Source: Eubacterium sp.
Lineage (GTDB): Bacteria; Bacillota; Clostridia; Oscillospirales; Acutalibacteraceae
Length of the DNA: 64,000 nucleotides
Assembly (NCBI GenBank): GCA_022511225.1
Contig: JAFLRZ010000001.1
Span: 1-64,000 of the forward strand
Direction: 5' to 3'
Part shown: positions 1 through 64,000 of the stretch, piece after piece
How positions within the stretch are numbered: position 1 is the first letter of the stretch
Layout of the letters: each line of letters starts with the position of its first letter
Position numbers and translations under genes: made by a program
The notes under the pieces: model-generated
Told to the model about the DNA's origin: nothing
What the model saw: only the letters and a program-made list of their open reading frames with translations
The model's database searches: none

Positions 1-66
1 TACAGGGCTCGAACCTGTGACCCTCTGCTTGTAAGGCAGATGCTCTCCCAGCTGAGCTATGCTCCC
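1..66 (-). tRNA. tRNA-Val (anticodon TAC), cut by window edge
   Basis: Read on the minus strand, the sequence starts GGGAGCA and shows a D arm (GCTCAGCTGGGAGAGC), an anticodon arm TCTGC-CTTACAA-GCAGA with anticodon TAC, a five-base variable loop and a T arm ACAGG-TTCGAGC-CCTGT. The 3' half of the acceptor stem and any encoded CCA lie left of base 1. It has its own promoter just upstream, so it need not depend on read-through from hslO. Confidence 0.93.
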
Positions 67-100
67 ACTTGTGACAGTCGCCATTCTTGCGACGGGTTAT

Positions 101-129
101 ATAATACAATAAGAGTTAATAAATGTCAA
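101..129 (-). promoter_or_regulatory. SigA-type promoter for tRNA-Val
   Basis: Minus-strand TTGACA (124-129), 17 bp spacer, TATTAT (101-106). The predicted start near base 94 is about 28 bases before the tRNA. Both hexamers are near consensus. Confidence 0.8.
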
Positions 130-188
130 TACCTTTTAACAAAATTTTTCTAATTTTTCTATATAGTAAAAGATTATTGTTACTAAAA

Positions 189-1055
189 TCATAGAAGCTT
201 TTTTATATCATTTGGTGTAAAAACATACTTTTTATCACAAAAATGACATTCTACGCTTGTATCCTCACCTGAGTCAATCATTTCTTCAAGTGCTTCCCTG
301 CCTGATGAAATCAATGCTTTTTCTACTCTTTCCTTTGAGCAGTTGCATTTATATTCAACGGTGTTTTCATCAAGCTTTTCAATATTGATATTTTTCATTG
401 CTCTTATCGCTATTTCATCAGGAGTCATTCCCTTTGAAAGCATTGTTGTAACGGCTTCTATATCCTGCATTGAATACTCAATTTTATCGATAATTTCGTC
501 AGGACTTCCCGGAAGAAGCTGAATGATGAATCCGCCTGCAGCAGCAACAGTTAAATCAGGATTTACCAAAACACCTAAGGCACAGACACTTGGAGTCTGC
601 TCGGAAACTACAAAATAATTAGTTATATCTTCGGCAATTTCGCCGCTAATTATCTGTGTCTGCCCAACGTACGGCTCTTTTAGTCCAATATCCTTCATAA
701 CGTAGAGATAGCCGTTTGTTCCGACTGTTCCCCTGACGTCAAGCTTGCCTTTGTCATTGAGAGGAATTTCAACGATAGGATTTTGTACATAACCTCTTGC
801 ATTACCATTACTGTCAGAAACAGCGATAATTGAGCCTGCAGGGCCATTACCGTTAATTCTCAGTGTTACCGAATCATCTTTACCCTTGAGCATATCACCC
901 ATCATTGAAGACGCAGTGAGAAGCCTTCCAAGAGCAGCAGTATTGACGGCTGAGGTTTTATGAATTCTTTCTGCTTCGGCAACCATACTTGTTGTATCTG
1001 CAGCAATAACAAATGCACTACCGTCTTCTGTAATATATCTAACAATTTTTCCCAT
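189..1055 (-). CDS. hslO: Hsp33 redox-regulated chaperonin
   Basis: Hsp33 is a cytoplasmic holdase that oxidative stress activates: oxidation releases zinc, unfolds a linker and exposes a binding surface for unfolding client proteins. The 288-residue length fits the family. The C-terminal zinc-binding redox switch is complete, with CNC at residues 237-239 and CHFC at 270-273, matching the CXC-X27-32-CXXC signature. The N-terminus (MGKIVRYITEDGSAFVIA) is typical. The start is preceded by AAAGGAAATAG. The gene is last of three in yerC-methyltransferase-hslO, with only 2 bases after the methyltransferase stop, so translation is probably coupled. No convincing terminator follows before the tRNA promoter. 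Confidence 0.96.
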   Translation of the reverse strand: MGKIVRYITEDGSAFVIAADTTSMVAEAERIHKTSAVNTAALGRLLTASSMMGDMLKGKDDSVTLRINGNGPAGSIIAVSDSNGNARGYVQNPIVEIPLNDKGKLDVRGTVGTNGYLYVMKDIGLKEPYVGQTQIISGEIAEDITNYFVVSEQTPSVCALGVLVNPDLTVAAAGGFIIQLLPGSPDEIIDKIEYSMQDIEAVTTMLSKGMTPDEIAIRAMKNINIEKLDENTVEYKCNCSKERVEKALISSGREALEEMIDSGEDTSVECHFCDKKYVFTPNDIKKLL

Positions 1056-1057
1056 AT

Positions 1058-1792
1058 CTATTTCCTTTTACAAACAAAAAATATTCTTTCTGATTTATCT
1101 TCAGGCTCCTCTTCGGTAAGTTCGTTATAGATTCCGATTATTTCAAATCCTGTATTATTCAGCAGATTACTGATTTCATCGGTTTCATATGCTTTTTCTT
1201 CAAAATTTTCAGAATATCGATCATAGCTTTTTCCATTATATATGAAAAAATCAAGAAAAATGCTTACAACACCGTCACCGATATACACATTATCCCAAGA
1301 TAAAAAATAATCCTCTTCGTCATAAACAAAAGTATTGTTTCCGAGTATAACCTCATTTTTATAAAGTGTATTTACATCAAAAACAAATATTCCGTTCTCA
1401 TTTAAAGCAGAATAAACGCACTTAAAACAGCTTTCAACCTCATCTATATCTTTGAGATGATTAATGCTGTCAAGAGAAGACACGCAGTAATTCACATTAT
1501 AAGGAAGCTCAAAATCCTTCATATCGCCTTTAGCGAAAATTGCATTTTTTATATTTTTACTATTCGCCTGAACAAGCATATCTTCAGACAAATCTATTCC
1601 TATAATTTCATATCCCTTTTGAGCAAGATGCTGACTTAAGCTGCCCGAACCGCAGGCAAGGTCAAGAAGGGTCTTCTCACCGCTTCCATAGCGAGAAAAA
1701 AAGTTAGAAATGTAATCACTTCTAACTTTATAATCAGCGTTTTCAGTTAAGGAATCATAATACCGAGCAAGCGTAACATAACTACTCATCAT
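1058..1792 (-). CDS. Class I SAM-dependent methyltransferase, substrate unknown
   Basis: The protein carries the glycine-rich SAM-binding motif I, LLDLACGSGSLS, followed by an acidic residue at the end of strand 2 (IIGIDLSEDML), so it is a Rossmann-fold methyltransferase. The layout resembles the Methyltransf_25/UbiE-like small-molecule or protein methyltransferases common in Clostridia, but nothing seen fixes the substrate. I prefer the ATG at 1792 (MMSSYVTLARYYDSL), about 244 residues, because GATAGGG lies upstream and the N-terminal YDxL motif is usual in this group. A reading frame open to 1852 would run deep into yerC. The gene overlaps the yerC stop by about 10 bases and sits 2 bases before hslO. 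Confidence 0.8.
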   Translation of the reverse strand: MMSSYVTLARYYDSLTENADYKVRSDYISNFFSRYGSGEKTLLDLACGSGSLSQHLAQKGYEIIGIDLSEDMLVQANSKNIKNAIFAKGDMKDFELPYNVNYCVSSLDSINHLKDIDEVESCFKCVYSALNENGIFVFDVNTLYKNEVILGNNTFVYDEEDYFLSWDNVYIGDGVVSIFLDFFIYNGKSYDRYSENFEEKAYETDEISNLLNNTGFEIIGIYNELTEEEPEDKSERIFFVCKRK

Positions 1793-2093
1793 TCTGCGCC
1801 CTATCTTTTTCCTTAATGCGTTCAAATATTTTATCGTATCCGTCACATCCATACTGCAAAGAACGGTTTACACGGCTGATTGTGGCAGTTGATGCTCCTG
1901 TCTGATTGACAATATCGGTATACACACACTTTTCGGAAAGCATTTTTGCAACAACAAGTCTTTGGCTTATTGTTTTAATCTCCTGAATTGTGCATAAGTC
2001 CTCAAAAAAGTCATAGCACTCTTCTTCATTTTCAAGAGAAAGGATTGCTTTAAACAAGAAATCAATATTATCATTTTGTAATTTTCTGCTCAT
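1782..2093 (-). CDS. YerC/YecD family TrpR-related DNA-binding protein
   Basis: About 103 residues, with the helix-turn-helix of the TrpR-like YerC/YecD family: IKTISQRLVVAKMLSEK followed by YTDIVNQTGASTATISRVNR, the second helix pair being the recognition motif. Family members are small cytoplasmic putative transcriptional regulators whose targets are mostly unknown. The ATG at 2093 is preferred over the in-frame GTG at 2099 because AGAGG lies 7-8 bases upstream of it. It is the first gene of yerC-methyltransferase-hslO and overlaps the methyltransferase start. A SigA-like promoter lies immediately upstream. Confidence 0.85.
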   Translation of the reverse strand: MSRKLQNDNIDFLFKAILSLENEEECYDFFEDLCTIQEIKTISQRLVVAKMLSEKCVYTDIVNQTGASTATISRVNRSLQYGCDGYDKIFERIKEKDRAQNDE

Positions 2094-2122
2094 ATACACA
2101 CCTCTTTAATTGAAGTAATCAT

Positions 2123-2151
2123 ATTGTAGCACACTAAACTGTGAAAGTAAA
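2123..2151 (-). promoter_or_regulatory. Promoter of the yerC-methyltransferase-hslO operon
   Basis: Minus-strand TTTACT (2146-2151), 17 bp, TACAAT (2123-2128). The -10 lies about 30 bases upstream of the yerC ATG. The -35 matches consensus at 4 of 6 positions and sits directly after the lysA terminator tail. Confidence 0.6.
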
Positions 2152-2183
2152 GAAAAATCTCTGATATTTTTAATATCAGAGAT
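2148..2183 (-). terminator. Rho-independent terminator after lysA
   Basis: Perfect 12 bp stem (2157-2168 with 2172-2183), loop of 3, followed on the minus strand by TTTTTCTTTAC. It closes the lon-engB-lysA operon. Confidence 0.85.
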
Positions 2184-2239
2184 TTTACGGAGAAATGCCG
2201 TTCAATAAAATTTAGAAGCATTTATGCGCATTAGCTTTA

Positions 2240-3514
2240 TTATAAAGTTATTAAATCATTGTACATATCAAAACAATCAAAGGTAGCAAAGTAATCCTTC
2301 GGTGTCTCTGCTCGTCTTATAAGCTGAAAACTGCCATCCTCTTTAAGAAGAATTTCGGAGCTCTTAAGCTTTCCGTTATAATTATAACCCATAGAAAAGC
2401 CGTGAGCACCTGCGTCGTGGATAAACAAATAGTCGCCCATATCGATTTTAGGAAGCATTCTGTCTATCGCAAACTTATCGCAGTTTTCACAAAGCGAGCC
2501 TGTAACGTCATACTTATTGTCGCAAGGCTCATTCTCCTTACCAAGAACAGTGATGTGATGATACGCTCCGTAAATTGCAGGTCTCATAAGATTTGCAGCA
2601 CAAGCATCAACACCTATATATTCCTTATGTGTGTGCTTTTCGTTAATAGCCTTAGTGATGAGCGCGCCGTAAGGACCCATCATATATCTTCCAAGCTCAG
2701 TGAAGATAGCAACGTCGTCCATACCTGCAGGGACTAAAACCTCTTCATAAGCTTTTCTGACACCGTCACCGATAACGAATATATCATTCGGCTCCTGATC
2801 AGGCTTATAAGGAATACCGATGCCGCCTGAGAGGTTAATAAACGTGATATGTACATCAAGCTTATTTTTAAGCTCAACTGCAAGCTCAAAAAGAATTTTT
2901 GCAAGCATAGGGTAATATTCGTTAGTAACAGTATTAGAGCAGAGGAAGGAATGAATACCGAACTCTTCAACACCCTTTTCTTTAAGTATAGCAAAAGCCT
3001 CAAAAATCTGCTCGGTTGTCATACCGTACTTAGCGTCACCCGGATTATCCATAATGTCGTTCGTGATTTTGAATACGCCACCGGGATTGTAACGGCAGCT
3101 CATTTTTTTAGGGAGCTTTCCGCAAGCCTTTTCTACTGCTGCAATATGAGTAATGTCATCAAGATTTATAATTCCGCCAAGGTCATCACAATACTTGAAC
3201 TCTTCAATAGGTGTGTCGTTTGATGAAAACATAATATCATCACCTGTTGCACCGATAGCTTTGGAAAGCATCAGCTCTGTTATTGATGAACAGTCACAAC
3301 CACATCCGTATTCTCTTAAAATATTGATAAGAAACGGATTAGGGGTAGCCTTTACGGCAAAATACTCCTTATAACCCTTATTCCATGAAAATGCCTTTTT
3401 AAGATTCTGTACATTTTCTCTGATTCCCTTTTCATCGTACAAATGGAAAGGTGTAGGATATGCTGCTGATATTTCTTCAACCTTTTCCTTTGTTACAAAA
3501 ACTTTCTTACTCAT
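2240..3514 (-). CDS. lysA: Diaminopimelate decarboxylase
   Basis: A PLP-dependent fold-type III decarboxylase that converts meso-diaminopimelate to L-lysine and CO2, the last step of lysine synthesis. The PLP lysine is K55 in YFAVKATPNP. The conserved His lies in FGIHSFLCSN, the phosphate-binding glycine loop is LSGGIGIPY, ELGRYMMGPYG follows, and the substrate/active-site GSLCENCDKFA (Cys-Glu) plus the C-terminal DAGAHGFSMGYNYNG complete the family pattern. At 424 residues it has normal length. It is the last gene of lon-engB-lysA and overlaps the engB stop by 8 bases, which suggests coupled translation. Related decarboxylases (CANSDC, arginine type) lack the diaminopimelate-type Cys-Glu context, so lysA is favoured. 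Confidence 0.9.
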   Translation of the reverse strand: MSKKVFVTKEKVEEISAAYPTPFHLYDEKGIRENVQNLKKAFSWNKGYKEYFAVKATPNPFLINILREYGCGCDCSSITELMLSKAIGATGDDIMFSSNDTPIEEFKYCDDLGGIINLDDITHIAAVEKACGKLPKKMSCRYNPGGVFKITNDIMDNPGDAKYGMTTEQIFEAFAILKEKGVEEFGIHSFLCSNTVTNEYYPMLAKILFELAVELKNKLDVHITFINLSGGIGIPYKPDQEPNDIFVIGDGVRKAYEEVLVPAGMDDVAIFTELGRYMMGPYGALITKAINEKHTHKEYIGVDACAANLMRPAIYGAYHHITVLGKENEPCDNKYDVTGSLCENCDKFAIDRMLPKIDMGDYLFIHDAGAHGFSMGYNYNGKLKSSEILLKEDGSFQLIRRAETPKDYFATFDCFDMYNDLITL

Positions 3515-4109
3515 TTATATTTCCTCCATCACTGATTGCATTTTCAATATAATTCTTAATTCCGTTAATTCCCTGCCCTGTTACAGCCGAAAACGGAACA
3601 ACAGGTACGTTGCCTGCAAAAGCAAGCTCATCTTTTGACTTTTTAAGTCTTTCGGCATACGCGGTCTTTTTAAGCTTATCACACTTCGTCATAACTATGA
3701 TAAAAGGCAAGCCCATTTCCATCATAAAAGTAATCATACCTTTATCATCTTCAGTTAAAGGATGACGCATATCAATCAGTTGTATAACGAGCTTTATATT
3801 TCTGTCGCTTTGAAAATAGCCTTCCATAAGCTCGCCAAATCGGTTAAGCTCCTGCTTGCTGATTTTTGCATATCCGTAGCCGGGTAAGTCTACAAACTTA
3901 ATACCGTCAACGTCATAAAAGTTTATGGTTATTGTTTTACCCGGAACAGAGCTGACTCTTGCAAGCTGTTTACGATTAAACAGTTTATTTAGAAGTGAGC
4001 TCTTTCCGACGTTTGATCTGCCTGCAAAAACGATTTCGCAGGTGTCATCATCAGGGAGCTGGGATGATAAGCCAAATGCCTTTTCAAAAAATGCTTTATT
4101 ATAATTCAT
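3507..4109 (-). CDS. engB: Ribosome biogenesis GTPase YsxC/EngB
   Basis: A TrmE-Era-EngA-EngB-family GTPase needed for 50S subunit assembly. All G motifs are visible: G1 GRSNVGKSSLLN near residue 31, G2 in SSVPGKTITINFY, G3 DLPGYGYAK, G4 TKCDK and a G5-like PFSAVTGQG. The length (200) is typical. It lies 7 bases after lon, as in many Firmicutes (clpX-lon-ysxC), and overlaps lysA by 8 bases. Confidence 0.96.
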   Translation of the reverse strand: MNYNKAFFEKAFGLSSQLPDDDTCEIVFAGRSNVGKSSLLNKLFNRKQLARVSSVPGKTITINFYDVDGIKFVDLPGYGYAKISKQELNRFGELMEGYFQSDRNIKLVIQLIDMRHPLTEDDKGMITFMMEMGLPFIIVMTKCDKLKKTAYAERLKKSKDELAFAGNVPVVPFSAVTGQGINGIKNYIENAISDGGNINE

Positions 4110-4116
4110 AATTCCC

Positions 4117-6525
4117 CTACTGTGTTACTGCTGAATTCTTTACTGTCTTGTCAGCGGTATAATACATTTTTGGATTAGGTTTGTTTTTTGCTATACTGCC
4201 ATCAAAAGCAATATTCAGAATCTCATCAAAATTACTTACTGCAACAAATTCAACAGCATCTTTAACTTCATCAGAAATCTCGGACAAATCCTTAATATTA
4301 TCAAAAGGAATAATTACCGTTGTACAACCCGCCTTGTATGCAGCCATAGATTTTTCCTTAAGTCCACCTATAGCCATTGCCTTACCTTTTAGGCTGATTT
4401 CTCCCGTCATTGCTACATCTGATTTGATTGCAACACCTGTTAATTCACTTACTAAGGCAGTTGTAAAAGCAAGACCTGCAGACGGACCGTCTTTAGGTAC
4501 TGCACCTTCAGGAGTATGAATATGGATATCCTTGTTTTTATAAAACTCGTTATCTATTCCATACAAATCAGCCTTGCTTCTGACAAATGAAATAGCAGTC
4601 TTAGCACTTTCCTTCATCACGTCACCGAGGTTACCTGTAAGCTCAATTTTACCTGTTCCGTCAAGTGCACTTACCTCAATGGGAAGCATTGTGCCTCCAA
4701 CGCTTGTCCACGCAAGACCGTTAACCACACCGACCTGATTTTCTTTTGCAATTACGTCAGGCTTATATTTGATTTTACCAAGAAAATCATCAATGTTATT
4801 AGCTGTTACTTTAAAGATTTTTTCTCCGCTTTCAAGCGAAACAGCAGCCTTTCTGCAAAGTGTTGCAAGCTGTTTTTGCAGATTTCTTACACCTGCTTCT
4901 TTTGTGTAACCCTCAATAAGTGTGTGTATGGCATCATCTGTGATTTTAAATTCCTTGGAAGAAATGTTATGCCTTTCAAGCTCTTTTTTTAGCAGATGCT
5001 TTTTTGCAATATAAAATTTTTCCTGAACAGTATACGAGCTAAGCTCTATAATTTCCATTCTGTCATAAAGAGGTGCAGGAATAGATGATACGTCATTTGC
5101 AGTTGTGATAAAAAGCACGTTGCTTAAATCAATCGGAAATTCAATATAATGGTCTGCAAATGTATTGTTTTGCTCAGGATCAAGCGCCTCAAGAAGTGCA
5201 GAAGAAGGATCACCCTTATAATCTGCTCCGAGCTTGTCAATCTCATCAAGCAAAACGATAGGATTCATAACCTCACTTTTTATAATTGCCTCGACAATTC
5301 TGCCCGGCATAGCACCTATGTATGTCTTTCGGTGTCCCCTTATCTCAGCTTCATCATGAATACCGCCAAGTGCAATACGAACATATTTTCTATTCATACT
5401 CTTTGCAAGAGATTTTACAATAGAGGTTTTACCAACTCCCGGAGGGCCTGCAAGGCAGAGAATCTGACCTGAAAAATCAGGATTACGCTTATAAACTGCA
5501 AGAGAATCTACTATTCTCTCCTTAACTTTATCAAGACCGTAATGGTCCTTATCAAGAATCTTTCTTGACTTATCAAGATTAATACTATCTTTTGTACATT
5601 TGCCAAAAGGAATTTCAAGAGCCTTGTCAAGATAATTCCTTAAAACAGTTGCCTCGTGCGAGCCTAAGGGCATCTTCATAAGCTTATTAGTGTAATTTAT
5701 AAGCTTGTCCTTAATTTCGTCACTGCATTTAAGATTATTTATTTTTTGCCTGTATTCGTCAGCTTCTTCAACGGGGCTTTCGGTTTCACCAAGAGTTTCT
5801 GCAATAACCTTCATTTCCTCACGAAGATAATATTCACGCTGACCCTTGTCAATTTCAGCGGCAACCTTTTTTTGTATCTCCTGCTCAATCTGCAGCTCTT
5901 CATTTTCCTTGGAAATAAAAATATATAACTGTGAAATGCGCTCGGTTGGATTAATAATTGATAATATAGTCTGCTTATTAATGTATGTAAGATTGATTTC
6001 AGAGCTTATAATGTCAGCAAGCTCACCGCTAAGCTTTGCATTATCAACACGATTATGAATTTCATTAGAAATATCTCTCGTAAGCTCAGAATATTTATCA
6101 AATTCTTTTCTTACAAGACGCTTGTAAGCTAAATCCTCACGTGTTTCCTCGTGCTCACCATCATCAATACCATATACATCAGCCAATATAAACGGCTTTG
6201 TCTGGTTAAGACTGACAAGCTCTGCCCTGTAAATTCCCTCAACTGCAACTCTGACGCATCTTTCGTTATTGCCAAGTCTTATGAGCTGTTTAACGGTACA
6301 AACCGTACCGATTTCATAAAGATCGTCAAATTGAGGCTCGTCAATTACAGGATCTTTCTGACAAACAATAAATACTTTCTGGTCAGTATTCATTGCATTT
6401 TTAAGTGCCTCAATGCTCTTTTTGCGACCAACATCAAAGGTAATAGTTGAATTTGGAAAAACAACAAGACCTCTGAGCGGAATTACAGGAAGATTTGTTA
6501 ATGTATCATTTATATTACTACACAT
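4117..6525 (-). CDS. lon: ATP-dependent Lon protease
   Basis: A cytoplasmic AAA+ serine protease that degrades misfolded and regulatory proteins. At 802 residues it is a full-length LonA. The N-terminal LON domain begins LPVIPLRGLVVFPN, then come a coiled linker, Walker A GPPGVGKTS, Walker B VLLDEIDKLG and the proteolytic domain. The catalytic Ser-Lys dyad is S682 in PKDGPSAGLAF and K725 in GGLKEK. The start ATG follows TAGG. The gene has its own SigA promoter downstream of the clpX terminator, and no CIRCE element is seen. It is followed closely by engB and lysA. The C-terminal tail (KNKPNPKMYYTADKTVKNSA) is longer and more basic than in many orthologues. Confidence 0.97.
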   Translation of the reverse strand: MCSNINDTLTNLPVIPLRGLVVFPNSTITFDVGRKKSIEALKNAMNTDQKVFIVCQKDPVIDEPQFDDLYEIGTVCTVKQLIRLGNNERCVRVAVEGIYRAELVSLNQTKPFILADVYGIDDGEHEETREDLAYKRLVRKEFDKYSELTRDISNEIHNRVDNAKLSGELADIISSEINLTYINKQTILSIINPTERISQLYIFISKENEELQIEQEIQKKVAAEIDKGQREYYLREEMKVIAETLGETESPVEEADEYRQKINNLKCSDEIKDKLINYTNKLMKMPLGSHEATVLRNYLDKALEIPFGKCTKDSINLDKSRKILDKDHYGLDKVKERIVDSLAVYKRNPDFSGQILCLAGPPGVGKTSIVKSLAKSMNRKYVRIALGGIHDEAEIRGHRKTYIGAMPGRIVEAIIKSEVMNPIVLLDEIDKLGADYKGDPSSALLEALDPEQNNTFADHYIEFPIDLSNVLFITTANDVSSIPAPLYDRMEIIELSSYTVQEKFYIAKKHLLKKELERHNISSKEFKITDDAIHTLIEGYTKEAGVRNLQKQLATLCRKAAVSLESGEKIFKVTANNIDDFLGKIKYKPDVIAKENQVGVVNGLAWTSVGGTMLPIEVSALDGTGKIELTGNLGDVMKESAKTAISFVRSKADLYGIDNEFYKNKDIHIHTPEGAVPKDGPSAGLAFTTALVSELTGVAIKSDVAMTGEISLKGKAMAIGGLKEKSMAAYKAGCTTVIIPFDNIKDLSEISDEVKDAVEFVAVSNFDEILNIAFDGSIAKNKPNPKMYYTADKTVKNSAVTQ

Positions 6526-6567
6526 AGTTAACCTACTTACAAGTTTATTTTATAAAATATTAATTTG

Positions 6568-6596
6568 ATTATATAATAATTAAAGAAAAAACGCAA
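6568..6596 (-). promoter_or_regulatory. SigA-type promoter of lon-engB-lysA
   Basis: Minus-strand TTGCGT (6591-6596), exact 17 bp spacer, consensus TATAAT (6568-6573). It lies between the clpX terminator and the lon start, giving a leader of about 35 bases. Confidence 0.75.
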
Positions 6597-6614
6597 TAAA
6601 AAGTTGATACTAAT

Positions 6615-6655
6615 TTAGACAGAAAAAGAGCTTGGTAAAACCAAACTCTTTTTTA
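6615..6655 (-). terminator. Terminator after clpX
   Basis: Stem AAAAAGAG/CTCTTTTT (6623-6630 with 6646-6653), continued by TTGG/CCAA (6632-6635 with 6641-6644) after one mismatch. On the minus strand the U tract is TTTTTCTG. It closes tig-clpP-clpX. Confidence 0.8.
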
Positions 6656-6663
6656 TATATTGC

Positions 6664-7953
6664 TTATGCATTTTTTAGTTCACTTACCGTAAGATTAACG
6701 GCTTGCTTTTTAGAGCTCTTAGTAATAATCGGCTCTTCGTTATTTCTTACACAGTTTTCAGTGATAATAATTTCAGTAACGGTATCATCACTCGGAATAT
6801 CAAACATCAAATCATTCAAAACACTTTCGAACGTACTGCGAAGACCTCTTGCACCAGTTTTTCTTTCAAGAGTAATATCAGCAATAGCCCCTAATGCCTT
6901 ATCATCAAAAATAAGCTTTACGTTGTCAAGTTCAAATAATTTCTGATACTGTTTGACAATAGAGTTTTTAGGTTCTTTCATAATACGGATAAGTGCTTCC
7001 TTGTCAAGCTCGTCAAGAACCGAAAGAACCGGGATTCTGCCGATTAACTCAGGAATCAAGCCAAACTTGACTAAATCATGCTGAATAGCATTATGAAGTA
7101 TATTCTTCTCCTTAAGCTTTGATGATTTAACTTCTGCACCAAATCCGAGAGAAGCACCGCCAATGCGCTTTTCAATAATTTTTTCTATGCCGTCAAAAGC
7201 ACCGCCGCATATAAATAAAATATTAGTCGTGTCAATTTGAATAAATTCCTGTTGCGGATGCTTTCTGCCACCGCCCGGCGGAACGTTTGATACGGTGCCT
7301 TCAAGAATCTTAAGAAGCGCCTGCTGTACTCCCTCACCGCTGACATCTCTTGTAATAGAACGGTTTTCGCTCTTACGAGAGATTTTATCGATTTCATCAA
7401 CGTAGATTATACCACGCTGAGCCTTTTCTATATCGAAATCAGCTGCCTGAATAAGACGGAGCAATATATTCTCAACGTCCTCACCGACGTAACCTGCTTC
7501 GGTCAAAGTAGTGGCATCAGCAATTGCGAACGGAACGTTAAGTGTCTTGGCAAGGGTCTGTGCAAGCATAGTTTTGCCTACACCTGTTGGACCTAAAAGC
7601 ATTATATTGCTTTTTTGAAGCTCAACGTCACCGACTAATCCACCACTGTAAATACGCTTATAATGGTTATAGACAGCAACTGAAAGTGCTTTTTTGGCCT
7701 CATCCTGACCTATAACGTATTCGTCAAGCTTCTGCTTAATTTCGGCAGGTTTTGGAAGAACGATATCATCCTCCTCAGCCGAAGTATTAGGAACCTTTAC
7801 AGGATTGCTGTCATTGAGCATCTCATAGCAAACACTTACACATTCATCACATATGCAGACACCTCTGCCAGCAAGAAGCTTATGAACTCTTGATTCAGGC
7901 TTACCGCAAAAAGAGCATCTGGCAATATTGTTATATGAATCATCTCTTGACAT
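6664..7953 (-). CDS. clpX: ATP-dependent Clp protease ATP-binding subunit ClpX
   Basis: An AAA+ unfoldase that feeds tagged substrates to ClpP. The N-terminal zinc-binding domain has C13/C16 and C33/C35/C38 (CSFC...CICDEC). Walker A is GPTGVGKT and Walker B is IIYVDEIDK. The ClpP-docking IGF-type loop appears as LGFGAEV within residues of the large AAA domain, and sensor 2 (GARGLRS) is present. The length of 429 is typical. It lies 12 bases downstream of clpP, within the canonical tig-clpP-clpX operon. Confidence 0.97.
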
Positions 7954-7965
7954 AAAATCTTACCC

Positions 7966-8547
7966 TTATCTTTTATCAATTACTTTATCAACAAGTCCGA
8001 ATTCAAGAGCTTCCTGTGCAGTGAGCCAATTATCTCTATCAGTAGCAGCAGTCATTTCTTCAACTGTTTTTCCGCAGTTTTCAGCCATTATTGTATTTAA
8101 TTTCTTCTTTGTATGAAGAATGTGATTAGCGGCAATCTCAATTTCTGTTGCCTGTCCCTCTGTTCTTCCGAGAGGCTGATGAATCATAACCTCTGAGTTA
8201 GGAAGGCAGATTCTCTTGCCCTTAGCACCGCTTGAAAGCAGAAATGCACCCATAGAAGCAGCCATACCCATACAGATAGTAGATACATCACACTTGATAT
8301 ACTGCATCGTATCATAAATAGCCATACCGTCTGTCACAGAGCCACCGGGACTGTTGATATAAAGGCTGATGTCCTTTTCGCTGTCCTGTCCCTCGAGGAA
8401 CAAAAGCTGTGCTACAACGAGTGATGCTGTTGTTGAATTAACCTCATCAGAAAGGACTATAATTCTGTCGTTTAATAATCTGGAATAAATATCCATTGAG
8501 CGCTCTCCGGCGCCGGTCTGTTCAAGAACATAAGGCACTAATGCCAT
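7966..8547 (-). CDS. clpP: ATP-dependent Clp protease proteolytic subunit
   Basis: A serine peptidase of family S14 that forms the two-ring barrel of ClpXP. The catalytic triad is S98 (GMAASMGAF), H123 (MIHQPLG) and D172 (DRDN). The protein is 193 residues, with the short N-terminal propeptide ([20 protein letters not shown]) usual for the family. It sits between tig and clpX, 27 bases after tig. A second, divergent ClpP-fold protein (TepA) is encoded at 57269-58009. Confidence 0.97.
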
Positions 8548-8574
8548 ATAATCACCAATCCTTTAATAGTGTAA

Positions 8575-9858
8575 TTATTCCTTAACTGCTGACTCAACGA
8601 TTAAATCAACAGCCTTTCTTGTCTTAATATCTGATGCAAGCTGTTCAGCAGGAACAGCAGCCTTAATCTGCTCAGCCTCCATCTGATACTGTTCAGCAAG
8701 CTTTGCAACCTCAGCGTCAATTTCTTCTTCAGTTGCTTCGATATTTTCAGCTTTAACAATTGCTTCAAGAGCAATAGAGGTCTTAACCTGCTTCTCAGCA
8801 CCCTCTTTGAAGGTTTCTTTGAAGGAGTCCATATCCTGACCCATATAACCAAGATATGTATTAAGGTCAATGCCCTGCATCTGGAGTCTGTATGAGTAAT
8901 CCTGAATCATCTCGTCACATCTCTGATCATACATACATTCAGGAACTTCAACCTCCATATTCTCAACAACCTGCTCGATTAACTGATTTTCAAAATCAGC
9001 CTTTGCGTCTGCTTCTTTCTTATCAGAAAGCTGCTTTTTGATGTCTGCCTTAAGCTCATCAAGAGTATCAAAATCTGATACGTCCTTTGCAAATTCGTCA
9101 TCAAGCTCAGGAAGTTCCTTTGTCTTGATTTCGTGAATTTTGCACTTGAATACGGCATCCTTGCCTGCAAGCTCAGCAGCATACTCTTCAGGGAAAGTAA
9201 CGTTTACGTCAAACTCATCACCAACGTTATGACCTGCAACCTGCTCCTCAAAACCCGGAATGAATGAGCCTGAGCCAAGCTCGAGAGGATAATTCTCGCC
9301 CTTGCCTCCGTCAAAAGCTACACCGTCAACAAAGCCTTCGAAGTCGATTTCAGCAGTATCGCCCATCTCAGCAGCTCTGTCCTCAACTGTAACAAGTCGT
9401 GAATTCCTGTCAAGCATATTGTTTATTTCGTTATCTACGTCTTCATCAGTTGCTTCTGTCGGGAGCATTGCAGCCTTTAAGCCCTTGTACTCGCCAAGCT
9501 TAACCTCTTCCGGATAAACATTAATTTTAAGAGTAAGCTCTAAACCCTCTGACTTGCTCATTACAGGAACGTCAAGATCAAAAGGCTGACCTACCATTCT
9601 GAAATTACCCTCTTCAATTGCATCACCTACAACTGTTGGGTATATAATTTCAAGTGCTTCCTCGTAGAATGCACCCTCACCATAATATTTCTCTACCATT
9701 CCCTGAGTAGCCTTACCCTTACGAAATCCCGGAATCTGAATGCTTTTTCTCTGCTTCTGGTAAGCTTTTTTGCAAGCTTCAGCAAACTCCTCAGCTGTTG
9801 CAGTGATGTTAAGCTCATATACGTTTGTCTCAACTTTATTAGATGATTTAAGTGCCAT
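8575..9858 (-). CDS. tig: Trigger factor, ribosome-associated peptidyl-prolyl isomerase
   Basis: A chaperone that binds at the ribosome exit tunnel. The ribosome-docking signature GFRKGKA is at about residue 43 (IPGFRKGKATQGMVEKYYG). The FKBP-type PPIase domain follows (MGDTAEIDFEGFVDG...FIPGFEEQVAGHNVGDEFDV), then a long helical C-terminal arm domain rich in Glu and Lys. The length is 427. RBS AGGAGG stands well placed before the ATG. First gene of tig-clpP-clpX. Confidence 0.97.
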   Translation of the reverse strand: MALKSSNKVETNVYELNITATAEEFAEACKKAYQKQRKSIQIPGFRKGKATQGMVEKYYGEGAFYEEALEIIYPTVVGDAIEEGNFRMVGQPFDLDVPVMSKSEGLELTLKINVYPEEVKLGEYKGLKAAMLPTEATDEDVDNEINNMLDRNSRLVTVEDRAAEMGDTAEIDFEGFVDGVAFDGGKGENYPLELGSGSFIPGFEEQVAGHNVGDEFDVNVTFPEEYAAELAGKDAVFKCKIHEIKTKELPELDDEFAKDVSDFDTLDELKADIKKQLSDKKEADAKADFENQLIEQVVENMEVEVPECMYDQRCDEMIQDYSYRLQMQGIDLNTYLGYMGQDMDSFKETFKEGAEKQVKTSIALEAIVKAENIEATEEEIDAEVAKLAEQYQMEAEQIKAAVPAEQLASDIKTRKAVDLIVESAVKE

Positions 9859-9900
9859 AATAATGACCTCCTAACAATATTTTCTAATCATCGAAATGGA

Positions 9901-9929
9901 ATTATAACATATTATAAAAACAATATCAA
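9901..9929 (-). promoter_or_regulatory. SigA-type promoter of tig-clpP-clpX
   Basis: Minus-strand TTGATA (9924-9929), 17 bp, TATAAT (9901-9906). No CtsR or CIRCE box is visible nearby, so the operon looks constitutive. Confidence 0.75.
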
Positions 9930-9935
9930 GAATTT

Positions 9936-10622
9936 TTAGAATTTCTTGACTAAATATGGCACAAAATTAAGTCTGTCAGCAGAAATCAACTTAAAGCTGA
10001 CATCATCTACACTGTCATCAACTGCAAAACGCGCAGCTACACCATGAAGATGCCCATAATAGCATTTTTTTATACCATATTCATTTAACAGATTTAATAT
10101 TTCTTCGCACTTTTCATTTGCAGTAATAGGCGGATAATGAAGAAAGACAAGCTTTTCATCCGATTTAGCTGAATCGAGGGACATTTTAAGTCGCAGTACT
10201 TCTCTATTGAGTACCTTTTCATCCTGAGCCTCCTCAGAATCAAACAGCCATCCTCTGCTTCCGCACACAGAAAAGCCGTCAAACTCGACAGCGTTATTAT
10301 AAAGAAATGAAATAGTATTAAATCCGTTTTCATTTATAAATTTATTCATTTTGCTGACGGTATTCCACCAATAATCATGATTACCTTTAATAATAATTTT
10401 TTTGCCGTTAAGGTTATTTATAAACTTAAAATCGTTATAAAGTTCATCAAAATTCATTGCCCAGCTGATGTCACCTGCAATAACTACATAATCATCATCA
10501 CTAACTAAATTATTCCAATTTTTCTGTAATTTTTCAGTATAGTTTTCCCAGCCGTTAAAAGTATCCATAGGTTTATTCGTACCGAAGGACAAATGAGTAT
10601 CGGCAATTGCAAAAAGTGACAT
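9936..10622 (-). CDS. Calcineurin-like metallophosphoesterase
   Basis: A predicted cytoplasmic phosphohydrolase with two metal ions. The complete set of metal-ligand motifs is present: ADTHLSFG (DxH), GDISWAMN (GDxxW), GNHDYWW (GNHD/E), FLHYPP and GHLHG (GHxH). The spacing and the GDISWAM/GNHDYWW sequence match the COG1768 group of predicted phosphohydrolases, whose substrate is unknown. The length is 228. It is transcribed divergently from the DUF1540 gene and is apparently a single-gene unit. Its stop lies only a few bases upstream of the tig promoter -35. Confidence 0.88.
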   Translation of the reverse strand: MSLFAIADTHLSFGTNKPMDTFNGWENYTEKLQKNWNNLVSDDDYVVIAGDISWAMNFDELYNDFKFINNLNGKKIIIKGNHDYWWNTVSKMNKFINENGFNTISFLYNNAVEFDGFSVCGSRGWLFDSEEAQDEKVLNREVLRLKMSLDSAKSDEKLVFLHYPPITANEKCEEILNLLNEYGIKKCYYGHLHGVAARFAVDDSVDDVSFKLISADRLNFVPYLVKKF

Positions 10623-10683
10623 AGCATCTCCTTGAATAAAAATAATTGATTTTCACAAACTAATCTTGAAGGGAGTGATAAAA

Positions 10684-10854
10684 ATGAATGATGAGATTAA
10701 AGGAATTTCCTGCGAAGTAAAGAATTGTAAGTTTAACAGCCGCGAGAAGTATTGTATGGCGGGTCATATCAGGGTTGGTGATCCGACGGCTACAAGCTCA
10801 AGCGATACAAACTGTCAGACATTTGAATGCTGCGACAACTGTGAGTGCAGATAA
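10684..10854 (+). CDS. DUF1540 domain small cysteine-rich protein
   Basis: A 56-residue protein with a DUF1540 pattern: C-x5-C (CEVKNC), then C (YCMAGHIRVG) and C-x5-CCxxCxC at the C-terminus. In this family the cysteines are presumed to bind a metal; the function is unknown, and homologues are common in spore-forming Clostridia. The ATG at 10684 is preferred to the upstream TTG because GAAGGGAG lies 8 bases before it. The gene stands alone, with a terminator after it. No clear SigA promoter was found in the 61-base divergent gap. Confidence 0.85.
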   Translation: MNDEIKGISCEVKNCKFNSREKYCMAGHIRVGDPTATSSSDTNCQTFECCDNCECR

Positions 10855-10884
10855 CAAACAAAAAGGATAAATAAAGCTATAACG

Positions 10885-10914
10885 AAAATACGGCTCATAC
10901 GAGCCGTATTTTTG
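10885..10914. terminator. Bidirectional terminator between DUF1540 gene and thrC
   Basis: Perfect 12 bp stem AAAATACGGCTC/GAGCCGTATTTT (10885-10896 with 10901-10912), loop ATAC. T runs lie on both sides, so it can serve both convergent genes. Confidence 0.85.
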
Positions 10915-10921
10915 GCGTTGA

Positions 10922-12418
10922 TTATAAATTAAGAAGTTTGAATACCATTTGGCTCATATCCTCTTTATTGCACACGTCGTTGAATCTTACCGACTTATCC
11001 TTAAGGCTTGCAAGAGGAGTTGGAATAGAAACGTTAGTCACCTTGTTTAGCTCATCAACCATTTCAAATTCGTCAAGCTTTGGAGCTTCGCCGTTAAGAA
11101 CTGCATCCAGCACGCTTGCAGAAAACTTATACGGCGATGCAGTAGAATCGATTACGGTAGGAATATCTGACTTTCCGCTCTCAACAAACTTTTCGTACAC
11201 CTTGACCGCAACTGCAGTGTGGGTGTCACAAAGATAATTATAACTGTTAAAATGAGTTTTAATGGTGTCGTAAACCTCTTCCTCACTCGCATAGCCCGAG
11301 TCAAAAACTGCTGAAATCTGCGCCATAAGATTCTCTGAAATTTCATACACTCCGTCAGAATTGAGTTTAGACATCAAATCAGCAACAAGCTTGTCATCCT
11401 CGCCGCTCATATGGAACAAAAGTCTTTCAAGATTTGATGAAATGAGTATATCCATAGAAGGTGACGTTGTTGTATAAAAAGCTCTGTTTCTGTCGTACTT
11501 GCCCGTATGAAGAAAGTCAGTAAGAACATTGTTGGAGTTAGAAGCGCAGACAAGGTATTTAATCGGAAGTCCCATTTGCTTAGCATAATACGCAGCAAGG
11601 ATGTTACCGAAATTACCTGTAGGCACAACGACGTTCATTTCCTCTCCGAGCTTAATATTGCCCATTTCAAGCATATCGCAGTATGCTGAGAAATAGTATA
11701 CTATCTGCGGAACAAGTCTGCCCCAGTTGATTGAATTTGCTGATGAAAACATCATATTCTTCTCAGCAAGTTGAGCCTTAATTTCTGCATTAGTGAAGAT
11801 AGATTTAACAGCGCTCTGTGCATCGTCAAAATTGCCGTTAATAGCGCATACTGCTACGTTGTCGCCCTCCTGAGTGGTCATTTGAAGCTTTTGCATAGGT
11901 GATACACCGTCAACAGGATAGAACACTAAAATTTTTGTATTATCCACATTCTTGAAGCCTTCAAGTGCAGCTTTGCCTGTATCACCGGACGTTGCAACAA
12001 GTATTACGATTGTCTTGCCGTCAGCAGTCTTTTTAGCAGAAACGGTCATAAGATAAGGAAGGAGCTGAAGAGCCATATCCTTGAATGCACAAGTAGGTCC
12101 GTGCCAGAGTTCAAGAATATTCTTGTTGCCTGCAACATTTACTGTTGGCGCAATTTTGTCTGACGAAAACTTGTCAGCGGCGTAAGCGCCCTCTACGCAG
12201 TAATCAAGCTCTTCTTCAGTAAAGTCAGTAAGATATTCTTTAAGAACAGTTTTAGCCCTGTCAATATATGACATTGGGACCATTGAAGAAATCTTGTCAA
12301 TCGAAAACTGAGGAATTTCGCAAGGAACAAAAAGTCCGCCTTCCTCGCTGATTCCCTGTGCAATTGCTTTTGATGCAGTTACTTTTATAGATTTATCTCG
12401 CGTTGAAGTATAATACAT
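10922..12418 (-). CDS. thrC: Threonine synthase
   Basis: A PLP-dependent lyase that converts O-phosphohomoserine to L-threonine. The PLP lysine lies in HGPTCAFKDMALQLLP. The SGDTGKAALEGFKN phosphate-binding segment and VPTGNFGNILAAYYAK are characteristic of the long (about 500 residue) threonine synthase class; this one has 498. The ATG at 12418 follows TAGGAGACGCTT. It is the last gene of rbgA-rnhB-yraN-thrC, 31 bases after yraN. No T-box or riboswitch fits in that gap. Confidence 0.95.
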   Translation of the reverse strand: MYYTSTRDKSIKVTASKAIAQGISEEGGLFVPCEIPQFSIDKISSMVPMSYIDRAKTVLKEYLTDFTEEELDYCVEGAYAADKFSSDKIAPTVNVAGNKNILELWHGPTCAFKDMALQLLPYLMTVSAKKTADGKTIVILVATSGDTGKAALEGFKNVDNTKILVFYPVDGVSPMQKLQMTTQEGDNVAVCAINGNFDDAQSAVKSIFTNAEIKAQLAEKNMMFSSANSINWGRLVPQIVYYFSAYCDMLEMGNIKLGEEMNVVVPTGNFGNILAAYYAKQMGLPIKYLVCASNSNNVLTDFLHTGKYDRNRAFYTTTSPSMDILISSNLERLLFHMSGEDDKLVADLMSKLNSDGVYEISENLMAQISAVFDSGYASEEEVYDTIKTHFNSYNYLCDTHTAVAVKVYEKFVESGKSDIPTVIDSTASPYKFSASVLDAVLNGEAPKLDEFEMVDELNKVTNVSIPTPLASLKDKSVRFNDVCNKEDMSQMVFKLLNL

Positions 12419-12449
12419 AAGCGTCTCCTAAAAAATAATTTAATATATT

Positions 12450-12803
12450 TTATACTAACTGAAAAGCATTTTCAAGATGTTTGACTAATTTAGTCTTATT
12501 ATTTTCAGTAATTATTTCTATAACGTCAAATCTCGGCTGAAGATTAGTTTTGTTATTCATAAGATAAATTTGAGATGAGGCAATAATTTTCTTCTGTTTT
12601 GCATGATTTACAAATTCTTTCGGTTGTGCAATCGAGTCGTTGCTTCTCTGCTTAACCTCAATGAAACAAATATATTTTTTGTTAGATGCAATTATGTCAA
12701 TCTCACCAAATCTTGTAGTGTAATTAACGTCAAGTATTTTATACCGTTTCTTGCGCAGAAACTTTGCCGCCTCTATCTCTCCGAGCTTTCCCCTGCTATT
12801 CAT
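12450..12803 (-). CDS. YraN/UPF0102 family endonuclease-like protein
   Basis: A 117-residue protein with the restriction-endonuclease-like core of the UPF0102 family: an N-terminal GKLGEIEAAKFLRKK helix, then FGEIDIIASNKKYICFIEVKQRS with the E-x-D...E-x-K metal-binding signature. The family is related to Holliday junction resolvases; the cellular role is unclear. The gene overlaps rnhB by 8 bases, and the rnhB-yraN order is conserved in Firmicutes. Confidence 0.93.
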   Translation of the reverse strand: MNSRGKLGEIEAAKFLRKKRYKILDVNYTTRFGEIDIIASNKKYICFIEVKQRSNDSIAQPKEFVNHAKQKKIIASSQIYLMNNKTNLQPRFDVIEIITENNKTKLVKHLENAFQLV

Positions 12804-13401
12804 TATTCAAAATCTTCCTTAAAAACGATTTTCTGTGAATCGGTGAAATACCGTATTTTTCTATCATTTCATAATGAAGCTTTGTTCCGTATCCCTTGTG
12901 CTTTTCAAATTGATATTCGGGGTACTTTTCAGCAAGCTCGAGCATATATCTGTCTCGGCTTACCTTTGCAATTATTGATGCAGCCGCAATATTTGCACTT
13001 TTACTGTCGCCTTTGACTATATCCCATTCAGCAATAGAAAGACCGGGCTTTTTATTGCCGTCTATAAGCGCAATGTCAGGCTTAACGGAAAGTCCATCAA
13101 CGGCTCTTCTCATAGCAAGAAATGTAGCTTGTAAAATATTGATTTCGTCGATTTCCTGCTCTGTTGCGATACCGACACTATATGAAATGGCTTCCTCCTT
13201 TATAATATCAAAAAGGGCATCTCTTTTCTTCTCTGAAAGCTTTTTTGAGTCGTTTACACCGTCAATTACATATCCCTTTGGCAGGATAACTGCGGCAGCG
13301 TAAACGGGACCCGCAAGAGGTCCTCTGCCTGCTTCATCGACACCACATATAACGTTATAACCTTGTGAATACGCTTTTTCTTCAAATTCTAACCAATTCA
13401 T
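12796..13401 (-). CDS. rnhB: Ribonuclease HII
   Basis: Cleaves RNA in RNA-DNA hybrids, including single misincorporated ribonucleotides. The active-site motif is D22-E23 in GVDEAGRGPLAGPVYAAAV; further acidic residues are in IALIDGN and SKSANIAAASIIAKVSRDR, and DSKKLSEKKR is present. The 201-residue length is normal. It overlaps the ends of both rbgA and yraN by a few bases. RNase HI is encoded separately at 36996-37430. Confidence 0.97.
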   Translation of the reverse strand: MNWLEFEEKAYSQGYNVICGVDEAGRGPLAGPVYAAAVILPKGYVIDGVNDSKKLSEKKRDALFDIIKEEAISYSVGIATEQEIDEINILQATFLAMRRAVDGLSVKPDIALIDGNKKPGLSIAEWDIVKGDSKSANIAAASIIAKVSRDRYMLELAEKYPEYQFEKHKGYGTKLHYEMIEKYGISPIHRKSFLRKILNNE

Positions 13402-14264
13402 AACGGCAGCTCAAGAGATATTCTCCCGAGCATTCCTCCTCGAAATTCATCGCAAAGCATTACAGCCGTGCGCTCATAATTTATTTCTCCGCCTTTGATG
13501 AGAAATCCTCTTTTTTTTCCGATTAGTTCCAATATTTCCCAGCCTTGTAAGCCGTCAATACTATTTAGCTTATATCTCTCTGTTATAGCCTGCGGACGAA
13601 GCGTTGAAAGCACCTCAAGCAGTCTGCAGGAAAGAGTTTCAATGTCTGTTACCTCGTCCTTTACTGCGCCTGTAAATGCAAGCTTGTCCCCTACCTCAGG
13701 GTCATCAAATTTAGGCCACAGTACACCCGGGGTATCAAGAAGTTCAATGCCTTTTCCTACAGCAAACCATTGCTGCTGCCTTGTGACACCTGCCTTATCA
13801 GCAACCTTGGCTTTTGAATTACCTGCCATTCTGTTTATAAAAGACGATTTTCCTGTATTCGGAATTCCGACAACCATAAGCCTTAATGCCTTGCCGTTCA
13901 TTCCCTTTTGCTCGTTTCTCTCTATTACGCTTTGAAGCGCCTGCTTCACAGTAGGTAAAAAGTTGTTAAGTCCTTTACCAGTTCTGCAATCAACAGGCAG
14001 AGCATATATTCCGTTACTTTTATAATAATCAACCCACAGTTTTGTTGCCTGAGCATCTGCGATATCGCATTTATTGAGCAAAACAATACGAGGCTTTTTG
14101 CTTATTAATTCGCCGAGCTCGGGATTAGATGAGCTGTAAGGAATTCTTGCATCAACAAGCTCAACAACTCCGTCAACAAGGTTAAGACTTTCCTTGATAA
14201 TCCGTCTTGTCTTAGCCATATGACCGGGAAACCACTGAACTGTCTGTTTTTGAAAATCTGCCAT
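13398..14264 (-). CDS. rbgA: Ribosome biogenesis GTPase RbgA (YlqF)
   Basis: A circularly permuted GTPase required for late 50S assembly. The motif order is G4 NKCD, G5, then G1 GIPNTGKSSFINRM, G2 and G3 DTPGVLWPKF. The N-terminal QWFPGHMAKTRR is diagnostic. The ATG at 14264 (MADFQKQ) is preferred over the one at 14279, because the promoter -10 at 14292-14297 would leave almost no leader for the upstream ATG. First gene of rbgA-rnhB-yraN-thrC. In many Firmicutes the upstream neighbours are rplS and lepB; here a subtilase and another gene intervene. Confidence 0.96.
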   Translation of the reverse strand: MADFQKQTVQWFPGHMAKTRRIIKESLNLVDGVVELVDARIPYSSSNPELGELISKKPRIVLLNKCDIADAQATKLWVDYYKSNGIYALPVDCRTGKGLNNFLPTVKQALQSVIERNEQKGMNGKALRLMVVGIPNTGKSSFINRMAGNSKAKVADKAGVTRQQQWFAVGKGIELLDTPGVLWPKFDDPEVGDKLAFTGAVKDEVTDIETLSCRLLEVLSTLRPQAITERYKLNSIDGLQGWEILELIGKKRGFLIKGGEINYERTAVMLCDEFRGGMLGRISLELPL

Positions 14265-14291
14265 AATAACACCATTCATAAGTTTTTGTTC

Positions 14292-14320
14292 ATTATACTA
14301 AAAATAGCAAAAAAAAGCAA
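14292..14320 (-). promoter_or_regulatory. Promoter of rbgA-rnhB-yraN-thrC, overlapping a terminator
   Basis: Minus-strand TTGCTT (14315-14320), 17 bp, TATAAT (14292-14297). The -35 hexamer lies inside the 3' arm of the terminator hairpin of the upstream gene. Confidence 0.7.
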
Positions 14321-14345
14321 GATGACGAAGCACCTTGCTTTTAGA
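14305..14345 (-). terminator. Terminator after the anchored propeller-like gene
   Basis: Stem AAAGCAAG/CTTGCTTT (about 14314-14321 with 14334-14341), 12-base loop, followed on the minus strand by a run of eight T. Confidence 0.75.
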
Positions 14346-15374
14346 TTAAAAATAGTAATACCAGTATGCACCCTCTGACAGCTTATACAGCATATTGTTT
14401 TTAGTATCATTAAGATAGTAAGTACATTTATACTTATAGCCGCAATCATGCTTATAAAGCTTTTTAATATCTCCGTAAACTATCTCATAATCACCGAAAC
14501 GAGCAAATACCTGTTTGTTTTCAGGTTGTTTTCTGCCCTCTGATTTTAACATTTTTGCTTTTACCGTCTTAATCGTTTCTTTATCTGTCTTTACCTTTTC
14601 ACCGTCAGTATTAAGCACGGTAACTTTATCCTGCCAATCAAGAAGATAAATATTGCTGTCAATACTATCGTCCACGTAAAGATATCCAATTTCAAATAAA
14701 TCCGAAGCAATCAGCGAATCAGCGCCGTTCTTATATTTGTGAAGCTGATATGTGTGAAAATCAATCTCTTTATACTTTTCTTCAACCTCAAGAACTGTTC
14801 TTTGATCCTGTTGCTCCAAAGTCATTGTACTTGCGCAATAATACAGAGAATCATCTATTACACATGGGTAAATATTATCTACCGTATTGGGCGTCTGAAA
14901 AATCTTCTTAAGCTCATTCGTTTCCATATTTAATGAAAACAAACAAAATCCCCAGTTATAATTTTCATAATAGTCCGTATATGCATAAGCAGTAAAGAAA
15001 AGCTCATTATCAATCAGATAAATATTATCTATGTCTGATAAAGGTGTCTTTTTTTCATCAATAGGATAGTACGCTTCGCCTGACTTCAAATCGTAAATAA
15101 CAAGCTTTGAAGCATTGCCGAAGGTATTTGAGCTTGATTCATCTAAAACAGAATAAATAAATTTATCCTCAGTAAGATAACAATCTGTGCTTTCTCTGTA
15201 TGCATTGCTTGGAGTGTAATTAATTTGTTCTACCTTATCGCCTTTGAGAGAGATAGATACAGGCAGAGATAAATCATCAGCAAAATCAGAAAATGCAACA
15301 AACACACCTACTAAAGCAATGATAGTTGCTAACACAACGCAGATTGAAATAATAATAGCTTTTTTCTTATTCAT
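14346..15374 (-). CDS. Membrane-anchored protein of unknown function, possible beta-propeller
   Basis: 342 residues. The N-terminus MNKKKAIIISICVVLATIIALVG is a single hydrophobic anchor or uncleaved signal; no lipobox Cys follows. The rest is extracellular, rich in Tyr, Asp and Asn, with recurring strand-turn units such as DKFIYSVLDE, LVIYDLKSGEAYY, NELFFTAYAY, CLFSLNMETNELKKIF and DSLYYCAST. These look like blades of a beta-propeller of the DUF5050 type, though that is an inference from pattern only. It has its own promoter and terminator, so it is a one-gene unit between the subtilase and rbgA. No catalytic motif was recognised. Confidence 0.7.
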   Translation of the reverse strand: MNKKKAIIISICVVLATIIALVGVFVAFSDFADDLSLPVSISLKGDKVEQINYTPSNAYRESTDCYLTEDKFIYSVLDESSSNTFGNASKLVIYDLKSGEAYYPIDEKKTPLSDIDNIYLIDNELFFTAYAYTDYYENYNWGFCLFSLNMETNELKKIFQTPNTVDNIYPCVIDDSLYYCASTMTLEQQDQRTVLEVEEKYKEIDFHTYQLHKYKNGADSLIASDLFEIGYLYVDDSIDSNIYLLDWQDKVTVLNTDGEKVKTDKETIKTVKAKMLKSEGRKQPENKQVFARFGDYEIVYGDIKKLYKHDCGYKYKCTYYLNDTKNNMLYKLSEGAYWYYYF

Positions 15375-15393
15375 AACTGATCACCTCGTGCTC

Positions 15394-15422
15394 ATTATAT
15401 AGCAAAGTTGCCGTAATCACAA
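15394..15422 (-). promoter_or_regulatory. SigA-type promoter of the anchored propeller-like gene
   Basis: Minus-strand TTGTGA (15417-15422), 17 bp, TATAAT (15394-15399). RBS GAGGTGAT lies just before the ATG at 15374. Confidence 0.7.
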
Positions 15423-15487
15423 GGCTCGCATAGTAGAAGTAATCCACGGAGCGTAGAATGTTCTGAATTAATATATCTCTATTGCAG

Positions 15488-17614
15488 TTATATATTTTTT
15501 GACAGTTTATAAATAACAGAATAATCTTTTGCATTAATTATCCCGTCTCCTGTAACATCAAACAAAAATTTTGAATCATATGTTTTTGTGTTTATATATT
15601 TATTGACAAGACAGGGATGCCACATTTCAAGTAATACGTCTGCTGAAAGTGATATTCTTTCGTCTTTTTTACAGTCAGGACACTTATATGTAACCGTACC
15701 GTCAACAGCATAATTTTCCACAACGTATTTATGCGAGGTTTGATGATAGTCAATGATATTTTCAGTATTTTTAAATACACCATTGCTAAGATACAGCGTT
15801 CCATAGTCAGTTGATAAGTCAACTGCGGTAAGTGCTTCGCAGTCCCTTAGCGCTCCGTTATATAGATATCTCGCGTTTGGCATATATACAAATAATAGAC
15901 TGTTGCAATTTTCAAGAGCATATCTGCCGCATTTTGTAACATTTGGAGCAATTACCTTTTTCAGATTCGGGCAATTTGCAAACGCATATCCACCAATCGT
16001 TTCAATACTGCTTGGAAGAACGATAGTTTCAACACTTTGATTTCCTGCAAAGCAGTCTGCACCGATTGCAGTAACGGTCTTGCCGTCTATTTCACTCGGG
16101 ACCTTGATAACCTTGCTGTCTATAAGCTGACAGCGTGAGAGTGTTGATGTAGTACTGTTAAACGTATAATCATCTTCGTTATAAGAGGGAGCATTAATTA
16201 TTTTGTCCTTGCTCTTTCTCATTCTATCACCATAAGCAACGGCATTGACAGTAGTTGCACTTTCAAGCTCTAAGGTGTCACCGTTATAATATACACCCTT
16301 TGACTGAGTAATATTATTTGTCGCAATAGTTGAATTTGAATTTAATTTACAATAAATTCTTACACCTTCATCACAGTGAAAAGTTATTTTACTAAATCCT
16401 GTTGTTTCATTCTTTTCTAAATCATATGTAAAATCTGCTTGAGGTAGCTCCTTGCCGATAAGCTTGCATAATGATGCATAACCGTCAATGTATGAATAAG
16501 AATTATTATCTTCGTGCGAATACTCTGTAACTATATAGCTTTTGAGTGTTGAAGTTTTTAAAGAACTGTTTACACTAAGCATATTCACAAATATTGAGAG
16601 TGCCATAGGCGTTGCGGCAGAAGTACCGTCCCAATAGATATCACTGCCATCCTGAAAGGATCTGACAGTTGACCCTACTGTAAAATAATTTACACCTGTT
16701 CCGTAATTGCTGTATTTTGCCTTAGCTCTATTCGGACCAAGACTGCCTATTCCGATTACATTATCATGACAACTTGGATAATGCTTTAGAGATGTAGTAA
16801 GTTGATTACTTTCATTGCCGGCAGCCGCAACCATTATTGCTCCCCTGTTATATGCGTTATTAATAGCATTTTGTTGAGTTGTAGAGGTTTCGTAACTCCC
16901 ATAACTCATATTTAATATTTTACATTTGTCATTTGCAGTAGCCATGGTCATTGCCGTAGTAGCGCCATAATGACTAATACCGTCAGCATCTCCGCAGTCA
17001 TATGAGAATATTTTTACATTTCCCATAGTATTATAAATTATTGTACCACATATTTTTGTTCCGTGGTCGTTATCAGCACCTACGGTATTTCCAAGATTTT
17101 CTACAACACCTCTGGTAAGGTCATTTTCTTCACAACCTGTATCTATTACTCCGATTCTTATTTCGGGAAGGTCAGAATAATTTTCCTTGATTAGCTTAAT
17201 CATATCGTCAATATTACTTGCCGCTGTAGAATAGCATTTTGCATCATCATTATCAAGTATTTCATCACCGCAAAGAGTTAACTTACGGTCATAATCTACA
17301 CTTTCAACATAATCAAGTGAGTTATAATAAGCATAGGCTTTTTCAGCCTGTTCTCTTGTTTCAAACTGAAAAATCTGCAAGTCATCATAGCCTGATGCTT
17401 TTTGGAAAGCTCCCTGATCATCAAGCTTCTTTTTTGATACCACTGCAACTCTGTTTTCAATCTCGCCTGAAAGAGCAGTGGTTTCGTAATACATTTTTCT
17501 GACTTGTCTGCACTCTATTTCATCTGCAACAAATTTGCCGATTTCAATTATGCCAACCGTAAAAAACGAAAAAAATAAAACTATTACCAAAGCAAAGGAC
17601 ATAATTCTTTTCAA
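15488..17614 (-). CDS. Secreted subtilase (S8) with BspA-like LRR_5 repeats and a half dockerin
   Basis: About 708 residues. In order: signal peptide or anchor (MKRIMSFALVIVLFFSFFTVG); I9-like prodomain (about 55-110, ending YVESVDYDRKL); S8 domain with D158 (GVIDTG), H184 (NDHGTKICG), oxyanion N267 (AAAGNES) and nucleophile S332 (DGTSAATPMA), so the triad is intact; a beta-sandwich-like segment (about 400-465) resembling chitobiase C-terminal/FN3 modules; LRR_5 repeats (TVTAIGADCFAGNQSVE, SSIETIGGYAFANCPNL, VTKCGRYALENC); and a final DVTGDGIINAKDYSVIYKLSKN, one calcium-loop half of a type I dockerin. The TTG start at 17614 is preferred because AAAGGAG lies 8 bases upstream; the GTG at 17623 is too close to it. 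Paralogue of the gene at 47272-50556, with a shared upstream element. The role of degrading or processing surface proteins is inferred. Confidence 0.88.
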   Translation of the reverse strand: MKRIMSFALVIVLFFSFFTVGIIEIGKFVADEIECRQVRKMYYETTALSGEIENRVAVVSKKKLDDQGAFQKASGYDDLQIFQFETREQAEKAYAYYNSLDYVESVDYDRKLTLCGDEILDNDDAKCYSTAASNIDDMIKLIKENYSDLPEIRIGVIDTGCEENDLTRGVVENLGNTVGADNDHGTKICGTIIYNTMGNVKIFSYDCGDADGISHYGATTAMTMATANDKCKILNMSYGSYETSTTQQNAINNAYNRGAIMVAAAGNESNQLTTSLKHYPSCHDNVIGIGSLGPNRAKAKYSNYGTGVNYFTVGSTVRSFQDGSDIYWDGTSAATPMALSIFVNMLSVNSSLKTSTLKSYIVTEYSHEDNNSYSYIDGYASLCKLIGKELPQADFTYDLEKNETTGFSKITFHCDEGVRIYCKLNSNSTIATNNITQSKGVYYNGDTLELESATTVNAVAYGDRMRKSKDKIINAPSYNEDDYTFNSTTSTLSRCQLIDSKVIKVPSEIDGKTVTAIGADCFAGNQSVETIVLPSSIETIGGYAFANCPNLKKVIAPNVTKCGRYALENCNSLLFVYMPNARYLYNGALRDCEALTAVDLSTDYGTLYLSNGVFKNTENIIDYHQTSHKYVVENYAVDGTVTYKCPDCKKDERISLSADVLLEMWHPCLVNKYINTKTYDSKFLFDVTGDGIINAKDYSVIYKLSKNI

Positions 17615-17649
17615 GATGAACACTCCTTTTAATTATTCTGTCTATATGT

Positions 17650-17679
17650 ATGTACATTTTATCAGCAAAAACCTTACAC
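17650..17679 (-). promoter_or_regulatory. Shared subtilase promoter element, copy 1 (ECF sigma-like)
   Basis: On the minus strand: GTGTAAGGTTTTT, 10 variable bases, TGTACAT. The same two blocks with identical spacing stand upstream of the paralogous subtilase at 50590-50619. The arrangement TGTAAG-N16-TGTA resembles ECF promoters (SigW type TGAAAC-N16-CGTA). No SigA hexamers were seen here. Confidence 0.6.
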
Positions 17680-17685
17680 TTTTTT

Positions 17686-17721
17686 GCAAAAGAAAAAAGC
17701 CTCAGTATAAACTGAGGCTTT
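17686..17721 (-). terminator. Terminator after rplS
   Basis: Stem AAAGCCTCAGT/ACTGAGGCTTT (17696-17706 with 17711-17721), loop of 4, followed on the minus strand by TTTTTTCTTTT. Confidence 0.88.
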
Positions 17722-17734
17722 CTGAATGATTAAA

Positions 17735-18079
17735 TTACTGAATGTTCTCTTTAACCTTAGCTGCCTTACCAACGCGGTCACGAAGATAATAGAGCTTTGA
17801 ACGGCGAACCTTACCTGAGCGAACAACCTGTACGTCAACAACGTTTGGTGAGTGCATTGGGAATACTCTCTCAACACCAACACCGTATGAAAGGCGACGA
17901 ACAGTGAATGTCTTTGAGATGCCTGAACCCTTAATTGCGATTACAGTACCCTCAAACATCTGGATTCTTTCTCTGCTACCCTCACGGATATTAACTGATA
18001 CCTTTACAGTATCACCGATTGAGAACTTAGGAAGTTCTGCCTTTGTGCTGTCCTTTTCAATTAACTTAAGTGCGTCCAT
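17735..18079 (-). CDS. rplS: 50S ribosomal protein L19
   Basis: 114 residues. The family signature is complete: [58 protein letters not shown] and the C-terminal [23 protein letters not shown]19 sits at the 30S-50S interface. RBS AGGAGG precedes the ATG. It is a single-gene unit with its own promoter, a leader of about 115 bases and a strong terminator. Confidence 0.98.
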
Positions 18080-18083
18080 TTCA

Positions 18084-18194
18084 ATTCCTCCTGTTTTTTA
18101 TGAGATGTTCATATCAATACTGAAAGAGGACCATCTTCTTAAATGCTGACACATAGCAATTTACGCGTTGCAAGAGATGCAACGGAACAAATGC
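18084..18194 (-). promoter_or_regulatory. Structured 5' leader of rplS, candidate L19 autoregulatory RNA
   Basis: About 110 transcribed bases before rplS contain a hairpin GTTGCA-TCTCT-TGCAAC and further short complementary segments ahead of the AGGAGG site. Firmicute rplS leaders are known to include an L19 leader motif, but I cannot confirm the match to that consensus by eye. Confidence 0.4.
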
Positions 18195-18200
18195 TTAGAT

Positions 18201-18229
18201 ATGTTACCACAAACGGTTACAAAATGCAA
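18201..18229 (-). promoter_or_regulatory. Promoter of rplS
   Basis: Minus-strand TTGCAT (18224-18229), 17 bp, TAACAT (18201-18206). Confidence 0.65.
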
Positions 18230-18234
18230 GACTT

Positions 18235-18900
18235 TTATTTAAATTCCTTGTAATTTTTGTCAAGTAAGGAAATTCTACTGATATTTTTCCATTCAAAATC
18301 CATATCAATAAGCCTTATTATCGTATCAAAAAGAAGCGATGGATTAAGATTTCTTTCTGTTCCTGCAAGAAGTCTTATATTTAGAACGATAATATCGTTT
18401 CTTATTGAAATTGAATACTTATCAATATATGACTTGATATTAGTTTCCTTAAAAACTTTTTTCTTGCCTTTTTTGCCCTTTTTTAGTGCGATTATTTCAT
18501 CGGCTGACAAAACGTTATTAATCAACTCAAGAGCCTTTTCGTTATCTGCAAACTGAAGCTTGAAAACATAGTCTGAATAAACTATTTCACTTTGATCACG
18601 AAACTCATCGTAAACGTCTATTATTCTAAGCTCATAAGGCAAAACCTTATTCATTCTGCTTTTAATTTCATCATTTGAAATATCCTGAATGAGCCTGATA
18701 TCGACACTTTCGCAAAGGCTCTCAACACCGAATGAAAGCGGAAGTGAAAAGTTCATATACGGATGCGGATTAAAGCCCTCTGTATACCAAAGAGGAATGT
18801 CCGCTCTGTTAAATGCTCTGCCCATAGCTCTCATTATATCAAGGTGGCTGATATATTTGAGTCTGCCGTCTTTTGCAAAACGAAGTCTAACTTCTCGCAT
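18235..18900 (-). CDS. TIGR03936 family radical SAM-linked protein (DUF2344)
   Basis: About 221 residues. The N-terminus is diagnostic: VRLRFAKDGRLKYISHLD, then GRAFNRADIPLWYTEGFNPHP and FSLPLSFGVESLCESVDI. This family is nearly always adjacent to, or fused with, the TIGR03960 radical SAM protein, as here (14-base overlap). The biochemical role is unknown; a link to RNA modification or the RNase E/G neighbourhood has been suggested by gene context only. The ATG at 18900 is preferred because GGAGGTGC lies just upstream. Confidence 0.9.
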   Translation of the reverse strand: MREVRLRFAKDGRLKYISHLDIMRAMGRAFNRADIPLWYTEGFNPHPYMNFSLPLSFGVESLCESVDIRLIQDISNDEIKSRMNKVLPYELRIIDVYDEFRDQSEIVYSDYVFKLQFADNEKALELINNVLSADEIIALKKGKKGKKKVFKETNIKSYIDKYSISIRNDIIVLNIRLLAGTERNLNPSLLFDTIIRLIDMDFEWKNISRISLLDKNYKEFK

Positions 18901-20728
18901 CACAAGCACCTCCGTTAAGCTTATTTGCACCACAGCCCGAACACTTTATACGGCAATGAGGCGTTGTTTCGTTATTATGCGCCTTTTTATTTTCTTGTTC
19001 AAGAAATCTTCGGCTGACACCAAAATCAAGATGATCCCAAGGCAGAAGCTCGGAAAAATCTCTTCTTCTGTGAGTATAAAAATGCGGATCAAGATTATTC
19101 TCCTCAAATGCCTGAAGCCACGCGTCAAAGTTGAACTTATCATCCCACGAATCAAACTTGCATCCAAGCTCATACGCACGAAGTATCACCTTGCCGAGCC
19201 GTCTGTCACCTCTTGCAAGCACACCCTCTAACAGAGATGTCGGTGTATCGTGATACGAAACACGAATTTTTTTGCTCGGTATTGATTTGAGCAGATACTC
19301 CTGCTTTGCCTTTAGCGACTCCTGGCTGTCCTCAGGCTCCCACTGAAACGGTGTAAACGGCTTAGGAATAAACGATGCACAGGATATTGACACCTGACAG
19401 CCTGTCCCTTTCTGCCTGTCGGGATTTTTGTAGAAGGTATGAATTACTTCCATAGCGAGATTGGCAATACCCTCGATATCCTCCATTGTTTCTGTCGGAA
19501 GTCCCATCATAAAGTATAGTTTTACCGACGACCAACCATTATTAAATACCTTAGTGCAGGTATCAAGAAGCTCCTGCTCTGTAACATTTTTATTTATAAC
19601 GTCACGAAGGCGCTGTGTACCTGCTTCAGGAGCAAAAGTAAGACCGCTCCTTCTGACCTTATTGAGCTTTTCTACAAGTTCATCAGAAAAATTATCAACT
19701 CTCAGGCTTGGAAGCGATAGATTAATATTATCCTTGACAGTCCAATCAATAAGAGTAGTGAGCATATTATTTACATCACTGTGATCTGATGTTGAAAGCG
19801 AGCAAAGAGAAATTTCATCATAGCCTGTATTTTTTATCAGCTCCTTGCACTGCTGATTAATCGTTTCAACATTTTTTTCGCGGATAGGTCTATAAATAAA
19901 TCCTGCCTGACAAAAACGGCATCCACGTATACATCCCCTGAAAATTTCCTCAACTGCTCTGTCATGAACAATGCTTATGTAAGGAACAACGAACTCCTTG
20001 GGATAATACACCTTGTTCATATCGGAAATAATAGACTTTTTAACTACTGCAGGGGCGTCATTGATAGGTTTAAGGCTCTTTAACGTGCCGTCGTCATTAT
20101 AGCTGTCCTCATAAAATGACGGAACGTAAACTCCCGTAATATCCTTAGCCTTATATAAGAATTCCTGTTTGCTTAAACCTTTTTTCTTACAGTCCTTTAG
20201 TAAGTCGATAACCTCGTTGGTGCTTTCTTCTCCCTCTCCGAGAAACACGATATCAACAAAATCGGCAATCGGCTCAGGATTACAGCAACACGGACCCCCT
20301 ACGCAGATTATAGGAGTAAGATCATTTCTCTCACTGCTTAAAAGCTTAATACCCGCAAGGTTGAGCATATTGAGCATATTTGTATAGCAAAGCTCATACT
20401 GAAGCGTAAAGCCGATCATATCAAAATTTTTAATATAATCTCCGCTTTCAAGGGCAAAAAGAGGTACGTTATACTTTCGCATCTGCTCCTCCATATCGGT
20501 ATCAGGAGCAAAAACCCTTTCGCACCAAGCGTCTTCTCTCTCGTTGACAAGTCCATATAAAATCTTCATACCAAGATGGCTCATACCGATTTCATACGTA
20601 TCAGGGAAGCAAAATGCATAACGAATGTCAATCTCGTTCTTGTCCTTAACGACAGAATTAAGCTCACCGCCGATATATCTTGCAGGCTTTTGAACATACT
20701 GCAATATTTTTTCAACTTCTTTTTTCAT
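18887..20728 (-). CDS. TIGR03960 family B12-binding domain radical SAM protein
   Basis: About 613 residues. The N-terminal region looks like a cobalamin-binding-type Rossmann segment (DIRYAFCFPDTYEIGMSHLG). The radical SAM cluster motif is CIRGCRFC (C-x3-C-x2-C) in EEIFRGCIRGCRFCQAGF. LTFAPEAGTQRLRDVINK is the usual downstream beta-strand motif. The C-terminus has CRIKCSGCGANKLNGGAC, a probable zinc or extra cluster site. The function is unknown, with the TIGR03936 protein as partner. The ATG at 20728 is preferred because TGAGG precedes it by 7 bases; an upstream TTG has no RBS. It overlaps the stop of the M50 gene by a few bases or less. Confidence 0.92.
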   Translation of the reverse strand: MKKEVEKILQYVQKPARYIGGELNSVVKDKNEIDIRYAFCFPDTYEIGMSHLGMKILYGLVNEREDAWCERVFAPDTDMEEQMRKYNVPLFALESGDYIKNFDMIGFTLQYELCYTNMLNMLNLAGIKLLSSERNDLTPIICVGGPCCCNPEPIADFVDIVFLGEGEESTNEVIDLLKDCKKKGLSKQEFLYKAKDITGVYVPSFYEDSYNDDGTLKSLKPINDAPAVVKKSIISDMNKVYYPKEFVVPYISIVHDRAVEEIFRGCIRGCRFCQAGFIYRPIREKNVETINQQCKELIKNTGYDEISLCSLSTSDHSDVNNMLTTLIDWTVKDNINLSLPSLRVDNFSDELVEKLNKVRRSGLTFAPEAGTQRLRDVINKNVTEQELLDTCTKVFNNGWSSVKLYFMMGLPTETMEDIEGIANLAMEVIHTFYKNPDRQKGTGCQVSISCASFIPKPFTPFQWEPEDSQESLKAKQEYLLKSIPSKKIRVSYHDTPTSLLEGVLARGDRRLGKVILRAYELGCKFDSWDDKFNFDAWLQAFEENNLDPHFYTHRRRDFSELLPWDHLDFGVSRRFLEQENKKAHNNETTPHCRIKCSGCGANKLNGGACDARS

Positions 20729-20736
20729 ATTAAACC

Positions 20737-21252
20737 TCAATAATTTACACTATAGGCAATTAGGTACAACACAATAAGCAGCATAGAAAATGAATTATAT
20801 TTTACTATCAGATATATTGAAAACACTAATAGTAATATGATAAAAATTCTGCTGATACTCTTTGATAATCTTACTGAAAACAAATCAAGCAGTCTGCCTG
20901 CATCAAGCGGAAAAACAGGGAGCATATTAATAGCAAACAGAATCAAATTAAAATCATCACGAAGAAACAGATACAAAATAAAATTAAGTATAGGACCTGC
21001 TGAAATTACGGCAAATTCCTTTGCTCTTGAAAGCTTTGTTTCGTACTTCATTGCAACGCCGTAGTATGAAAAACGTATTAAATCTGCCTTACCGCCAACA
21101 ATGAGAAGAACAATCAGATGCCCTGCCTCGTGAATGATTGAAAATAGTAAAATATAAAGAACATTATCTGCAGAAAGAAGTGCAGAAACAGAGAGAATAA
21201 GCATAAAAGCAAAATCAACTCTTATTCTGCAATTTAAAATAGTAAACTCCAC
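20737..21252 (-). CDS. M50 family site-2-type membrane metalloprotease (SpoIVFB-like)
   Basis: A polytopic membrane protein with the HExxH zinc motif (SIIHEAGHLIVLL) in one hydrophobic segment and the third-ligand motif NMLPVFPLDAGRLLDLF in a later one, as in intramembrane M50 proteases. Most of the protein is transmembrane. SpoIVFB processes pro-sigma K, but similar short M50 proteins next to TIGR03960 are common in Clostridia and their substrate is unknown. The start is uncertain: the frame is open to a TTG at 21309 inside ruvX without an RBS, while the GTG at 21252 follows GGTGAT and gives about 171 residues, so I chose that. Confidence 0.82.
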   Translation of the reverse strand: MEFTILNCRIRVDFAFMLILSVSALLSADNVLYILLFSIIHEAGHLIVLLIVGGKADLIRFSYYGVAMKYETKLSRAKEFAVISAGPILNFILYLFLRDDFNLILFAINMLPVFPLDAGRLLDLFSVRLSKSISRIFIILLLVFSIYLIVKYNSFSMLLIVLYLIAYSVNY

Positions 21253-21292
21253 AATATCACCATAATATATTACGATATTGCGCAGTAAATAA

Positions 21293-21703
21293 TTACCTTC
21301 TTTTGTCAATATAACTTTGTAAAATTACAACTGCGGATACTGAATCGACTGTATTCTTACGTTTTTTACCGCGAACGTTGTTATAACTTAAAATATCGTG
21401 AGCGATAACAGTCGTTAATCTCTCATCTTCAAAATCAATCGGAATATCAACTTTTTCGCTTAGCGCATCTCCGAGTGCCCTGCACTCTTCTGCCCTAAAG
21501 CCGTAACTTCCGTCCATATTTCGTGGCAAGCCGATGACAATCATTTCGGCTTTTTCTTTTTTTGCAATTTCTACAAGCTTATCAACAAGCTTTGGGCGAT
21601 ACTGTTCTTCAATTGTACAGTATGCGCCGGCAAGAACTTCTCTTACATCACAAAAGGCAACACCTGTTCTGGTGTCACCGTAATCAACTGACATAATTTT
21701 CAT
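21293..21703 (-). CDS. ruvX: Putative pre-16S rRNA nuclease (Holliday junction resolvase-like)
   Basis: A 136-residue YqgF/RuvX protein with an RNase H-like fold. The conserved acidic sites are SVDYGDTRTGVAFCD (first Asp), IVIGLPRNMDGS and DFEDERLTTVIAHDIL. The family is involved in 16S rRNA 5' end maturation. The start follows AGGTGAAT. In this window it heads ruvX-M50-TIGR03960-TIGR03936, whereas alaS and the DUF965 gene, its frequent partners in Firmicutes, are absent. Confidence 0.94.
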   Translation of the reverse strand: MKIMSVDYGDTRTGVAFCDVREVLAGAYCTIEEQYRPKLVDKLVEIAKKEKAEMIVIGLPRNMDGSYGFRAEECRALGDALSEKVDIPIDFEDERLTTVIAHDILSYNNVRGKKRKNTVDSVSAVVILQSYIDKRR

Positions 21704-21719
21704 TATTCACCTATAAATC

Positions 21720-21751
21720 AAGGGGAAATCAAGAGTAACCGATTTCCCCTT
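21720..21751. terminator. Inverted repeat between the PBP gene and ruvX, possible weak terminator
   Basis: An 11 bp stem AAGGGGAAATC/GATTTCCCCTT with a 10-base loop. It stands after the PBP stop, but neither side has a good T tract (minus side GATTTATAG), so termination would be inefficient, or the structure may regulate ruvX. Confidence 0.45.
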
Positions 21752-21793
21752 AACAAACAAAAATATATTCGATACGCTCAAGTTCAGATGATT

Positions 21794-24256
21794 TTATTCG
21801 TCACTTTCCTCTTTTTTGGCTCCTGTAGTCTTAGCTTCTGCAGTAGTTTCCTCTTTTTTAGAGTCAGTTCCCTTATCGTCACCTGAATCATCTTTCTTGT
21901 CTTTCTTTTCGTCCTCTTCTTTCTCTTCGGTAAATTCTTCATAACAGTAACCGGGCAGATTATTCTTATCATACCAGCCGTAAACACCTGTTCCGTCACG
22001 AAGCTTACCGCAATTTGTGCAATAGGATCTCTGAACAATTCCATCAAACTCAGTGAACTGAGTGTCATATTCAGCATTATTCTTATTAAGAGCTTCGTAT
22101 ACCTGCTCCATAACTGCTTTCCAGATAGTTCCTGCAGGATTTGGCGAAAGAGAATAATAAACCTCTTTCGGCTTATCATATCCATACCATGTTGCAGCGA
22201 TAAAATTAGGTGTACCGCCTACAAACCATCTGTCCTTATCATCATTAGTGGTACCTGTTTTACCAAAACATTCAATGCCTGAAAGCTTATACGAAGTACC
22301 TGTACCCTGAGTCATAACAGTTTGAAGCAGCTTGTTCATTACCCAAGCAGTACCCTCGGAAATTGCCTCTTCCTTATGCTTCTCGGCGTCTTTTTCGATG
22401 ATTACGTTACCACGGCTATCCTCGATTTTATAATAGCAATATGGCTCATAATAGTAACCGCCATTACCGAAAGCAGCATATGCAGCAGTAATATCAAGAA
22501 CTTTTGCACCATTTGTAAGAGAACCGATTGCCATTGGTCCGTAGTCAACGTCTCTTATGCTGTCGAGTGATGATAAATGAAATTTCTCACTGAGGTAATC
22601 AAACGACCATTCAACACTTTCAGCGTCAACAGTTCTTGCTGAAATAGTGTTGAGTGAATTGGCAAGACCGTACTGAAGAGTAACGTAATTATTTGAATAA
22701 TGACCACCTTGGTTAACAGGCCACGGCTTTCCCTCAACCATAGTAAACGGCTTATCCTGAAATTTAGTTGACCAGTAGATATCAAAGTCGTCATCGTTAA
22801 GACTCTTTTCGAGGGCAGGAGCATAGACGGCAATTGGTTTGATTGTGGAGCCGGGTGGTCTTGTTGACATTGTAGCACGATTAAGAAGAAGTGCACCCTT
22901 ATTTTTGCCGGTACCTCCAACAACACCTAAAACTCTTCCCTGATAATCCATAATGCACATTGCGCCCTGTACTGTTTCATCAGGCATTCTGCGATAGTTT
23001 TCATAAACGTCTTCAAGTGCATCCTGAACGTCAAAATCAATCGCAGTATATATTTTAAGTCCTCCGCCGTAAACAAGGTCTTTTGCCTTTTTAGCGGTGT
23101 AACCCATTTTCTGCAAATCTTCCTGAACTGTAGTAATTACGTAGTCCACGTAATAATTCGTGATATTGTCTTTATCTTTTTTGGAATTTTTATTCTTTAT
23201 CTTTGAGCCTTTATAATTTTTACTGTTTGTAAAAATCATTTTATAGTTAATAGCTTCCTCGTACTGCTCTTCGGTAATAAAGCCGTTATCTTCGCTTGCC
23301 ATTTCTTCAAGAATCCACTTCTGACGTTGCTGATTACCGTTTTCAGTTTCGTAGTTAATGAGCGGATCGTACTGAGTAGGTGCTTTTGTGATAGCTGAAA
23401 GGCAGGCACACTCTGCAATATTAAGATCTGATACTTCTTTGCCAAAATATCTCTCTGCAGCAGTCTTTACTCCGTAGCATCCGTTTGAAAGATAAATCGT
23501 GTTGAGGTATGCCTCTAAAATCTGCTCTTTATCGTAATTGCGCTCTATATTGAGAGCTCTTAAAATCTCATTGAATTTTCTTACGTAGGTAACGCTGTTA
23601 TCATCAGTAAGGTTCTTAATAAGCTGTTGAGTAATTGTAGAGCCGCCCTGACCGGAATTTGACGGCTTTACGAGAACGCCGATAGTTCTTATCCAGTCAA
23701 CACCGTGATGCTTGTAAAAGCGCTTATCCTCAGTTGCAATAATTGCCTTTGGCAGATACTCGCTCATTTCATCAAGACTTACCCAGATACGGTTTTCCTC
23801 GCCGTGAAGTCGGGTAATCTCAACAATATCATCACCATCTATACCGTAAATAAATGACGTCTGATTCTGCGAAAGAGCCTCTTCTGTTAAATCGAACACA
23901 GGATCGCCGTAAACTACGCTGTAGCCGTAGATAGCAATTACTGAAAAGCATACTACTCCCACAATTCCTGCAATCATAGCACATCCGACTATTAATTTGC
24001 CGAGTCTGCCGAGAGCCTTCTGAGCAGGGGTACGTTCCTTTTTAGCTTTTCTTTTTTTAGCCATTTTTTGCTCAAGCTCTTTTTCGATTTCTCTGCCTCT
24101 TTTAACCCTTTTAGATTTCTTTTCAGCAGGCGAAACATTATATGAGGTTGGTAATTTTTCTGATTTTGCTTCTCGTGCATTCTTGTCCTCGTCATATGCC
24201 TTGGCAGAATTATTCATAAAAGATTTGAGTAAATCATCATAATCATTTGAAGCCAC
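21794..24256 (-). CDS. Class A penicillin-binding protein (PBP1A type)
   Basis: A bifunctional peptidoglycan synthase anchored in the membrane. The order is: a cytoplasmic Lys/Arg-rich tail of about 85 residues; one transmembrane segment (LIVGCAMIAGIVGVVCFSVIAI); GT51 glycosyltransferase with catalytic Glu in EDKRFYKHHGVDW and GGSTITQQLIKN; then a transpeptidase with SxxK in RPPGSTIKPI, SxN in NSLNTISA and KTGTTND. It ends in a low-complexity Glu/Lys/Asp/Thr tail (about 60 residues), probably disordered and extracellular, after a short Cys-containing segment (YCTNCGKLRDGTG). The GTG at 24256 is preferred because GGAGG lies 7 bases upstream; the GTG at 24262 is too close. At about 820 residues it is typical. 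Confidence 0.95.
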   Translation of the reverse strand: MASNDYDDLLKSFMNNSAKAYDEDKNAREAKSEKLPTSYNVSPAEKKSKRVKRGREIEKELEQKMAKKRKAKKERTPAQKALGRLGKLIVGCAMIAGIVGVVCFSVIAIYGYSVVYGDPVFDLTEEALSQNQTSFIYGIDGDDIVEITRLHGEENRIWVSLDEMSEYLPKAIIATEDKRFYKHHGVDWIRTIGVLVKPSNSGQGGSTITQQLIKNLTDDNSVTYVRKFNEILRALNIERNYDKEQILEAYLNTIYLSNGCYGVKTAAERYFGKEVSDLNIAECACLSAITKAPTQYDPLINYETENGNQQRQKWILEEMASEDNGFITEEQYEEAINYKMIFTNSKNYKGSKIKNKNSKKDKDNITNYYVDYVITTVQEDLQKMGYTAKKAKDLVYGGGLKIYTAIDFDVQDALEDVYENYRRMPDETVQGAMCIMDYQGRVLGVVGGTGKNKGALLLNRATMSTRPPGSTIKPIAVYAPALEKSLNDDDFDIYWSTKFQDKPFTMVEGKPWPVNQGGHYSNNYVTLQYGLANSLNTISARTVDAESVEWSFDYLSEKFHLSSLDSIRDVDYGPMAIGSLTNGAKVLDITAAYAAFGNGGYYYEPYCYYKIEDSRGNVIIEKDAEKHKEEAISEGTAWVMNKLLQTVMTQGTGTSYKLSGIECFGKTGTTNDDKDRWFVGGTPNFIAATWYGYDKPKEVYYSLSPNPAGTIWKAVMEQVYEALNKNNAEYDTQFTEFDGIVQRSYCTNCGKLRDGTGVYGWYDKNNLPGYCYEEFTEEKEEDEKKDKKDDSGDDKGTDSKKEETTAEAKTTGAKKEESDE

Positions 24257-24330
24257 AATCACACCTCCATAATTTTGTACTAATATTATAATATAAAATA
24301 TGTGAGAAATAAAGTACTAAATTGTAAAAT

Positions 24331-25203
24331 TTAATGTTTGAGCTCGCGCGCTCTCTTTTTGCTTATTTGTATTACCTTTTTAGTAACGATAACGTTATCA
24401 TAAGTTCTCTTAGCTCTTACGCTGAGCCAGTAGCTCTTGTTACAAGAGGGACATTTGCCTGTGTTTCTAAATGTATTATTAACAAGCTCATAATTATTCA
24501 TAATCTTGAGCTCTTTATTGCAGTGCTCGCAATTGAATTTGACGTCTGATAGTTTGAAGTCATCACAATCAGGAGTCAAAATATAATAATTTTTGAAAAC
24601 GAGTCTTTCAAAAAATTCTACGTTGCAATTTTTTATATAATCACTAATCAGCTTTTCATCAAATACTTTTTTTATACAATAGGCAGTAACGTAGCAATCT
24701 TCTAAAGCTCTGTGAAGGTTATCGGTATTAACGTCTATATCAAACTTTGCTGCACAATTAGCAAGACTGATTTGAGCCCCCGCATCAGCATCGTCTATGA
24801 AGCGCATACAGTATTTTTGCGCATCAGCATATTTCCTAATAAAAGGTATATCGGCTGATTCCTTAAACTTCTTAAAGTTTTCAACAAGAGTATATAAATC
24901 ACTCGAAGACCAGCTGAGAAATAAAACGTCTCCCCCGCCGCACCAACGAGCAAAATCATTAAACGCAATATCAAAATCAACACCGTCACGGCGGATTTCG
25001 TCCATAGTAATGTGAGTTAAATTCTTAAAACTCGAGCGAAGCTTTTTTGAGAGCCTTGGTTTGATAAGCTGTTTGAAGGTGTCTACAATTTCAAGTCTGT
25101 CATCCAGCTTAAGTGCACCTATTTCAAGAATTTCATTCATACCCTTTTTCAGCTTGTAATTATAGGCATTATTCCATTCTAAATCAAAAATAATATATTC
25201 CAT
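24331..25203 (-). CDS. DEDDh 3'-5' exonuclease (KapD/ERI-1-like) with C-terminal zinc ribbon
   Basis: About 290 residues. Exo I is FDLEWN (DxE) at the very N-terminus, Exo II lies in the FDIAFNDFARWCGG region, and Exo III is HRALEDC (H-x4-D), typical of DEDDh exonucleases such as the ERI-1/KapD group. The C-terminal part has FNCEHCNKELK and GKCPSCNKSYW, two CxxC pairs that probably form a zinc ribbon for nucleic acid binding. The substrate is unknown; RNA is plausible by family. The ATG at 25203 is chosen because TTGGAG precedes it by 6 bases. It is monocistronic, and the secG terminator lies just upstream. Confidence 0.85.
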   Translation of the reverse strand: MEYIIFDLEWNNAYNYKLKKGMNEILEIGALKLDDRLEIVDTFKQLIKPRLSKKLRSSFKNLTHITMDEIRRDGVDFDIAFNDFARWCGGGDVLFLSWSSSDLYTLVENFKKFKESADIPFIRKYADAQKYCMRFIDDADAGAQISLANCAAKFDIDVNTDNLHRALEDCYVTAYCIKKVFDEKLISDYIKNCNVEFFERLVFKNYYILTPDCDDFKLSDVKFNCEHCNKELKIMNNYELVNNTFRNTGKCPSCNKSYWLSVRAKRTYDNVIVTKKVIQISKKRARELKH

Positions 25204-25227
25204 AATTCTCCAATTATACATCCGGTA

Positions 25228-25260
25228 AAAAAATTAACCTTGCTAAACGCAAGGTTAATT
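25228..25260 (-). terminator. Terminator after secG
   Basis: Stem ATTAACCTTGC/GCAAGGTTAAT (25233-25243 with 25249-25259), loop of 5, then TTTTTTTACC on the minus strand. Confidence 0.88.
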
Positions 25261-25271
25261 GAAAAAACAAA

Positions 25272-25523
25272 TTATCCTATGAAAAGGAAAATTAAGAATG
25301 CAGCAAGAACTACTACAAAGAAAGCAACAATAAGCCATTTTGTTATTCTTTCAAGCTTTTCTTCAATTGACCTGCCCTTTGCTTTACCAAGAAAAGCCTC
25401 TGCGCCGCCTGCAATTGCACCTGAAAGGTTTTGAGAACGACCTTCCTGCATAAGAACTACAACAATTATAATTATTGACATAACAATCAATACAGCGCCA
25501 AATACATAATGATACCAAAGCAT
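25272..25523 (-). CDS. secG: Preprotein translocase subunit SecG
   Basis: An 83-residue membrane protein with two transmembrane segments (about 7-24 and 61-81). They flank the conserved cytoplasmic loop VLMQEGRSQNLSGAIAGGAEAFLGKAKGRS, of which the parts VVLMQEG and GAEAFLGK are the signature. It is an auxiliary subunit of SecYEG. RBS CGGAGG and its own promoter precede it. In many Firmicutes secG is followed by rnr and smpB; here an exonuclease follows. Confidence 0.95.
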   Translation of the reverse strand: MLWYHYVFGAVLIVMSIIIIVVVLMQEGRSQNLSGAIAGGAEAFLGKAKGRSIEEKLERITKWLIVAFFVVVLAAFLIFLFIG

Positions 25524-25556
25524 TATACTATCCTCCGTTACATAAATTACTTATGG

Positions 25557-25585
25557 ATTATATCACATAAATATCTATAATGCAA
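25557..25585 (-). promoter_or_regulatory. SigA-type promoter of secG
   Basis: Minus-strand TTGCAT (25580-25585), 17 bp, consensus TATAAT (25557-25562). Confidence 0.75.
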
Positions 25586-25595
25586 GAACTTTTTA

Positions 25596-27836
25596 TTAAA
25601 AAGTCAATTGCTCTGCTATATCCGTCTCACTTGGCAGTGCTCCGGCAGCAGGTAAATTCTTTGCCCTAAAGCGCCAAGCTTTTTCAAACTCACCCTCTTT
25701 GTATAAATGCAATGAGGTAATTTTATGAGTTTTCTTGAGCTTCATACAGGCAATTCCCTGAGTATCTTTCGTCGTTTTCGGAAGTACTCCAGCAGTATTG
25801 AGAAGGAGCATTCGTCCGCTTGATGAGCAGATAACAATATCAGTGTCTTCCTCAATATAAATGGCCTGAGCAAGGGGTGATTTATTCGAGTAAGCGTTAA
25901 TGAGCTTCTTTCTGTTAGTTTTTGTCTGATAAGCAGTTATGTCAACCTTGGCAAGCTTTCCGTTTTCGAATACAAAAATCATATAACCCTTGTACTCTTT
26001 TATAAGTGCCATATAGGCAACCTGTTCGCCATCAGCCATTTCAAGCTTTGACGGTATATATTCACCTAAAACGGATGCCTTAGTGTCAATAAAATCATCA
26101 ACTCTTGATTTATATACCTGATTCTGATTTGTGAAGAAGAGCAGTTCATCCTTGTTTGAACATTCGGTTTCGGAAATTATTTCGTCGCCCTCCTTAACCT
26201 TTTGCTCACCGCTCATACGAAGATTAGCTGTTTTGATTTTTTTGAGATAACCCTCTGCGGAAAGGAACAGTGTAACAGGATAATCCTGTACCTCAACTAC
26301 ATCCGCTACAGCTTCCTCACTAACGTCATATAAAACCTCGCTCTTTCTGCCATTATCGTATTTCTTAACAACATCCTGAAGCTCTTTTATGATGATTTTC
26401 TTCATTTTGTTCTTGCTTGAAAGAATATCCTCAAGCTCCTGAATATCGTTTTCAAGCTGCTCAATATCTTTAATCCGCTTAAGAATATACTCTCGGTTGA
26501 GGTGACGAAGCTTTATTTCTGCAACGTATTCTGCCTGAGTTTCGTCAATCCCAAAGCCAATCATAAGATTAGGCACAACCTCTGACTCGCTCTCGGTTTC
26601 ACGAACGATTTTAATAGCTTTGTCAATATCAAGGAGAATTTTTGAAAGCCCCTTAAGAAGATGAAGCTGTTTTCTTTTTTTGTCAAGATTAAAAGTAATT
26701 CTTCTTCTTATACATTCAAGCCTGAAATCAATCCATTCAAGAAGTATGCTTTTAACTCCAAGCACCATAGGTCTACCCTTGATAAGCACGTTGAAGTTAC
26801 AACTGAAAGAATCCTGAAGCGGAGTAATCTTATAAAGTTTATTCATAAACGAATCTGGATCAATGCCACGCTTAAGATCAATCGTAATCCTAAGACCTGA
26901 CAAATCAGTTTCATCGCGGATATCGTTAATCTCTTTGATTTTATTTGATTTTACAAGCTCTATAATCTTATCAATTACAGCCTCCGAAGTAGTTGTAGGC
27001 GGAATCTTTGTAATGTCAATACAGTTATACTTCTTATCGTAGGTATACTTAGCTCTTACTTTTACAGAGCCCTTACCTGTATTATAAATCTTTTCAAGCT
27101 CGTCTTTATCATAAAGAATATATCCACCGCCTACAAAATCAGGCGCAACAAGAGTGTCACTGACAATATGATCGGGGTTTTTCATTAAAGCAATCGTTGT
27201 TTCGCATATTTCTTTAAGATTAAACGAAGCTATTGATGATGCCATACCGGCAGCAATACCTGTTGTAACGTTACAGAGAATTGACGGGAACGTAACCGGA
27301 AGAAGAGTCGGCTCCTTCATAGTATTATCGTAGTTATCGACAAAATCAACCGTGTCAAGCTTTATGTCATCGAAAAGCTCGTGGCATATCGGTGCAAGCT
27401 TAGCTTCTGTATAACGTGAAGCCGCATACATCATATTTTTACTGTACGCCTTACCAAAGTTACCCTTTGACTCAACGAAAGGATAAAGCAAGCTCTCGTT
27501 TCCTCTTGACAGGCGCACCATAGTTTCATATATTGCAGCATCGCCGTGAGGGTTTAACTGCATAGTTCTGCCGACGATATTTGCGCTCTTAACCGTACCG
27601 CCCTGAAGAAGTCCCATAAGATACATTGTATACAAGAGCTTTCTGTGCGACGGCTTAAGTCCGTCGATTTCAGGCAAGGCTCTTGACATAATGATGCTCA
27701 TAGCATAAGGCATAAAGTTGCTTGTAAGGGTATCGGTGATTACCTCATCCTGAATTAAGCCTGCGCCTTTAATATGAACGTTGTCAGCAAGGGGGTTATT
27801 CTTTTTTTCTTCAATATCTTTTTTTCTTCTTGCCAA
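25596..27836 (-). CDS. Type IIA DNA topoisomerase, subunit A (GyrA/ParC-like)
   Basis: The DNA-cleaving subunit. The breakage-reunion domain begins LPEIDGLKPSHRKLLYTMY. The catalytic tyrosine is in AASRYTEAKL, and HGDAAIYETMVRLSR is the conserved WHD motif. At 746 residues it is shorter than most GyrA (800-860). The C-terminal part has only a few degenerate beta-pinwheel blades, and no GyrA-box (QRRGGKG) was seen, which argues for a ParC/topoisomerase IV-like decatenase rather than a supercoiling gyrase. The start is TTG with AAGGAGG 7 bases before. It forms an operon with the B subunit directly upstream (37 bases). A separate gyrA/gyrB is presumed elsewhere in the genome. Confidence 0.88.
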   Translation of the reverse strand: MARRKKDIEEKKNNPLADNVHIKGAGLIQDEVITDTLTSNFMPYAMSIIMSRALPEIDGLKPSHRKLLYTMYLMGLLQGGTVKSANIVGRTMQLNPHGDAAIYETMVRLSRGNESLLYPFVESKGNFGKAYSKNMMYAASRYTEAKLAPICHELFDDIKLDTVDFVDNYDNTMKEPTLLPVTFPSILCNVTTGIAAGMASSIASFNLKEICETTIALMKNPDHIVSDTLVAPDFVGGGYILYDKDELEKIYNTGKGSVKVRAKYTYDKKYNCIDITKIPPTTTSEAVIDKIIELVKSNKIKEINDIRDETDLSGLRITIDLKRGIDPDSFMNKLYKITPLQDSFSCNFNVLIKGRPMVLGVKSILLEWIDFRLECIRRRITFNLDKKRKQLHLLKGLSKILLDIDKAIKIVRETESESEVVPNLMIGFGIDETQAEYVAEIKLRHLNREYILKRIKDIEQLENDIQELEDILSSKNKMKKIIIKELQDVVKKYDNGRKSEVLYDVSEEAVADVVEVQDYPVTLFLSAEGYLKKIKTANLRMSGEQKVKEGDEIISETECSNKDELLFFTNQNQVYKSRVDDFIDTKASVLGEYIPSKLEMADGEQVAYMALIKEYKGYMIFVFENGKLAKVDITAYQTKTNRKKLINAYSNKSPLAQAIYIEEDTDIVICSSSGRMLLLNTAGVLPKTTKDTQGIACMKLKKTHKITSLHLYKEGEFEKAWRFRAKNLPAAGALPSETDIAEQLTF

Positions 27837-27873
27837 AATAATCCTCCTTAGGTGGATTGAATGTTTTATTATC

Positions 27874-29847
27874 TTAACTTACATCTGCCGCATCAAGATA
27901 CAGATGACCGAAATCAGAAATATAGTCCTTTCTGCCTTCAAGATTGTCACCTAAAAGTAAATCAAAAATTTGAGAAGTCTTTTCGGCGTCAGCCATCGTT
28001 ACTTTAATAAGTCTTCTTGTTGCAGGATTCATAGTTGTAAGCGCCATCATTTCAGCTTCGTTTTCACCAAGTCCCTTTGAACGCTGAACAGTATATTTTT
28101 CATTGCCTATTTCAGCCTTAATCTCGTCCATCTCGACCTCATTATAGGCAAAATACGTTTGATCCTTACACCTCACCTCATAAAGCGGAGACTCGGCAAT
28201 ATATACCTTCTCAGCCTCAATTAGCTTAGGCATAAGACGGTATATCATCGTTAAAATCAACGTTCTTATATGAAAGCCGTCAACGTCGGCATCGGTACAT
28301 ATAAGCACCTTTGACCAGCGAAGATTGTCCATATTAAATACCGATAAATCCTTTGCTGCCTTGCTCTTGACCTCAACTCCGCAACCGAGCACTTTAATCA
28401 AATCAGTAATAATATCACTCTTAAAAATCTTATCATAATCAGATTTAAGGCAATTGAGAATTTTACCTCTAACGGGAATTACGGCTTGAAAAGCAGCGTC
28501 TCGCGCCTGCTTACAGGCACCAAGTGCAGAGTCACCCTCTACTATGAACACTTCCCTCTCATTTACGTCTTTAGAACGGCAGTCAACAAACTTCTGAATA
28601 CGATTAGTCATATCAATTTTTGACTGCAACGACTTCTTAATAGTGCTCTTGGTTGCTTCAGCCTTTACTCTCGCTCTCATATTGATGAGAACCTGATTGG
28701 CAATCTTTTCGGCTTCCATCTTATTTTCGATAAAATAGACCTCAAGCTGTTTTCTGAAGAAATCGGTCATTGCGTCCTGAATGAACTTGTTGGTTATAGA
28801 TTTCTTAGTCTGGTTTTCATATGATGTCTGAGTTGAAAATGAGGAAACAACGAAAATAATACAATCCTCAATATCCTGAATTGTAATCTGTGAATCAGTT
28901 TTGGAAAATTTGCCGTTAGATTTAAGATAGTTGTTAATCTGATTAGTAAAAGCGCTTCTGAATGCCTTTTCAGGTGAGCCACCGTGCTCAAGAAAGCTTG
29001 AATTATGGTAATACTCTTTTAGCTGTGTTTTTAGTGAAAAGCACATAGCAGCTTTAATTTTCAGCTTATATTCGGGCAAGTCATCTCTGTCCTTACCCTT
29101 ACGCTCACACTCCCAGTATTGCGGTGAAGTAAACGCTTCCTCACCCGAAAGTTCTTTAACGTAATCCATAATACCGTCATTATAGCAGTATTCAAATGTT
29201 TCAAATTTTGAAGCACTGATTTGATTTTTCAGAATAAATTTAATTCCGTCGTTTACTATTGCCTGTCTTTTAATTGTTTCCTTAAAATAATCAAGCGGAA
29301 TATTTATATCTGTAAAAACTTCTAAATCAGGCTTCCACTTAATTCTTGTGCCTGTATCGCGCTTATCATATTTTTCTTTATGAAGTCCACCGACATTTTC
29401 GCCCTTTTCAAAATGAAGAGTGTACTTATATCCGCCTGTATGAATCTCTGCATCCATATATTCAGAGGCGTACTGAGTAGCACATAAACCGAGTCCATTA
29501 AGACCAAGTGAAAACTCGTAATCATTATCATCATACTTTCCGCCTGCATACATTTCGCAGAAAAGGAGCTCCCAGTTATAGCAATCTTCATTTTTATTAT
29601 AATCAACAGGAATACCACGGCCGAAATCCTGAATCTCTATAGAGCCGTCAAGAAAGCGGGTAACTATAATTTTATTACCATACCCATCTCTTGCTTCATC
29701 GATAGAGTTTGACATAATTTCGAAAACAGCGTGCTGACAACCCTCAAGTCCGTCTGAGCCGAATATAACAGCAGGTCTTAATCTTACCCTTTCGGCACCT
29801 TTGAGCGACTTGATACTATCATTGCCATACTCATTTTTCTTTGCCAT
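27874..29847 (-). CDS. Type IIA DNA topoisomerase, ATPase subunit (GyrB/ParE-like)
   Basis: 657 residues. The GHKL ATPase shows FEIMSNSIDEARDG (N-box), IEIQDFGRGIPVD (G1) and LGLNGLGLCATQY (G2). The TOPRIM domain has FIVEGDSALGACK and CTDADVDGFHIRTLILT, with PVRGKILN replacing the usual PLRGKILNV. The C-terminal QRSKGLGENEAEMMALTTMNP is the conserved GyrB tail. It partners the A subunit just downstream. Divergence in the N-box region (IMSNSIDEA rather than VVDNSIDEA) fits the secondary clostridial ParE-like set. A promoter with TTGACT and TATCAT stands upstream, and RBS GGAGG precedes the ATG. Confidence 0.9.
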   Translation of the reverse strand: MAKKNEYGNDSIKSLKGAERVRLRPAVIFGSDGLEGCQHAVFEIMSNSIDEARDGYGNKIIVTRFLDGSIEIQDFGRGIPVDYNKNEDCYNWELLFCEMYAGGKYDDNDYEFSLGLNGLGLCATQYASEYMDAEIHTGGYKYTLHFEKGENVGGLHKEKYDKRDTGTRIKWKPDLEVFTDINIPLDYFKETIKRQAIVNDGIKFILKNQISASKFETFEYCYNDGIMDYVKELSGEEAFTSPQYWECERKGKDRDDLPEYKLKIKAAMCFSLKTQLKEYYHNSSFLEHGGSPEKAFRSAFTNQINNYLKSNGKFSKTDSQITIQDIEDCIIFVVSSFSTQTSYENQTKKSITNKFIQDAMTDFFRKQLEVYFIENKMEAEKIANQVLINMRARVKAEATKSTIKKSLQSKIDMTNRIQKFVDCRSKDVNEREVFIVEGDSALGACKQARDAAFQAVIPVRGKILNCLKSDYDKIFKSDIITDLIKVLGCGVEVKSKAAKDLSVFNMDNLRWSKVLICTDADVDGFHIRTLILTMIYRLMPKLIEAEKVYIAESPLYEVRCKDQTYFAYNEVEMDEIKAEIGNEKYTVQRSKGLGENEAEMMALTTMNPATRRLIKVTMADAEKTSQIFDLLLGDNLEGRKDYISDFGHLYLDAADVS

Positions 29848-29882
29848 AATTACCCTCCGTAAGAAAGTTTAAATTCCGATAT

Positions 29883-29911
29883 ATGATACAATATATTGTA
29901 TAAAAAGTCAA
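29883..29911 (-). promoter_or_regulatory. Promoter of the topoisomerase operon
   Basis: Minus-strand TTGACT (29906-29911), 17 bp, TATCAT (29883-29888). Confidence 0.7.
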
Positions 29912-29919
29912 GCAAAGCA

Positions 29920-29951
29920 ACAAATTAGGCGATAGCATTGTACTATCGCCT
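29920..29951 (-). terminator. Terminator after ftsH
   Basis: Stem AGGCGATAG/CTATCGCCT (29927-29935 with 29943-29951), loop of 7, moderate T-rich tail AATTTGTTG on the minus strand. Confidence 0.65.
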
Positions 29952-29964
29952 GATTATTTAGAGA

Positions 29965-31965
29965 TTATTCGTCTATATTTGCTGATTCGTCAGCTTTGCT
30001 GTCATCTGAAGGATTAACAGAATTTTCAGTATCTTCTTCATTTTCTGCTAAACAATCTATTTGCGCTGTATCTTCGCTTTCAGTCTTTTCTTCATCATCA
30101 GGAATAAATCCGTCTTCCATAAGTGAGATAAACTGATTCTTGTCAATCTTCTCTCGCTCAATAAGACTGTCTGCAACAAGCTCAAGCTTATCAAAATGGT
30201 CTTTGAGAATACTCTCGGTTCTTGCATAAGCTTCATTGATAATTCTTGATACTTCCTCATCAATTTTTGCAGACGTTTCTTCGGAATAATTTTTAACGTG
30301 ACCATAATCTCTGCCGATAAATACTTCCTGATTATCTCCAGCATAATTGATAGGTCCGATATTGTCGCTCATACCATACTTGGTTACCATATCTCTTGCA
30401 ATCTGTGTTGCACGTTCAATATCATTTGAAGCACCTGTAGAAATATCGTCGAGTGAAATTGCCTCAGCAACTCTACCGCCAAGCATCGATACAAGAGTGT
30501 CAAGCATTTCTTTTTTGGAAGAATAATTTTCCTCCTGAGGCTGATACATAGTGTAACCGCCTGCACCCATACCTCTCGGTATAATTGAAATTTCCTGAAC
30601 GGGATCGTGATCTTTGAGATAGTAAGAAACAACTGCGTGACCTGCTTCGTGGAAGGCAGTAAGCTTAAGTGCTTTTTTGCTGTACTTATGAGACTTCTTC
30701 TCAGTGCCCATAATTACCTTTGTCATAGCTTCCTGAATTTCGGCGTAGGTAATTGCCATATTATTACGGCGTGCTGCAAGGAGAGCCGCCTCGTTCATAA
30801 GGTTTTCAAGATCAGCACCTACAAAGCCGATTGTGTTCTTAGCAACGTCACCTAAATCAACGTCAGGAGCAAGAGGCTTGTTCTTAGAATGGACCTTAAG
30901 AATTTCCTCTCTGCCCTTTGTATCGGGTCTGCCCACGGTAATCTGCCTGTCAAATCTGCCCGGTCTTAAAAGAGCAGGATCAAGAACATCGGGTCTGTTT
31001 GTAGCAGCAATAATAATTACGCCCTCGTTTGCACCAAATCCATCCATCTCAACAAGAAGCTGGTTAAGTGTCTGCTCACGCTCATCGTGACCGCCGCCCA
31101 TTCCGGCACCTCTATGTCTGCCGACAGCATCAATCTCATCAATAAATACGATTGCAGGAGATTTCTTTTTAGCCTGATCAAAAAGATCTCTTACTCTTGA
31201 TGCACCGACACCTACGTACATTTCAACGAAGTCAGAGCCTGAAATAGACAGGAACGGTGCACCTGCCTCTCCCGCAACTGCCCTTGCAAGGAGCGTTTTA
31301 CCTGTACCCGGAGGACCTACAAGAAGTACACCCTTAGGTATTCTCGCACCGAGCTTTGTAAATTTATCAGGATCCTTGAGAAATTCTACAAGCTCCTCAA
31401 GCTCTCCTTTTTCCTCATCACAGCCGGCAACATCCTTAAACGTTGTTTTACGCTTTTCATCATCAGCAAGGCTTTTGGTTCTTATTTTCCCAAAGCTTAA
31501 AGTGCGGTTGTGGTCATTCGCCATCGCTCCGCTCATTTTTCTGAAGGCATATATAGTAAGACCGCCGATAAGAAGAAGCATAAGGAGACTCGGAAGCATA
31601 CTTATAAACCAAGAGCCTGATGAGCCTGATTCATAATCAAATACTATCTGTTTATCTGGATTAGCCTCGTTGTAGCTTTCTACGCTGCCTCTGATGTCGT
31701 CAAGAAAATACGCAACACCAGCACTCGGGACAGAATATTTTTGCTCTTTGTTAGGTTCTGCGAAAGTCTTATAAGTGAGATTTCCGCTTGATAAATCAAG
31801 CTTAAACTCTGCTATTTCGTTGTTTTTGAACATATTAACTACCTGTGAATACTTCAAATCAACGTCGTTTTGCTTACCGGCATAATAAGCAAGAGAGCCA
31901 ATAAGAACAATCGGTATGAGCAGATATATCAATATTGACTTCCAATTTTTTGCCATATTGTTCAT
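29965..31965 (-). CDS. ftsH: ATP-dependent zinc metalloprotease FtsH
   Basis: A membrane AAA+ protease for quality control of membrane and cytosolic proteins. The N-terminus has two transmembrane segments ([21 protein letters not shown] and [20 protein letters not shown]) around an extracytoplasmic domain of about 75 residues. Walker A is [13 protein letters not shown], Walker [13 protein letters not shown], the second region of homology [17 protein letters not shown], and the zinc motif HEAGH, with a later Asp ligand region. The C-terminal tail (about 50 residues) is acidic. The length of 666 is normal. The RBS GGAGG lies in the last codons of tilS. The tilS-ftsH order is conserved, but the hpt gene often found between them is missing. 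Confidence 0.97.
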
Positions 31966-31968
31966 ATA

Positions 31969-33246
31969 TTAATCCTCCGTGGGAATTTTACAATAAAAGA
32001 TAGTTTTAGTCGAGCTGTCAGCCTTTACTCTTTCATCTACGCAGTATCCGGATATACCGATAACACCAAAATCATCACAAATTACAGGAACACTGCCTCT
32101 TTCATATTCAGGAATTTTATATTCGTTGAAAAGCTTTTTGAGTGTCTTAGTGCACCCTCTGCCGGCAGGTGAAATTGAATCCCCTGCTTTTCTGCATCTG
32201 AAATAAACTTTACCGATAATTTTATCATAATCGCAGAAAAAGTCAACATCAGAGTTATCAAAATCATTTGAACTAATCGTATCAAAAAACGGTATTACAA
32301 AAGGCGTTTTCTCACTGCATTTATGCAAATACAGCATATCATTGTAAGAAATTGCAAAATCATTTTCATTTATCTGAATTTTGCCCGACTTGTCTAAAAG
32401 AAGCAGAACTTCGTTAAGATGCAATCTATCAACACTTATATCAAACTGTTTGAAATAGAGAGTTACAACTCTTTTAATTACTGATATATGGTATGATTTG
32501 AGTTTACTTATAATAAGTTTATCATTATGCATACATTCGCTCAGTGCATCTATTGAAACCTGCGAAATAAAATCATTATCTTCTGCTGAATCACTAATAA
32601 ATTCATTTAAGTGCTCAGCAGCAGAAGTATTGACATTTTTTAGTGAAGGCATAATAACGTTTCTGATATAATTTCTTGTGTACTTATTATCAGAATTTGT
32701 TGAATCAACCCTGTAATCAATACCGTTTTCAACGGCATAAGCTCTGATTTCTGCAGATGTACATTCGATAAGGGGTCTTATTATGTTGCCGCGAACAGCA
32801 GGAATAGACGCAGCACCGTTGATGCCGCAGCCACGAACCAATCTGAAAATTAATGTTTCAGCGTTATCATCAGCATTGTGTGCAGTTGCGATTTTATCCG
32901 CGTTCAATGAATCGAAAAATTCATATCTTCTTTTCCTTGAATACTCCTCAACTGTCATACCGGCAAGCCTCGACTCTTCAGGCGCATTAATACTAAGCTT
33001 TGAAAATTTAATATTATTTTTCTTGCAAATACTCCTTACAAACTCTGCATCGTTTACAGAAGCCTCTCCCCTGATTCCGTGCTCGACGTGAGCAACCTCA
33101 AGAGTTACGGACAGTTTTTGCATAGCTTCGATAAAAAGTTTAAGCATAACAACTGAGTCTGCTCCTCCGGAAACGGCTAACAGAACCTTGTCGCCCGAAG
33201 AAATCATATTATATTTATCAATAGTAGATAAAAACTTGTTAATCAT
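31969..33246 (-). CDS. tilS: tRNA(Ile)-lysidine synthase
   Basis: Converts C34 of the tRNA-Ile CAU anticodon to lysidine using ATP and lysine. The PP-loop SGGADS is at residues 26-31 (LLAVSGGADSVVML), and HVEHGIRGEAS and ATAHNADDNAETLIFRLVRG follow. A C-terminal TilS_C-like domain carries FRCRKAGDSISPAGRGCTKTLKKLFNEYKIPEYERGSVP (substrate-binding motif region). At 425 residues it is a full-length bidomain type. It starts 2 bases after the dnaB stop and its last codons contain the ftsH RBS. Confidence 0.95.
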   Translation of the reverse strand: MINKFLSTIDKYNMISSGDKVLLAVSGGADSVVMLKLFIEAMQKLSVTLEVAHVEHGIRGEASVNDAEFVRSICKKNNIKFSKLSINAPEESRLAGMTVEEYSRKRRYEFFDSLNADKIATAHNADDNAETLIFRLVRGCGINGAASIPAVRGNIIRPLIECTSAEIRAYAVENGIDYRVDSTNSDNKYTRNYIRNVIMPSLKNVNTSAAEHLNEFISDSAEDNDFISQVSIDALSECMHNDKLIISKLKSYHISVIKRVVTLYFKQFDISVDRLHLNEVLLLLDKSGKIQINENDFAISYNDMLYLHKCSEKTPFVIPFFDTISSNDFDNSDVDFFCDYDKIIGKVYFRCRKAGDSISPAGRGCTKTLKKLFNEYKIPEYERGSVPVICDDFGVIGISGYCVDERVKADSSTKTIFYCKIPTED

Positions 33247-33248
33247 AA

Positions 33249-34616
33249 TCAGTTATTTATTGTTTTGTCTACGGCTCTGAATCTTGTATATTCCTTATCA
33301 AAGACAAGCTCTACTGTTTCGGTAGCACCATGTCTGTTCTTAGCAATAATGAGTTCTGTTTTTGACGTATCAACCTCGTTTTGCTGTTCCTCAGAAAGTT
33401 CGTTTTTATAGTAATCCGGACGATACAGAAACATAACTATATCTGCATCCTGTTCTATAGTTCCCGACTCACGAAGATCGGAAAGCTGCGGCTTGTGGCT
33501 TTTGCCACGTCCCTCAGATGCTCTTGAAAGCTGTGCACAGCACACCACGGGAATGTTGAGGTCCTTTGCCATCATCTTGAGATTTCTTGTGACGTCGGAA
33601 ACCTCCTGAACTCTGTTTTCCTTTTTCACAGCAGATTTGATAAGTCCGAGATAGTCGATAATTATGCAGTCAACATCTCGTTCTCTCATTACCTTTGATT
33701 TTATTTCGGGAACAGTGATTGATGATGAATCATCAATATAAAGCTCAACGTTTTCGTACTGACCCGTTGCATTTCCGAGTCTTGTCCACTCATCGACTGT
33801 AAGCTCACCCTTTCTGAGCTTTTGTGAGTCAATACCTGCCTGCGATGAAAGAAGTCTTTCTGCAAGCTGTTCCTTTGTCATTTCAAGGCTGAAAAAAGCA
33901 CACTTCTTTTTTGCAAGCATTGTAATATTATGAGCAAGATTAAGCGCAAAGCTTGTTTTACCCATAGCAGGTCTTGCACCGATAAGAATGAAATCAGAAC
34001 GGTTAAGACCAGATAAATATTTATCAAGGAGTCCAAAGCCTGTCGGGATGCCTTTATACTTTTCCTTTTCGTCGCCTGTAATCTTATCAAGCCTTGAATA
34101 GACATCATTTATGATGATTTTGCTGATTTTTTCAAGTCCGTTTTTATCTTTTCCTTGATTAATGTTATATATAAGCTGTTGTGCTTTATCTAAAATTTCT
34201 CCGGCTTCAGCTTCTCCGCTTGATGCATCATCAATAATATCCTGAGCAACTGTAATCAGGCTTCTGAGCAAATACTGTTCATTAACAATGTTTATATAAT
34301 GCTTAATATTAGTTGTTGTCGGAACAGTCTGAGCAAGCTGAACAAGATATTCTCTTCCGCCTGAAACGTCATAGTCACCGGCTTTTGCAAGCTCATCAGC
34401 AATTATAACAGGGTCTATCGGCTTTCTTGCAGAATTCATTATAAGCATAGAGTTAAAAATAACCTTATGCCTTTCAAGATAAAACGAGTCTGCTTTAAGT
34501 GAAGAAAATACGTCAGGCAGACATTCGGGATCAATCAGCATCGAACCAAGTACAGATTGCTCTGCCTCAAGATTATATGGCATATTACCGCTAAAATCCA
34601 AACTCACATCAGCCAT
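33249..34616 (-). CDS. dnaB: Replicative DNA helicase DnaB
   Basis: A hexameric 5'-3' helicase at the replication fork. The N-terminal DnaB-N domain starts MPYNLEAEQSVLGSMLIDPE. The C-terminal RecA-like core has Walker A GARPAMGKTSFALNLA, Walker B-region CIIIDYLGLIK, an arginine-finger region and ADIVMFLYRPDYY. No intein is present, and 455 residues is normal. It sits 2 bases downstream of rplI, as in most Firmicutes. Confidence 0.97.
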   Translation of the reverse strand: MADVSLDFSGNMPYNLEAEQSVLGSMLIDPECLPDVFSSLKADSFYLERHKVIFNSMLIMNSARKPIDPVIIADELAKAGDYDVSGGREYLVQLAQTVPTTTNIKHYINIVNEQYLLRSLITVAQDIIDDASSGEAEAGEILDKAQQLIYNINQGKDKNGLEKISKIIINDVYSRLDKITGDEKEKYKGIPTGFGLLDKYLSGLNRSDFILIGARPAMGKTSFALNLAHNITMLAKKKCAFFSLEMTKEQLAERLLSSQAGIDSQKLRKGELTVDEWTRLGNATGQYENVELYIDDSSSITVPEIKSKVMRERDVDCIIIDYLGLIKSAVKKENRVQEVSDVTRNLKMMAKDLNIPVVCCAQLSRASEGRGKSHKPQLSDLRESGTIEQDADIVMFLYRPDYYKNELSEEQQNEVDTSKTELIIAKNRHGATETVELVFDKEYTRFRAVDKTINN

Positions 34617-34618
34617 AA

Positions 34619-35062
34619 TTATGCCTCCGATACCTGAACGAACACCTTAGCTGTAATACCTTGATAAACCTTGATTTCTGCCTGAATAGTACCAAATGAC
34701 TTCATATCATCCATAACTATCTTACGCTTATCAATATCTACATCGAGATCTGCTTTAATCTGCTTTGCAACATCCTTTGACGTTACAGAGCCGAAGAGCT
34801 TGCCGTTAGCTCCTGCCTTTGCCTTAAGCTTAAAAGTTTTGCCTTCAAGCTTCGCAGCAAGCTCATTTGCAGCCTTGAGCTCTTCTGCCTTGTGAAACTT
34901 CTTGGAATTTTCTCTGTTTTTAAACTCATTCATTGCAGAAGCATTAGCCTCAATTGCAAGTCCTTTTGGAAAAAGGAAGTTTCTTGCATATCCGTCTGAG
35001 GCATTAACCAAATCACCTTTTTTGCCAAGACTTTTTACGTCCTGTGTTAAAATAACTTTCAT
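34619..35062 (-). CDS. rplI: 50S ribosomal protein L9
   Basis: 147 residues. The N-terminal domain [19 protein letters not shown]...[13 protein letters not shown] is the L9 signature; a central charged helix follows, and the C-terminal domain contains [16 protein letters not shown]. It lies between RNase J and dnaB, with gaps of 10 and 2 bases. The usual upstream partner gdpP (DHH phosphodiesterase) is not here. Confidence 0.97.
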
Positions 35063-35072
35063 ATCTTTTCTC

Positions 35073-36848
35073 CTATATTTCCATCAAAATCGGAAGCACC
35101 ATAGGGCTTCGCTTTGTTTTTTCATACATAAGCTTTGATATATCTTCCCTGAGAAGTGACTTAAGAGAATTCCAGTCATGATATCGTTTATCATAGCTGT
35201 CTGATATAATTTCATAGGCAAGAGCTTTTGCGGCAGACATCAGATCTTCGTTTTCCTTTACATAGACAAATCCTCTTGAAACAACATCAGGACCGCTGAC
35301 AATATATCCACTCTCTCTGTCTATTGTAGCAACAATGATTACAAGTCCGTCTTTAGAGAGCTTTTTTCTGTCATTAAGAACAATGTTACCTACGTCACCA
35401 ACACCAAGTCCGTCAACGTAAACTTCACCTGAAGTAACACCTTCGAGCGGTTTTATTCCATCGGCAGAAAGCTCGATTCTGTCACCAATTGTTCCGATAT
35501 AAATATTTTCTTTAGCAATACCCATAGCTTCAGCAAGAAGAGCGTGCTTTTGCAAATGCTTTTGCTCGCCGTGAACGGGAATGAAATACTTGGGGTTTGT
35601 AAGACCAAGCATCAGCTTGAGCTCCTCCTGACAAGCGTGGCCCGAAACGTGAACGTCATACATCTTTTCATATATAACTTCTACTCCGTGCTTCATAAGC
35701 TCATTGACTACATTACCTACCATTTTTTCATTACCCGGAATCGGAGTAGCAGAAATTATAACGTAATCATTTGGAGTAACACTTACCTTTCGGTGCTCGC
35801 CAAACGCCATTTTTGTAAGCGCAGACATCGGCTCACCCTGAGAGCCTGTAGTGATAATAAGAAGCTTATCATCGGGGTAGTTTCTTATTGAGTTAATATC
35901 AATGAGAAGACCGTTCGGAACGTTAAGATAACCAAGCTCGCTTCCGACGTTTACAAGATTTTCAAGGCTTCGTCCTATTACGGCAACCTTTCTGTCCATC
36001 GACTTTGCAACGTCCATTATCTGCTGAATACGATGAATATTAGATGCAAACGTAGCAACTACAATTCGCTTGTTTTTTGCTTTTCTGAACAGAAGCTCAA
36101 AGGAATCACCGACTGATCTTTCACTCGTTGTATAACCCGGTCTTTCGGCATTAGTTGAGTCGGAAAGAAGTGCAAGAACGCCTTTTTTTCCGAAATCGGC
36201 AAATCTTGTTAAGTCAATCATATCTCCGTCAACAGGTGTAGTATCAATTTTGAAGTCACCTGTCTGGATTATAGTTCCTGCCGCACATCTTATGGCAAGT
36301 CCTACCGCGTCGGGAATAGAATGATTTACGTGGATAAGCTCAATATTAAAATCGCCTAATGTTATATTATCTCTTGGTTTTAGTTCAATCAGCTTTGAGC
36401 TGCCGAGAAGTCCGTGCTCCTCTAACTTTCCTTTAATAAGACCTATTGTGAGCTTAGTAGCATAAATCGGTATGTTGACCTTTTGAAGCAAATAAGCAAG
36501 TCCGCCGATGTGGTCCTCATGACCGTGAGTAATAACAATACCTCTTATTTTATCAGCGTTTTCCTCTACGTAGGTAAAATCAGGAATTACAATATCTACA
36601 CCCGGTAAATCTGCGTCAGGAAAAGCAAGACCACAGTCAACAATAAACATTGACTCCTTATAATCATAAAGAGTCATATTTTTTCCAATTTCATTCATAC
36701 CGCCCAAAAAGGCAATACGAACAGACTCTTTAACCTTGGGAGGTTGAAGAGATTTCTTTTTAGGAGCTTTACGATACGTTACATAGCGCTTTTTGGAATT
36801 CCGTTTTCCGTAGGCACCGTTATCGTATTGCCCATTTTGTTTTGACAT
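35073..36848 (-). CDS. rnj: Ribonuclease J
   Basis: A metallo-beta-lactamase/beta-CASP ribonuclease with endo- and 5'-3' exonuclease activity in mRNA decay and rRNA maturation. The metal motif is [30 protein letters not shown], the beta-CASP segment ([14 protein letters not shown]), [12 protein letters not shown] and [14 protein letters not shown] are present. About 591 residues from the ATG at 36848, which follows AAGGAGG. A frame open to 36923 would place the promoter inside the gene. The basic N-terminal extension of about 40 residues (Lys/Arg/Tyr-rich) is longer than in B. subtilis RNase J1. First gene of RNase J-rplI-dnaB-tilS-ftsH. Confidence 0.94.
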
Positions 36849-36894
36849 ATATTTCCTCCTTAATAAAATTTTTCCGTACAAATAAATTATTACT

Positions 36895-36923
36895 ATAATA
36901 GACCATAAATTATACAATGTCAA
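36895..36923 (-). promoter_or_regulatory. SigA-type promoter of RNase J-rplI-dnaB-tilS-ftsH
   Basis: Minus-strand consensus TTGACA (36918-36923), 17 bp, TATTAT (36895-36900). The leader is about 40 bases. Confidence 0.8.
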
Positions 36924-36934
36924 GTTACATAATA

Positions 36935-36963
36935 TTGATTATTTGAAAATAAAGTGTTAGAAT
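36935..36963 (+). promoter_or_regulatory. Promoter of rnhA
   Basis: Plus-strand TTGATT (36935-36940), 17 bp, TAGAAT (36958-36963). Its -35 is 11 bases from the divergent RNase J promoter -35. Confidence 0.65.
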
Positions 36964-36995
36964 ATACAGAAATTGATAACACAATGGGAGCGAAT

Positions 36996-37430
36996 ATGAA
37001 AAAGATAAACATATATACTGACGGTGCCTGCAGCGGTAATCCCGGAAAGGGCGGATGGGGTGCAATTCTCATATATAATGAAACAGAGAAAGAATTCAGC
37101 GGCGGTGAAGCACATACAACAAATAACCGAATGGAGCTTACGGCTGTAATTATGGCATTAAAAAAACTAAAAGAGCCCTGTGAAGTAACTCTCACTACAG
37201 ACTCAAAATATGTATGTGATGCGATTACAAAGGGATGGGTATATTCATGGAAAAATAACGGCTGGAAAAAGGCTGACAAAAAGCCTGCTCTCAACGTTGA
37301 TTTATGGGAGCAGCTTCTGCCATTACTCGAAACGCACAAGGTTGAATTTGTATGGGTAAAGGGTCACAACGGACACGAGTACAATGAACGATGTGATGCC
37401 CTTGCAGTTTCATATTATCAGTCACTATGA
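36996..37430 (+). CDS. rnhA: Ribonuclease HI
   Basis: 144 residues from the ATG at 36996, which follows GGGAGCGAAT. The catalytic residues are in [16 protein letters not shown] (first Asp), [12 protein letters not shown] (Glu) and [11 protein letters not shown] (second Asp); [14 protein letters not shown] has the His and last Asp. The [19 protein letters not shown] basic protrusion is present, as in E. coli RNase HI. It is a single-gene unit, and a bidirectional terminator follows. Confidence 0.96.
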
Positions 37431-37469
37431 TAGTTATAGTATAGACAAATTTTACGTTTGCGATACGCA

Positions 37470-37506
37470 TAAAAAAGACCTTGTTTATGTAAACAAGGTC
37501 TTTATG
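37470..37506. terminator. Bidirectional terminator between rnhA and the anchored Lys-rich gene
   Basis: Stem AAAGACCTTGTTT/AAACAAGGTCTTT (37474-37486 with 37491-37503), short loop. A six-base T run lies on the minus side and TTTATGC on the plus side. Confidence 0.85.
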
Positions 37507-37507
37507 C

Positions 37508-38215
37508 TTAGTTAGCGTTATCAGAGCTTTTAGATGTTTTCTTAGAAGATGTTTTCTTAGAAGACGTTTTCTTTTTGGTCTTTGACTTGCTTTGCTTTTT
37601 GGTAGTTGATGATTCGGCGGCAGTTGTTTCATACTTTGATTCAAGACCTGATGATACAATATGCGTTACATCGTAATCAATACCGTATTTTGAAAGCAGT
37701 GACAAAATACTTCCGCCCGGCTTGTCACCTTTATCAAGAGTAAGCAGATTAAAATCAGCATTCTCATCCTGAATTATAAACTTAGAATCCTTATCAATAT
37801 ATTTTATTTTTCTTTCAAGTTCATTAAGACCGTCAATTTCTTCACCTTCAAAGAAAATATAAGTACCCTTTACAGTAATAATACCTTCGAATTTATTTTC
37901 AGCTTGGGTAGTATACGTCTTTTTTGAGGTAGTTTCCCGTTCTTTCTTTGCACTGATTACGTCATTAGAGTAGTAAAGAGCACAAATTATTCCCGCAATA
38001 ATGGCAATAACAATAACAGAAATCACAAGTGGTTTCTTGCTTTTTTTCTTTTTTCTGAAACGGTGTCTCTCAAGAGTCGGATAATCGTCGCCATCTTCAT
38101 CTAAATGAGTTGAACTCATTGAAACCTCACTCGCCGTTTCCTGATAAGATGCATCACTTTCTTTATGTACTACAAGAGGACTGTCAAGTATTTCTTCTTT
38201 GTATTCTTCAGACAT
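37508..38215 (-). CDS. Single-pass membrane protein with Lys/Ser/Thr-rich tail, function unknown
   Basis: About 235 residues. The cytoplasmic N-terminus (about 70 residues, acidic then RFRKKKKSKK) precedes one transmembrane helix (PLVISVIVIAIIAGIICALYY). An extracellular domain of about 100 residues follows (GIITVKGTYIFFEGEEIDGL, then DSKFIIQDENADFNLLTLD), and the C-terminus is low-complexity with repeated KKTSSKKTS units, encoded by a 15 bp tandem repeat. The globular part loosely recalls periplasmic ExbD-like domains, but I would not assign it. The ATG at 38215 follows GAGGT; the TTG at 38221 is too near the RBS. It is monocistronic, with its own promoter and terminator. Confidence 0.7.
   Translation of the reverse strand: MSEEYKEEILDSPLVVHKESDASYQETASEVSMSSTHLDEDGDDYPTLERHRFRKKKKSKKPLVISVIVIAIIAGIICALYYSNDVISAKKERETTSKKTYTTQAENKFEGIITVKGTYIFFEGEEIDGLNELERKIKYIDKDSKFIIQDENADFNLLTLDKGDKPGGSILSLLSKYGIDYDVTHIVSSGLESKYETTAAESSTTKKQSKSKTKKKTSSKKTSSKKTSKSSDNAN
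37533..37577 (-). repeat. 15 bp tandem repeat within the Lys/Ser/Thr-rich tail
   Basis: Two near-identical 15-base units (GATGTTTTCTTAGAA on the plus strand), then a partial third unit with one change. They encode Ser-Ser-Lys-Lys-Thr units in frame, a site where repeat number could vary by slippage. Confidence 0.75.
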
Positions 38216-38244
38216 ATTCAATACCTCGTTAATTGTTTGAGGTC

Positions 38245-38273
38245 ATTTTAACACATTAATCAGTATTTTTCAA
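38245..38273 (-). promoter_or_regulatory. Promoter of the anchored Lys-rich gene
   Basis: Minus-strand TTGAAA (38268-38273), 17 bp, TAAAAT (38245-38250). Confidence 0.65.
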
Positions 38274-38279
38274 TAAGTA

Positions 38280-38308
38280 TTGTATTTTAGCATAGAAATT
38301 GATATAAT
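38280..38308 (+). promoter_or_regulatory. Promoter of the ROK kinase gene
   Basis: Plus-strand TTGTAT (38280-38285), 17 bp, consensus TATAAT (38303-38308). RBS AAAGGAGG lies at 38318-38325. No cre-like operator was noted. Confidence 0.7.
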
Positions 38309-38331
38309 TACTATGATAAAGGAGGATTCGT

Positions 38332-39213
38332 ATGAACATTATCTCATTTGATATTGGTGCAACTAACATAAAATACGCTATTTGCAACGAGAAGTTTGTT
38401 TTAAGCGAAAGGCATACAATTCCGACACAGGCAGAAAAAGGCGGTCAGGAGCTTGTTAACAGAATAATCTCTATTATTGAAAGCTATGATAACATTGACA
38501 GAGTTGCCGTTTCTACAACAGGACAGGTAGACAGTGAGAACGGAATAATCGTTCATTCAACCGACTGTATCCCCTATTATTCGGGAATGCTTATGAAAAA
38601 GATAATTGAGAACAAGACGGGACTGACTACCTACGTTGAAAATGACGTTAACTCCTTTGCACTTGGTGAAGCTCAATTCGGGGCAGGAAAAGGAAAATCC
38701 GATTTCCTCTGTCTAACATACGGAGGCGGAATAGGCGGTGCTCTTTTCCTCAATAACAAGCTTTACAAAGGCTTCAACTCCTCCGCCGGTGAATTCGGTC
38801 ATATGATTATTCACGCAGGAGGCAAGCAGTGCATCTGCGGCGGCGAGGGATGCTATGAATGTTATGCTTCTACTGAAGCACTTTTGCACGCAGTAAACAA
38901 GAACAGAAAAGAGCCGTTAAACGCGTTTGAAATATTTGAAAAGGAAAATTTCCAAAAGCCTGAAATTCGCTCAGTTGTTGATAAATGGATTGATGAAATG
39001 ATTGTCGGACTGATTAACATCATTTACATTTTCAATCCGCCGCTTATCATTTTAGGCGGTGGAATTATGAACGAGGATTACGTAATTGACCTCATTGACA
39101 GGAAGATTTACAATCAGCTTATGGAAAATTACAGGGATGTCAATATAGTACGTTCAAGGCTCGGCAGTGATGCCGCACTTCTCGGTGCAGCGGCACAGGC
39201 AGCAAAGCTTTAA
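38332..39213 (+). CDS. ROK family sugar kinase (glucokinase-like)
   Basis: 293 residues. The ATP-binding N-terminal motif is FDIGATNIKYAI, ENDVNSFALGEAQFGAG holds the catalytic Asp region, and LTYGGGIGGALFLNNKLYKG and the ROK zinc motif GEFGHMIIHAGGKQCICGGEGC follow (Cys-x-Cys-GG-x-GC, ligands intact). No N-terminal helix-turn-helix is present, so it is a kinase rather than a ROK repressor. The sugar may be glucose, N-acetylmannosamine, allose or another hexose; sequence reading alone does not decide. It is monocistronic, with its own promoter and terminator. The neighbouring operon holds an arabinofuranosidase and a PTS-like membrane protein. Confidence 0.88.
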   Translation: MNIISFDIGATNIKYAICNEKFVLSERHTIPTQAEKGGQELVNRIISIIESYDNIDRVAVSTTGQVDSENGIIVHSTDCIPYYSGMLMKKIIENKTGLTTYVENDVNSFALGEAQFGAGKGKSDFLCLTYGGGIGGALFLNNKLYKGFNSSAGEFGHMIIHAGGKQCICGGEGCYECYASTEALLHAVNKNRKEPLNAFEIFEKENFQKPEIRSVVDKWIDEMIVGLINIIYIFNPPLIILGGGIMNEDYVIDLIDRKIYNQLMENYRDVNIVRSRLGSDAALLGAAAQAAKL

Positions 39214-39220
39214 AAAAACA

Positions 39221-39265
39221 AAAACAGCTTAATGCAATTTTTTTCGCATTAGGCTGTTTTTTATT
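39221..39265. terminator. Terminator between ROK kinase and the PTS-like gene
   Basis: A 15 bp stem with one G-U pair (39221-39235 with 39246-39260), then TTATTTTATT on the plus strand. The A-rich left flank gives a T tract for the converging minus-strand gene too. Confidence 0.8.
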
Positions 39266-39270
39266 TTATT

Positions 39271-40524
39271 CTATTCTAAATACTCTTCCAAATCAGCAAT
39301 CATATTGTTTTTACAAATGATTATATTATCCCTGATTTCGTAATCCTCATTAAGAAAATTTACAAGCTGAGGGTTCCTGACTTCTGCGTTGCCGTTTTTT
39401 ATTCTTATAATATTTTCAATACCGCCAAGAGATTTCAAAAGCGAATTAAGTCTTGTAGGAATATATACGTTCAGGCAATCGGAAATGCCATTTTTTTCAA
39501 TAAAATATTTTGCACAAAAATACCCCGTAACCGCAAGTACTGCACTGCCTGCAAGAACATAAACCCATCTGCCGTTAAGCGTCATAGCAAGCTCAATAAT
39601 ACTGCCGCTTCCAAGATGACCTACGCCAAGTTTAAGCAATGCGGCACAAGCATACGAAAGCATTGAAAGCAGAATAACAGGCACAAGCATTAATATATTT
39701 TCTAATATCAAAAAGAGTATCATCAGACTTAAATTACCGCTTATTAGTGATAAGAAGGATACGATTAACAGAACCTTTTTTTGTATACCTTTAAGCTCGT
39801 TTGCTACTGACACCGAAAGACCTAAAAGTGCGAACATCTGATAATATCTGCCTGAAAGATATACGCTTACAAGATTGCCTGAATATCCTCTTTCAAACAA
39901 GTCTTTAACGCCTGTTATCATTTGCTCATTATAAAGCAGTGAACCGCCTGCGCTTTTATAATATAACAGATTGCTGAATAATTCACTGTCAAACAGTGAA
40001 AAAATCGAATTAATCCCGCCAAAAAGAACTGCAGATATTACGTTATCCGAAAAATGAGAGTTTGAAAAGTTAAGCAACATACTTTCAATTTCGCCTGAAA
40101 GAAGTCCCGTTGCATAACCAAAAAGCAATGAAGCTATAGGAATAATTATATATGAAATAGCTGTGCTTAACTTGTTAAAACAAAAAATAAAAACGCATGC
40201 GAGAATTAATGCTAACAGATATGAAACCTCTCTACCGCCTGCTGACTTAAAGGCTGAGTTAAACAAGGCTATACATAACACAGCGGCAAATGCTTTAATA
40301 GAGCTTTTACCCTTAGTGAGCATCAATACAGAAAAATAGCAAAAAATATATCCGAGAATTTCTTTTAGTGTTTCAACGTGCAAGTAAAGCATATCGGTAA
40401 AAGAATTAGTCACGTATGAATTTAACAGGCTGATAACCTCAACTGCGACAAGTATTACACTACCCAAAACAAACGGAAGCATAAGTGAATTAAGTATCTT
40501 GTTTTGCAAATTAAAAAACTTCAT
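39271..40524 (-). CDS. Polytopic membrane protein, probable degenerate PTS EIICB-like protein
   Basis: 417 residues with about ten hydrophobic segments in residues 15-345, then a soluble tail of about 56 residues. The tail LLKSLGGIENIIRIKNGNAEVR follows the EIIB pattern GG-x-ENI-x2-V-D-A-C-x-T-R-L-R, but glycine (G378) stands where the phosphorylated Cys should be. The membrane part recalls glucose-family EIIC (SGRYYQMFALLGLSVSVANE and a late LILENILMLVPVILLSML where EIIC has GxTEPIEF). I infer a PTS relative that cannot be phosphorylated at EIIB and may be a carrier or sensor. It is the last gene of abfA-DUF6171-radC, 32 bases after radC. The RBS is weak and the start codon lies within an inverted repeat. 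A novel unrelated transporter is the alternative. Confidence 0.55.
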   Translation of the reverse strand: MKFFNLQNKILNSLMLPFVLGSVILVAVEVISLLNSYVTNSFTDMLYLHVETLKEILGYIFCYFSVLMLTKGKSSIKAFAAVLCIALFNSAFKSAGGREVSYLLALILACVFIFCFNKLSTAISYIIIPIASLLFGYATGLLSGEIESMLLNFSNSHFSDNVISAVLFGGINSIFSLFDSELFSNLLYYKSAGGSLLYNEQMITGVKDLFERGYSGNLVSVYLSGRYYQMFALLGLSVSVANELKGIQKKVLLIVSFLSLISGNLSLMILFLILENILMLVPVILLSMLSYACAALLKLGVGHLGSGSIIELAMTLNGRWVYVLAGSAVLAVTGYFCAKYFIEKNGISDCLNVYIPTRLNSLLKSLGGIENIIRIKNGNAEVRNPQLVNFLNEDYEIRDNIIICKNNMIADLEEYLE

Positions 40525-40549
40525 ATCATCATTATTGACAATATGAAGT
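40518..40549. repeat. Inverted repeat enclosing the start codon of the PTS-like gene
   Basis: Arms ACTTCATAT/ATATGAAGT (40518-40526 with 40541-40549), 9 bp each, 14-base loop. The minus-strand ATG at 40522-40524 is in one arm, so an mRNA hairpin could hide the start. Confidence 0.6.
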
Positions 40550-40556
40550 AATTTAA

Positions 40557-41243
40557 TCAGTATATTGATTTTTTCATTGCAGTTAAAACGCTTGAAGAGC
40601 CATCTTCACCAAGCACAACGTGGTCAAGTAAATGAACACCAAGCTTCTTTAATATTCCGTTAAGTTCTATCGTGTACGAAATATCAGCGGCAGATGGCTT
40701 TGAGGAGCCGTGGGGATGGTTATGAGCTAAAATAACAGAGCTTGCACCATCAAGATTTATTATCCTGATAATTTTAGACATCGGCACATTCAGTTCATTA
40801 GCTGAGCCTGAATCGACTATATGACGACTGATAATGGAATTAGTGTTATCGAGAGTGATAAGCATCAGCTTTTCAACTTTTTCATACTTAAAGAAATCGT
40901 AACAATAACTGCATACGTCTTTGTAGCCTTTAAGTTTCTTTTTCTTATTGCTTTCAAGAGTATTTACCTTTGACATCAAAACTCTTATAAGACTTATAGC
41001 AATTGCTGACTGCTCACCTATTCCGTCAACAAACATTAGCTCGCGTGGAGATGCACACAGCACACCCTCAAGCGAGCCGAAGGTATTAATCAAATCGTAG
41101 GCAATAGGCTTTACGTCTTTTCTCGGAATTATAGTAGTAAGAAAAAGTTCAAGAAGATTATGCTCCGATGCATCTTCCATACTACCTGACAGATACATTT
41201 TCCTGAGTCTTTCTCTGTGTCCGTTATGATTAAGTTCTGCCAT
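40557..41243 (-). CDS. radC: RadC family JAB/MPN domain protein
   Basis: About 228 residues. The N-terminal UPF0758/HhH part starts NHNGHRERLRKMYL and includes LMFVDGIGEQSAIAISL. The C-terminal JAB/MPN metal motif is LAHNHPHGSSKPSAADI (HxH-x7-D), with an upstream Glu. RadC was once thought to be a repair factor; its role is unsettled. The ATG at 41243 (MAELNHNGHRERL) follows GGTGAT and lies just inside the end of the DUF6171 gene. It is the third gene in the abfA operon. Confidence 0.93.
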   Translation of the reverse strand: MAELNHNGHRERLRKMYLSGSMEDASEHNLLELFLTTIIPRKDVKPIAYDLINTFGSLEGVLCASPRELMFVDGIGEQSAIAISLIRVLMSKVNTLESNKKKKLKGYKDVCSYCYDFFKYEKVEKLMLITLDNTNSIISRHIVDSGSANELNVPMSKIIRIINLDGASSVILAHNHPHGSSKPSAADISYTIELNGILKKLGVHLLDHVVLGEDGSSSVLTAMKKSIY

Positions 41244-41247
41244 CGTA

Positions 41248-41502
41248 TCACCACTTAACATCATCTGCGTTCGGGCAGTGCAATGTTTTTTGAATTGCTC
41301 TCAATTCAACGTAACAGCCGCACTTTCTGCACATACCTGAAATAAGGAATTCACAGTTTTTGCAGAGTTTCAATCTTGCTGAATAACTATCATTATCAAG
41401 CTTACATTCATTATCAATTTGCTCGATAAGCGACTTGACTTCATCAAAAGTGTTTTTCTCTCCGCTTTCAAGAAGTAAGCACTTTTTACACTGATTTGAC
41501 AT
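41248..41502 (-). CDS. DUF6171-like small cysteine-rich protein
   Basis: 84 residues with three Cys pairs or clusters: CKKC near the N-terminus, CKNCEF in the middle and CRKCGCYVELRA plus a final CP (LHCPNADDVKW). The pattern suggests one or two structural zinc sites, and GMCRKCGCYVELRAI is the recognisable part of the clostridial DUF6171 family. The function is unknown. It lies 1 base after abfA and next to radC, so it is co-transcribed. Confidence 0.75.
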   Translation of the reverse strand: MSNQCKKCLLLESGEKNTFDEVKSLIEQIDNECKLDNDSYSARLKLCKNCEFLISGMCRKCGCYVELRAIQKTLHCPNADDVKW

Positions 41503-41503
41503 A

Positions 41504-42988
41504 TTATTCGATAATGAATTTAACTACACTGCAAGGAGGAATTGTAGCTGAAAAGCCGTCAGAAAGCTTTCTAAAATCAGTAAATTCTACAGTTTTAACC
41601 GCATCTGTATTTTCAAAATCATTCTTATCGTGAATGTCACCCGTTAAAATTTCTGCTTTGATTGACTTAACCTTGGTATCGGCAATCTGGCACTTGATTT
41701 TCTCGCTCTTTGATGCAGAAACGTTAGTGATTGTTGAATAAATCACACCGTTTTCATCAACAGATGCAGATTCAATAAGATTAGGACAGGAATATTTATT
41801 GTCTTTTGTCTGAACCTTATCAGTAGTGATATATGAGCCTATTAACGTGTTTTCCTGATGATCCTTATACATTTTGAAAATATGGTATGTAGGAGTAAGG
41901 ACCATTTTATCTGCTTCGGTAAGAATTACAGACTGAAGCACGTTTACGGTCTGTGCGATATTTGCCATAATGATTCTGTCTGAATGCTTATTAAATATGT
42001 TAAGTGTGAGAGCGGCAACGATAGCATCTCTCATTGTGTTTTGCTGATAGAGGAATCCCGGATTTGTTCCAGGCTCTACGTCAAACCATGTTCCCCACTC
42101 GTCAACGACAAGATTAACCCACTGCTGAGGATTAACAGAATTCATAACAGTAATGTGCTGATTGATAAGCTCTTCCATTCTGTATGCTTTGCATATTGTT
42201 TTATAATACTCGTTTGTATCAAACTGTGTAGCAGAGCCCTTATTCTCCCAAGTATCACCGGGAATTGTGTAATAATGAAGAGAAATTCCCTGTGCCTGAT
42301 GCTTAACCTTAATCATAACCTCACGCATCCAGTGATAATCGTCAACGTTAGGACCGCAGGCAATTCTCTTTATTCTGTTTTCAGGGTCGTAATTCTTTAC
42401 AAATGAATTGTATCTTTTGTAGAGACAGCCGTAGTATTCGGGGTCCATATTTCCGCCGCAGCCCCATGACTCATTTCCAACACCGAAATATTTAATCTTC
42501 CATGGCTTTTCACGTCCGTTTTTCTTGCGAAGCTCAGCCATAGGTGATACACCGTCAAAGGTCATATATTCAACCCACTCGTTCATTTCCTGAACAGTGC
42601 CTGAGCCGACGTTGCCGTTTATGTACGCATCACAGCCAAGCTGCTCACAAAGCTCAAAAAACTCGTGAGTACCAAATGAATTGTCCTCAACTACTCCACC
42701 CCAGTTGGTATTTACCATTTTCTTTCTGTTCTCAACAGGGCCTATACCGTCTTTCCAGTGATATTCATCAGCGAAGCATCCGCCCGGCCAGCGAAGAACA
42801 GGAATACCCATGTCCTTTAGTGCATTAACAACGTCTGTTCTCATACCGTTTACATTCGGTATTTTAGAGTCCTTACCTACAAACAGACCGTCATAAATAC
42901 ATCTGCCGAGATGCTCTGAAAAATGTCCGTAAATGTCCTTATTAATTTTGCTTATTTTTTGATTTGGGTTGATTAAATACTTCTGCAT
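41504..42988 (-). CDS. abfA: Alpha-N-arabinofuranosidase, GH51
   Basis: Removes terminal alpha-L-arabinofuranosyl groups from arabinan and arabinoxylan oligosaccharides. The (beta/alpha)8 domain contains [40 protein letters not shown], the acid/base Glu in [12 protein letters not shown] and the nucleophile Glu in [15 protein letters not shown]; then comes a C-terminal beta-sandwich. There is no signal peptide, so it acts in the cytoplasm on imported oligosaccharides, as usual for GH51. About 494 residues from the ATG at 42988, preceded by TGAGGTGT. First gene of abfA-DUF6171-radC-PTS-like, with its own SigA promoter. Confidence 0.96.
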
Positions 42989-43070
42989 AATACACCTCAA
43001 TATTATTAGTTGGCGGAAAAAATTGGTTAAAAGCCATATTCTTTCGACTACGCCGACTTATTTTATACAA

Positions 43071-43099
43071 AACATATCATAAGAGAATCAAAATGTCAA
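43071..43099 (-). promoter_or_regulatory. Promoter of the abfA operon
   Basis: Minus-strand TTGACA (43094-43099), 17 bp, TATGTT (43071-43076). The leader is about 75 bases. Confidence 0.65.
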
Positions 43100-43116
43100 T
43101 AAAGTATCTTAAACTG

Positions 43117-43145
43117 TTGACAAAAAGAGCATTTATTGCTATAAT
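43117..43145 (+). promoter_or_regulatory. Consensus SigA promoter of the M24 peptidase-copA-copZ operon
   Basis: Plus-strand TTGACA (43117-43122), 17 bp, TATAAT (43140-43145): a perfect match in both hexamers and spacing. A palindrome covers the predicted start site. Confidence 0.85.
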
Positions 43146-43170
43146 AATTCCTATAAATTAGATAGGAATT
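43146..43170 (+). promoter_or_regulatory. Palindrome at the transcription start and RBS of the M24-copA-copZ operon
   Basis: Arms AATTCCTAT/ATAGGAATT (43146-43154 with 43162-43170), 7-base centre. It directly abuts the -10 and its right arm contains the probable ribosome binding site, so it could be an operator or an mRNA hairpin. Confidence 0.55.
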
Positions 43171-43177
43171 AATTTTA

Positions 43178-44254
43178 ATGAGTACAAGAACAGAAAATAT
43201 CAGCAATATTGCAATTAATAAAAACGCTGATGCCGTTATACTTCTTAACGAGGGCAATATGCATTATGCCTGCGGTTTTTCGCCAAGCGAAGGTGTAGTT
43301 ATTATCACTAATGATAATACTTCGTATCACATTGTTGATTCGAGGTATACAGAAACAGCTATTAACCATTCAGCTGAAACAGGAATGAACGTAATAGAAA
43401 TTACGGAAAGCTTTTCAAAAGAAGTAGAGAGCATAGTAAAAAAACATAACATACGCTCAATGCTTTTTGAAAACGAAACAATTTCTTTGTCGAGCTTTAG
43501 GCAATACAGTAAGCTGCTTAGTAACATTGAGTTTATTGAGCTTGGAAACGAGCTGATGAAGCTCAGAAACATTAAGGATATAGATGAAATAAAATTTATT
43601 AAAACAGCAAATAATATTGCTGAAAAGTCGTTTATGGAGCTTTTGGATGAAGTGAAGGCAGGAAAAACAGAAAAAGAGCTTGCCTCACTGTTTGACTATC
43701 TTATGGCAAAAAACGGCTCTGACGGTATAAGCTTTGACACGATTTTATTGACCGGTGTCCACACTTCTATGCCACACGGAGTACCCGAGGAGAGAAAAAT
43801 ACAAGAGGGTGACTTTGTACTGTTTGACTTCGGTGCAACCTATAAGGGTTACCATTCGGATATGACAAGGACCGTTGCCGTGCATCACGCAACAGATGAA
43901 ATGGCTGAGTGCTACAATCTTGTGCTAAAGGCTCAGCTTGCGGGCATAAAGGCGCTTGGTGCAGGTGTTCCCTGTGCTGACGTTTATAAAAGTGCTTACG
44001 ATGTTCTCAATGAAAAAGATATGGCAAAATATTTCAGGCACAGTCTTGGTCACGGCGTTGGTCTTGAAATTCACGAGGGATATAACGCATCACCTAAAAG
44101 CAAAGATACTTTTGAAGTTGGTAACGTGACCTCAATTGAGCCGGGAATTTATATACCTGACAAGTTTGGAATAAGGATTGAGGATTTACTTTATATTTCA
44201 CCAAGAGGCAGAGAAAATTTGTCAAAAATTACAAAGGAGTTGATTATTCTTTAA
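43178..44254 (+). CDS. Xaa-Pro aminopeptidase (M24B)
   Basis: 358 residues: an N-terminal creatinase-like domain, then the pita-bread catalytic domain. The metal ligands are visible as Asp in FDFGATYKGYHSDMTRT (two Asp), His in RHSLGHGVGLEIHE, Glu in TSIEPGIYIP and Glu in FGIRIEDLL. It removes N-terminal residues before proline, in the cytoplasm. The length and order fit YqhT/PepP-type enzymes; a PepQ-type prolidase is the alternative. It is translationally coupled to copA by TAATG (the last stop base is the first base of copA), an unusual partner for a peptidase. Confidence 0.92.
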   Translation: MSTRTENISNIAINKNADAVILLNEGNMHYACGFSPSEGVVIITNDNTSYHIVDSRYTETAINHSAETGMNVIEITESFSKEVESIVKKHNIRSMLFENETISLSSFRQYSKLLSNIEFIELGNELMKLRNIKDIDEIKFIKTANNIAEKSFMELLDEVKAGKTEKELASLFDYLMAKNGSDGISFDTILLTGVHTSMPHGVPEERKIQEGDFVLFDFGATYKGYHSDMTRTVAVHHATDEMAECYNLVLKAQLAGIKALGAGVPCADVYKSAYDVLNEKDMAKYFRHSLGHGVGLEIHEGYNASPKSKDTFEVGNVTSIEPGIYIPDKFGIRIEDLLYISPRGRENLSKITKELIIL

Positions 44255-46365
44255 TGAAGCAAAAGTTTTTGGTAACAGGAATGAGCTGTGCAGCCTGTTC
44301 GGCAAGAGTTGAAAAAGCAGTTGCTCCCCTGTGTACATTCGTTAACGTTAATCTGCTTGCAGGCACAATGGTTGCTGAATATGACTGTGATACAACAGAT
44401 ATAATTAACGCAGTAACTAACGCCGGCTACGGATGTGAGCCGTTCAGGCTGAAAAAGTCTGTAAACTCAGAAGAAGTCAGATCTATGAAAAGAAGAGTTA
44501 TTATTTCAGTAATTCTTTTAATTCCGCTTATGTATCTCTCTATGGCTCATATGTTTCATTACAATCTGCCGTGGATTTTAGGAGATCACATACCAAACGG
44601 AATAGGTCAGATGATTTTCACCCTGCCAATAATGATTGTAAACTATAAATTCTTTACGAGCGGATTTAAAGCACTTATCAAGCTAAATCCTAATATGGAC
44701 AGCCTTGTATCCGTCGGCTCGGGTGCTTCTTTTATATACAGCATTGTATCTTTGATATTTTTTGAACATAGCCACGTTTATTTTGAATCAGCAGGTATGA
44801 TTCTCGCACTTATAACAGTCGGTAAATATCTTGAAACAATAAGCAAAGGCAAAACAAAGGATGCAATAAATGCACTTATTGATCTCGTTCCTGAAAAGAG
44901 TATAATTCTTAAAGATAACAATGAAGTTGAGATTGAATCTGCTCTGATTCAAGAAAACGATTTGGTAGTTATCAAACCGGGTATGAGAATCGCTGTTGAC
45001 GGGGTAATCGTTTCGGGCAGCGGATCGGTTGACCAGAGTACGGTAACCGGAGAAAGTGTACCTGTTGATTTAACTGAGGGTGACAAGGTTATCAGCGGAA
45101 CAGTTAATAAAAACGGAAATTTTGTATTCCGTGCTACCGCAGTCGGTGACGAGTCAACACTTTCAAGGATTATAGCACTTGTTGAGGACGCTTCATCATC
45201 AAAAGCACCTGCGCAGAGGCTTGCAGATAAAATCTCTTCCGTATTCGTACCGGCAGTAATCATTATATCAATTATAGCATTTGCAGTATGGCTCCTTCTT
45301 GGAAAAGGCTTTGAATTTGCATTTTCAATAGGAATATCCGTTCTCGTAATAAGCTGTCCTTGTGCGCTTGGTCTTGCAACACCGTGCGCTATTATGATAG
45401 GTACAGGAAAGGGTGCTGAAAACGGTATACTATTCAAGGATGCGACTGCACTTGAAAATTTGGGTAAGTGCAATACAATTGTTTTTGATAAAACCGGAAC
45501 AATAACTCAGGGTGAAATGTTCGTAACAGATATAACAAACGAAGAATTCATCGACATTATCTATACTATTGAAAATGTTTCTGATCATCCGATTTCCGAG
45601 GCAATATGCAACTACTGCAAGGAAAAAGGTGCTAAGCTCCTTGAAATTCAGGAAAGTGAGTATCAGATAGGAAAAGGTATCGTTGCAAAAATCGGCGATA
45701 AAATCTACAAAGCAGGAAATCAAAAGCTTACTGGATTTGCTGACAATGAGTATTCATACTCAGGAAAAACTCCGGTAATATTTACTTGTGATGACGAATA
45801 CCTTTGCACAGTAGCAGTAGCCGACAAAATCAAGGATGATGCAAAAGAGGCTATCGATTCAATTACTGCAGATACGATTATGATTACCGGAGATAACGAG
45901 CTGACTGCATATGCAATCACTCAGCAGGCAGGCATCAAAAGTTTTATTGCTTCGGCACTGCCTGATGATAAAGAAAGAAAAATCAAAGAGCTTATTGAGG
46001 AGGGAAAAACCGTTGCAATGATTGGCGACGGCATTAATGACTCCCCTGCTCTAACGAGAGCAGACGTAGGAATAGCGATTGGTGCTGGGTCTGATATTGC
46101 AATTGAGTCTGCCGACGTTGTTTTGGTATCGAACAGACTTACAGACGTATCAAAGGCGATAAGGCTTTCTAAAAAAACACTTAGAAATATCAGAGAAAAT
46201 CTGTTTTGGGCATTTTTTTACAACTGTCTTGGAATACCGCTCGCCGCAGGATGCTTTTACGGTATTTTCGGATGGACGTTAAATCCGATGATAGCGGCAG
46301 CTTGTATGAGTCTGAGCTCCGTCACAGTTGTTACTAATTCACTAAGATTAAGGAGGTTTAAGTAA
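44254..46365 (+). CDS. copA: Copper-translocating P1B-type ATPase
   Basis: Exports Cu(I) from the cytoplasm. It has one N-terminal HMA domain with GMSCAACSARVEKAV, then eight predicted membrane segments with the metal-channel motif CPCALGLATPCA, the actuator TGES (VTGESVPVD), the phosphorylation site DKTGTIT, SDHPISEAI (SxHP) and the hinge GDGINDSPAL. The CPC motif plus MSS-type C-terminal residues (ACMSLSSVTVVTNSLRL) indicate Cu(I) rather than Zn/Cd. 703 residues. It is coupled by TAATG to the peptidase before it and, again by TAATG, to copZ after it. No CsoR or CopY gene is in the window. Confidence 0.96.
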   Translation: MKQKFLVTGMSCAACSARVEKAVAPLCTFVNVNLLAGTMVAEYDCDTTDIINAVTNAGYGCEPFRLKKSVNSEEVRSMKRRVIISVILLIPLMYLSMAHMFHYNLPWILGDHIPNGIGQMIFTLPIMIVNYKFFTSGFKALIKLNPNMDSLVSVGSGASFIYSIVSLIFFEHSHVYFESAGMILALITVGKYLETISKGKTKDAINALIDLVPEKSIILKDNNEVEIESALIQENDLVVIKPGMRIAVDGVIVSGSGSVDQSTVTGESVPVDLTEGDKVISGTVNKNGNFVFRATAVGDESTLSRIIALVEDASSSKAPAQRLADKISSVFVPAVIIISIIAFAVWLLLGKGFEFAFSIGISVLVISCPCALGLATPCAIMIGTGKGAENGILFKDATALENLGKCNTIVFDKTGTITQGEMFVTDITNEEFIDIIYTIENVSDHPISEAICNYCKEKGAKLLEIQESEYQIGKGIVAKIGDKIYKAGNQKLTGFADNEYSYSGKTPVIFTCDDEYLCTVAVADKIKDDAKEAIDSITADTIMITGDNELTAYAITQQAGIKSFIASALPDDKERKIKELIEEGKTVAMIGDGINDSPALTRADVGIAIGAGSDIAIESADVVLVSNRLTDVSKAIRLSKKTLRNIRENLFWAFFYNCLGIPLAAGCFYGIFGWTLNPMIAAACMSLSSVTVVTNSLRLRRFK

Positions 46366-46580
46366 TGAAAAAGATTATTTCAATTAACGGAATGGCTTGT
46401 GAGCACTGTGTAGCAACAGTTAAGACAGCACTTGAGAGTCTGGATGCAGTAAAAAGTGCAAAGGTTGAGCTTAAAAAAAACAGTGCAACTGTAAAGCTTG
46501 CAGAAGATGTCAGCAATGATGTGCTTACTCAGGCGATTACGGATGCAGGCTTTGAAGTAACAGCAATTACTGAAAAATAA
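46365..46580 (+). CDS. copZ: Copper chaperone CopZ (heavy-metal-associated domain)
   Basis: A 71-residue ferredoxin-like HMA domain with the Cu(I)-binding motif GMACEHCVATV (MxCxxC) and the usual VKSAKVELKKNSATVKL strand region. It passes copper to CopA. The start codon overlaps the copA stop (TAATG), with AAGGAGG in the last copA codons. It is the last gene of the operon and is followed by a strong terminator. Confidence 0.95.
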   Translation: MKKIISINGMACEHCVATVKTALESLDAVKSAKVELKKNSATVKLAEDVSNDVLTQAITDAGFEVTAITEK

Positions 46581-46607
46581 ATATCAACAATTACACTAAC
46601 TATGCAA

Positions 46608-46645
46608 AAGAAGTCTGACGAATAAATCGTCAGACTTCTTTTTTT
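46608..46645. terminator. Terminator after copZ, probably bidirectional
   Basis: Perfect 14 bp stem (46608-46621 with 46627-46640), loop ATAAA, then a T run on the plus strand. On the minus strand TTTTGC gives a weaker signal for the converging lipoprotein gene. Confidence 0.9.
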
Positions 46646-46659
46646 GTGATAATATTCAA

Positions 46660-47190
46660 TTAATACCACTTATTTATCCAACCGTCTTTATCAGTAATAG
46701 GTTGGGTTTCCTTTTGTTCAGTAGTTTCTGTAGTTGCAGTTGTTTGCTTTTCGGTAGTAGTTGGGTCAGGTTTTGTTTCCTCTGCCTCATTGGTCGGCTC
46801 AAATTCAACAACATTGTCGGCATTATCAATATTTCTTGTAGTGCCTGTTGATGATTTTTCTGTTGTCGGTTTTGTTGTGCTGATTGTATTATCAGTTACA
46901 CTTTTAATAGGCAGAACTGTTGTATTCTCATTAGTAACATATGTACCGCCTTTTTTGGTTACAACTTTACCGTTTGATTCTGTTTCAATCTCAGCAAACA
47001 CGCCTTGATTTTTACTTGTTGTTGATAAATTGCCTTTATTATCAGTAACAGGCTCATAATAATGAGTTGTTCCGTTACTGTCTGTAACAGCAGTAGTTGA
47101 AGCATCTTCACTACTGCTGTTTGCAGAACATGAAACAAAGATACTGACAATAACAACTAATACGGAGATAATAAGTAATTGCTTTTTCAT
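46660..47190 (-). CDS. Small Thr/Ser-rich probable lipoprotein
   Basis: 176 residues. The N-terminus MKKQLLIISVLVVIVSIFVSC is a signal with Cys at the end of the hydrophobic stretch (FVS-C, an imperfect lipobox), followed by SANSSSED. The mature part is low in complexity: TTAVTDSNGTTHYYEPVTD, repeated Asn/Thr-rich units, then a Thr/Glu-rich linker (KPDPTTTEKQTTATTETTEQ) and an aromatic end (DKDGWINKWY). It looks like a cell-surface spacer or a short adaptor. The ATG shares one base with the stop of the 39-codon peptide (TAATG), so translation is coupled. It is third in subtilase-peptide-lipoprotein. No known domain was recognised. Confidence 0.72.
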   Translation of the reverse strand: MKKQLLIISVLVVIVSIFVSCSANSSSEDASTTAVTDSNGTTHYYEPVTDNKGNLSTTSKNQGVFAEIETESNGKVVTKKGGTYVTNENTTVLPIKSVTDNTISTTKPTTEKSSTGTTRNIDNADNVVEFEPTNEAEETKPDPTTTEKQTTATTETTEQKETQPITDKDGWINKWY

Positions 47191-47309
47191 TAGTCACCAA
47201 AATTCACATCGTTATCGCCTTTTTGCGTGTCATCAATGCTTGTTGTAACAACATCTATTGTTTTGAATTGCTCAATTGTTGCAATTGGCTTTGAATAAAT
47301 CTCTTTCAT
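47190..47309 (-). CDS. Overlooked 39-residue peptide gene
   Basis: The peptide starts MKEIYSKPIATIEQFKTIDV and ends in an acidic polar stretch (VTTSIDDTQKGDNDVNFGD). A near-perfect ribosome binding site (GGGAGG) lies 7 bases before the ATG at 47309. The gene begins inside the last codons of the subtilase (38-base overlap in another frame), and its TAA overlaps the ATG of the lipoprotein. The Y-x-x-P-x-I...F...DVV-TTS pattern resembles short clostridial peptides often annotated only as hypothetical. There is no signal peptide. It may be a peptide precursor or a processed signal; this is inference. A non-functional leader that couples the two genes is the alternative. Confidence 0.68.
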   Translation of the reverse strand: MKEIYSKPIATIEQFKTIDVVTTSIDDTQKGDNDVNFGD

Positions 47310-50300
47310 AATCATACCTCCCTTTCAATATTTTATTTAACATTGTTTTTGTTGAATTGTCTATTTCCTCATCGGCTAAAACAAGATTTGATACTTCACT
47401 GAATGAGCCGTTGAGACTGTTTGAATAAAAGTACATTCCGTCAATACAAACATAAGCTCTTACAGAAATATTTGTGTTTTGATTAGAATCAGGAATATTA
47501 GTGAATACCAAATTGAATACAGTTTTACCATCGTTGCTGTCATCCAAATTAACTGCTTCCTTCTTCTTAATGTTATCTATACCAACATTATCAATAGTTA
47601 ATTTATCTGATCCATAAGGCTCGTTATCATAGTTGTAATGATAAACAAAGCCATAATCAACTTTTGATGCTAATTCTTCAATTTCAGGTATTTCATCCCA
47701 AGAGAATCCAAAACGGAGTCCCGCATTTGTTACTCGTATAGAACGACCTTTATCTTCTACATTTATTGGTGAATCCATAGAAGAATCTCGGTAATCACTT
47801 GGTATAAATGTATGGTTGTTTTCTTTTGCCCATTGTTCTGCGTATGAGCCACTTGGTGCAATGACTTTATGAGCATAAGAAGTATTATTTATACCTTTCT
47901 CAAATTCATCTGATAAATATAATGTACATTTACCGTTTGGAAGAATTGAATTTAAACTTGTCAATTTAGGAGCAAATAATATTTCTAAATTATTATCACC
48001 ATCAAAACAATTTGTACCTATAGTTATTACATTAGGTAAGTATACAGATTTTAAGGATTTATTTACATCAAATGAATTATTTCCCAGTACGGTTACTCTT
48101 GGTAAATTAATGTTCTCTATTGATGCATAAGAAAACGTATTTCTTGGAATTTCCCCCTCATAATTTGAAATATCAATGGTAGTCAAATTTCGACAATAAT
48201 TAAAAGCACTAAATTCAATAAGCTGTAAATTTGGCAAATAAATTTCAGTTAATTTTGTGCAACTTCTAAATGCTCTGCTTCCTATTATCTCAACATTGCT
48301 CATTGATATATTCTCAAGTTTGAGATTGGAGGCAAATGCGTTATCGCCAATTTTTATACATTTCGGAATATTTACATTTATTATTTTATCGCAACCATTA
48401 AAGCCATAATTTGATATGTTTGTGATATTATCACCATTCACACTTATGAGAGATCTGCATGATGCAAATGCATATTCGCCAATATTTTCAATTTTTGAGA
48501 AATCGAACAATTCTAATTTGCTACATAACCGAAAAGCTTGATTTTGAACATTTTCGATGTTTTTCGCATCTACTGAATACAGCTTATTACAAGAAAGAAA
48601 AGCATTTCTACCAATATAAGTAGCGGAATCAGGTAATTTAATCATAACCATATTACTACTCATAAAAACTGATTCTCCTATTCCTATTACACTAATATCA
48701 TTAATAGAATCGGGAACTGATAAATATTCGTTTGAACCATAATATGCTGTTATGATTCCGTTACTGTCAATTTCAAAATTTGATTCATCATCTAAATAAG
48801 TAATATAATAACGGGCACTCATTTGGATGCTTTTCAGCTTATCAGGAGCATATGCACTAGCAGATAATGTTGTTACTTTATCAATTACAATGGGTTCAGT
48901 ATATAATGTACCATTTGTATCAGTTGCCCTCGTACCATCAGTTGTATAATAGATTTTTGCATCTGAATCATCACATGAAATTTCTACAGTTATACTATCT
49001 CTATATCTCCCAGCCTCCATACTGAAATAAGGCTGTGCGGTTCTTGGAGTCAAAAGAGTTTCAACATTACCTATATATAGTGCAGGAATACCTACTAAAC
49101 CGTTATCTGTTGCTTTGCTCCATACTCTACCATTTTCAACTAATAAATCGCATATTTCATCACGAGAATAATTACGGTTCTTAGATAATAACAATGCCGC
49201 TGAGGCACAAACAAATGGACATGCCATAGAAGTTCCGCTTAATGTTTCATACCCTCCGTTGTTATATGTACTGTAAATGGAAACACCGGGTGCTACAATA
49301 TTTACTGCACGACCCCAATTTGTCCAATATGGTGCTTTATCATACTCATCTATTGCTGCTACCGTTATGCAATTTTTAATATTTGCAGGTGTATGTTTTG
49401 AAGCGTTTGAGCCATCATTTCCAGCTGCAACGCAGATAACAACCCCTGCTTTTGTTGCACGATTGACTGCATTTTCCATTGATGTACTCTCGCCTTTAGT
49501 GCCAAGACTCATATTAATCACATTAACACCATCATTAACGGCATAATCTACAGATGTTGCAACATTGGAAATTGAACCGCTACCTGAACTGTTTAAGGTC
49601 TTATAGCTTTTTATTTTAATATTATCGGTAGTATTGTCCGCCACAATACCGGCAACGTGAGTTCCATGTCCTTCATCATCATCTTCACTATTTTGATCTC
49701 CGCTACTACTGGTATTGTAATTCGTTTCAATGATTCTGTCTTTTAGAAATTCGTGGTCTAAATCAATACCGGTATCAATTATTCCCACAACAATCTCAGG
49801 TAATGAATCAATTTCTGACAATGTATCAATAAAATCATCAACGGCAATTGAATCACTGCCCCAAGACAAATGCGAGCCATAAGAACTGATTGAATTTGCA
49901 AAAGCAGAGTTTGTATCAATATAGTCAATATCCATAGTAGTGACTACTAAATCAGGCTCGGCATATTCAATAAGCTTCTGCTTTTCATAATATTCCTGAG
50001 CCTGTTTTGCACTTTCCTGATTATCAAACTGAACAATATGTAAATCGTTGTAGCCTTCCACGATTGCAACTGAATCAAGTGGATTGATGTCATATTTAGA
50101 CTTAACAATAAGTCTCTTTGTTTGATACGGCTGTGTTAATACAGCCGTATCATCTTTGATTTCAACTTCATATCCAAGAGCTACCGCCGTTCCTTTGTCA
50201 ACAGTTATATCTTCGGCAGATTCAGTTTCCAATGAATATGTTGAGGTTTCAGGCATTTCACAATAATCAGATATTGCAGAAACAGGTATTTCAAAATCAT

Positions 50301-50556
50301 TTTTGCTGACTTCTGCAACAATATCACCGTCCTCAGACAATGGCATTTCTTCACCGTCAACATAGTAAAATTCACTGCCATTTTCAACGGTTATTTCAGA
50401 TATATAATAATCATCATACCCTGCCTGCATTTCCTGCAATTGACTTGTGAATTCCTCAAGTGAAATTTCAGGAGTGATGCTTGAAGCATATACCACCATT
50501 GGCAATCCTGTAATCACCATACATATTGGCAATATTAATGATATTAGCTTTTTCAC
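47272..50556 (-). CDS. Secreted subtilase (S8) with long BspA-like LRR_5 array
   Basis: About 1094 residues from a GTG start (AAAGGGG is 8 bases upstream; the TTG at 50562 is less likely). In order: signal peptide (LISLILPICMVITGLPMVVYAS); a spacer; I9-like prodomain (about 148-205); S8 domain with D261 (GIIDTGIDLDHEF), H297 (GHGTHVAG), N380 (VAAGNDGS) and S443 (LSGTSMACPF), so it is active by motif; a chitobiase C-terminal-like beta segment (about 510-575, IYYTTDGTRATDTNG); roughly twelve LRR_5 repeats (IGENAFASNLKLENI type, about 600-885); and a C-terminal beta domain of about 180 residues. There is no dockerin or LPxTG motif. It is first in subtilase-peptide-lipoprotein, driven by the shared ECF-like element. 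Paralogue of the gene at 15488-17614, which is shorter and ends in a half dockerin. Confidence 0.9.
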   Translation of the reverse strand: MKKLISLILPICMVITGLPMVVYASSITPEISLEEFTSQLQEMQAGYDDYYISEITVENGSEFYYVDGEEMPLSEDGDIVAEVSKNDFEIPVSAISDYCEMPETSTYSLETESAEDITVDKGTAVALGYEVEIKDDTAVLTQPYQTKRLIVKSKYDINPLDSVAIVEGYNDLHIVQFDNQESAKQAQEYYEKQKLIEYAEPDLVVTTMDIDYIDTNSAFANSISSYGSHLSWGSDSIAVDDFIDTLSEIDSLPEIVVGIIDTGIDLDHEFLKDRIIETNYNTSSSGDQNSEDDDEGHGTHVAGIVADNTTDNIKIKSYKTLNSSGSGSISNVATSVDYAVNDGVNVINMSLGTKGESTSMENAVNRATKAGVVICVAAGNDGSNASKHTPANIKNCITVAAIDEYDKAPYWTNWGRAVNIVAPGVSIYSTYNNGGYETLSGTSMACPFVCASAALLLSKNRNYSRDEICDLLVENGRVWSKATDNGLVGIPALYIGNVETLLTPRTAQPYFSMEAGRYRDSITVEISCDDSDAKIYYTTDGTRATDTNGTLYTEPIVIDKVTTLSASAYAPDKLKSIQMSARYYITYLDDESNFEIDSNGIITAYYGSNEYLSVPDSINDISVIGIGESVFMSSNMVMIKLPDSATYIGRNAFLSCNKLYSVDAKNIENVQNQAFRLCSKLELFDFSKIENIGEYAFASCRSLISVNGDNITNISNYGFNGCDKIINVNIPKCIKIGDNAFASNLKLENISMSNVEIIGSRAFRSCTKLTEIYLPNLQLIEFSAFNYCRNLTTIDISNYEGEIPRNTFSYASIENINLPRVTVLGNNSFDVNKSLKSVYLPNVITIGTNCFDGDNNLEILFAPKLTSLNSILPNGKCTLYLSDEFEKGINNTSYAHKVIAPSGSYAEQWAKENNHTFIPSDYRDSSMDSPINVEDKGRSIRVTNAGLRFGFSWDEIPEIEELASKVDYGFVYHYNYDNEPYGSDKLTIDNVGIDNIKKKEAVNLDDSNDGKTVFNLVFTNIPDSNQNTNISVRAYVCIDGMYFYSNSLNGSFSEVSNLVLADEEIDNSTKTMLNKILKGRYDYERDLFKANCNN

Positions 50557-50589
50557 AAACAACGCCCCTTTAACTTCTTTTCCTTTCTT

Positions 50590-50619
50590 ATGTACATTTA
50601 GAAGGTAAAAACCTTACAC
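50590..50619 (-). promoter_or_regulatory. Shared subtilase promoter element, copy 2 (ECF sigma-like)
   Basis: Minus-strand GTGTAAGGTTTTT, 10 variable bases, TGTACAT, about 34 bases before the GTG start. It is identical in both blocks and in spacing to 17650-17679, while the 10-base spacers differ. Confidence 0.6.
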
Positions 50620-50654
50620 CTTTTTAAAAAATTTTTTATATAAAACGAGAAATG

Positions 50655-50698
50655 AACACAAAAACACAAGCACCTGCTTTTGCAGATGCTTGTGTTTT
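50655..50698 (-). terminator. Terminator after comF
   Basis: Stem AAAACACAAGCA/TGCTTGTGTTTT (50661-50672 with 50687-50698), continued by CTGC/GCAG after a mismatch, loop TTTT. The minus side continues TTTTTGTG. Confidence 0.85.
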
Positions 50699-50703
50699 TT
50701 TAA

Positions 50704-51408
50704 TTATTTAACTTTTTTCTTGGTTATTGATGCAGTGAGGGCATAGACTTCCTTTGCACCGTATATTTTTAGCATTTTTGCACATTCGTTCAAGGTTGAG
50801 CCGGTAGTCTTTACGTCATCAATCAGAAGAATTGTTTTACCGACAATTTCATTTTTGCATTCTTCATAAACGTCATATGCGCCGAAAACGATTGCCGCTC
50901 TTTTTACATTTGATTTGTTTTTATGAAGCGTCCCTGTATGGCGCGATTTATAAATAACCTCTTCTGTCTTAACGCATATCTGAGTGCCTATTTTTTCGGC
51001 AAGAAGCTGTGACTGATTAAAGCCTCTCGTTCTATGCTTCAGCTCGCCAAGCGGAACAAAAGTGATTAAATCAAAATTTATATCAGAATAATACTTTGAA
51101 ATAGCAGTGCACATTTCTTTTGAAAGGTAATCGGCTATAAAAAGCATTTCCCTTTCCTTATATGAATTAATTGCCTTTACTACAGAATCCTCATAGTAAA
51201 ACGGCGAAATAATCTGCTTGTACTCGTTTTTATTCTTTTTGCAGGAGCAGTCATCAATAGCACAACCGCAGGACTTACAAATTTCCCCTGTAATTACAGG
51301 CGGATTTTTACAATCTTCGCAGAAAGTTTCGTCAACCTCCACTACCTCACCGCAAAGAGCACAACGCTTTGTGAACAGTGCAGTTTTAATTACATCTAAA
51401 ATTTTCAT
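50704..51408 (-). CDS. comF: ComF family phosphoribosyltransferase-like protein
   Basis: 234 residues. The N-terminal zinc fingers are CALCGEVV/FCEDC and CKSCGCAIDDCSC. The C-terminal phosphoribosyltransferase fold has the PRPP loop KTILLIDDVKTTGSTLNECAK and RTRGFNQSQLLAEKIG. In competent bacteria ComF acts with ComFA in DNA uptake or processing of the incoming strand. It overlaps the comEA stop by 4 bases and is the last gene of the tepA operon. No comFA is in the window. Confidence 0.92.
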   Translation of the reverse strand: MKILDVIKTALFTKRCALCGEVVEVDETFCEDCKNPPVITGEICKSCGCAIDDCSCKKNKNEYKQIISPFYYEDSVVKAINSYKEREMLFIADYLSKEMCTAISKYYSDINFDLITFVPLGELKHRTRGFNQSQLLAEKIGTQICVKTEEVIYKSRHTGTLHKNKSNVKRAAIVFGAYDVYEECKNEIVGKTILLIDDVKTTGSTLNECAKMLKIYGAKEVYALTASITKKKVK

Positions 51409-51863
51409 ACCGTTATGTAAGGTGCGATTTTCTGATACATTGAATCGCCGAAGCCCTTGATATCTTTTATCTGTTCAGTTGATGTATAACCACCGAGATA
51501 TTCTCTGTACTGAATTATAGCGTTTGCTCTGCTTTCCCCTATTCCTTTAATACTCATAAGCTCCTGCTCGGTGCAAGTGTTAAGATTAAGCGGATATGAT
51601 ACCGAAATAACACTCAATTGCGAAGTATCATTAGTTTGAGAGGTGGTATCAGTGTATAAAGTTGTCGGCACGTTACTCTCTGTACTGCTGTTTGTGCTTA
51701 TGCTCTCATTAGAAGTCGAGGCAGTAGTCGAAACAGTAGTTGATGCAGAAGTTAAGCTTTCGACCGGCTCTTTTGGCTGAGAAAGGGCAAAAATTAGCAG
51801 TATTGCACCGATTACAATTAAACCTATACCGATTGATACAACCGACTGTTTTTTGCTACTCAT
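51405..51863 (-). CDS. ComEA-like helix-hairpin-helix DNA-binding protein
   Basis: 152 residues: a short cytoplasmic tail, one transmembrane segment (IGIGLIVIGAILLIFALS), a Ser/Thr-rich linker of about 60 residues, then a C-terminal pair of helix-hairpin-helix motifs (LNLNTCTEQELMSIKGIGESRANAIIQ and IKDIKGFGDSMYQKI). ComEA is the surface DNA receptor for transformation. The usual SLBB domain between anchor and HhH is missing, so it is a short form. It overlaps ygiQ and comF by 4 bases each (ATGA type). Confidence 0.85.
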   Translation of the reverse strand: MSSKKQSVVSIGIGLIVIGAILLIFALSQPKEPVESLTSASTTVSTTASTSNESISTNSSTESNVPTTLYTDTTSQTNDTSQLSVISVSYPLNLNTCTEQELMSIKGIGESRANAIIQYREYLGGYTSTEQIKDIKGFGDSMYQKIAPYITV

Positions 51864-53731
51864 CTCTTTTTTCTCCCGCTTTTGTTGTAAGGCTTATTGC
51901 CTCTTTGCTTGTTGCTTTGGTTGTTTGAATACTGATTTGGCTTTGAAGAAGGTCGGATAAGGCATTTTTTATCAAAGCCTATCAAATCAAGACGATTTGC
52001 TTTCTTTAACGCTTCCTCGACAAGTTTTTGATTTTTAGGATTAAAATACTGCAATAAAGCACGCTGCAGAGCCTTGTCATGCTCTGTCTTTGCTACGTAC
52101 ACCTTTTCCATTGTATAAGGATCAAGCTCGGTATAAAACATACAGGTCGAAATTGTACCTGGTGTGGGATAAAAATCCTGAACCTGCTCGGGTCTGATAT
52201 GATTCTTTTTAAGGAACAATGCAAGCTCAATTGCGTCATTAAGCGTTGAACCCGGGTGAGATGACATAAGATATGGAACTAAATATTGCTCCTTATTTAT
52301 GTCATTAGTAAAACTGAAATATTTTTTTGAAAAGTCAATATACGCTTTAATATGAGGCTTGCCCATCTTGTCAAGCACTGCAGCAGAACAGTGTTCGGGA
52401 GCAACCTTTAGCTGACCTGAAACGTGATACTTTACAAGCTCTCTGAAAAATTCATCATCCTTATCCTGCAAGAGATAATCATAACGAATACCGCTTCGGA
52501 TAAATACTTTTTTTACACCCTTAACTTCTCGTAATTCACGCAAAATGTCAAGATACTCCGAATGATCTGCAATCAGATTTTTGCAGGGCGACGGAGCAAG
52601 ACATTTTTTGCCTTTACAAAGACCGTTATCCTCCTGTAGCTCACAGGACGGCTTGCGAAAGTTCGCTGTTGGTCCGCCGACATCGTGAATATACCCTTTA
52701 AAATTCGGCATATAGGTGAGCTTTTCAGCTTCAATAAGCAAGCTTTTCTTTGAACGGCTCGTTACATATCTGCCCTGATGAAAAGCAATTGAACAGAAAT
52801 TACATGCACCAAAGCATCCTCTGTTATGCGTGATAGAAAATTCTACTTCACGAATAGCAGGCACACCACCCAAAGCTTCGTAGCTTGGATGATACCTTCT
52901 TGTATACGGAAGCGAATACACCCAATCAAGCTCCTTTTGAGTGAGCGGAGGCATAGGCTTGTTCTGTACAATCATTGTTTTGCCATGCTTCTGCTTTATA
53001 ACTCTTCCACGGATATGATCCTGTTCATCCTGCTGAATACGGCAGGATTTTGCATATTCCTTTTTACTGTTAAGGACGTTATCGTATGACGGACACTCAA
53101 CACCTTCGTAAGTTGTTTCTACAGTCGGGCAAGCGTAGACAGTGCCTAAAATATCCCGCATAGTGCTGATGCTTTCACCGTTATTGAGTCTGTCAGCTAT
53201 TTCAATAGTTTGATTTTCGCCCATACCGAAGGATAGCAAATCTGCTTTTGAGTCAATCAGAATACTTGGTCTGATTTTATCGTCCCAATAATCATAATGA
53301 GCGAAACGGCGAAGTGACGCCTCAAGTCCTCCTATTATAACAGGAGTATCGGGAAAAAGCTCTTTTAGCTTGTTTGAATAAACTATTACGGCTCTATCGG
53401 GTCTTTTCCCTGCCACACCGCCGGCAGTATACGCATCATCGTGGCGAAGTCTTTTAGCAGCCGTATAATGAGCTACCATAGAGTCGATATTTCCGCTTGT
53501 TACAAAAAAAGCTAATCTCGGCTTCCCAAACTGCAAAAAGTCAGCATCACTTTTCCAGTCAGGCTGACTTAATACGGCAACTCTATAGCCCTTGCTTTCG
53601 AGGACACGAGTTATTATAGCTGCTCCGAAGGAGGGATGGTCGACATAGCTATCCCCCGTCACGTAGACGAAGTCAACATATTCCCATCCTCTTTCAAGCA
53701 TTTCTTTTTTAGTTATCGGCAAAAAGCTCAT
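51860..53731 (-). CDS. YgiQ family radical SAM protein
   Basis: 623 residues. The N-terminal domain is FVYVTGDSYVDHPSFGAAIITRVLE, then the radical SAM motif C-x3-C-x2-C in NRGCFGACNFCSIAFHQGR. CSAAVLDKMGKPH and FYPTPGTISTCMFYTELDPYTMEKV are typical of the family (TIGR03904/UPF0313). The basic Asn/Lys-rich C-terminal tail (residues about 600-623) is probably disordered. The substrate is unknown. It sits 1 base after ftsK and overlaps comEA. Confidence 0.95.
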   Translation of the reverse strand: MSFLPITKKEMLERGWEYVDFVYVTGDSYVDHPSFGAAIITRVLESKGYRVAVLSQPDWKSDADFLQFGKPRLAFFVTSGNIDSMVAHYTAAKRLRHDDAYTAGGVAGKRPDRAVIVYSNKLKELFPDTPVIIGGLEASLRRFAHYDYWDDKIRPSILIDSKADLLSFGMGENQTIEIADRLNNGESISTMRDILGTVYACPTVETTYEGVECPSYDNVLNSKKEYAKSCRIQQDEQDHIRGRVIKQKHGKTMIVQNKPMPPLTQKELDWVYSLPYTRRYHPSYEALGGVPAIREVEFSITHNRGCFGACNFCSIAFHQGRYVTSRSKKSLLIEAEKLTYMPNFKGYIHDVGGPTANFRKPSCELQEDNGLCKGKKCLAPSPCKNLIADHSEYLDILRELREVKGVKKVFIRSGIRYDYLLQDKDDEFFRELVKYHVSGQLKVAPEHCSAAVLDKMGKPHIKAYIDFSKKYFSFTNDINKEQYLVPYLMSSHPGSTLNDAIELALFLKKNHIRPEQVQDFYPTPGTISTCMFYTELDPYTMEKVYVAKTEHDKALQRALLQYFNPKNQKLVEEALKKANRLDLIGFDKKCLIRPSSKPNQYSNNQSNKQRGNKPYNKSGRKKR

Positions 53732-53732
53732 A

Positions 53733-56279
53733 TCAATCCTCTAAGGCATCATTAAGATTGCCAATTACTACGTCATTATCTGAATTATCAACTGCATCGT
53801 CAAACGTCATTTGCTCGGTGTTGTCAGCAGTAAAAGATATATTAGTATTTGCCTGCATTTCAAGCCACTGCTGTCTTGTAATAAGAATTTCTCTCGGCTT
53901 TGCGCCGTTAGCAGGTCCTATAATTCCTTTATCATGAAGCTGGTCGATGATTTTTGCACCTCTTGCATAGCCGACGGAAAGCTTACGCTGTAAGAAAGAG
54001 GTTGAAGCTGTACCTGTTTCGAGTACGACGTCAACAGCTTTTTCGAAGAGTGCATCAAGGAGTTCTCCCTGTTCGTCACCGTCATCAAACGGAGAAGATT
54101 TTTTATCTTGCACTGCTTTTGCTTCAATTTCTTTTTGAATATCGTCGCTATACTGGCTTTCGCCCTGATTTCTAATAAAGTCGCAAAGCTCGTCAACCTC
54201 TTCATCAGAAATAAAGCATCCCTGAACACGAGTAGGCTTGGTAGAGCCGATTGGAGAGTAAAGCATATCACCGTGCCCAAGCAGTTTTTCAGCACCCGCT
54301 GAATCAAGGATTGTACGGGAGTCAATCTGTGATTTTACGGTAAGTGCAATACGAGAGGAAATGTTAGACTTAATAAGACCTGTAATAACGTCAACAGATG
54401 GACGCTGTGTTGCAATTACAAGGTGCATACCTACGGCACGGGCCATCTGCGCAAGACGACATACAGAATCCTCTACTTCTTTTGGAGCTGCCATCATAAG
54501 ATCAGCAAACTCATCTATGAAGATACAAATTTTAGGCATATGCTCCATATCCTCGTGCTTGGAAGCGTATTTGTTATATCCCTCAATGTCGCGCACACCA
54601 ACCTGTGAAAGACGCTGATAACGCTGCAGCATTTCGCTTACAGCCCATCCAAGAGCGCCTGCAGCCTTTCGTGCATCAGTAACTACCGGTACAAGCAAAT
54701 GTGGTATACCTGCATATTTTGAAAATTCAACCTGTTTTGGGTCAATCATTAGGAATTTCACTTCATCAGGCTTCGCACGATACAAAATTGAAGCAATAAT
54801 TGAATTCATACAAACCGACTTACCTGAGCCTGTTGTACCTGCTACGAGAAGGTGAGGCATTTTTGAAACGTCACAATATATACACTTACCTGCTATATCC
54901 TTTCCGAGACCGGCTGAAAGCTTTGAACTCTGCTCATCAAATTCCGGAGTATCAATAAGCTCACGCATACTTACACCATTTTTTACGGTATTCGGCACTT
55001 CAATACCTACTGCAGCCTTGCCTGGAATCGGAGCTTCAATACGAACGTGAGTAGCAGCGAGATTAAGAGCAATATCATCAGCAAGGCCTGTGATTTTTGA
55101 AATACGAATACCTGTTGCAGGCTTCAGCTCGTATCTCGTAACAGTTGGACCTCTTGAAATGTCAGTTATAGTTGCGTCAACGTTAAATGAACGCAGGGTA
55201 TCAATGAGCATTTTTGCATTTTCCTTGAGCTCACCGCTGATGTCCTTAGTTGACTTCTTTTCTGCTTTTTTCAGAAGATCAACAGGAGGAAGCTGATAAT
55301 CGGCTACAGAGGAATCCATAGACTCCTTTGATACTGTAAATTCTTCAACCTTTTCAGTTTTCTTCTCAGGTGCAGGCTTTTCCTCAGATGCATCCTGAAC
55401 AATCTCATCAATTGTCTTTTCATTATCATTGGATACTGCGTCCTCTTGCCTTTTAAGTCTTGCTTTTCGGCTACGCTCGGATGCAGCATTAATTTCATCA
55501 ATGATGTCCTTAGGAACTGACTCCTCTGATTCTTCATCGATATTATTCTTTCTGCCCTTCTTCTTTTGTGGCTGAGGAGCTTCATCTAAATCATCAAGCG
55601 GAACGTCTATGTTCTTCTTATTCATCTTTCGCTGTTCCTTTTTCTCAGCTATTACAGGTCCAACCTTATCTATAGTAGCCTTGGCAGGCTTTGCAGCACC
55701 AGACATAAACTGAGTTATCGTAAGACCTGTTATGAGCATAAAGTCAATAAATATAAGAACAATTGAAATGAGAATTGCCGGTGCTTTGCCCATAGTCAGC
55801 ATTGTCCAACCTATAATAGCCCCGACTGCTCCACCGTTGAAACTGACAATTGCGTTATTATATGCTTCTGCTACTGCTGCTTTGAATTCATCACCAATAC
55901 TATGACCAAAAATATGTACGAGTGAAGACAAAAGAAGAACCATAATAACAGTTTCAATCATCTTAGCAATCAGCTTTGAGGGTGATGCGTGAGTAAATGC
56001 AAAAATCAGCATAATGATTAGCACAAGTAACGGAAACAGACACGAGGCAAATATACCGAATACGCCGACATATACGTTATGAAGTACGTTCCATACACCT
56101 GCTCCGCTGACTACGGCAAGGCAGAAGAAAATTACAGACAGCCCGAATATAGCTATCTGCGAGATACGCATAGCATCCTCTCTGCTTGAAGTCGAGTTGT
56201 TCTTTGCAGGAGGAGAATTTTTCCCTCTTTGATTGTTTGATTTTGTCGTCTTATTTTTGCTGTTCTTTTTGTTTGCCAT
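53733..56279 (-). CDS. ftsK: DNA translocase FtsK/SpoIIIE
   Basis: A membrane-anchored dsDNA pump that clears the division or sporulation septum. 848 residues: a basic N-terminus, four or five transmembrane segments (about 40-190), an acidic linker (about 190-330), and the motor with Walker A AGTTGSGKSVCMNSII and IFIDEFADLMM. The C-terminal winged-helix gamma domain is FLQRKLSVGYARGAKIIDQLHDKGII, which reads the orienting sequences. The gene order tepA-(ylzJ)-spoIIIE of Bacillus is kept here, with an UppP-like gene inserted, which supports a SpoIIIE-like role. Confidence 0.95.
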   Translation of the reverse strand: MANKKNSKNKTTKSNNQRGKNSPPAKNNSTSSREDAMRISQIAIFGLSVIFFCLAVVSGAGVWNVLHNVYVGVFGIFASCLFPLLVLIIMLIFAFTHASPSKLIAKMIETVIMVLLLSSLVHIFGHSIGDEFKAAVAEAYNNAIVSFNGGAVGAIIGWTMLTMGKAPAILISIVLIFIDFMLITGLTITQFMSGAAKPAKATIDKVGPVIAEKKEQRKMNKKNIDVPLDDLDEAPQPQKKKGRKNNIDEESEESVPKDIIDEINAASERSRKARLKRQEDAVSNDNEKTIDEIVQDASEEKPAPEKKTEKVEEFTVSKESMDSSVADYQLPPVDLLKKAEKKSTKDISGELKENAKMLIDTLRSFNVDATITDISRGPTVTRYELKPATGIRISKITGLADDIALNLAATHVRIEAPIPGKAAVGIEVPNTVKNGVSMRELIDTPEFDEQSSKLSAGLGKDIAGKCIYCDVSKMPHLLVAGTTGSGKSVCMNSIIASILYRAKPDEVKFLMIDPKQVEFSKYAGIPHLLVPVVTDARKAAGALGWAVSEMLQRYQRLSQVGVRDIEGYNKYASKHEDMEHMPKICIFIDEFADLMMAAPKEVEDSVCRLAQMARAVGMHLVIATQRPSVDVITGLIKSNISSRIALTVKSQIDSRTILDSAGAEKLLGHGDMLYSPIGSTKPTRVQGCFISDEEVDELCDFIRNQGESQYSDDIQKEIEAKAVQDKKSSPFDDGDEQGELLDALFEKAVDVVLETGTASTSFLQRKLSVGYARGAKIIDQLHDKGIIGPANGAKPREILITRQQWLEMQANTNISFTADNTEQMTFDDAVDNSDNDVVIGNLNDALED

Positions 56280-56288
56280 AATTACCTC

Positions 56289-57146
56289 TTATTTAATGAT
56301 AATTTGAAATATTCCGATGATAGTGCAAAGAGCACCGACTGCTAAATCATAAAAAGCGATATATTTAACGTAGCCTTTTTTGATGACATTGCCGAGAATT
56401 CTTACTGAAACAAATGAAACCCCTGAAGAAACAACAAGTGCTATAATTGCAGAAACCAACGAAACACTTGTCACGCCGATACAAAGTTCAACGATTCCCG
56501 TTACAAGAAGAATCATAACTGACATAACCATTGAATACTTAAGTGCAAGGTTTTTATTCATTCCTGTAAGAACACAAGCACAAAATACTCCCGCAACGAG
56601 TGAGCAACCGGCAGTTGGTATTGCAAGAAGCGCAGTAAAGCCAATGATGAGTGCCTGAACGTACGTTGGGATTTTATTAATCGGCTTATTAAAACGCGTT
56701 GCAGTCAGAATAATAAGACCTCCGGTAAGGGCGAAGCAAATGCCTTCCGTAAGTAAATTCTCATCAAAGCTGAATCTGTGAAGCAACATAAAGAAATTGC
56801 CGTATTTACCTGTGGGAATTATGTAAAAAATGAGCGGTACGAAAGAAAGAATTGTCATATACACAAAGCTTCTTACCGGCGGTATATAATCTAATCTCAG
56901 CCTTTTATGAAACAGCTCATTCCATCCCTCAAAGAAGGATTTAGCAAGCTTGAAGATGAATTTGTAAATAGCAATTAAAATTCCTATTGCGATTCCTATA
57001 TGTATAACACCTGTCAACTGAGAGCAGGCATTTGTAAATCGAGATGAAAAATTATGAAAAATGGCACTGTGACCTGATTCGGAAATAGGAAAAATCCAGC
57101 TAATTGCTTGTCCTATTGCCTGAAAAATCGCTGTTATAATTGACAC
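56289..57146 (-). CDS. UppP/BacA-like membrane protein lacking catalytic residues
   Basis: About 285 residues with roughly seven or eight hydrophobic segments. The N-terminal motif [15 protein letters not shown] aligns with the UppP signature EGLTEFLPVSSTGH: the P-x-S-x-S-G-H core is kept, but the two glutamates are replaced (Gln and Trp). The second signature PGxSRSG appears only as IPTAGCSLVAG, without the arginine. UppP dephosphorylates undecaprenyl diphosphate; this protein probably cannot, and may instead bind or move the lipid. The GTG at 57146 is chosen because GGAGG lies 8 bases upstream; ATG at 57152 or 57173 is possible. It lies between the ylzJ-like gene and ftsK. Confidence 0.65.
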   Translation of the reverse strand: MSIITAIFQAIGQAISWIFPISESGHSAIFHNFSSRFTNACSQLTGVIHIGIAIGILIAIYKFIFKLAKSFFEGWNELFHKRLRLDYIPPVRSFVYMTILSFVPLIFYIIPTGKYGNFFMLLHRFSFDENLLTEGICFALTGGLIILTATRFNKPINKIPTYVQALIIGFTALLAIPTAGCSLVAGVFCACVLTGMNKNLALKYSMVMSVMILLVTGIVELCIGVTSVSLVSAIIALVVSSGVSFVSVRILGNVIKKGYVKYIAFYDLAVGALCTIIGIFQIIIK

Positions 57147-57288
57147 TATCATTTCCTCCGAAAAGAGCGGCATTATCAAGATAATAGCCTTGCCTTATAT
57201 AGTCATAAGGGTTACTTGAGCGAATTTGGTTTGTTAACTTTGGCTGGGTATAAAAAATATCATATTCATTAATTATTGAGTGAAGCAT
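57100..57288 (-). CDS. YlzJ-like small protein
   Basis: 62 residues ([15 protein letters not shown]..., containing [21 protein letters not shown]). It fills what would otherwise be a 90-base hole in a tightly packed operon, right after tepA, the position of ylzJ in Bacillus (ymfB-ylzJ-spoIIIE). The NP-x-DY motif fits what I recall of YlzJ-like proteins. GGTGG stands 5 bases before the ATG. The function is unknown. It overlaps the tepA stop by about 20 bases and runs about 47 bases into the UppP-like gene. Confidence 0.5.
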
Positions 57289-58009
57289 CATTACCACCAT
57301 CAATTTGAGAGTCGATAAAATCAAGAGCATTTCTTAAACCGCCGAGCTCGTCAATAAGTCCGCATTCAACTGCACTTTCGCCGTCGAGAACAGTACCTAC
57401 ATCCATAACAAGCTCACCTGTTTTGAGCATAAGCTCTCTGAATTTCTCGTCAGTTATTTTGGAGTTGCTTGCCACAAAATTAACGATTCTGTCCTGCATT
57501 TTTTCAAAATAAGAAAGTGTCTGCGGAATACCGAGAACGAGTCCGTTCATTCTGACAGGATGAACTGTCATCGTAGCACTCGGAACAATAAAGCTTCTCT
57601 GACAGCTTACTGCAAGCGGTACACCAATTGAATGACCTCCGCCGAGAACAAGAGATGCAGTTGGTGTTTTCATAGTTGAAAGGAGCTCCGCTATGGCAAG
57701 TCCTGCCTCAACGTCGCCTCCGACGGTATTGAGTATAATCAAAAGTCCTTCGATTTCTTTACTTTCTTCAATTGCAACAAGCTGTGGAATAACGTGCTCA
57801 TATTTAGTGGTTTTATTCTGGCTCGGTAAAATATAATGCCCTTCAATCTGACCGATTATTGTAAGGCAGTGAATAAAGTGACCGTCCTTAGAAACGGTAA
57901 TTGAGCCTGTTTCAAAATCAGAAGCCTGAGATACTTCTGTATTATCATCTTTATCCTCGCACTCATACTTGTCAGTGTTCTGCAAATCATCATTATGTTT
58001 TTCAGTCAT
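57269..58009 (-). CDS. tepA: TepA/YmfB family ClpP-fold serine protease
   Basis: 246 residues with a ClpP/crotonase-type fold. The oxyanion region is [16 protein letters not shown], the nucleophile serine is in [16 protein letters not shown] (S-x-G), and the active-site His is in [15 protein letters not shown]. The N-terminal 45 residues are acidic and specific to this group. TepA is implicated in precursor secretion and spore signal-peptide degradation in Bacillus. It is the first gene of tepA-ylzJ-UppP-like-ftsK-ygiQ-comEA-comF. Confidence 0.9.
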
Positions 58010-58057
58010 AATTACACCTCTATGTAATCATTCCCCAAAAACAGATAATTATTAAGT

Positions 58058-58086
58058 ATTTTAACACAATTATACAATCTTTGCAA
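58058..58086 (-). promoter_or_regulatory. Promoter of the tepA-ftsK-comF operon
   Basis: Minus-strand TTGCAA (58081-58086), 17 bp, TAAAAT (58058-58063). Confidence 0.6.
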
Positions 58087-58144
58087 CCATTAGCTGAGAA
58101 TTATAAGTAATTATATTAAGTCGCAATATTTAACACTTTTGTAA

Positions 58145-58173
58145 TTGACAGAGCCGACTATTTGTAATACAAT
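58145..58173 (+). promoter_or_regulatory. Promoter of aconitase-icd-rex, with a palindrome over the -10
   Basis: Plus-strand TTGACA (58145-58150), 17 bp, TACAAT (58168-58173). An 11 bp palindrome TTGTA-A-TACAA (58162-58172) covers the -10 and could be an operator. It is not the canonical Rex box. Confidence 0.7.
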
Positions 58174-58215
58174 AACATTGATAAAATTTTAAACAATTAG
58201 GAGGACTTTTTATCA

Positions 58216-60153
58216 ATGGGGCTTACTATAGCACAAAAAATTATTAAAGCTCACCTTGTTGAAGGCGAGATGGTTGCAGGTACAGAGATAGGTCTTAAAA
58301 TTGACCAGACTCTTACTCAGGATGCGACCGGAACAATGGCTTATCTTGAATTTGAGGCTATGGGTGTTGACAGAGTAAAGACAGAAAAATCTGTTGCTTA
58401 TATCGACCACAACACGCTACAGACAGGCTTTGAAAACGCTGATGACCACAGATATATTCAGTCAGTAACAAAGAAGCACGGTATCTATTTCAGCAGACCG
58501 GGTAACGGAATCTGCCATCAGGTTCACCTTGAAAGATTCGGTATACCTGGCAAAACTCTTATAGGCTCTGACAGCCACACACCGACAGGCGGCGGTATCG
58601 GTATGCTTGCAATGGGTGCAGGCGGTCTTGACGTTGCTGTTGCGATGGGTGGAGGTACATACTACATACCGATGCCTAAAATGACAAAAATCAATCTTAC
58701 AGGCTATCTTAAGCCTTGGGTATCCGCTAAGGATGTTATTCTTGAAGTGCTTCGCATAATGAGCGTTAAGGGCGGAGTCGGCAAGATTATCGAATATGCA
58801 GGCGAAGGTGTTAAAACTCTTTCTGTTCCCGAAAGAGCAACAATAACAAATATGGGTGCTGAGCTTGGCGCAACGACTTCAATCTTCCCTTCAGATGAAA
58901 TTACGCTTGCTTTTCTTAAGGCACAAGGCAGAGAGGCTGACTGGACTGAGCTTAAATCAGACGATGATGCCGTTTATGATGAGGTTATTGATATTGACCT
59001 TTGCTCACTCACTCCAATGGCTGCGTGCCCTCATATGCCCGATCAGGTTAAGACAACTGATGAAATCGGCAAAATCAAGGTTGATCAGGTTGCAATCGGC
59101 TCCTGCACAAACTCATCATACGTTGATATGATGAAGGTTGCTGCAATTCTTAAAGGTAAGACAGTATGCCCATCTGTATCTCTTTGTATCGCACCGGGAT
59201 CAAAGCAGGTGCTCAATATGCTTGCTCTTAACGGTGCTCTTTCAGATATGATCAGTGCAGGTGCGAGAATTCTTGAATCAGCCTGCGGTCCTTGCATCGG
59301 TATGGGTCAGTCCCCTAACTCAGCAGGTGTTTCACTTCGTACCTTTAACAGAAACTTTGAAGGTCGTTCAGGAACAAAAGATGCAGGTATTTACCTCGTA
59401 TCTCCTGAGGTTGCGGCTGCATCAGCTCTTACAGGTTATCTTACAGACCCGAGAGATCTTGGTGATGCTCCTGAAATTACAATGCCTGAGCAGTTTATTA
59501 TCAACGACAATATGATTGAAGCTCCGGCTCCTGCTGATGAAGCAGATAGCGTTGAGGTGCTTCGCGGTCCGAACATCAAGCCATTCCCAAATACCGAGCC
59601 TCTTCCCGAGGATATTGAAGCTAAGGCAGTTCTTAAGGTTGGTGATAATATTACTACTGACCATATTATGCCTGCCGGCGCAAAGATACTTCCCTACCGT
59701 TCAAACATTCCTCATCTTTCACAGTACTGCTTCGGCGTATGCGATGAAAGCTTCCCTGAGAGAATCAAGGCAGAGGGCAAGGGTATCGTAATCGGCGGTG
59801 CAAACTACGGACAAGGCTCATCAAGAGAGCACGCTGCATTAGTACCTCTTTACCTCGGTGTTAAGGCAGTTATTACAAAATCGTTTGCAAGAATCCACGT
59901 AGCAAATCTTGTTAACGCAGGTATTCTTCCGTTCACCTTCAAAAACGAAGATGATTACGATAAAATTGATCAGATGGATGAGCTTAAGCTTAACGGAATC
60001 AGAGATTCTATTGAGAACAACAAGCCTGTTATTCTTACGAACATAACAAAGAACGAGGAATATGAGCTTGACTCTTCTCACCTTTCAGAGCGTCAGAGAG
60101 CAATGCTTCTCTGCGGCGGACTTCTTGATTACACGAGAGAAATGAACAAATAA
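58216..60153 (+). CDS. Aconitate hydratase
   Basis: Isomerises citrate and isocitrate using a [4Fe-4S] cluster. Cluster cysteines are in VAIGSCTNSSYVDM and ESACGPCIGMGQSP. Substrate motifs are IGSDSHTPTGGGIGMLAMG and, in the C-terminal swivel domain, GDNITTDHIMPAG and GGANYGQGSSREHAALVP. At 645 residues it is the shorter AcnA-like type of Clostridia, between 3-isopropylmalate dehydratase and the 850-900 residue AcnA/AcnB. The strong AGGAGGAC RBS sits 10 bases ahead. It is first in aconitase-icd-rex-hypothetical. The window has no citrate synthase. Confidence 0.94.
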   Translation: MGLTIAQKIIKAHLVEGEMVAGTEIGLKIDQTLTQDATGTMAYLEFEAMGVDRVKTEKSVAYIDHNTLQTGFENADDHRYIQSVTKKHGIYFSRPGNGICHQVHLERFGIPGKTLIGSDSHTPTGGGIGMLAMGAGGLDVAVAMGGGTYYIPMPKMTKINLTGYLKPWVSAKDVILEVLRIMSVKGGVGKIIEYAGEGVKTLSVPERATITNMGAELGATTSIFPSDEITLAFLKAQGREADWTELKSDDDAVYDEVIDIDLCSLTPMAACPHMPDQVKTTDEIGKIKVDQVAIGSCTNSSYVDMMKVAAILKGKTVCPSVSLCIAPGSKQVLNMLALNGALSDMISAGARILESACGPCIGMGQSPNSAGVSLRTFNRNFEGRSGTKDAGIYLVSPEVAAASALTGYLTDPRDLGDAPEITMPEQFIINDNMIEAPAPADEADSVEVLRGPNIKPFPNTEPLPEDIEAKAVLKVGDNITTDHIMPAGAKILPYRSNIPHLSQYCFGVCDESFPERIKAEGKGIVIGGANYGQGSSREHAALVPLYLGVKAVITKSFARIHVANLVNAGILPFTFKNEDDYDKIDQMDELKLNGIRDSIENNKPVILTNITKNEEYELDSSHLSERQRAMLLCGGLLDYTREMNK

Positions 60154-60165
60154 GGAGATACAAAT

Positions 60166-61341
60166 ATGTCAGACGAAACAAAAATCATTGACGAAGCTGT
60201 TGAAAAATTCAGATCATTAATGGAGCAGCAGCTTGCAAGAGCTAAAAAGATTAAAGAGGACAAAGACTTTACCGACTACGACGCACTCGATACAATTGTT
60301 ATCGGTATATGCGGTGGTGACGGTATTGGTCCAATCATCACAAAGGAAAGCGAAAGAGTTCTTGCTTTTCTTCTTAAAGATGAAGTAGCAAGAGGAAAGG
60401 TTACCTTTAAGGAAATTGACGGACTTACTATCGAGAACAGGGCTGCTTGCAACAAAGCTATTCCTGACGACGTGCTTGAAGAGCTAAAGTCTTGCCACGT
60501 TATTCTCAAAGGCCCTACAACTACACCTCGTGCAGGCGATCCATGGCCAAACGTTGAATCAGCTAACGTTGCTATGAGAAAGGCACTTGACCTTTTTGCA
60601 AATATGAGACCTGTTAAGGTACCTGAAGAAGGAATTGACTGGACATTCTTCAGAGAAAACACAGAGGGCGGATATGCTGTCGGCTCTCATGGTGTTAACA
60701 TCACTGATGATCTTGCTGTTGACTTTACAGTTGCAACTCAGGAAGGCTGCGAAAGAATCGCTCGCCTTGCTTATGAATATGCAAAGAAGAACAACAAGGG
60801 AAAGGTATCTATCATCACAAAGGCAAATATTATTAAAACAACTGACGGTAAGTTCCTCAAAACAGCTCAGAAAATCGGTGAAGAATACCCTGATATCGTT
60901 ACTGATGACTGGTATGTTGACATCACAACTGCAAAGCTTATTGACCCTATGAGAAGAAAAGACTTCAAAGTATTTGTTCTTCCTAACCTTTATGGTGATA
61001 TAATTACTGACGAAGCAGCAGAATTTCAGGGTGGTGTAGGTACAGCCGGTTCTGCAAATATAGGCAAGAAGTACGCAATGTTTGAAGCAATTCACGGCTC
61101 TGCACCGAGAATGATTAAAGAAGGCAGAGGTCAGTATGCAGATCCTTGCTCAATGCTTCGTGCATTAGTAATGCTCCTTTCGCACATCGGATATCAGAAT
61201 GAGGCTAACGCTCTTGAGGCTGCACTTGACAAGTGTATGTTTGAAGAAAAGAAGCTTACAATAACCGGCAGAGATGACGGCTGCACCTGCGAGGAATTCG
61301 GCAATTACGTAATGGAAACAATAACCGAAATGACAAAGTAA
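60166..61341 (+). CDS. icd: Isocitrate/isopropylmalate-type dehydrogenase, probably isocitrate dehydrogenase
   Basis: 391 residues of the beta-decarboxylating dehydrogenase family. GGDGIGPIITKESERV, substrate-binding NVAMRKALDLFANMRPVKV, FFRENTEGGYAVGSHG, KANIIKTTDGKFL, the metal-binding Asp in LPNLYGDIITDEAAEFQGG, and the nucleotide loop EAIHGSAPRM are visible. Its place after aconitase, 12 bases downstream, makes isocitrate the substrate, supplying 2-oxoglutarate for glutamate. The nucleotide loop alone did not let me decide between NAD and NADP. Confidence 0.9.
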   Translation: MSDETKIIDEAVEKFRSLMEQQLARAKKIKEDKDFTDYDALDTIVIGICGGDGIGPIITKESERVLAFLLKDEVARGKVTFKEIDGLTIENRAACNKAIPDDVLEELKSCHVILKGPTTTPRAGDPWPNVESANVAMRKALDLFANMRPVKVPEEGIDWTFFRENTEGGYAVGSHGVNITDDLAVDFTVATQEGCERIARLAYEYAKKNNKGKVSIITKANIIKTTDGKFLKTAQKIGEEYPDIVTDDWYVDITTAKLIDPMRRKDFKVFVLPNLYGDIITDEAAEFQGGVGTAGSANIGKKYAMFEAIHGSAPRMIKEGRGQYADPCSMLRALVMLLSHIGYQNEANALEAALDKCMFEEKKLTITGRDDGCTCEEFGNYVMETITEMTK

Positions 61342-61384
61342 TTATTTGCTTTTAGCATTGTGAATTTCAAAGAGAGGGATATTT

Positions 61385-62035
61385 ATGTCTTCAAAAGACG
61401 AAATTTCAATTTCGGTTATAAAAAGACTTCCGAGATATTATAGATTTTTAAGATCGCTCAAAGAAAACGGAATAGTTCGTATCAGTTCAAAGGAGCTTGC
61501 GGCAAGAATGGGTCTTACCGCATCTCAGATACGACACGATTTCAACTGCTTTGGCGGATTCGGTCAGCAAGGCTACGGCTACAATGTACCTGAGCTTTAT
61601 GCAAGAATCGGTGAAATTCTTTGTGTTGATAACGAGATAAAGACAATCCTTATCGGAGCCGGTAATTTAGGAAAAGCTGTTACGAATAAGATTTTTTCTA
61701 AAAACAGCGGTTTCAAACTTATAGGAATTTTTGACAAAAACGAAGCAATTTGCGGAAATATGATTAAAGGTATTCCTATCAGAAATATCAATTATATCGA
61801 AAATTTCTGCATTGACAATGAGCCTGTCTGCGCCGTTACCTGTATTCCGTCGAGTGATATGAGAGAGCTTACGGATTTGCTTGTAAAGGTCGGTATAAAA
61901 TGCTTTTGGAACTTTTCAACCTTTGATATAGCAATGGCTCATCCTGATGTGCTTGTTGAAAACGTGCATCTTACGGACAGTCTGCTTACTCTCGGATACC
62001 TTGCAAACACCACTTTGGAGGAAACGGAGGAATAA
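61385..62035 (+). CDS. rex: Redox-sensing transcriptional repressor Rex
   Basis: 216 residues. The N-terminal winged helix has ISVIKRLPRYYRFLRSL and SKELAARMGLTASQIRHDFNCFGGFGQQGYGYNV (recognition helix region). The Rossmann domain follows with ILIGAGNLGKAV and the C-terminal domain-swapped helix FWNFSTFDIAMAHPDVLVENVHLTDSLLTL. Rex leaves DNA when NADH rises and controls fermentation genes such as ldh. It is in the operon after icd (43-base gap). ldh lies 0.9 kb away, convergent. Confidence 0.97.
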   Translation: MSSKDEISISVIKRLPRYYRFLRSLKENGIVRISSKELAARMGLTASQIRHDFNCFGGFGQQGYGYNVPELYARIGEILCVDNEIKTILIGAGNLGKAVTNKIFSKNSGFKLIGIFDKNEAICGNMIKGIPIRNINYIENFCIDNEPVCAVTCIPSSDMRELTDLLVKVGIKCFWNFSTFDIAMAHPDVLVENVHLTDSLLTLGYLANTTLEETEE

Positions 62036-62037
62036 TA

Positions 62038-62718
62038 TTGCAGCTAATCAGTAATAAAGAAATTGTTGACGTAATCAGATATACTGACCACTCTGCAATT
62101 ATTGTTGAGAAGATACCACTGCCTAATACCAATCAATACAAAGCACAATACTCTGTGGTTGATTTTGAGAATAACAGTGTAGACATCTTGACTAAGAGTG
62201 CATATCTGCTTAAAAAGTTCGGCTCAAAATATGAAGCAATCAGCAATGCAATGCCGAACTTTGTTCAGTGTGACGCAGCAATTTTATATGACAGAAGAGT
62301 TCTTGTTATTTTTCCGAACGGTGAAGCAGGAATTTTTGACAGAGAGGGCGAACTTGAGTGGAACGGACGCTTCGAGTATCACGACAATCCAACGAAGTCG
62401 CTCGCTTTAGAGGGTAAATATTTTTGGAGTGTTTGCCCTGAAGAAAACTGTGTAATAAGATATTTTTCACAGAATATGAAGCTTGACCTTCGTATCGGCA
62501 GCAAAGATGCGCAGACCTTTGTATCGCCGACTCACATAAGCTGTGCCGACGGTGACTTATACGTTTGCTGTGATTCAAACAAGGTCAGGAAAATTAATAA
62601 AGATGATTACACTGTATCAGACTATCTTAATTTTACTGACAATATAAAAAGGTTTTACAAAATCGGTGACTGGTCTGTTGCCGTAATGAAGAGCGGTACA
62701 TACGTTTTAGAAAATTAA
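62038..62718 (+). CDS. Hypothetical protein, possible beta-propeller fragment
   Basis: 226 residues, starting with TTG; GGAGG lies 7 bases upstream inside the last rex codons, so it is translationally linked to rex. No signal peptide, membrane segment or catalytic motif is seen. The sequence alternates short strands (AAILYDRRVLVIFPNGEAGIFDREGELEW, ISCADGDLYVCCDSNKVRKINKDD) in the manner of NHL/WD-type propellers with about four blades. The function is unknown. It is the last gene before a strong terminator. Confidence 0.72.
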   Translation: MQLISNKEIVDVIRYTDHSAIIVEKIPLPNTNQYKAQYSVVDFENNSVDILTKSAYLLKKFGSKYEAISNAMPNFVQCDAAILYDRRVLVIFPNGEAGIFDREGELEWNGRFEYHDNPTKSLALEGKYFWSVCPEENCVIRYFSQNMKLDLRIGSKDAQTFVSPTHISCADGDLYVCCDSNKVRKINKDDYTVSDYLNFTDNIKRFYKIGDWSVAVMKSGTYVLEN

Positions 62719-62731
62719 AATAGAGAAAGCG

Positions 62732-62770
62732 AAAAAGTGCGAGAACTCGATGTTCTCGCACTTTTTCTTG
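62732..62770 (+). terminator. Terminator after the rex operon
   Basis: Perfect 15 bp stem AAAAAGTGCGAGAAC/GTTCTCGCACTTTTT (62732-62746 with 62752-62766), loop TCGAT. The A run to the left can also serve ldh on the minus strand. Confidence 0.88.
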
Positions 62771-62875
62771 ATATTAATATAAGGTGCTTTGCACTCGGAG
62801 CGATGCGGTCATCGTTACATACGGAGAATTTTAATTCAATACAATTTCGATGATGAAATGCGTTTTTCAATACTC

Positions 62876-63817
62876 TTATTCAATTTCAGCAAGCATTTCT
62901 CTTATAATATTTGCTGAGGATTCGAATTTTTGTTTTTCTTCATCGTTTAAGTTCATTTCGAAAATTTCACGCACGCCGTTTCTGTTAACTACTGACGGAA
63001 CACCGATATATATTCCCTTCTGCCCGTATTCTCCTCGAAGAAGTGTTGACACTGTAAATACGGAATTCTCATCAAAAAGAATCGCTCTTGTGAGCCTTGC
63101 AAGTACCATACCGATACCGTAGTAAGTTGCTTTCTTTGCCTTTATAATTTCATAAGCCGAGTCCCTTACCTCAACAGCAAGCTCTGCCATATCCTGCTCT
63201 AAGTCGGGATTATTTTTTGAAAGCTCCGACAGCGGTTTTACGGAAATAAATGCATTGCTCCAGCAGACAAATTCCGAATCACCGTGCTCTCCGATTACGT
63301 ATGCATGCACGTTCCTCGGATTAAGCTTAAAGTAATCGCTCATAAGGTGCTTTAATCTTGCAGAATCAAGCGACGTACCTGAGCCGAGAACTCTTGACGA
63401 CGGAAATCCTGATAGCTCATATACGACCTGACTCATAATATCAACAGGATTTGATGCAACAAGAAATACACCTGCAAAGCCACTTGATACGACAGGCTTT
63501 ACAATAGTCTTTAATGTTTCATAATTCTTTTTTAATAAATCTCTTCTCGTTTCCCCTTTAATCTGCGGAGCACCGGCACAAATTACAACTAAATCTGCAT
63601 CTCTGCAGTCGTCATACGTGCCTGCCGATATTTTCATAGACGTTGGCGCAAAAGGAAGTCCGTGACTTAAATCTGCCGCCTCTCCCCAAACTTTTTCTTC
63701 ATTAATATCAATAAGCACAAGCTCATCACAAATATTCTGATTAAGCATTGCGTAGGCATAGCTCATACCTACCATTCCAATGCCGACAATTACAACCTTT
63801 TTGTTATCGTTACACAT
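62876..63817 (-). CDS. ldh: L-lactate dehydrogenase
   Basis: Reduces pyruvate to lactate with NADH. 313 residues. The NAD Rossmann motif is VGIGMVGMSYAYAM, the cofactor Asp is in LVLIDINEEK, and GAPQIKGETRRDLL carries the substrate-binding loop (Gln at the lactate-type position rather than a malate-type Arg). The active-site His is in VIGEHGDSEFVCWS, and DSARLKHLMS is the arginine region. RBS GGGTGAT lies in the 3' arm of a hairpin just before the ATG. The length is usual. Confidence 0.95.
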   Translation of the reverse strand: MCNDNKKVVIVGIGMVGMSYAYAMLNQNICDELVLIDINEEKVWGEAADLSHGLPFAPTSMKISAGTYDDCRDADLVVICAGAPQIKGETRRDLLKKNYETLKTIVKPVVSSGFAGVFLVASNPVDIMSQVVYELSGFPSSRVLGSGTSLDSARLKHLMSDYFKLNPRNVHAYVIGEHGDSEFVCWSNAFISVKPLSELSKNNPDLEQDMAELAVEVRDSAYEIIKAKKATYYGIGMVLARLTRAILFDENSVFTVSTLLRGEYGQKGIYIGVPSVVNRNGVREIFEMNLNDEEKQKFESSANIIREMLAEIE

Positions 63818-63858
63818 AAAAAATCACCCACTGATATTATTACATCAATGGGTGCTTT
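63815..63858 (-). terminator. Terminator or attenuator hairpin directly before ldh
   Basis: Stem CACCCACTGAT/ATCAATGGGTG (63825-63835 with 63844-63854, one mismatch), loop of 8, then TTTTTT that runs straight into the ldh ATG. The right arm on the mRNA holds GGGTGAT, the only candidate ribosome binding site. Confidence 0.7.
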
Positions 63859-63866
63859 TATTATAT

Positions 63867-64000
63867 TTACTTAAAAAACAGCGGTATTCTTTCAAGGTAG
63901 ACTATATCATCTCTATCTCCTGCATCTCCCTCAGCAAGAGGTGCACAGGATGCGACAATATTTCCTTCAAACGCTTCAACAAGACCGTGAACAACCTTAA
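63867..64000 (-). CDS. C-terminal end of an unidentified gene, cut by window edge
   Basis: The last 43 or so codons read KVVHGLVEAFEGNIVASC, then an acidic stretch and YLERIPLFFK before TAA at 63867-63869. The codon use fits the neighbours and a hairpin follows the stop. Too little is visible to assign a family. Confidence 0.65.
   Translation of the reverse strand, partial: KVVHGLVEAFEGNIVASCAPLAEGDAGDRDDIVYLERIPLFFK

Follow-up and report, generated by a model that had tools for sequence, protein, structure and literature searches.

A short peptide gene behind a secreted subtilase in Clostridia as a probable precursor of a scattered, LPP-like RiPP system

What might be the role of a 39-codon open reading frame wedged between the genes for a secreted protease and a lipoprotein? 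The case arises in the window, by which is meant the whole 64,000-nucleotide stretch analysed here (positions 1 to 64,000 of contig JAFLRZ010000001.1, Eubacterium sp., GCA_022511225.1), where positions 47190-47309 of the minus strand translate as MKEIYSKPIATIEQFKTIDVVTTSIDDTQKGDNDVNFGD followed by a stop. The initial annotation had proposed an overlooked gene built like a small precursor with leader and core. The features concerned, in the direction of transcription, are the following.

47272..50562, minus strand: secreted subtilase of family S8, 1096 aa from the program-assigned TTG, carrying leucine-rich repeats of BspA type (Pfam PF00082, PF13306)
47275..47754, minus strand: C-terminal ~160 residues of the subtilase, an FN3/Ig-like domain of class A together with helices, a part that in relatives is linked to the peptide
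47317..47322, minus strand: Shine-Dalgarno GGGAGG, 7 nt ahead of the ATG, read from the sequence
47190..47309, minus strand: candidate LppA-like precursor peptide gene, 39 aa, stop at 47190-47192 (open reading frame, profile family, purifying selection)
47238..47309, minus strand: putative leader, residues 1-24 (MKEIYSKPIATIEQFKTIDVVTTS), with the YxxP recognition motif and the conserved DVxTTS
47193..47237, minus strand: putative core or variable acidic tail, residues 25-39 (IDDTQKGDNDVNFGD), a variable region; the leader-core boundary is approximate
47199..47216, minus strand: core motif DNDVNF (residues 32-37), of the class D[NT]D
46660..47190, minus strand: lipoprotein, 176 aa, with a 1-base translational overlap (TAATG) and a lipobox SC recognised by eye
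46801..46818, minus strand: DNVVEF, a sequence similar to the peptide core motif within the linker of the lipoprotein
46663..46695, minus strand: TDKDGWINKWY at the C-terminus of the lipoprotein, a tail that one of the two tandem peptides in loci L110 and L112 has as its core

The arrangement is as the initial annotation described it: GGGAGG with its 7-base spacing is in place, the first 38 nt of the peptide gene lie in a different frame inside the 3' end of the gene for the S8 protease, whose stop is at 47272-47274, the peptide stop and the lipoprotein ATG have one base in common, and inspection of the 39 residues by eye reveals neither a signal peptide nor a hydrophobic stretch. Judged by spacing, the start at 47309 is better than the in-frame upstream ATG at 47315, for which the spacer would be 1 base. 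Since 11 of the 257 ATG-initiated frames of 30-60 aa in the window have some Shine-Dalgarno-like element, the element is by itself mild evidence for a gene; what is decisive is amino-acid conservation together with an excess of synonymous change, and by that comparative measure the predicted 39-codon gene is confirmed as real. In aligned homologues the protease stop stands just ahead of the peptide gene; the window subtilase ends ~15 residues later than they do, apparently with a 1-base frame difference (47272-47320), and this longer, seemingly frame-shifted end makes the 38-nt overlap, which has the look of a local accident.

Compared with the relative at L232, 9 of the 16 changed codons are synonymous (neutral mean 0.21, p=0.0008). 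Neutral simulation gives p-values of 0.0008, 0.0030, 0.0005, 0/4000, 0.0027 and 0.0025 for six pairs and 0.36 for a seventh that has just 5 substitutions; the pairs are not independent, since three of them have members in common. On these substitution patterns the predicted peptide is under purifying selection at the amino-acid level, significantly so in 6 of 7 pairs. A profile of 14 family sequences has matches in 66 of the 80 genomes of the genus, where one genome may hold as many as 13 copies, and, across the order, in 53 of 295 genomes from 35 of 148 genera, though some of the order-level matches are partial, lie inside long frames and are probably spurious (e.g., those in G231 and G367 and one of those in G471). 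The window's genome itself has four LppA-like frames: that of the window (C1:47193), C1:149792, C23:132331 and a weak one at C26:13920. Conservation had been anticipated next to S8 proteases; at the amino-acid level it is indeed strong, but it is not confined to such neighbours.

Within the family, M1, K2, Y5, P8, T22 and S24 are invariant in the 14-row alignment, and across the 52 peptides with an MKxxY start Y5 reaches 1.00, P8 0.96 and D19 0.90, with S24 present in 46/52. The N-terminal 24 residues are conserved and the remainder is variable, which, along with the RiPP partner genes described below, supports the idea of a small leader-core precursor. By analogy with Ser3 of the LppA core, S24 is a candidate phosphorylation site. 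Neither Pfam nor NCBIfam yields a match to the 39-aa peptide; among the 14 family members there is one PHROG match (E 0.22) and two NCBIfam matches, to a lasso model (E 0.02) and an unrelated model (0.13), and the DVITTS motif was not found in the literature searched. At L131 (G372:C23, 7462-8509), a 348-aa frame seemingly starts with an S-layer-like domain, judged by eye, and ends in an LPP-like leader and core (EEYKKPELDVVEFDDEDVINTS...); it is possibly a surface-protein/precursor fusion.

The most regular feature of the family's surroundings lies upstream. A same-strand frame of at least 400 aa precedes the peptide at 51 loci; a crude rule flags a signal-peptide-like start in 38 of the 51, most of which are large, and one of the frames without the flag, at L134, is an ABC transporter. 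Many of these upstream proteins end in a related C-terminal domain, which in class A comprises a beta domain and then helices at the end, and in class B is without the helices; the window subtilase belongs to class A. AlphaFold2 models its C-terminal domain as an FN3/Ig-like sandwich (pLDDT 83.4), for which structure searches named nothing specific. Circularity was avoided by searching named genomes with the class-A domain alone (alignment A5, nine sequences), which returned 23 loci in uncultured gut-type Clostridia (labelled Clostridia, Eubacterium, Ruminococcaceae UBA7080 and similar). The domain is protein-terminal with DNA beyond it in 20 of the 23, and the peptide lies directly 3' in 20/20, 19 times in plain form and once with a GTG start, a count not fully independent of that for the genus as several of the class-A records are also among the other genomes. 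The other three loci either end at a contig end (L243) or have an internal domain (L253, L254). Across the genus there are 42 strong class-A matches (E up to 6.4e-34), with a listed peptide just 3' in 38; of the remaining four, one is at a contig end (G176:C136), one is without a peptide (G150:C16) and two have internal domains (G203:C9, G204:C9). Nine weaker or partial matches include two at contig starts without a peptide (G225:C46, C89). The peptide gene is genetically tied to the FN3-like C-terminal domain, and precursors that are dispersed and stand 3' of genes for secreted proteins, many of which end in such a domain, look new.

What enzymes might act on such a precursor? The window's genome codes for three PqqD-family proteins (C12:124862, C30:13124, C33:8772), the second adjoining an NTP_transf_5 gene and the third a radical SAM gene. 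It has one HprK-like kinase (C45:23723, E 7.1e-97 to alignment A2), of a family in which GTGKSTH and NDDKP are invariant and which weakly matches the NCBIfam models ScmC and HprK_rel_A. A SipW-like peptidase (C1:97578-97988) adjoins an ABC transporter, a pairing found in 7/7 genomes inspected; Ser and His are invariant in this family, its third catalytic residue may be Glu, not Asp, and the relative at L128 matches signal peptidase I below the cut-offs. The parts that resemble an LPP system are scattered over contigs C1, C12, C30 and C45.

These parts follow the peptide across the genus. PqqD-family proteins are found in 72 of 80 congeners, and the 10 genomes with no or only a marginal match all lack the peptide; the cross-tabulation (both, peptide alone, partner alone, neither) is 66/0/4/10 for strong PqqD matches (80 genomes, p=6e-10) and 59/7/4/10 for the kinase (p=8e-6), with four congeners thus having PqqD and no peptide match, seven having the peptide and no kinase match, and several of the discordant genomes being incomplete assemblies. 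The kinase family is present in 63/80 congeners and absent from the ten PqqD-less genomes; the SipW-like peptidase is present in 66/80 and represented in those ten only by a marginal match in G175 (7.6e-4). Part of the genus-level co-occurrence may stem from ancestry, as the ten PqqD-less genomes may be a single clade. In the order, PqqD is found in 45/53 peptide-positive and 98/242 other genomes (p=2e-9). At class level, the kinase profile matches in 110/391 genomes (E<=1e-20), many of these matches covering part of a longer protein, perhaps a different HprK-like kinase. NTP_transf_5 was discarded as a marker because it is not specific, occurring in 79/80 congeners; each of the ten PqqD-less genomes has a single copy, and 68 of the other 70 have two or more (G173 has 1, G202 has 0). 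A recurring distance of ~20-25 kb between NTP_transf_5 and the peptide was likewise set aside, the interval holding unrelated and secreted-protein genes. Elsewhere in the window's genome, a lone PqqD on C12 (L144, 9853-10119) lies near two large secreted-type proteins (3425-8614), one with a CotH domain, and PqqD genes of this type adjoin an iron-sulfur-type gene pair in several congeners, as seen by eye.

In some relatives, the parts come together. Ten genomes of the order have the peptide and PqqD on the same strand within ~3 kb, and gene maps confirm nine of these pairs (L117, L125, L128, L130, L132, L133, L219, L220, L221), the peptide of L133 having been found without an ATG start; in the tenth (G464), the PqqD protein was unrecognised by the analysis's own RRE profile. 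The peptide adjoins PqqD at three loci of the genus (L147, L148, L149) and the kinase at L082, and in other genera it stands beside PqqD and/or the kinase at L117, L125, L128, L130, L132, L219, L220 and L221. At L128, the order runs secreted protein, peptide, S-layer-domain protein, kinase, PqqD, peptidase, ABC transporter, NTP_transf_5; clusters that include the precursor are known only in relatives such as L128 and L130. Across 16 loci with adjacent kinase and PqqD genes, the peptidase is present at 14, NTP_transf_5 at 6 and an ABC match at 6 (4 strong), with a recognised ATG-start peptide within 4 kb at 8; nine of the 16 had been chosen for a peptide or a peptide-PqqD pair, and at the seven chosen by PqqD alone (L223, L225, L226, L228-L231) a peptide within 4 kb was found in 0/7. 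Polysaccharide-type genes recognised by eye lie near some of the relatives' clusters, namely a sugar transferase at L117 and chain-length-type proteins at L221, L223 and L228. L132 has in addition two YxxP-like or related peptides with Cys-containing cores (7875-8842, 6335-7735), near a radical SAM gene and a kinase-PqqD-peptidase set.

This set of parts parallels the LPPs, a RiPP family of Bacilli described by Popov et al. 2026 from lppAKBSDN of Paenibacillus alginolyticus (PMC13381572). According to the available portion of that report, LppA is a YxxP precursor with the consensus YxxPxVLxHQxIxFETxxS, LppK a kinase that phosphorylates Ser3 of the core, LppB an RRE that aids cleavage by the SipW-like peptidase LppS, LppD an exporter and LppN an NTP transferase (PMC13381572); the clusters hold 1-3 precursors and are located in capsule loci, and the authors regard the biological role of LPPs as unknown (PMC13381572). 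YxxP is a recognition motif (PMC13381572, PMC10368454). The words Clostridia, orphan, S-layer, lipoprotein and surface do not occur in the available text of PMC13381572.

Compared with the published description and consensus (PMC13381572), and not with Lpp sequences, the window family shares a short precursor, an N-terminal YxxP, a Ser 18-19 residues past the Tyr and a variable C-terminus, and the window's genome has the discrete PqqD-family RRE, the HprK-like kinase, the SipW-like peptidase, and an MsbA-like ABC transporter and NTP transferase, these last two families being unspecific. The polysaccharide genes beside some relatives' clusters are a further likeness. In contrast, the full leader consensus is missing, as the window family is without HQ and FET and has a Tyr-Ser spacing of 19 rather than 18; so is a single cluster with the precursor, the parts being unclustered in the window's genome and up to 13 precursors dispersed per genome. 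Unlike in the published clusters, the precursors lie 3' of secreted-protein genes and their core motifs recur in envelope proteins. Given its dispersed parts and the divergent middle of its leader, the system is better described as an LPP-like scattered variant than as a canonical lpp cluster. Two further parallels may be drawn. The phosphorylated lasso peptides (paeninodin, pseudomycoidin, Bsf) also combine a YxxP/WxxP leader, a discrete RRE, an HprK-like kinase and a nucleotidyltransferase (PMC9266682, PMC10368454, as far as the available text goes), but the window's genome lacks PF13471, the lasso B2 leader peptidase, and has the SipW-like peptidase instead. The SynChlorMet cassette (ScmC/ScmD, NCBIfam TIGR04249) likewise has a kinase-like protein and PqqD in one cluster, but the L128 kinase matches ScmC at E 2.3e-11, with 43.6 bits against a cut-off of 125.

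In light of the conservation, the selection, the counterparts of the parts in the genome, their co-occurrence and adjacency in relatives, and the YxxP...S form of the peptide, the window gene is quite probably an RRE-dependent, LppA-like RiPP precursor of a scattered LPP-type system. From the lpp pathway, we infer that the YxKP leader would be bound by a discrete PqqD-family RRE, that the HprK-like kinase would phosphorylate the conserved Ser ending the DVxTTS block, and that the SipW-like serine peptidase would take off the leader; the acidic core might then be exported by the MsbA-like ABC transporter, perhaps after an NTP_transf_5 step. With their genes at other places in the genome, the enzymes would act on several precursors scattered over it. 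By this analogy, the family members look like precursors of peptides that are probably phosphorylated. Outside the cell, the core with its DNDVNF would meet the upstream-encoded secreted protein bearing the linked FN3-like C-terminal domain, and also the downstream-encoded lipoprotein with its similar linker motif; such a docking role is the least certain part of the explanation.

Other readings of the same gene have to be weighed against this one. The peptide could be a different leader-bearing RiPP, either a lasso peptide or what the genome's own PqqD-radical SAM pair makes: lasso precursors, too, have YxxP leaders (PMC10368454, from the available text), one family member weakly matches a lasso model (E 0.02), the pair does exist in the window's genome (L146), and at L132 YxxP-like peptides with Cys-containing cores sit beside a radical SAM gene. 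We consider this unlikely, as across the genus it is the kinase and the SipW-like peptidase that track the peptide, the core of the window peptide has no Cys, and PF13471 is found in 0 copies in the window's genome, in 4/80 congeners at E<=0.001 and over the cut-off in 1/80; a lasso peptide was rejected on the absence of PF13471 from the window's genome. In the gene maps of the lpp-like loci, no asparagine-synthase-like macrolactam cyclase caught the eye. At L146 itself (contig C33, 7752-9403), PqqD stands beside a RiPP-maturase-related radical SAM protein, which matches TIGR04463 below the cut-off, near a 2156-aa frame.

That the peptide gene is tightly linked, on their 3' side, to genes whose secreted products have a C-terminal domain in common, and that the tail class goes with the domain class, might befit a non-RiPP protein partner, i.e., an intracellular chaperone or inhibitor acting on the C-terminal domain before export. 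Such a partner would leave unexplained why there is a YxxP leader, why RRE, kinase and peptidase occur along with the peptide, and why extracellular parts of envelope proteins carry copies of the motif, and is hence improbable; inhibition of the protease in particular is unlikely because the upstream proteins at other peptide loci have no protease domain. That the frame is merely a translated spacer opening the lipoprotein start, as a coupling or attenuation device, would suit the TAATG overlap in the window, but it is on the amino acids that selection acts, and in many relatives no lipoprotein gene follows, so that this reading is already disfavoured and seems highly improbable. The LPP-type precursor remains the preferred reading.

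What the core might do outside the cell is suggested by its recurrence in neighbouring proteins. D[NT]D tails occur in 17/21 class-A-linked peptides, 0/13 linked to class B and 5/19 others, four of these last five (L116, L119, L120, L121) following domains to which the class-A profile gives 34-55 bits. In leave-one-out prediction of the domain class, the leader is right for 26/34 and the tail for 32/34, against a majority class of 21; it is suggestive that the tail predicts the domain class, and descent of the gene pair explains part of this. The lipoproteins (17 aligned rows with two identical pairs, hence 15 distinct) carry DN[DEVN][VI]xF in their variable linker in 14/15 cases, L110 being without it, and end in [DE]G[WF][IV]x[KR]WY in 15/15. 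At L110 and L112 there are tandem LppA-like peptides, with the core DNDVPFGS and a core ending in DDEGWI[ND]KWY, one per lipoprotein motif. The motif also turns up where the peptide is absent or the domain internal: at G150:C16 the next lipoprotein carries DNDVVF, and at L253 and L254 DNDIxF/Y follows the domain within the same protein. In two other families, the sharing with S-layer-domain proteins is literal, as the core DNDIADPWG of L221 is an exact 9-residue stretch of such a protein in the same operon, and the core end EGDNGTGWG of L117 is the exact C-terminus of another; that of L223 contains GDNDVADPWG and GDNDASDPWG, and peptides elsewhere in that genome end in GDNDVSDPWA and GDNDLADPWA.

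The excess of such tail sharing over shuffled tails is weak in loose tests (21/67 against a mean of 12.7 at score 25; 5 against 3.1 at score 30). The strict test, run without the row of L131 (the 348-aa frame, whose core was wrongly cut), finds 3/66 at score 40, a count reached in 0/1000 shuffles, and restriction to C-termini gives 2/71 against 0.11 at score 30. Used as a regular expression, DN[DEV][VIL].[FYW] has 41 hits in 765,083 residues, many of them overlapping copies of one locus, and since 15 are in other frames it is unspecific on its own; unrelated proteins contain the motif too. As far as these sequence likenesses go, core motifs recurring in envelope proteins look new.

One may tentatively conceive of the LPP cores as soluble copies of docking motifs borne by lipoproteins and S-layer proteins: the secreted proteins with FN3-like domains would bind the motif, and the exported, phosphorylated core would compete with, cap or bridge this contact, and so set surface retention. 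The attraction of this idea is that it explains together the linkage to the C-terminal domain, the tail class tracking the domain class and the copies of the motif in anchored proteins. Against it, the gene pair may descend as a unit, the motif is short, and the motif in cis is disordered in the structure model; we hold it to be possible and rather doubtful. Were it true, this would be a ribosomal peptide system for surface assembly, not warfare, and the first function for LPPs. The open question of what LPPs are for could be turned into a binding experiment with defined partners. In gut-type Clostridia, LPP-like precursors are plentiful and dispersed, with a firm genetic tie to secreted proteins that have one kind of C-terminal domain, and would escape genome mining that is based on clusters. 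Beyond the lipoprotein, a copper-type P-type ATPase gene (copA) and one for a small CopZ-like protein (44254-46580, plus strand) converge on the lipoprotein gene.
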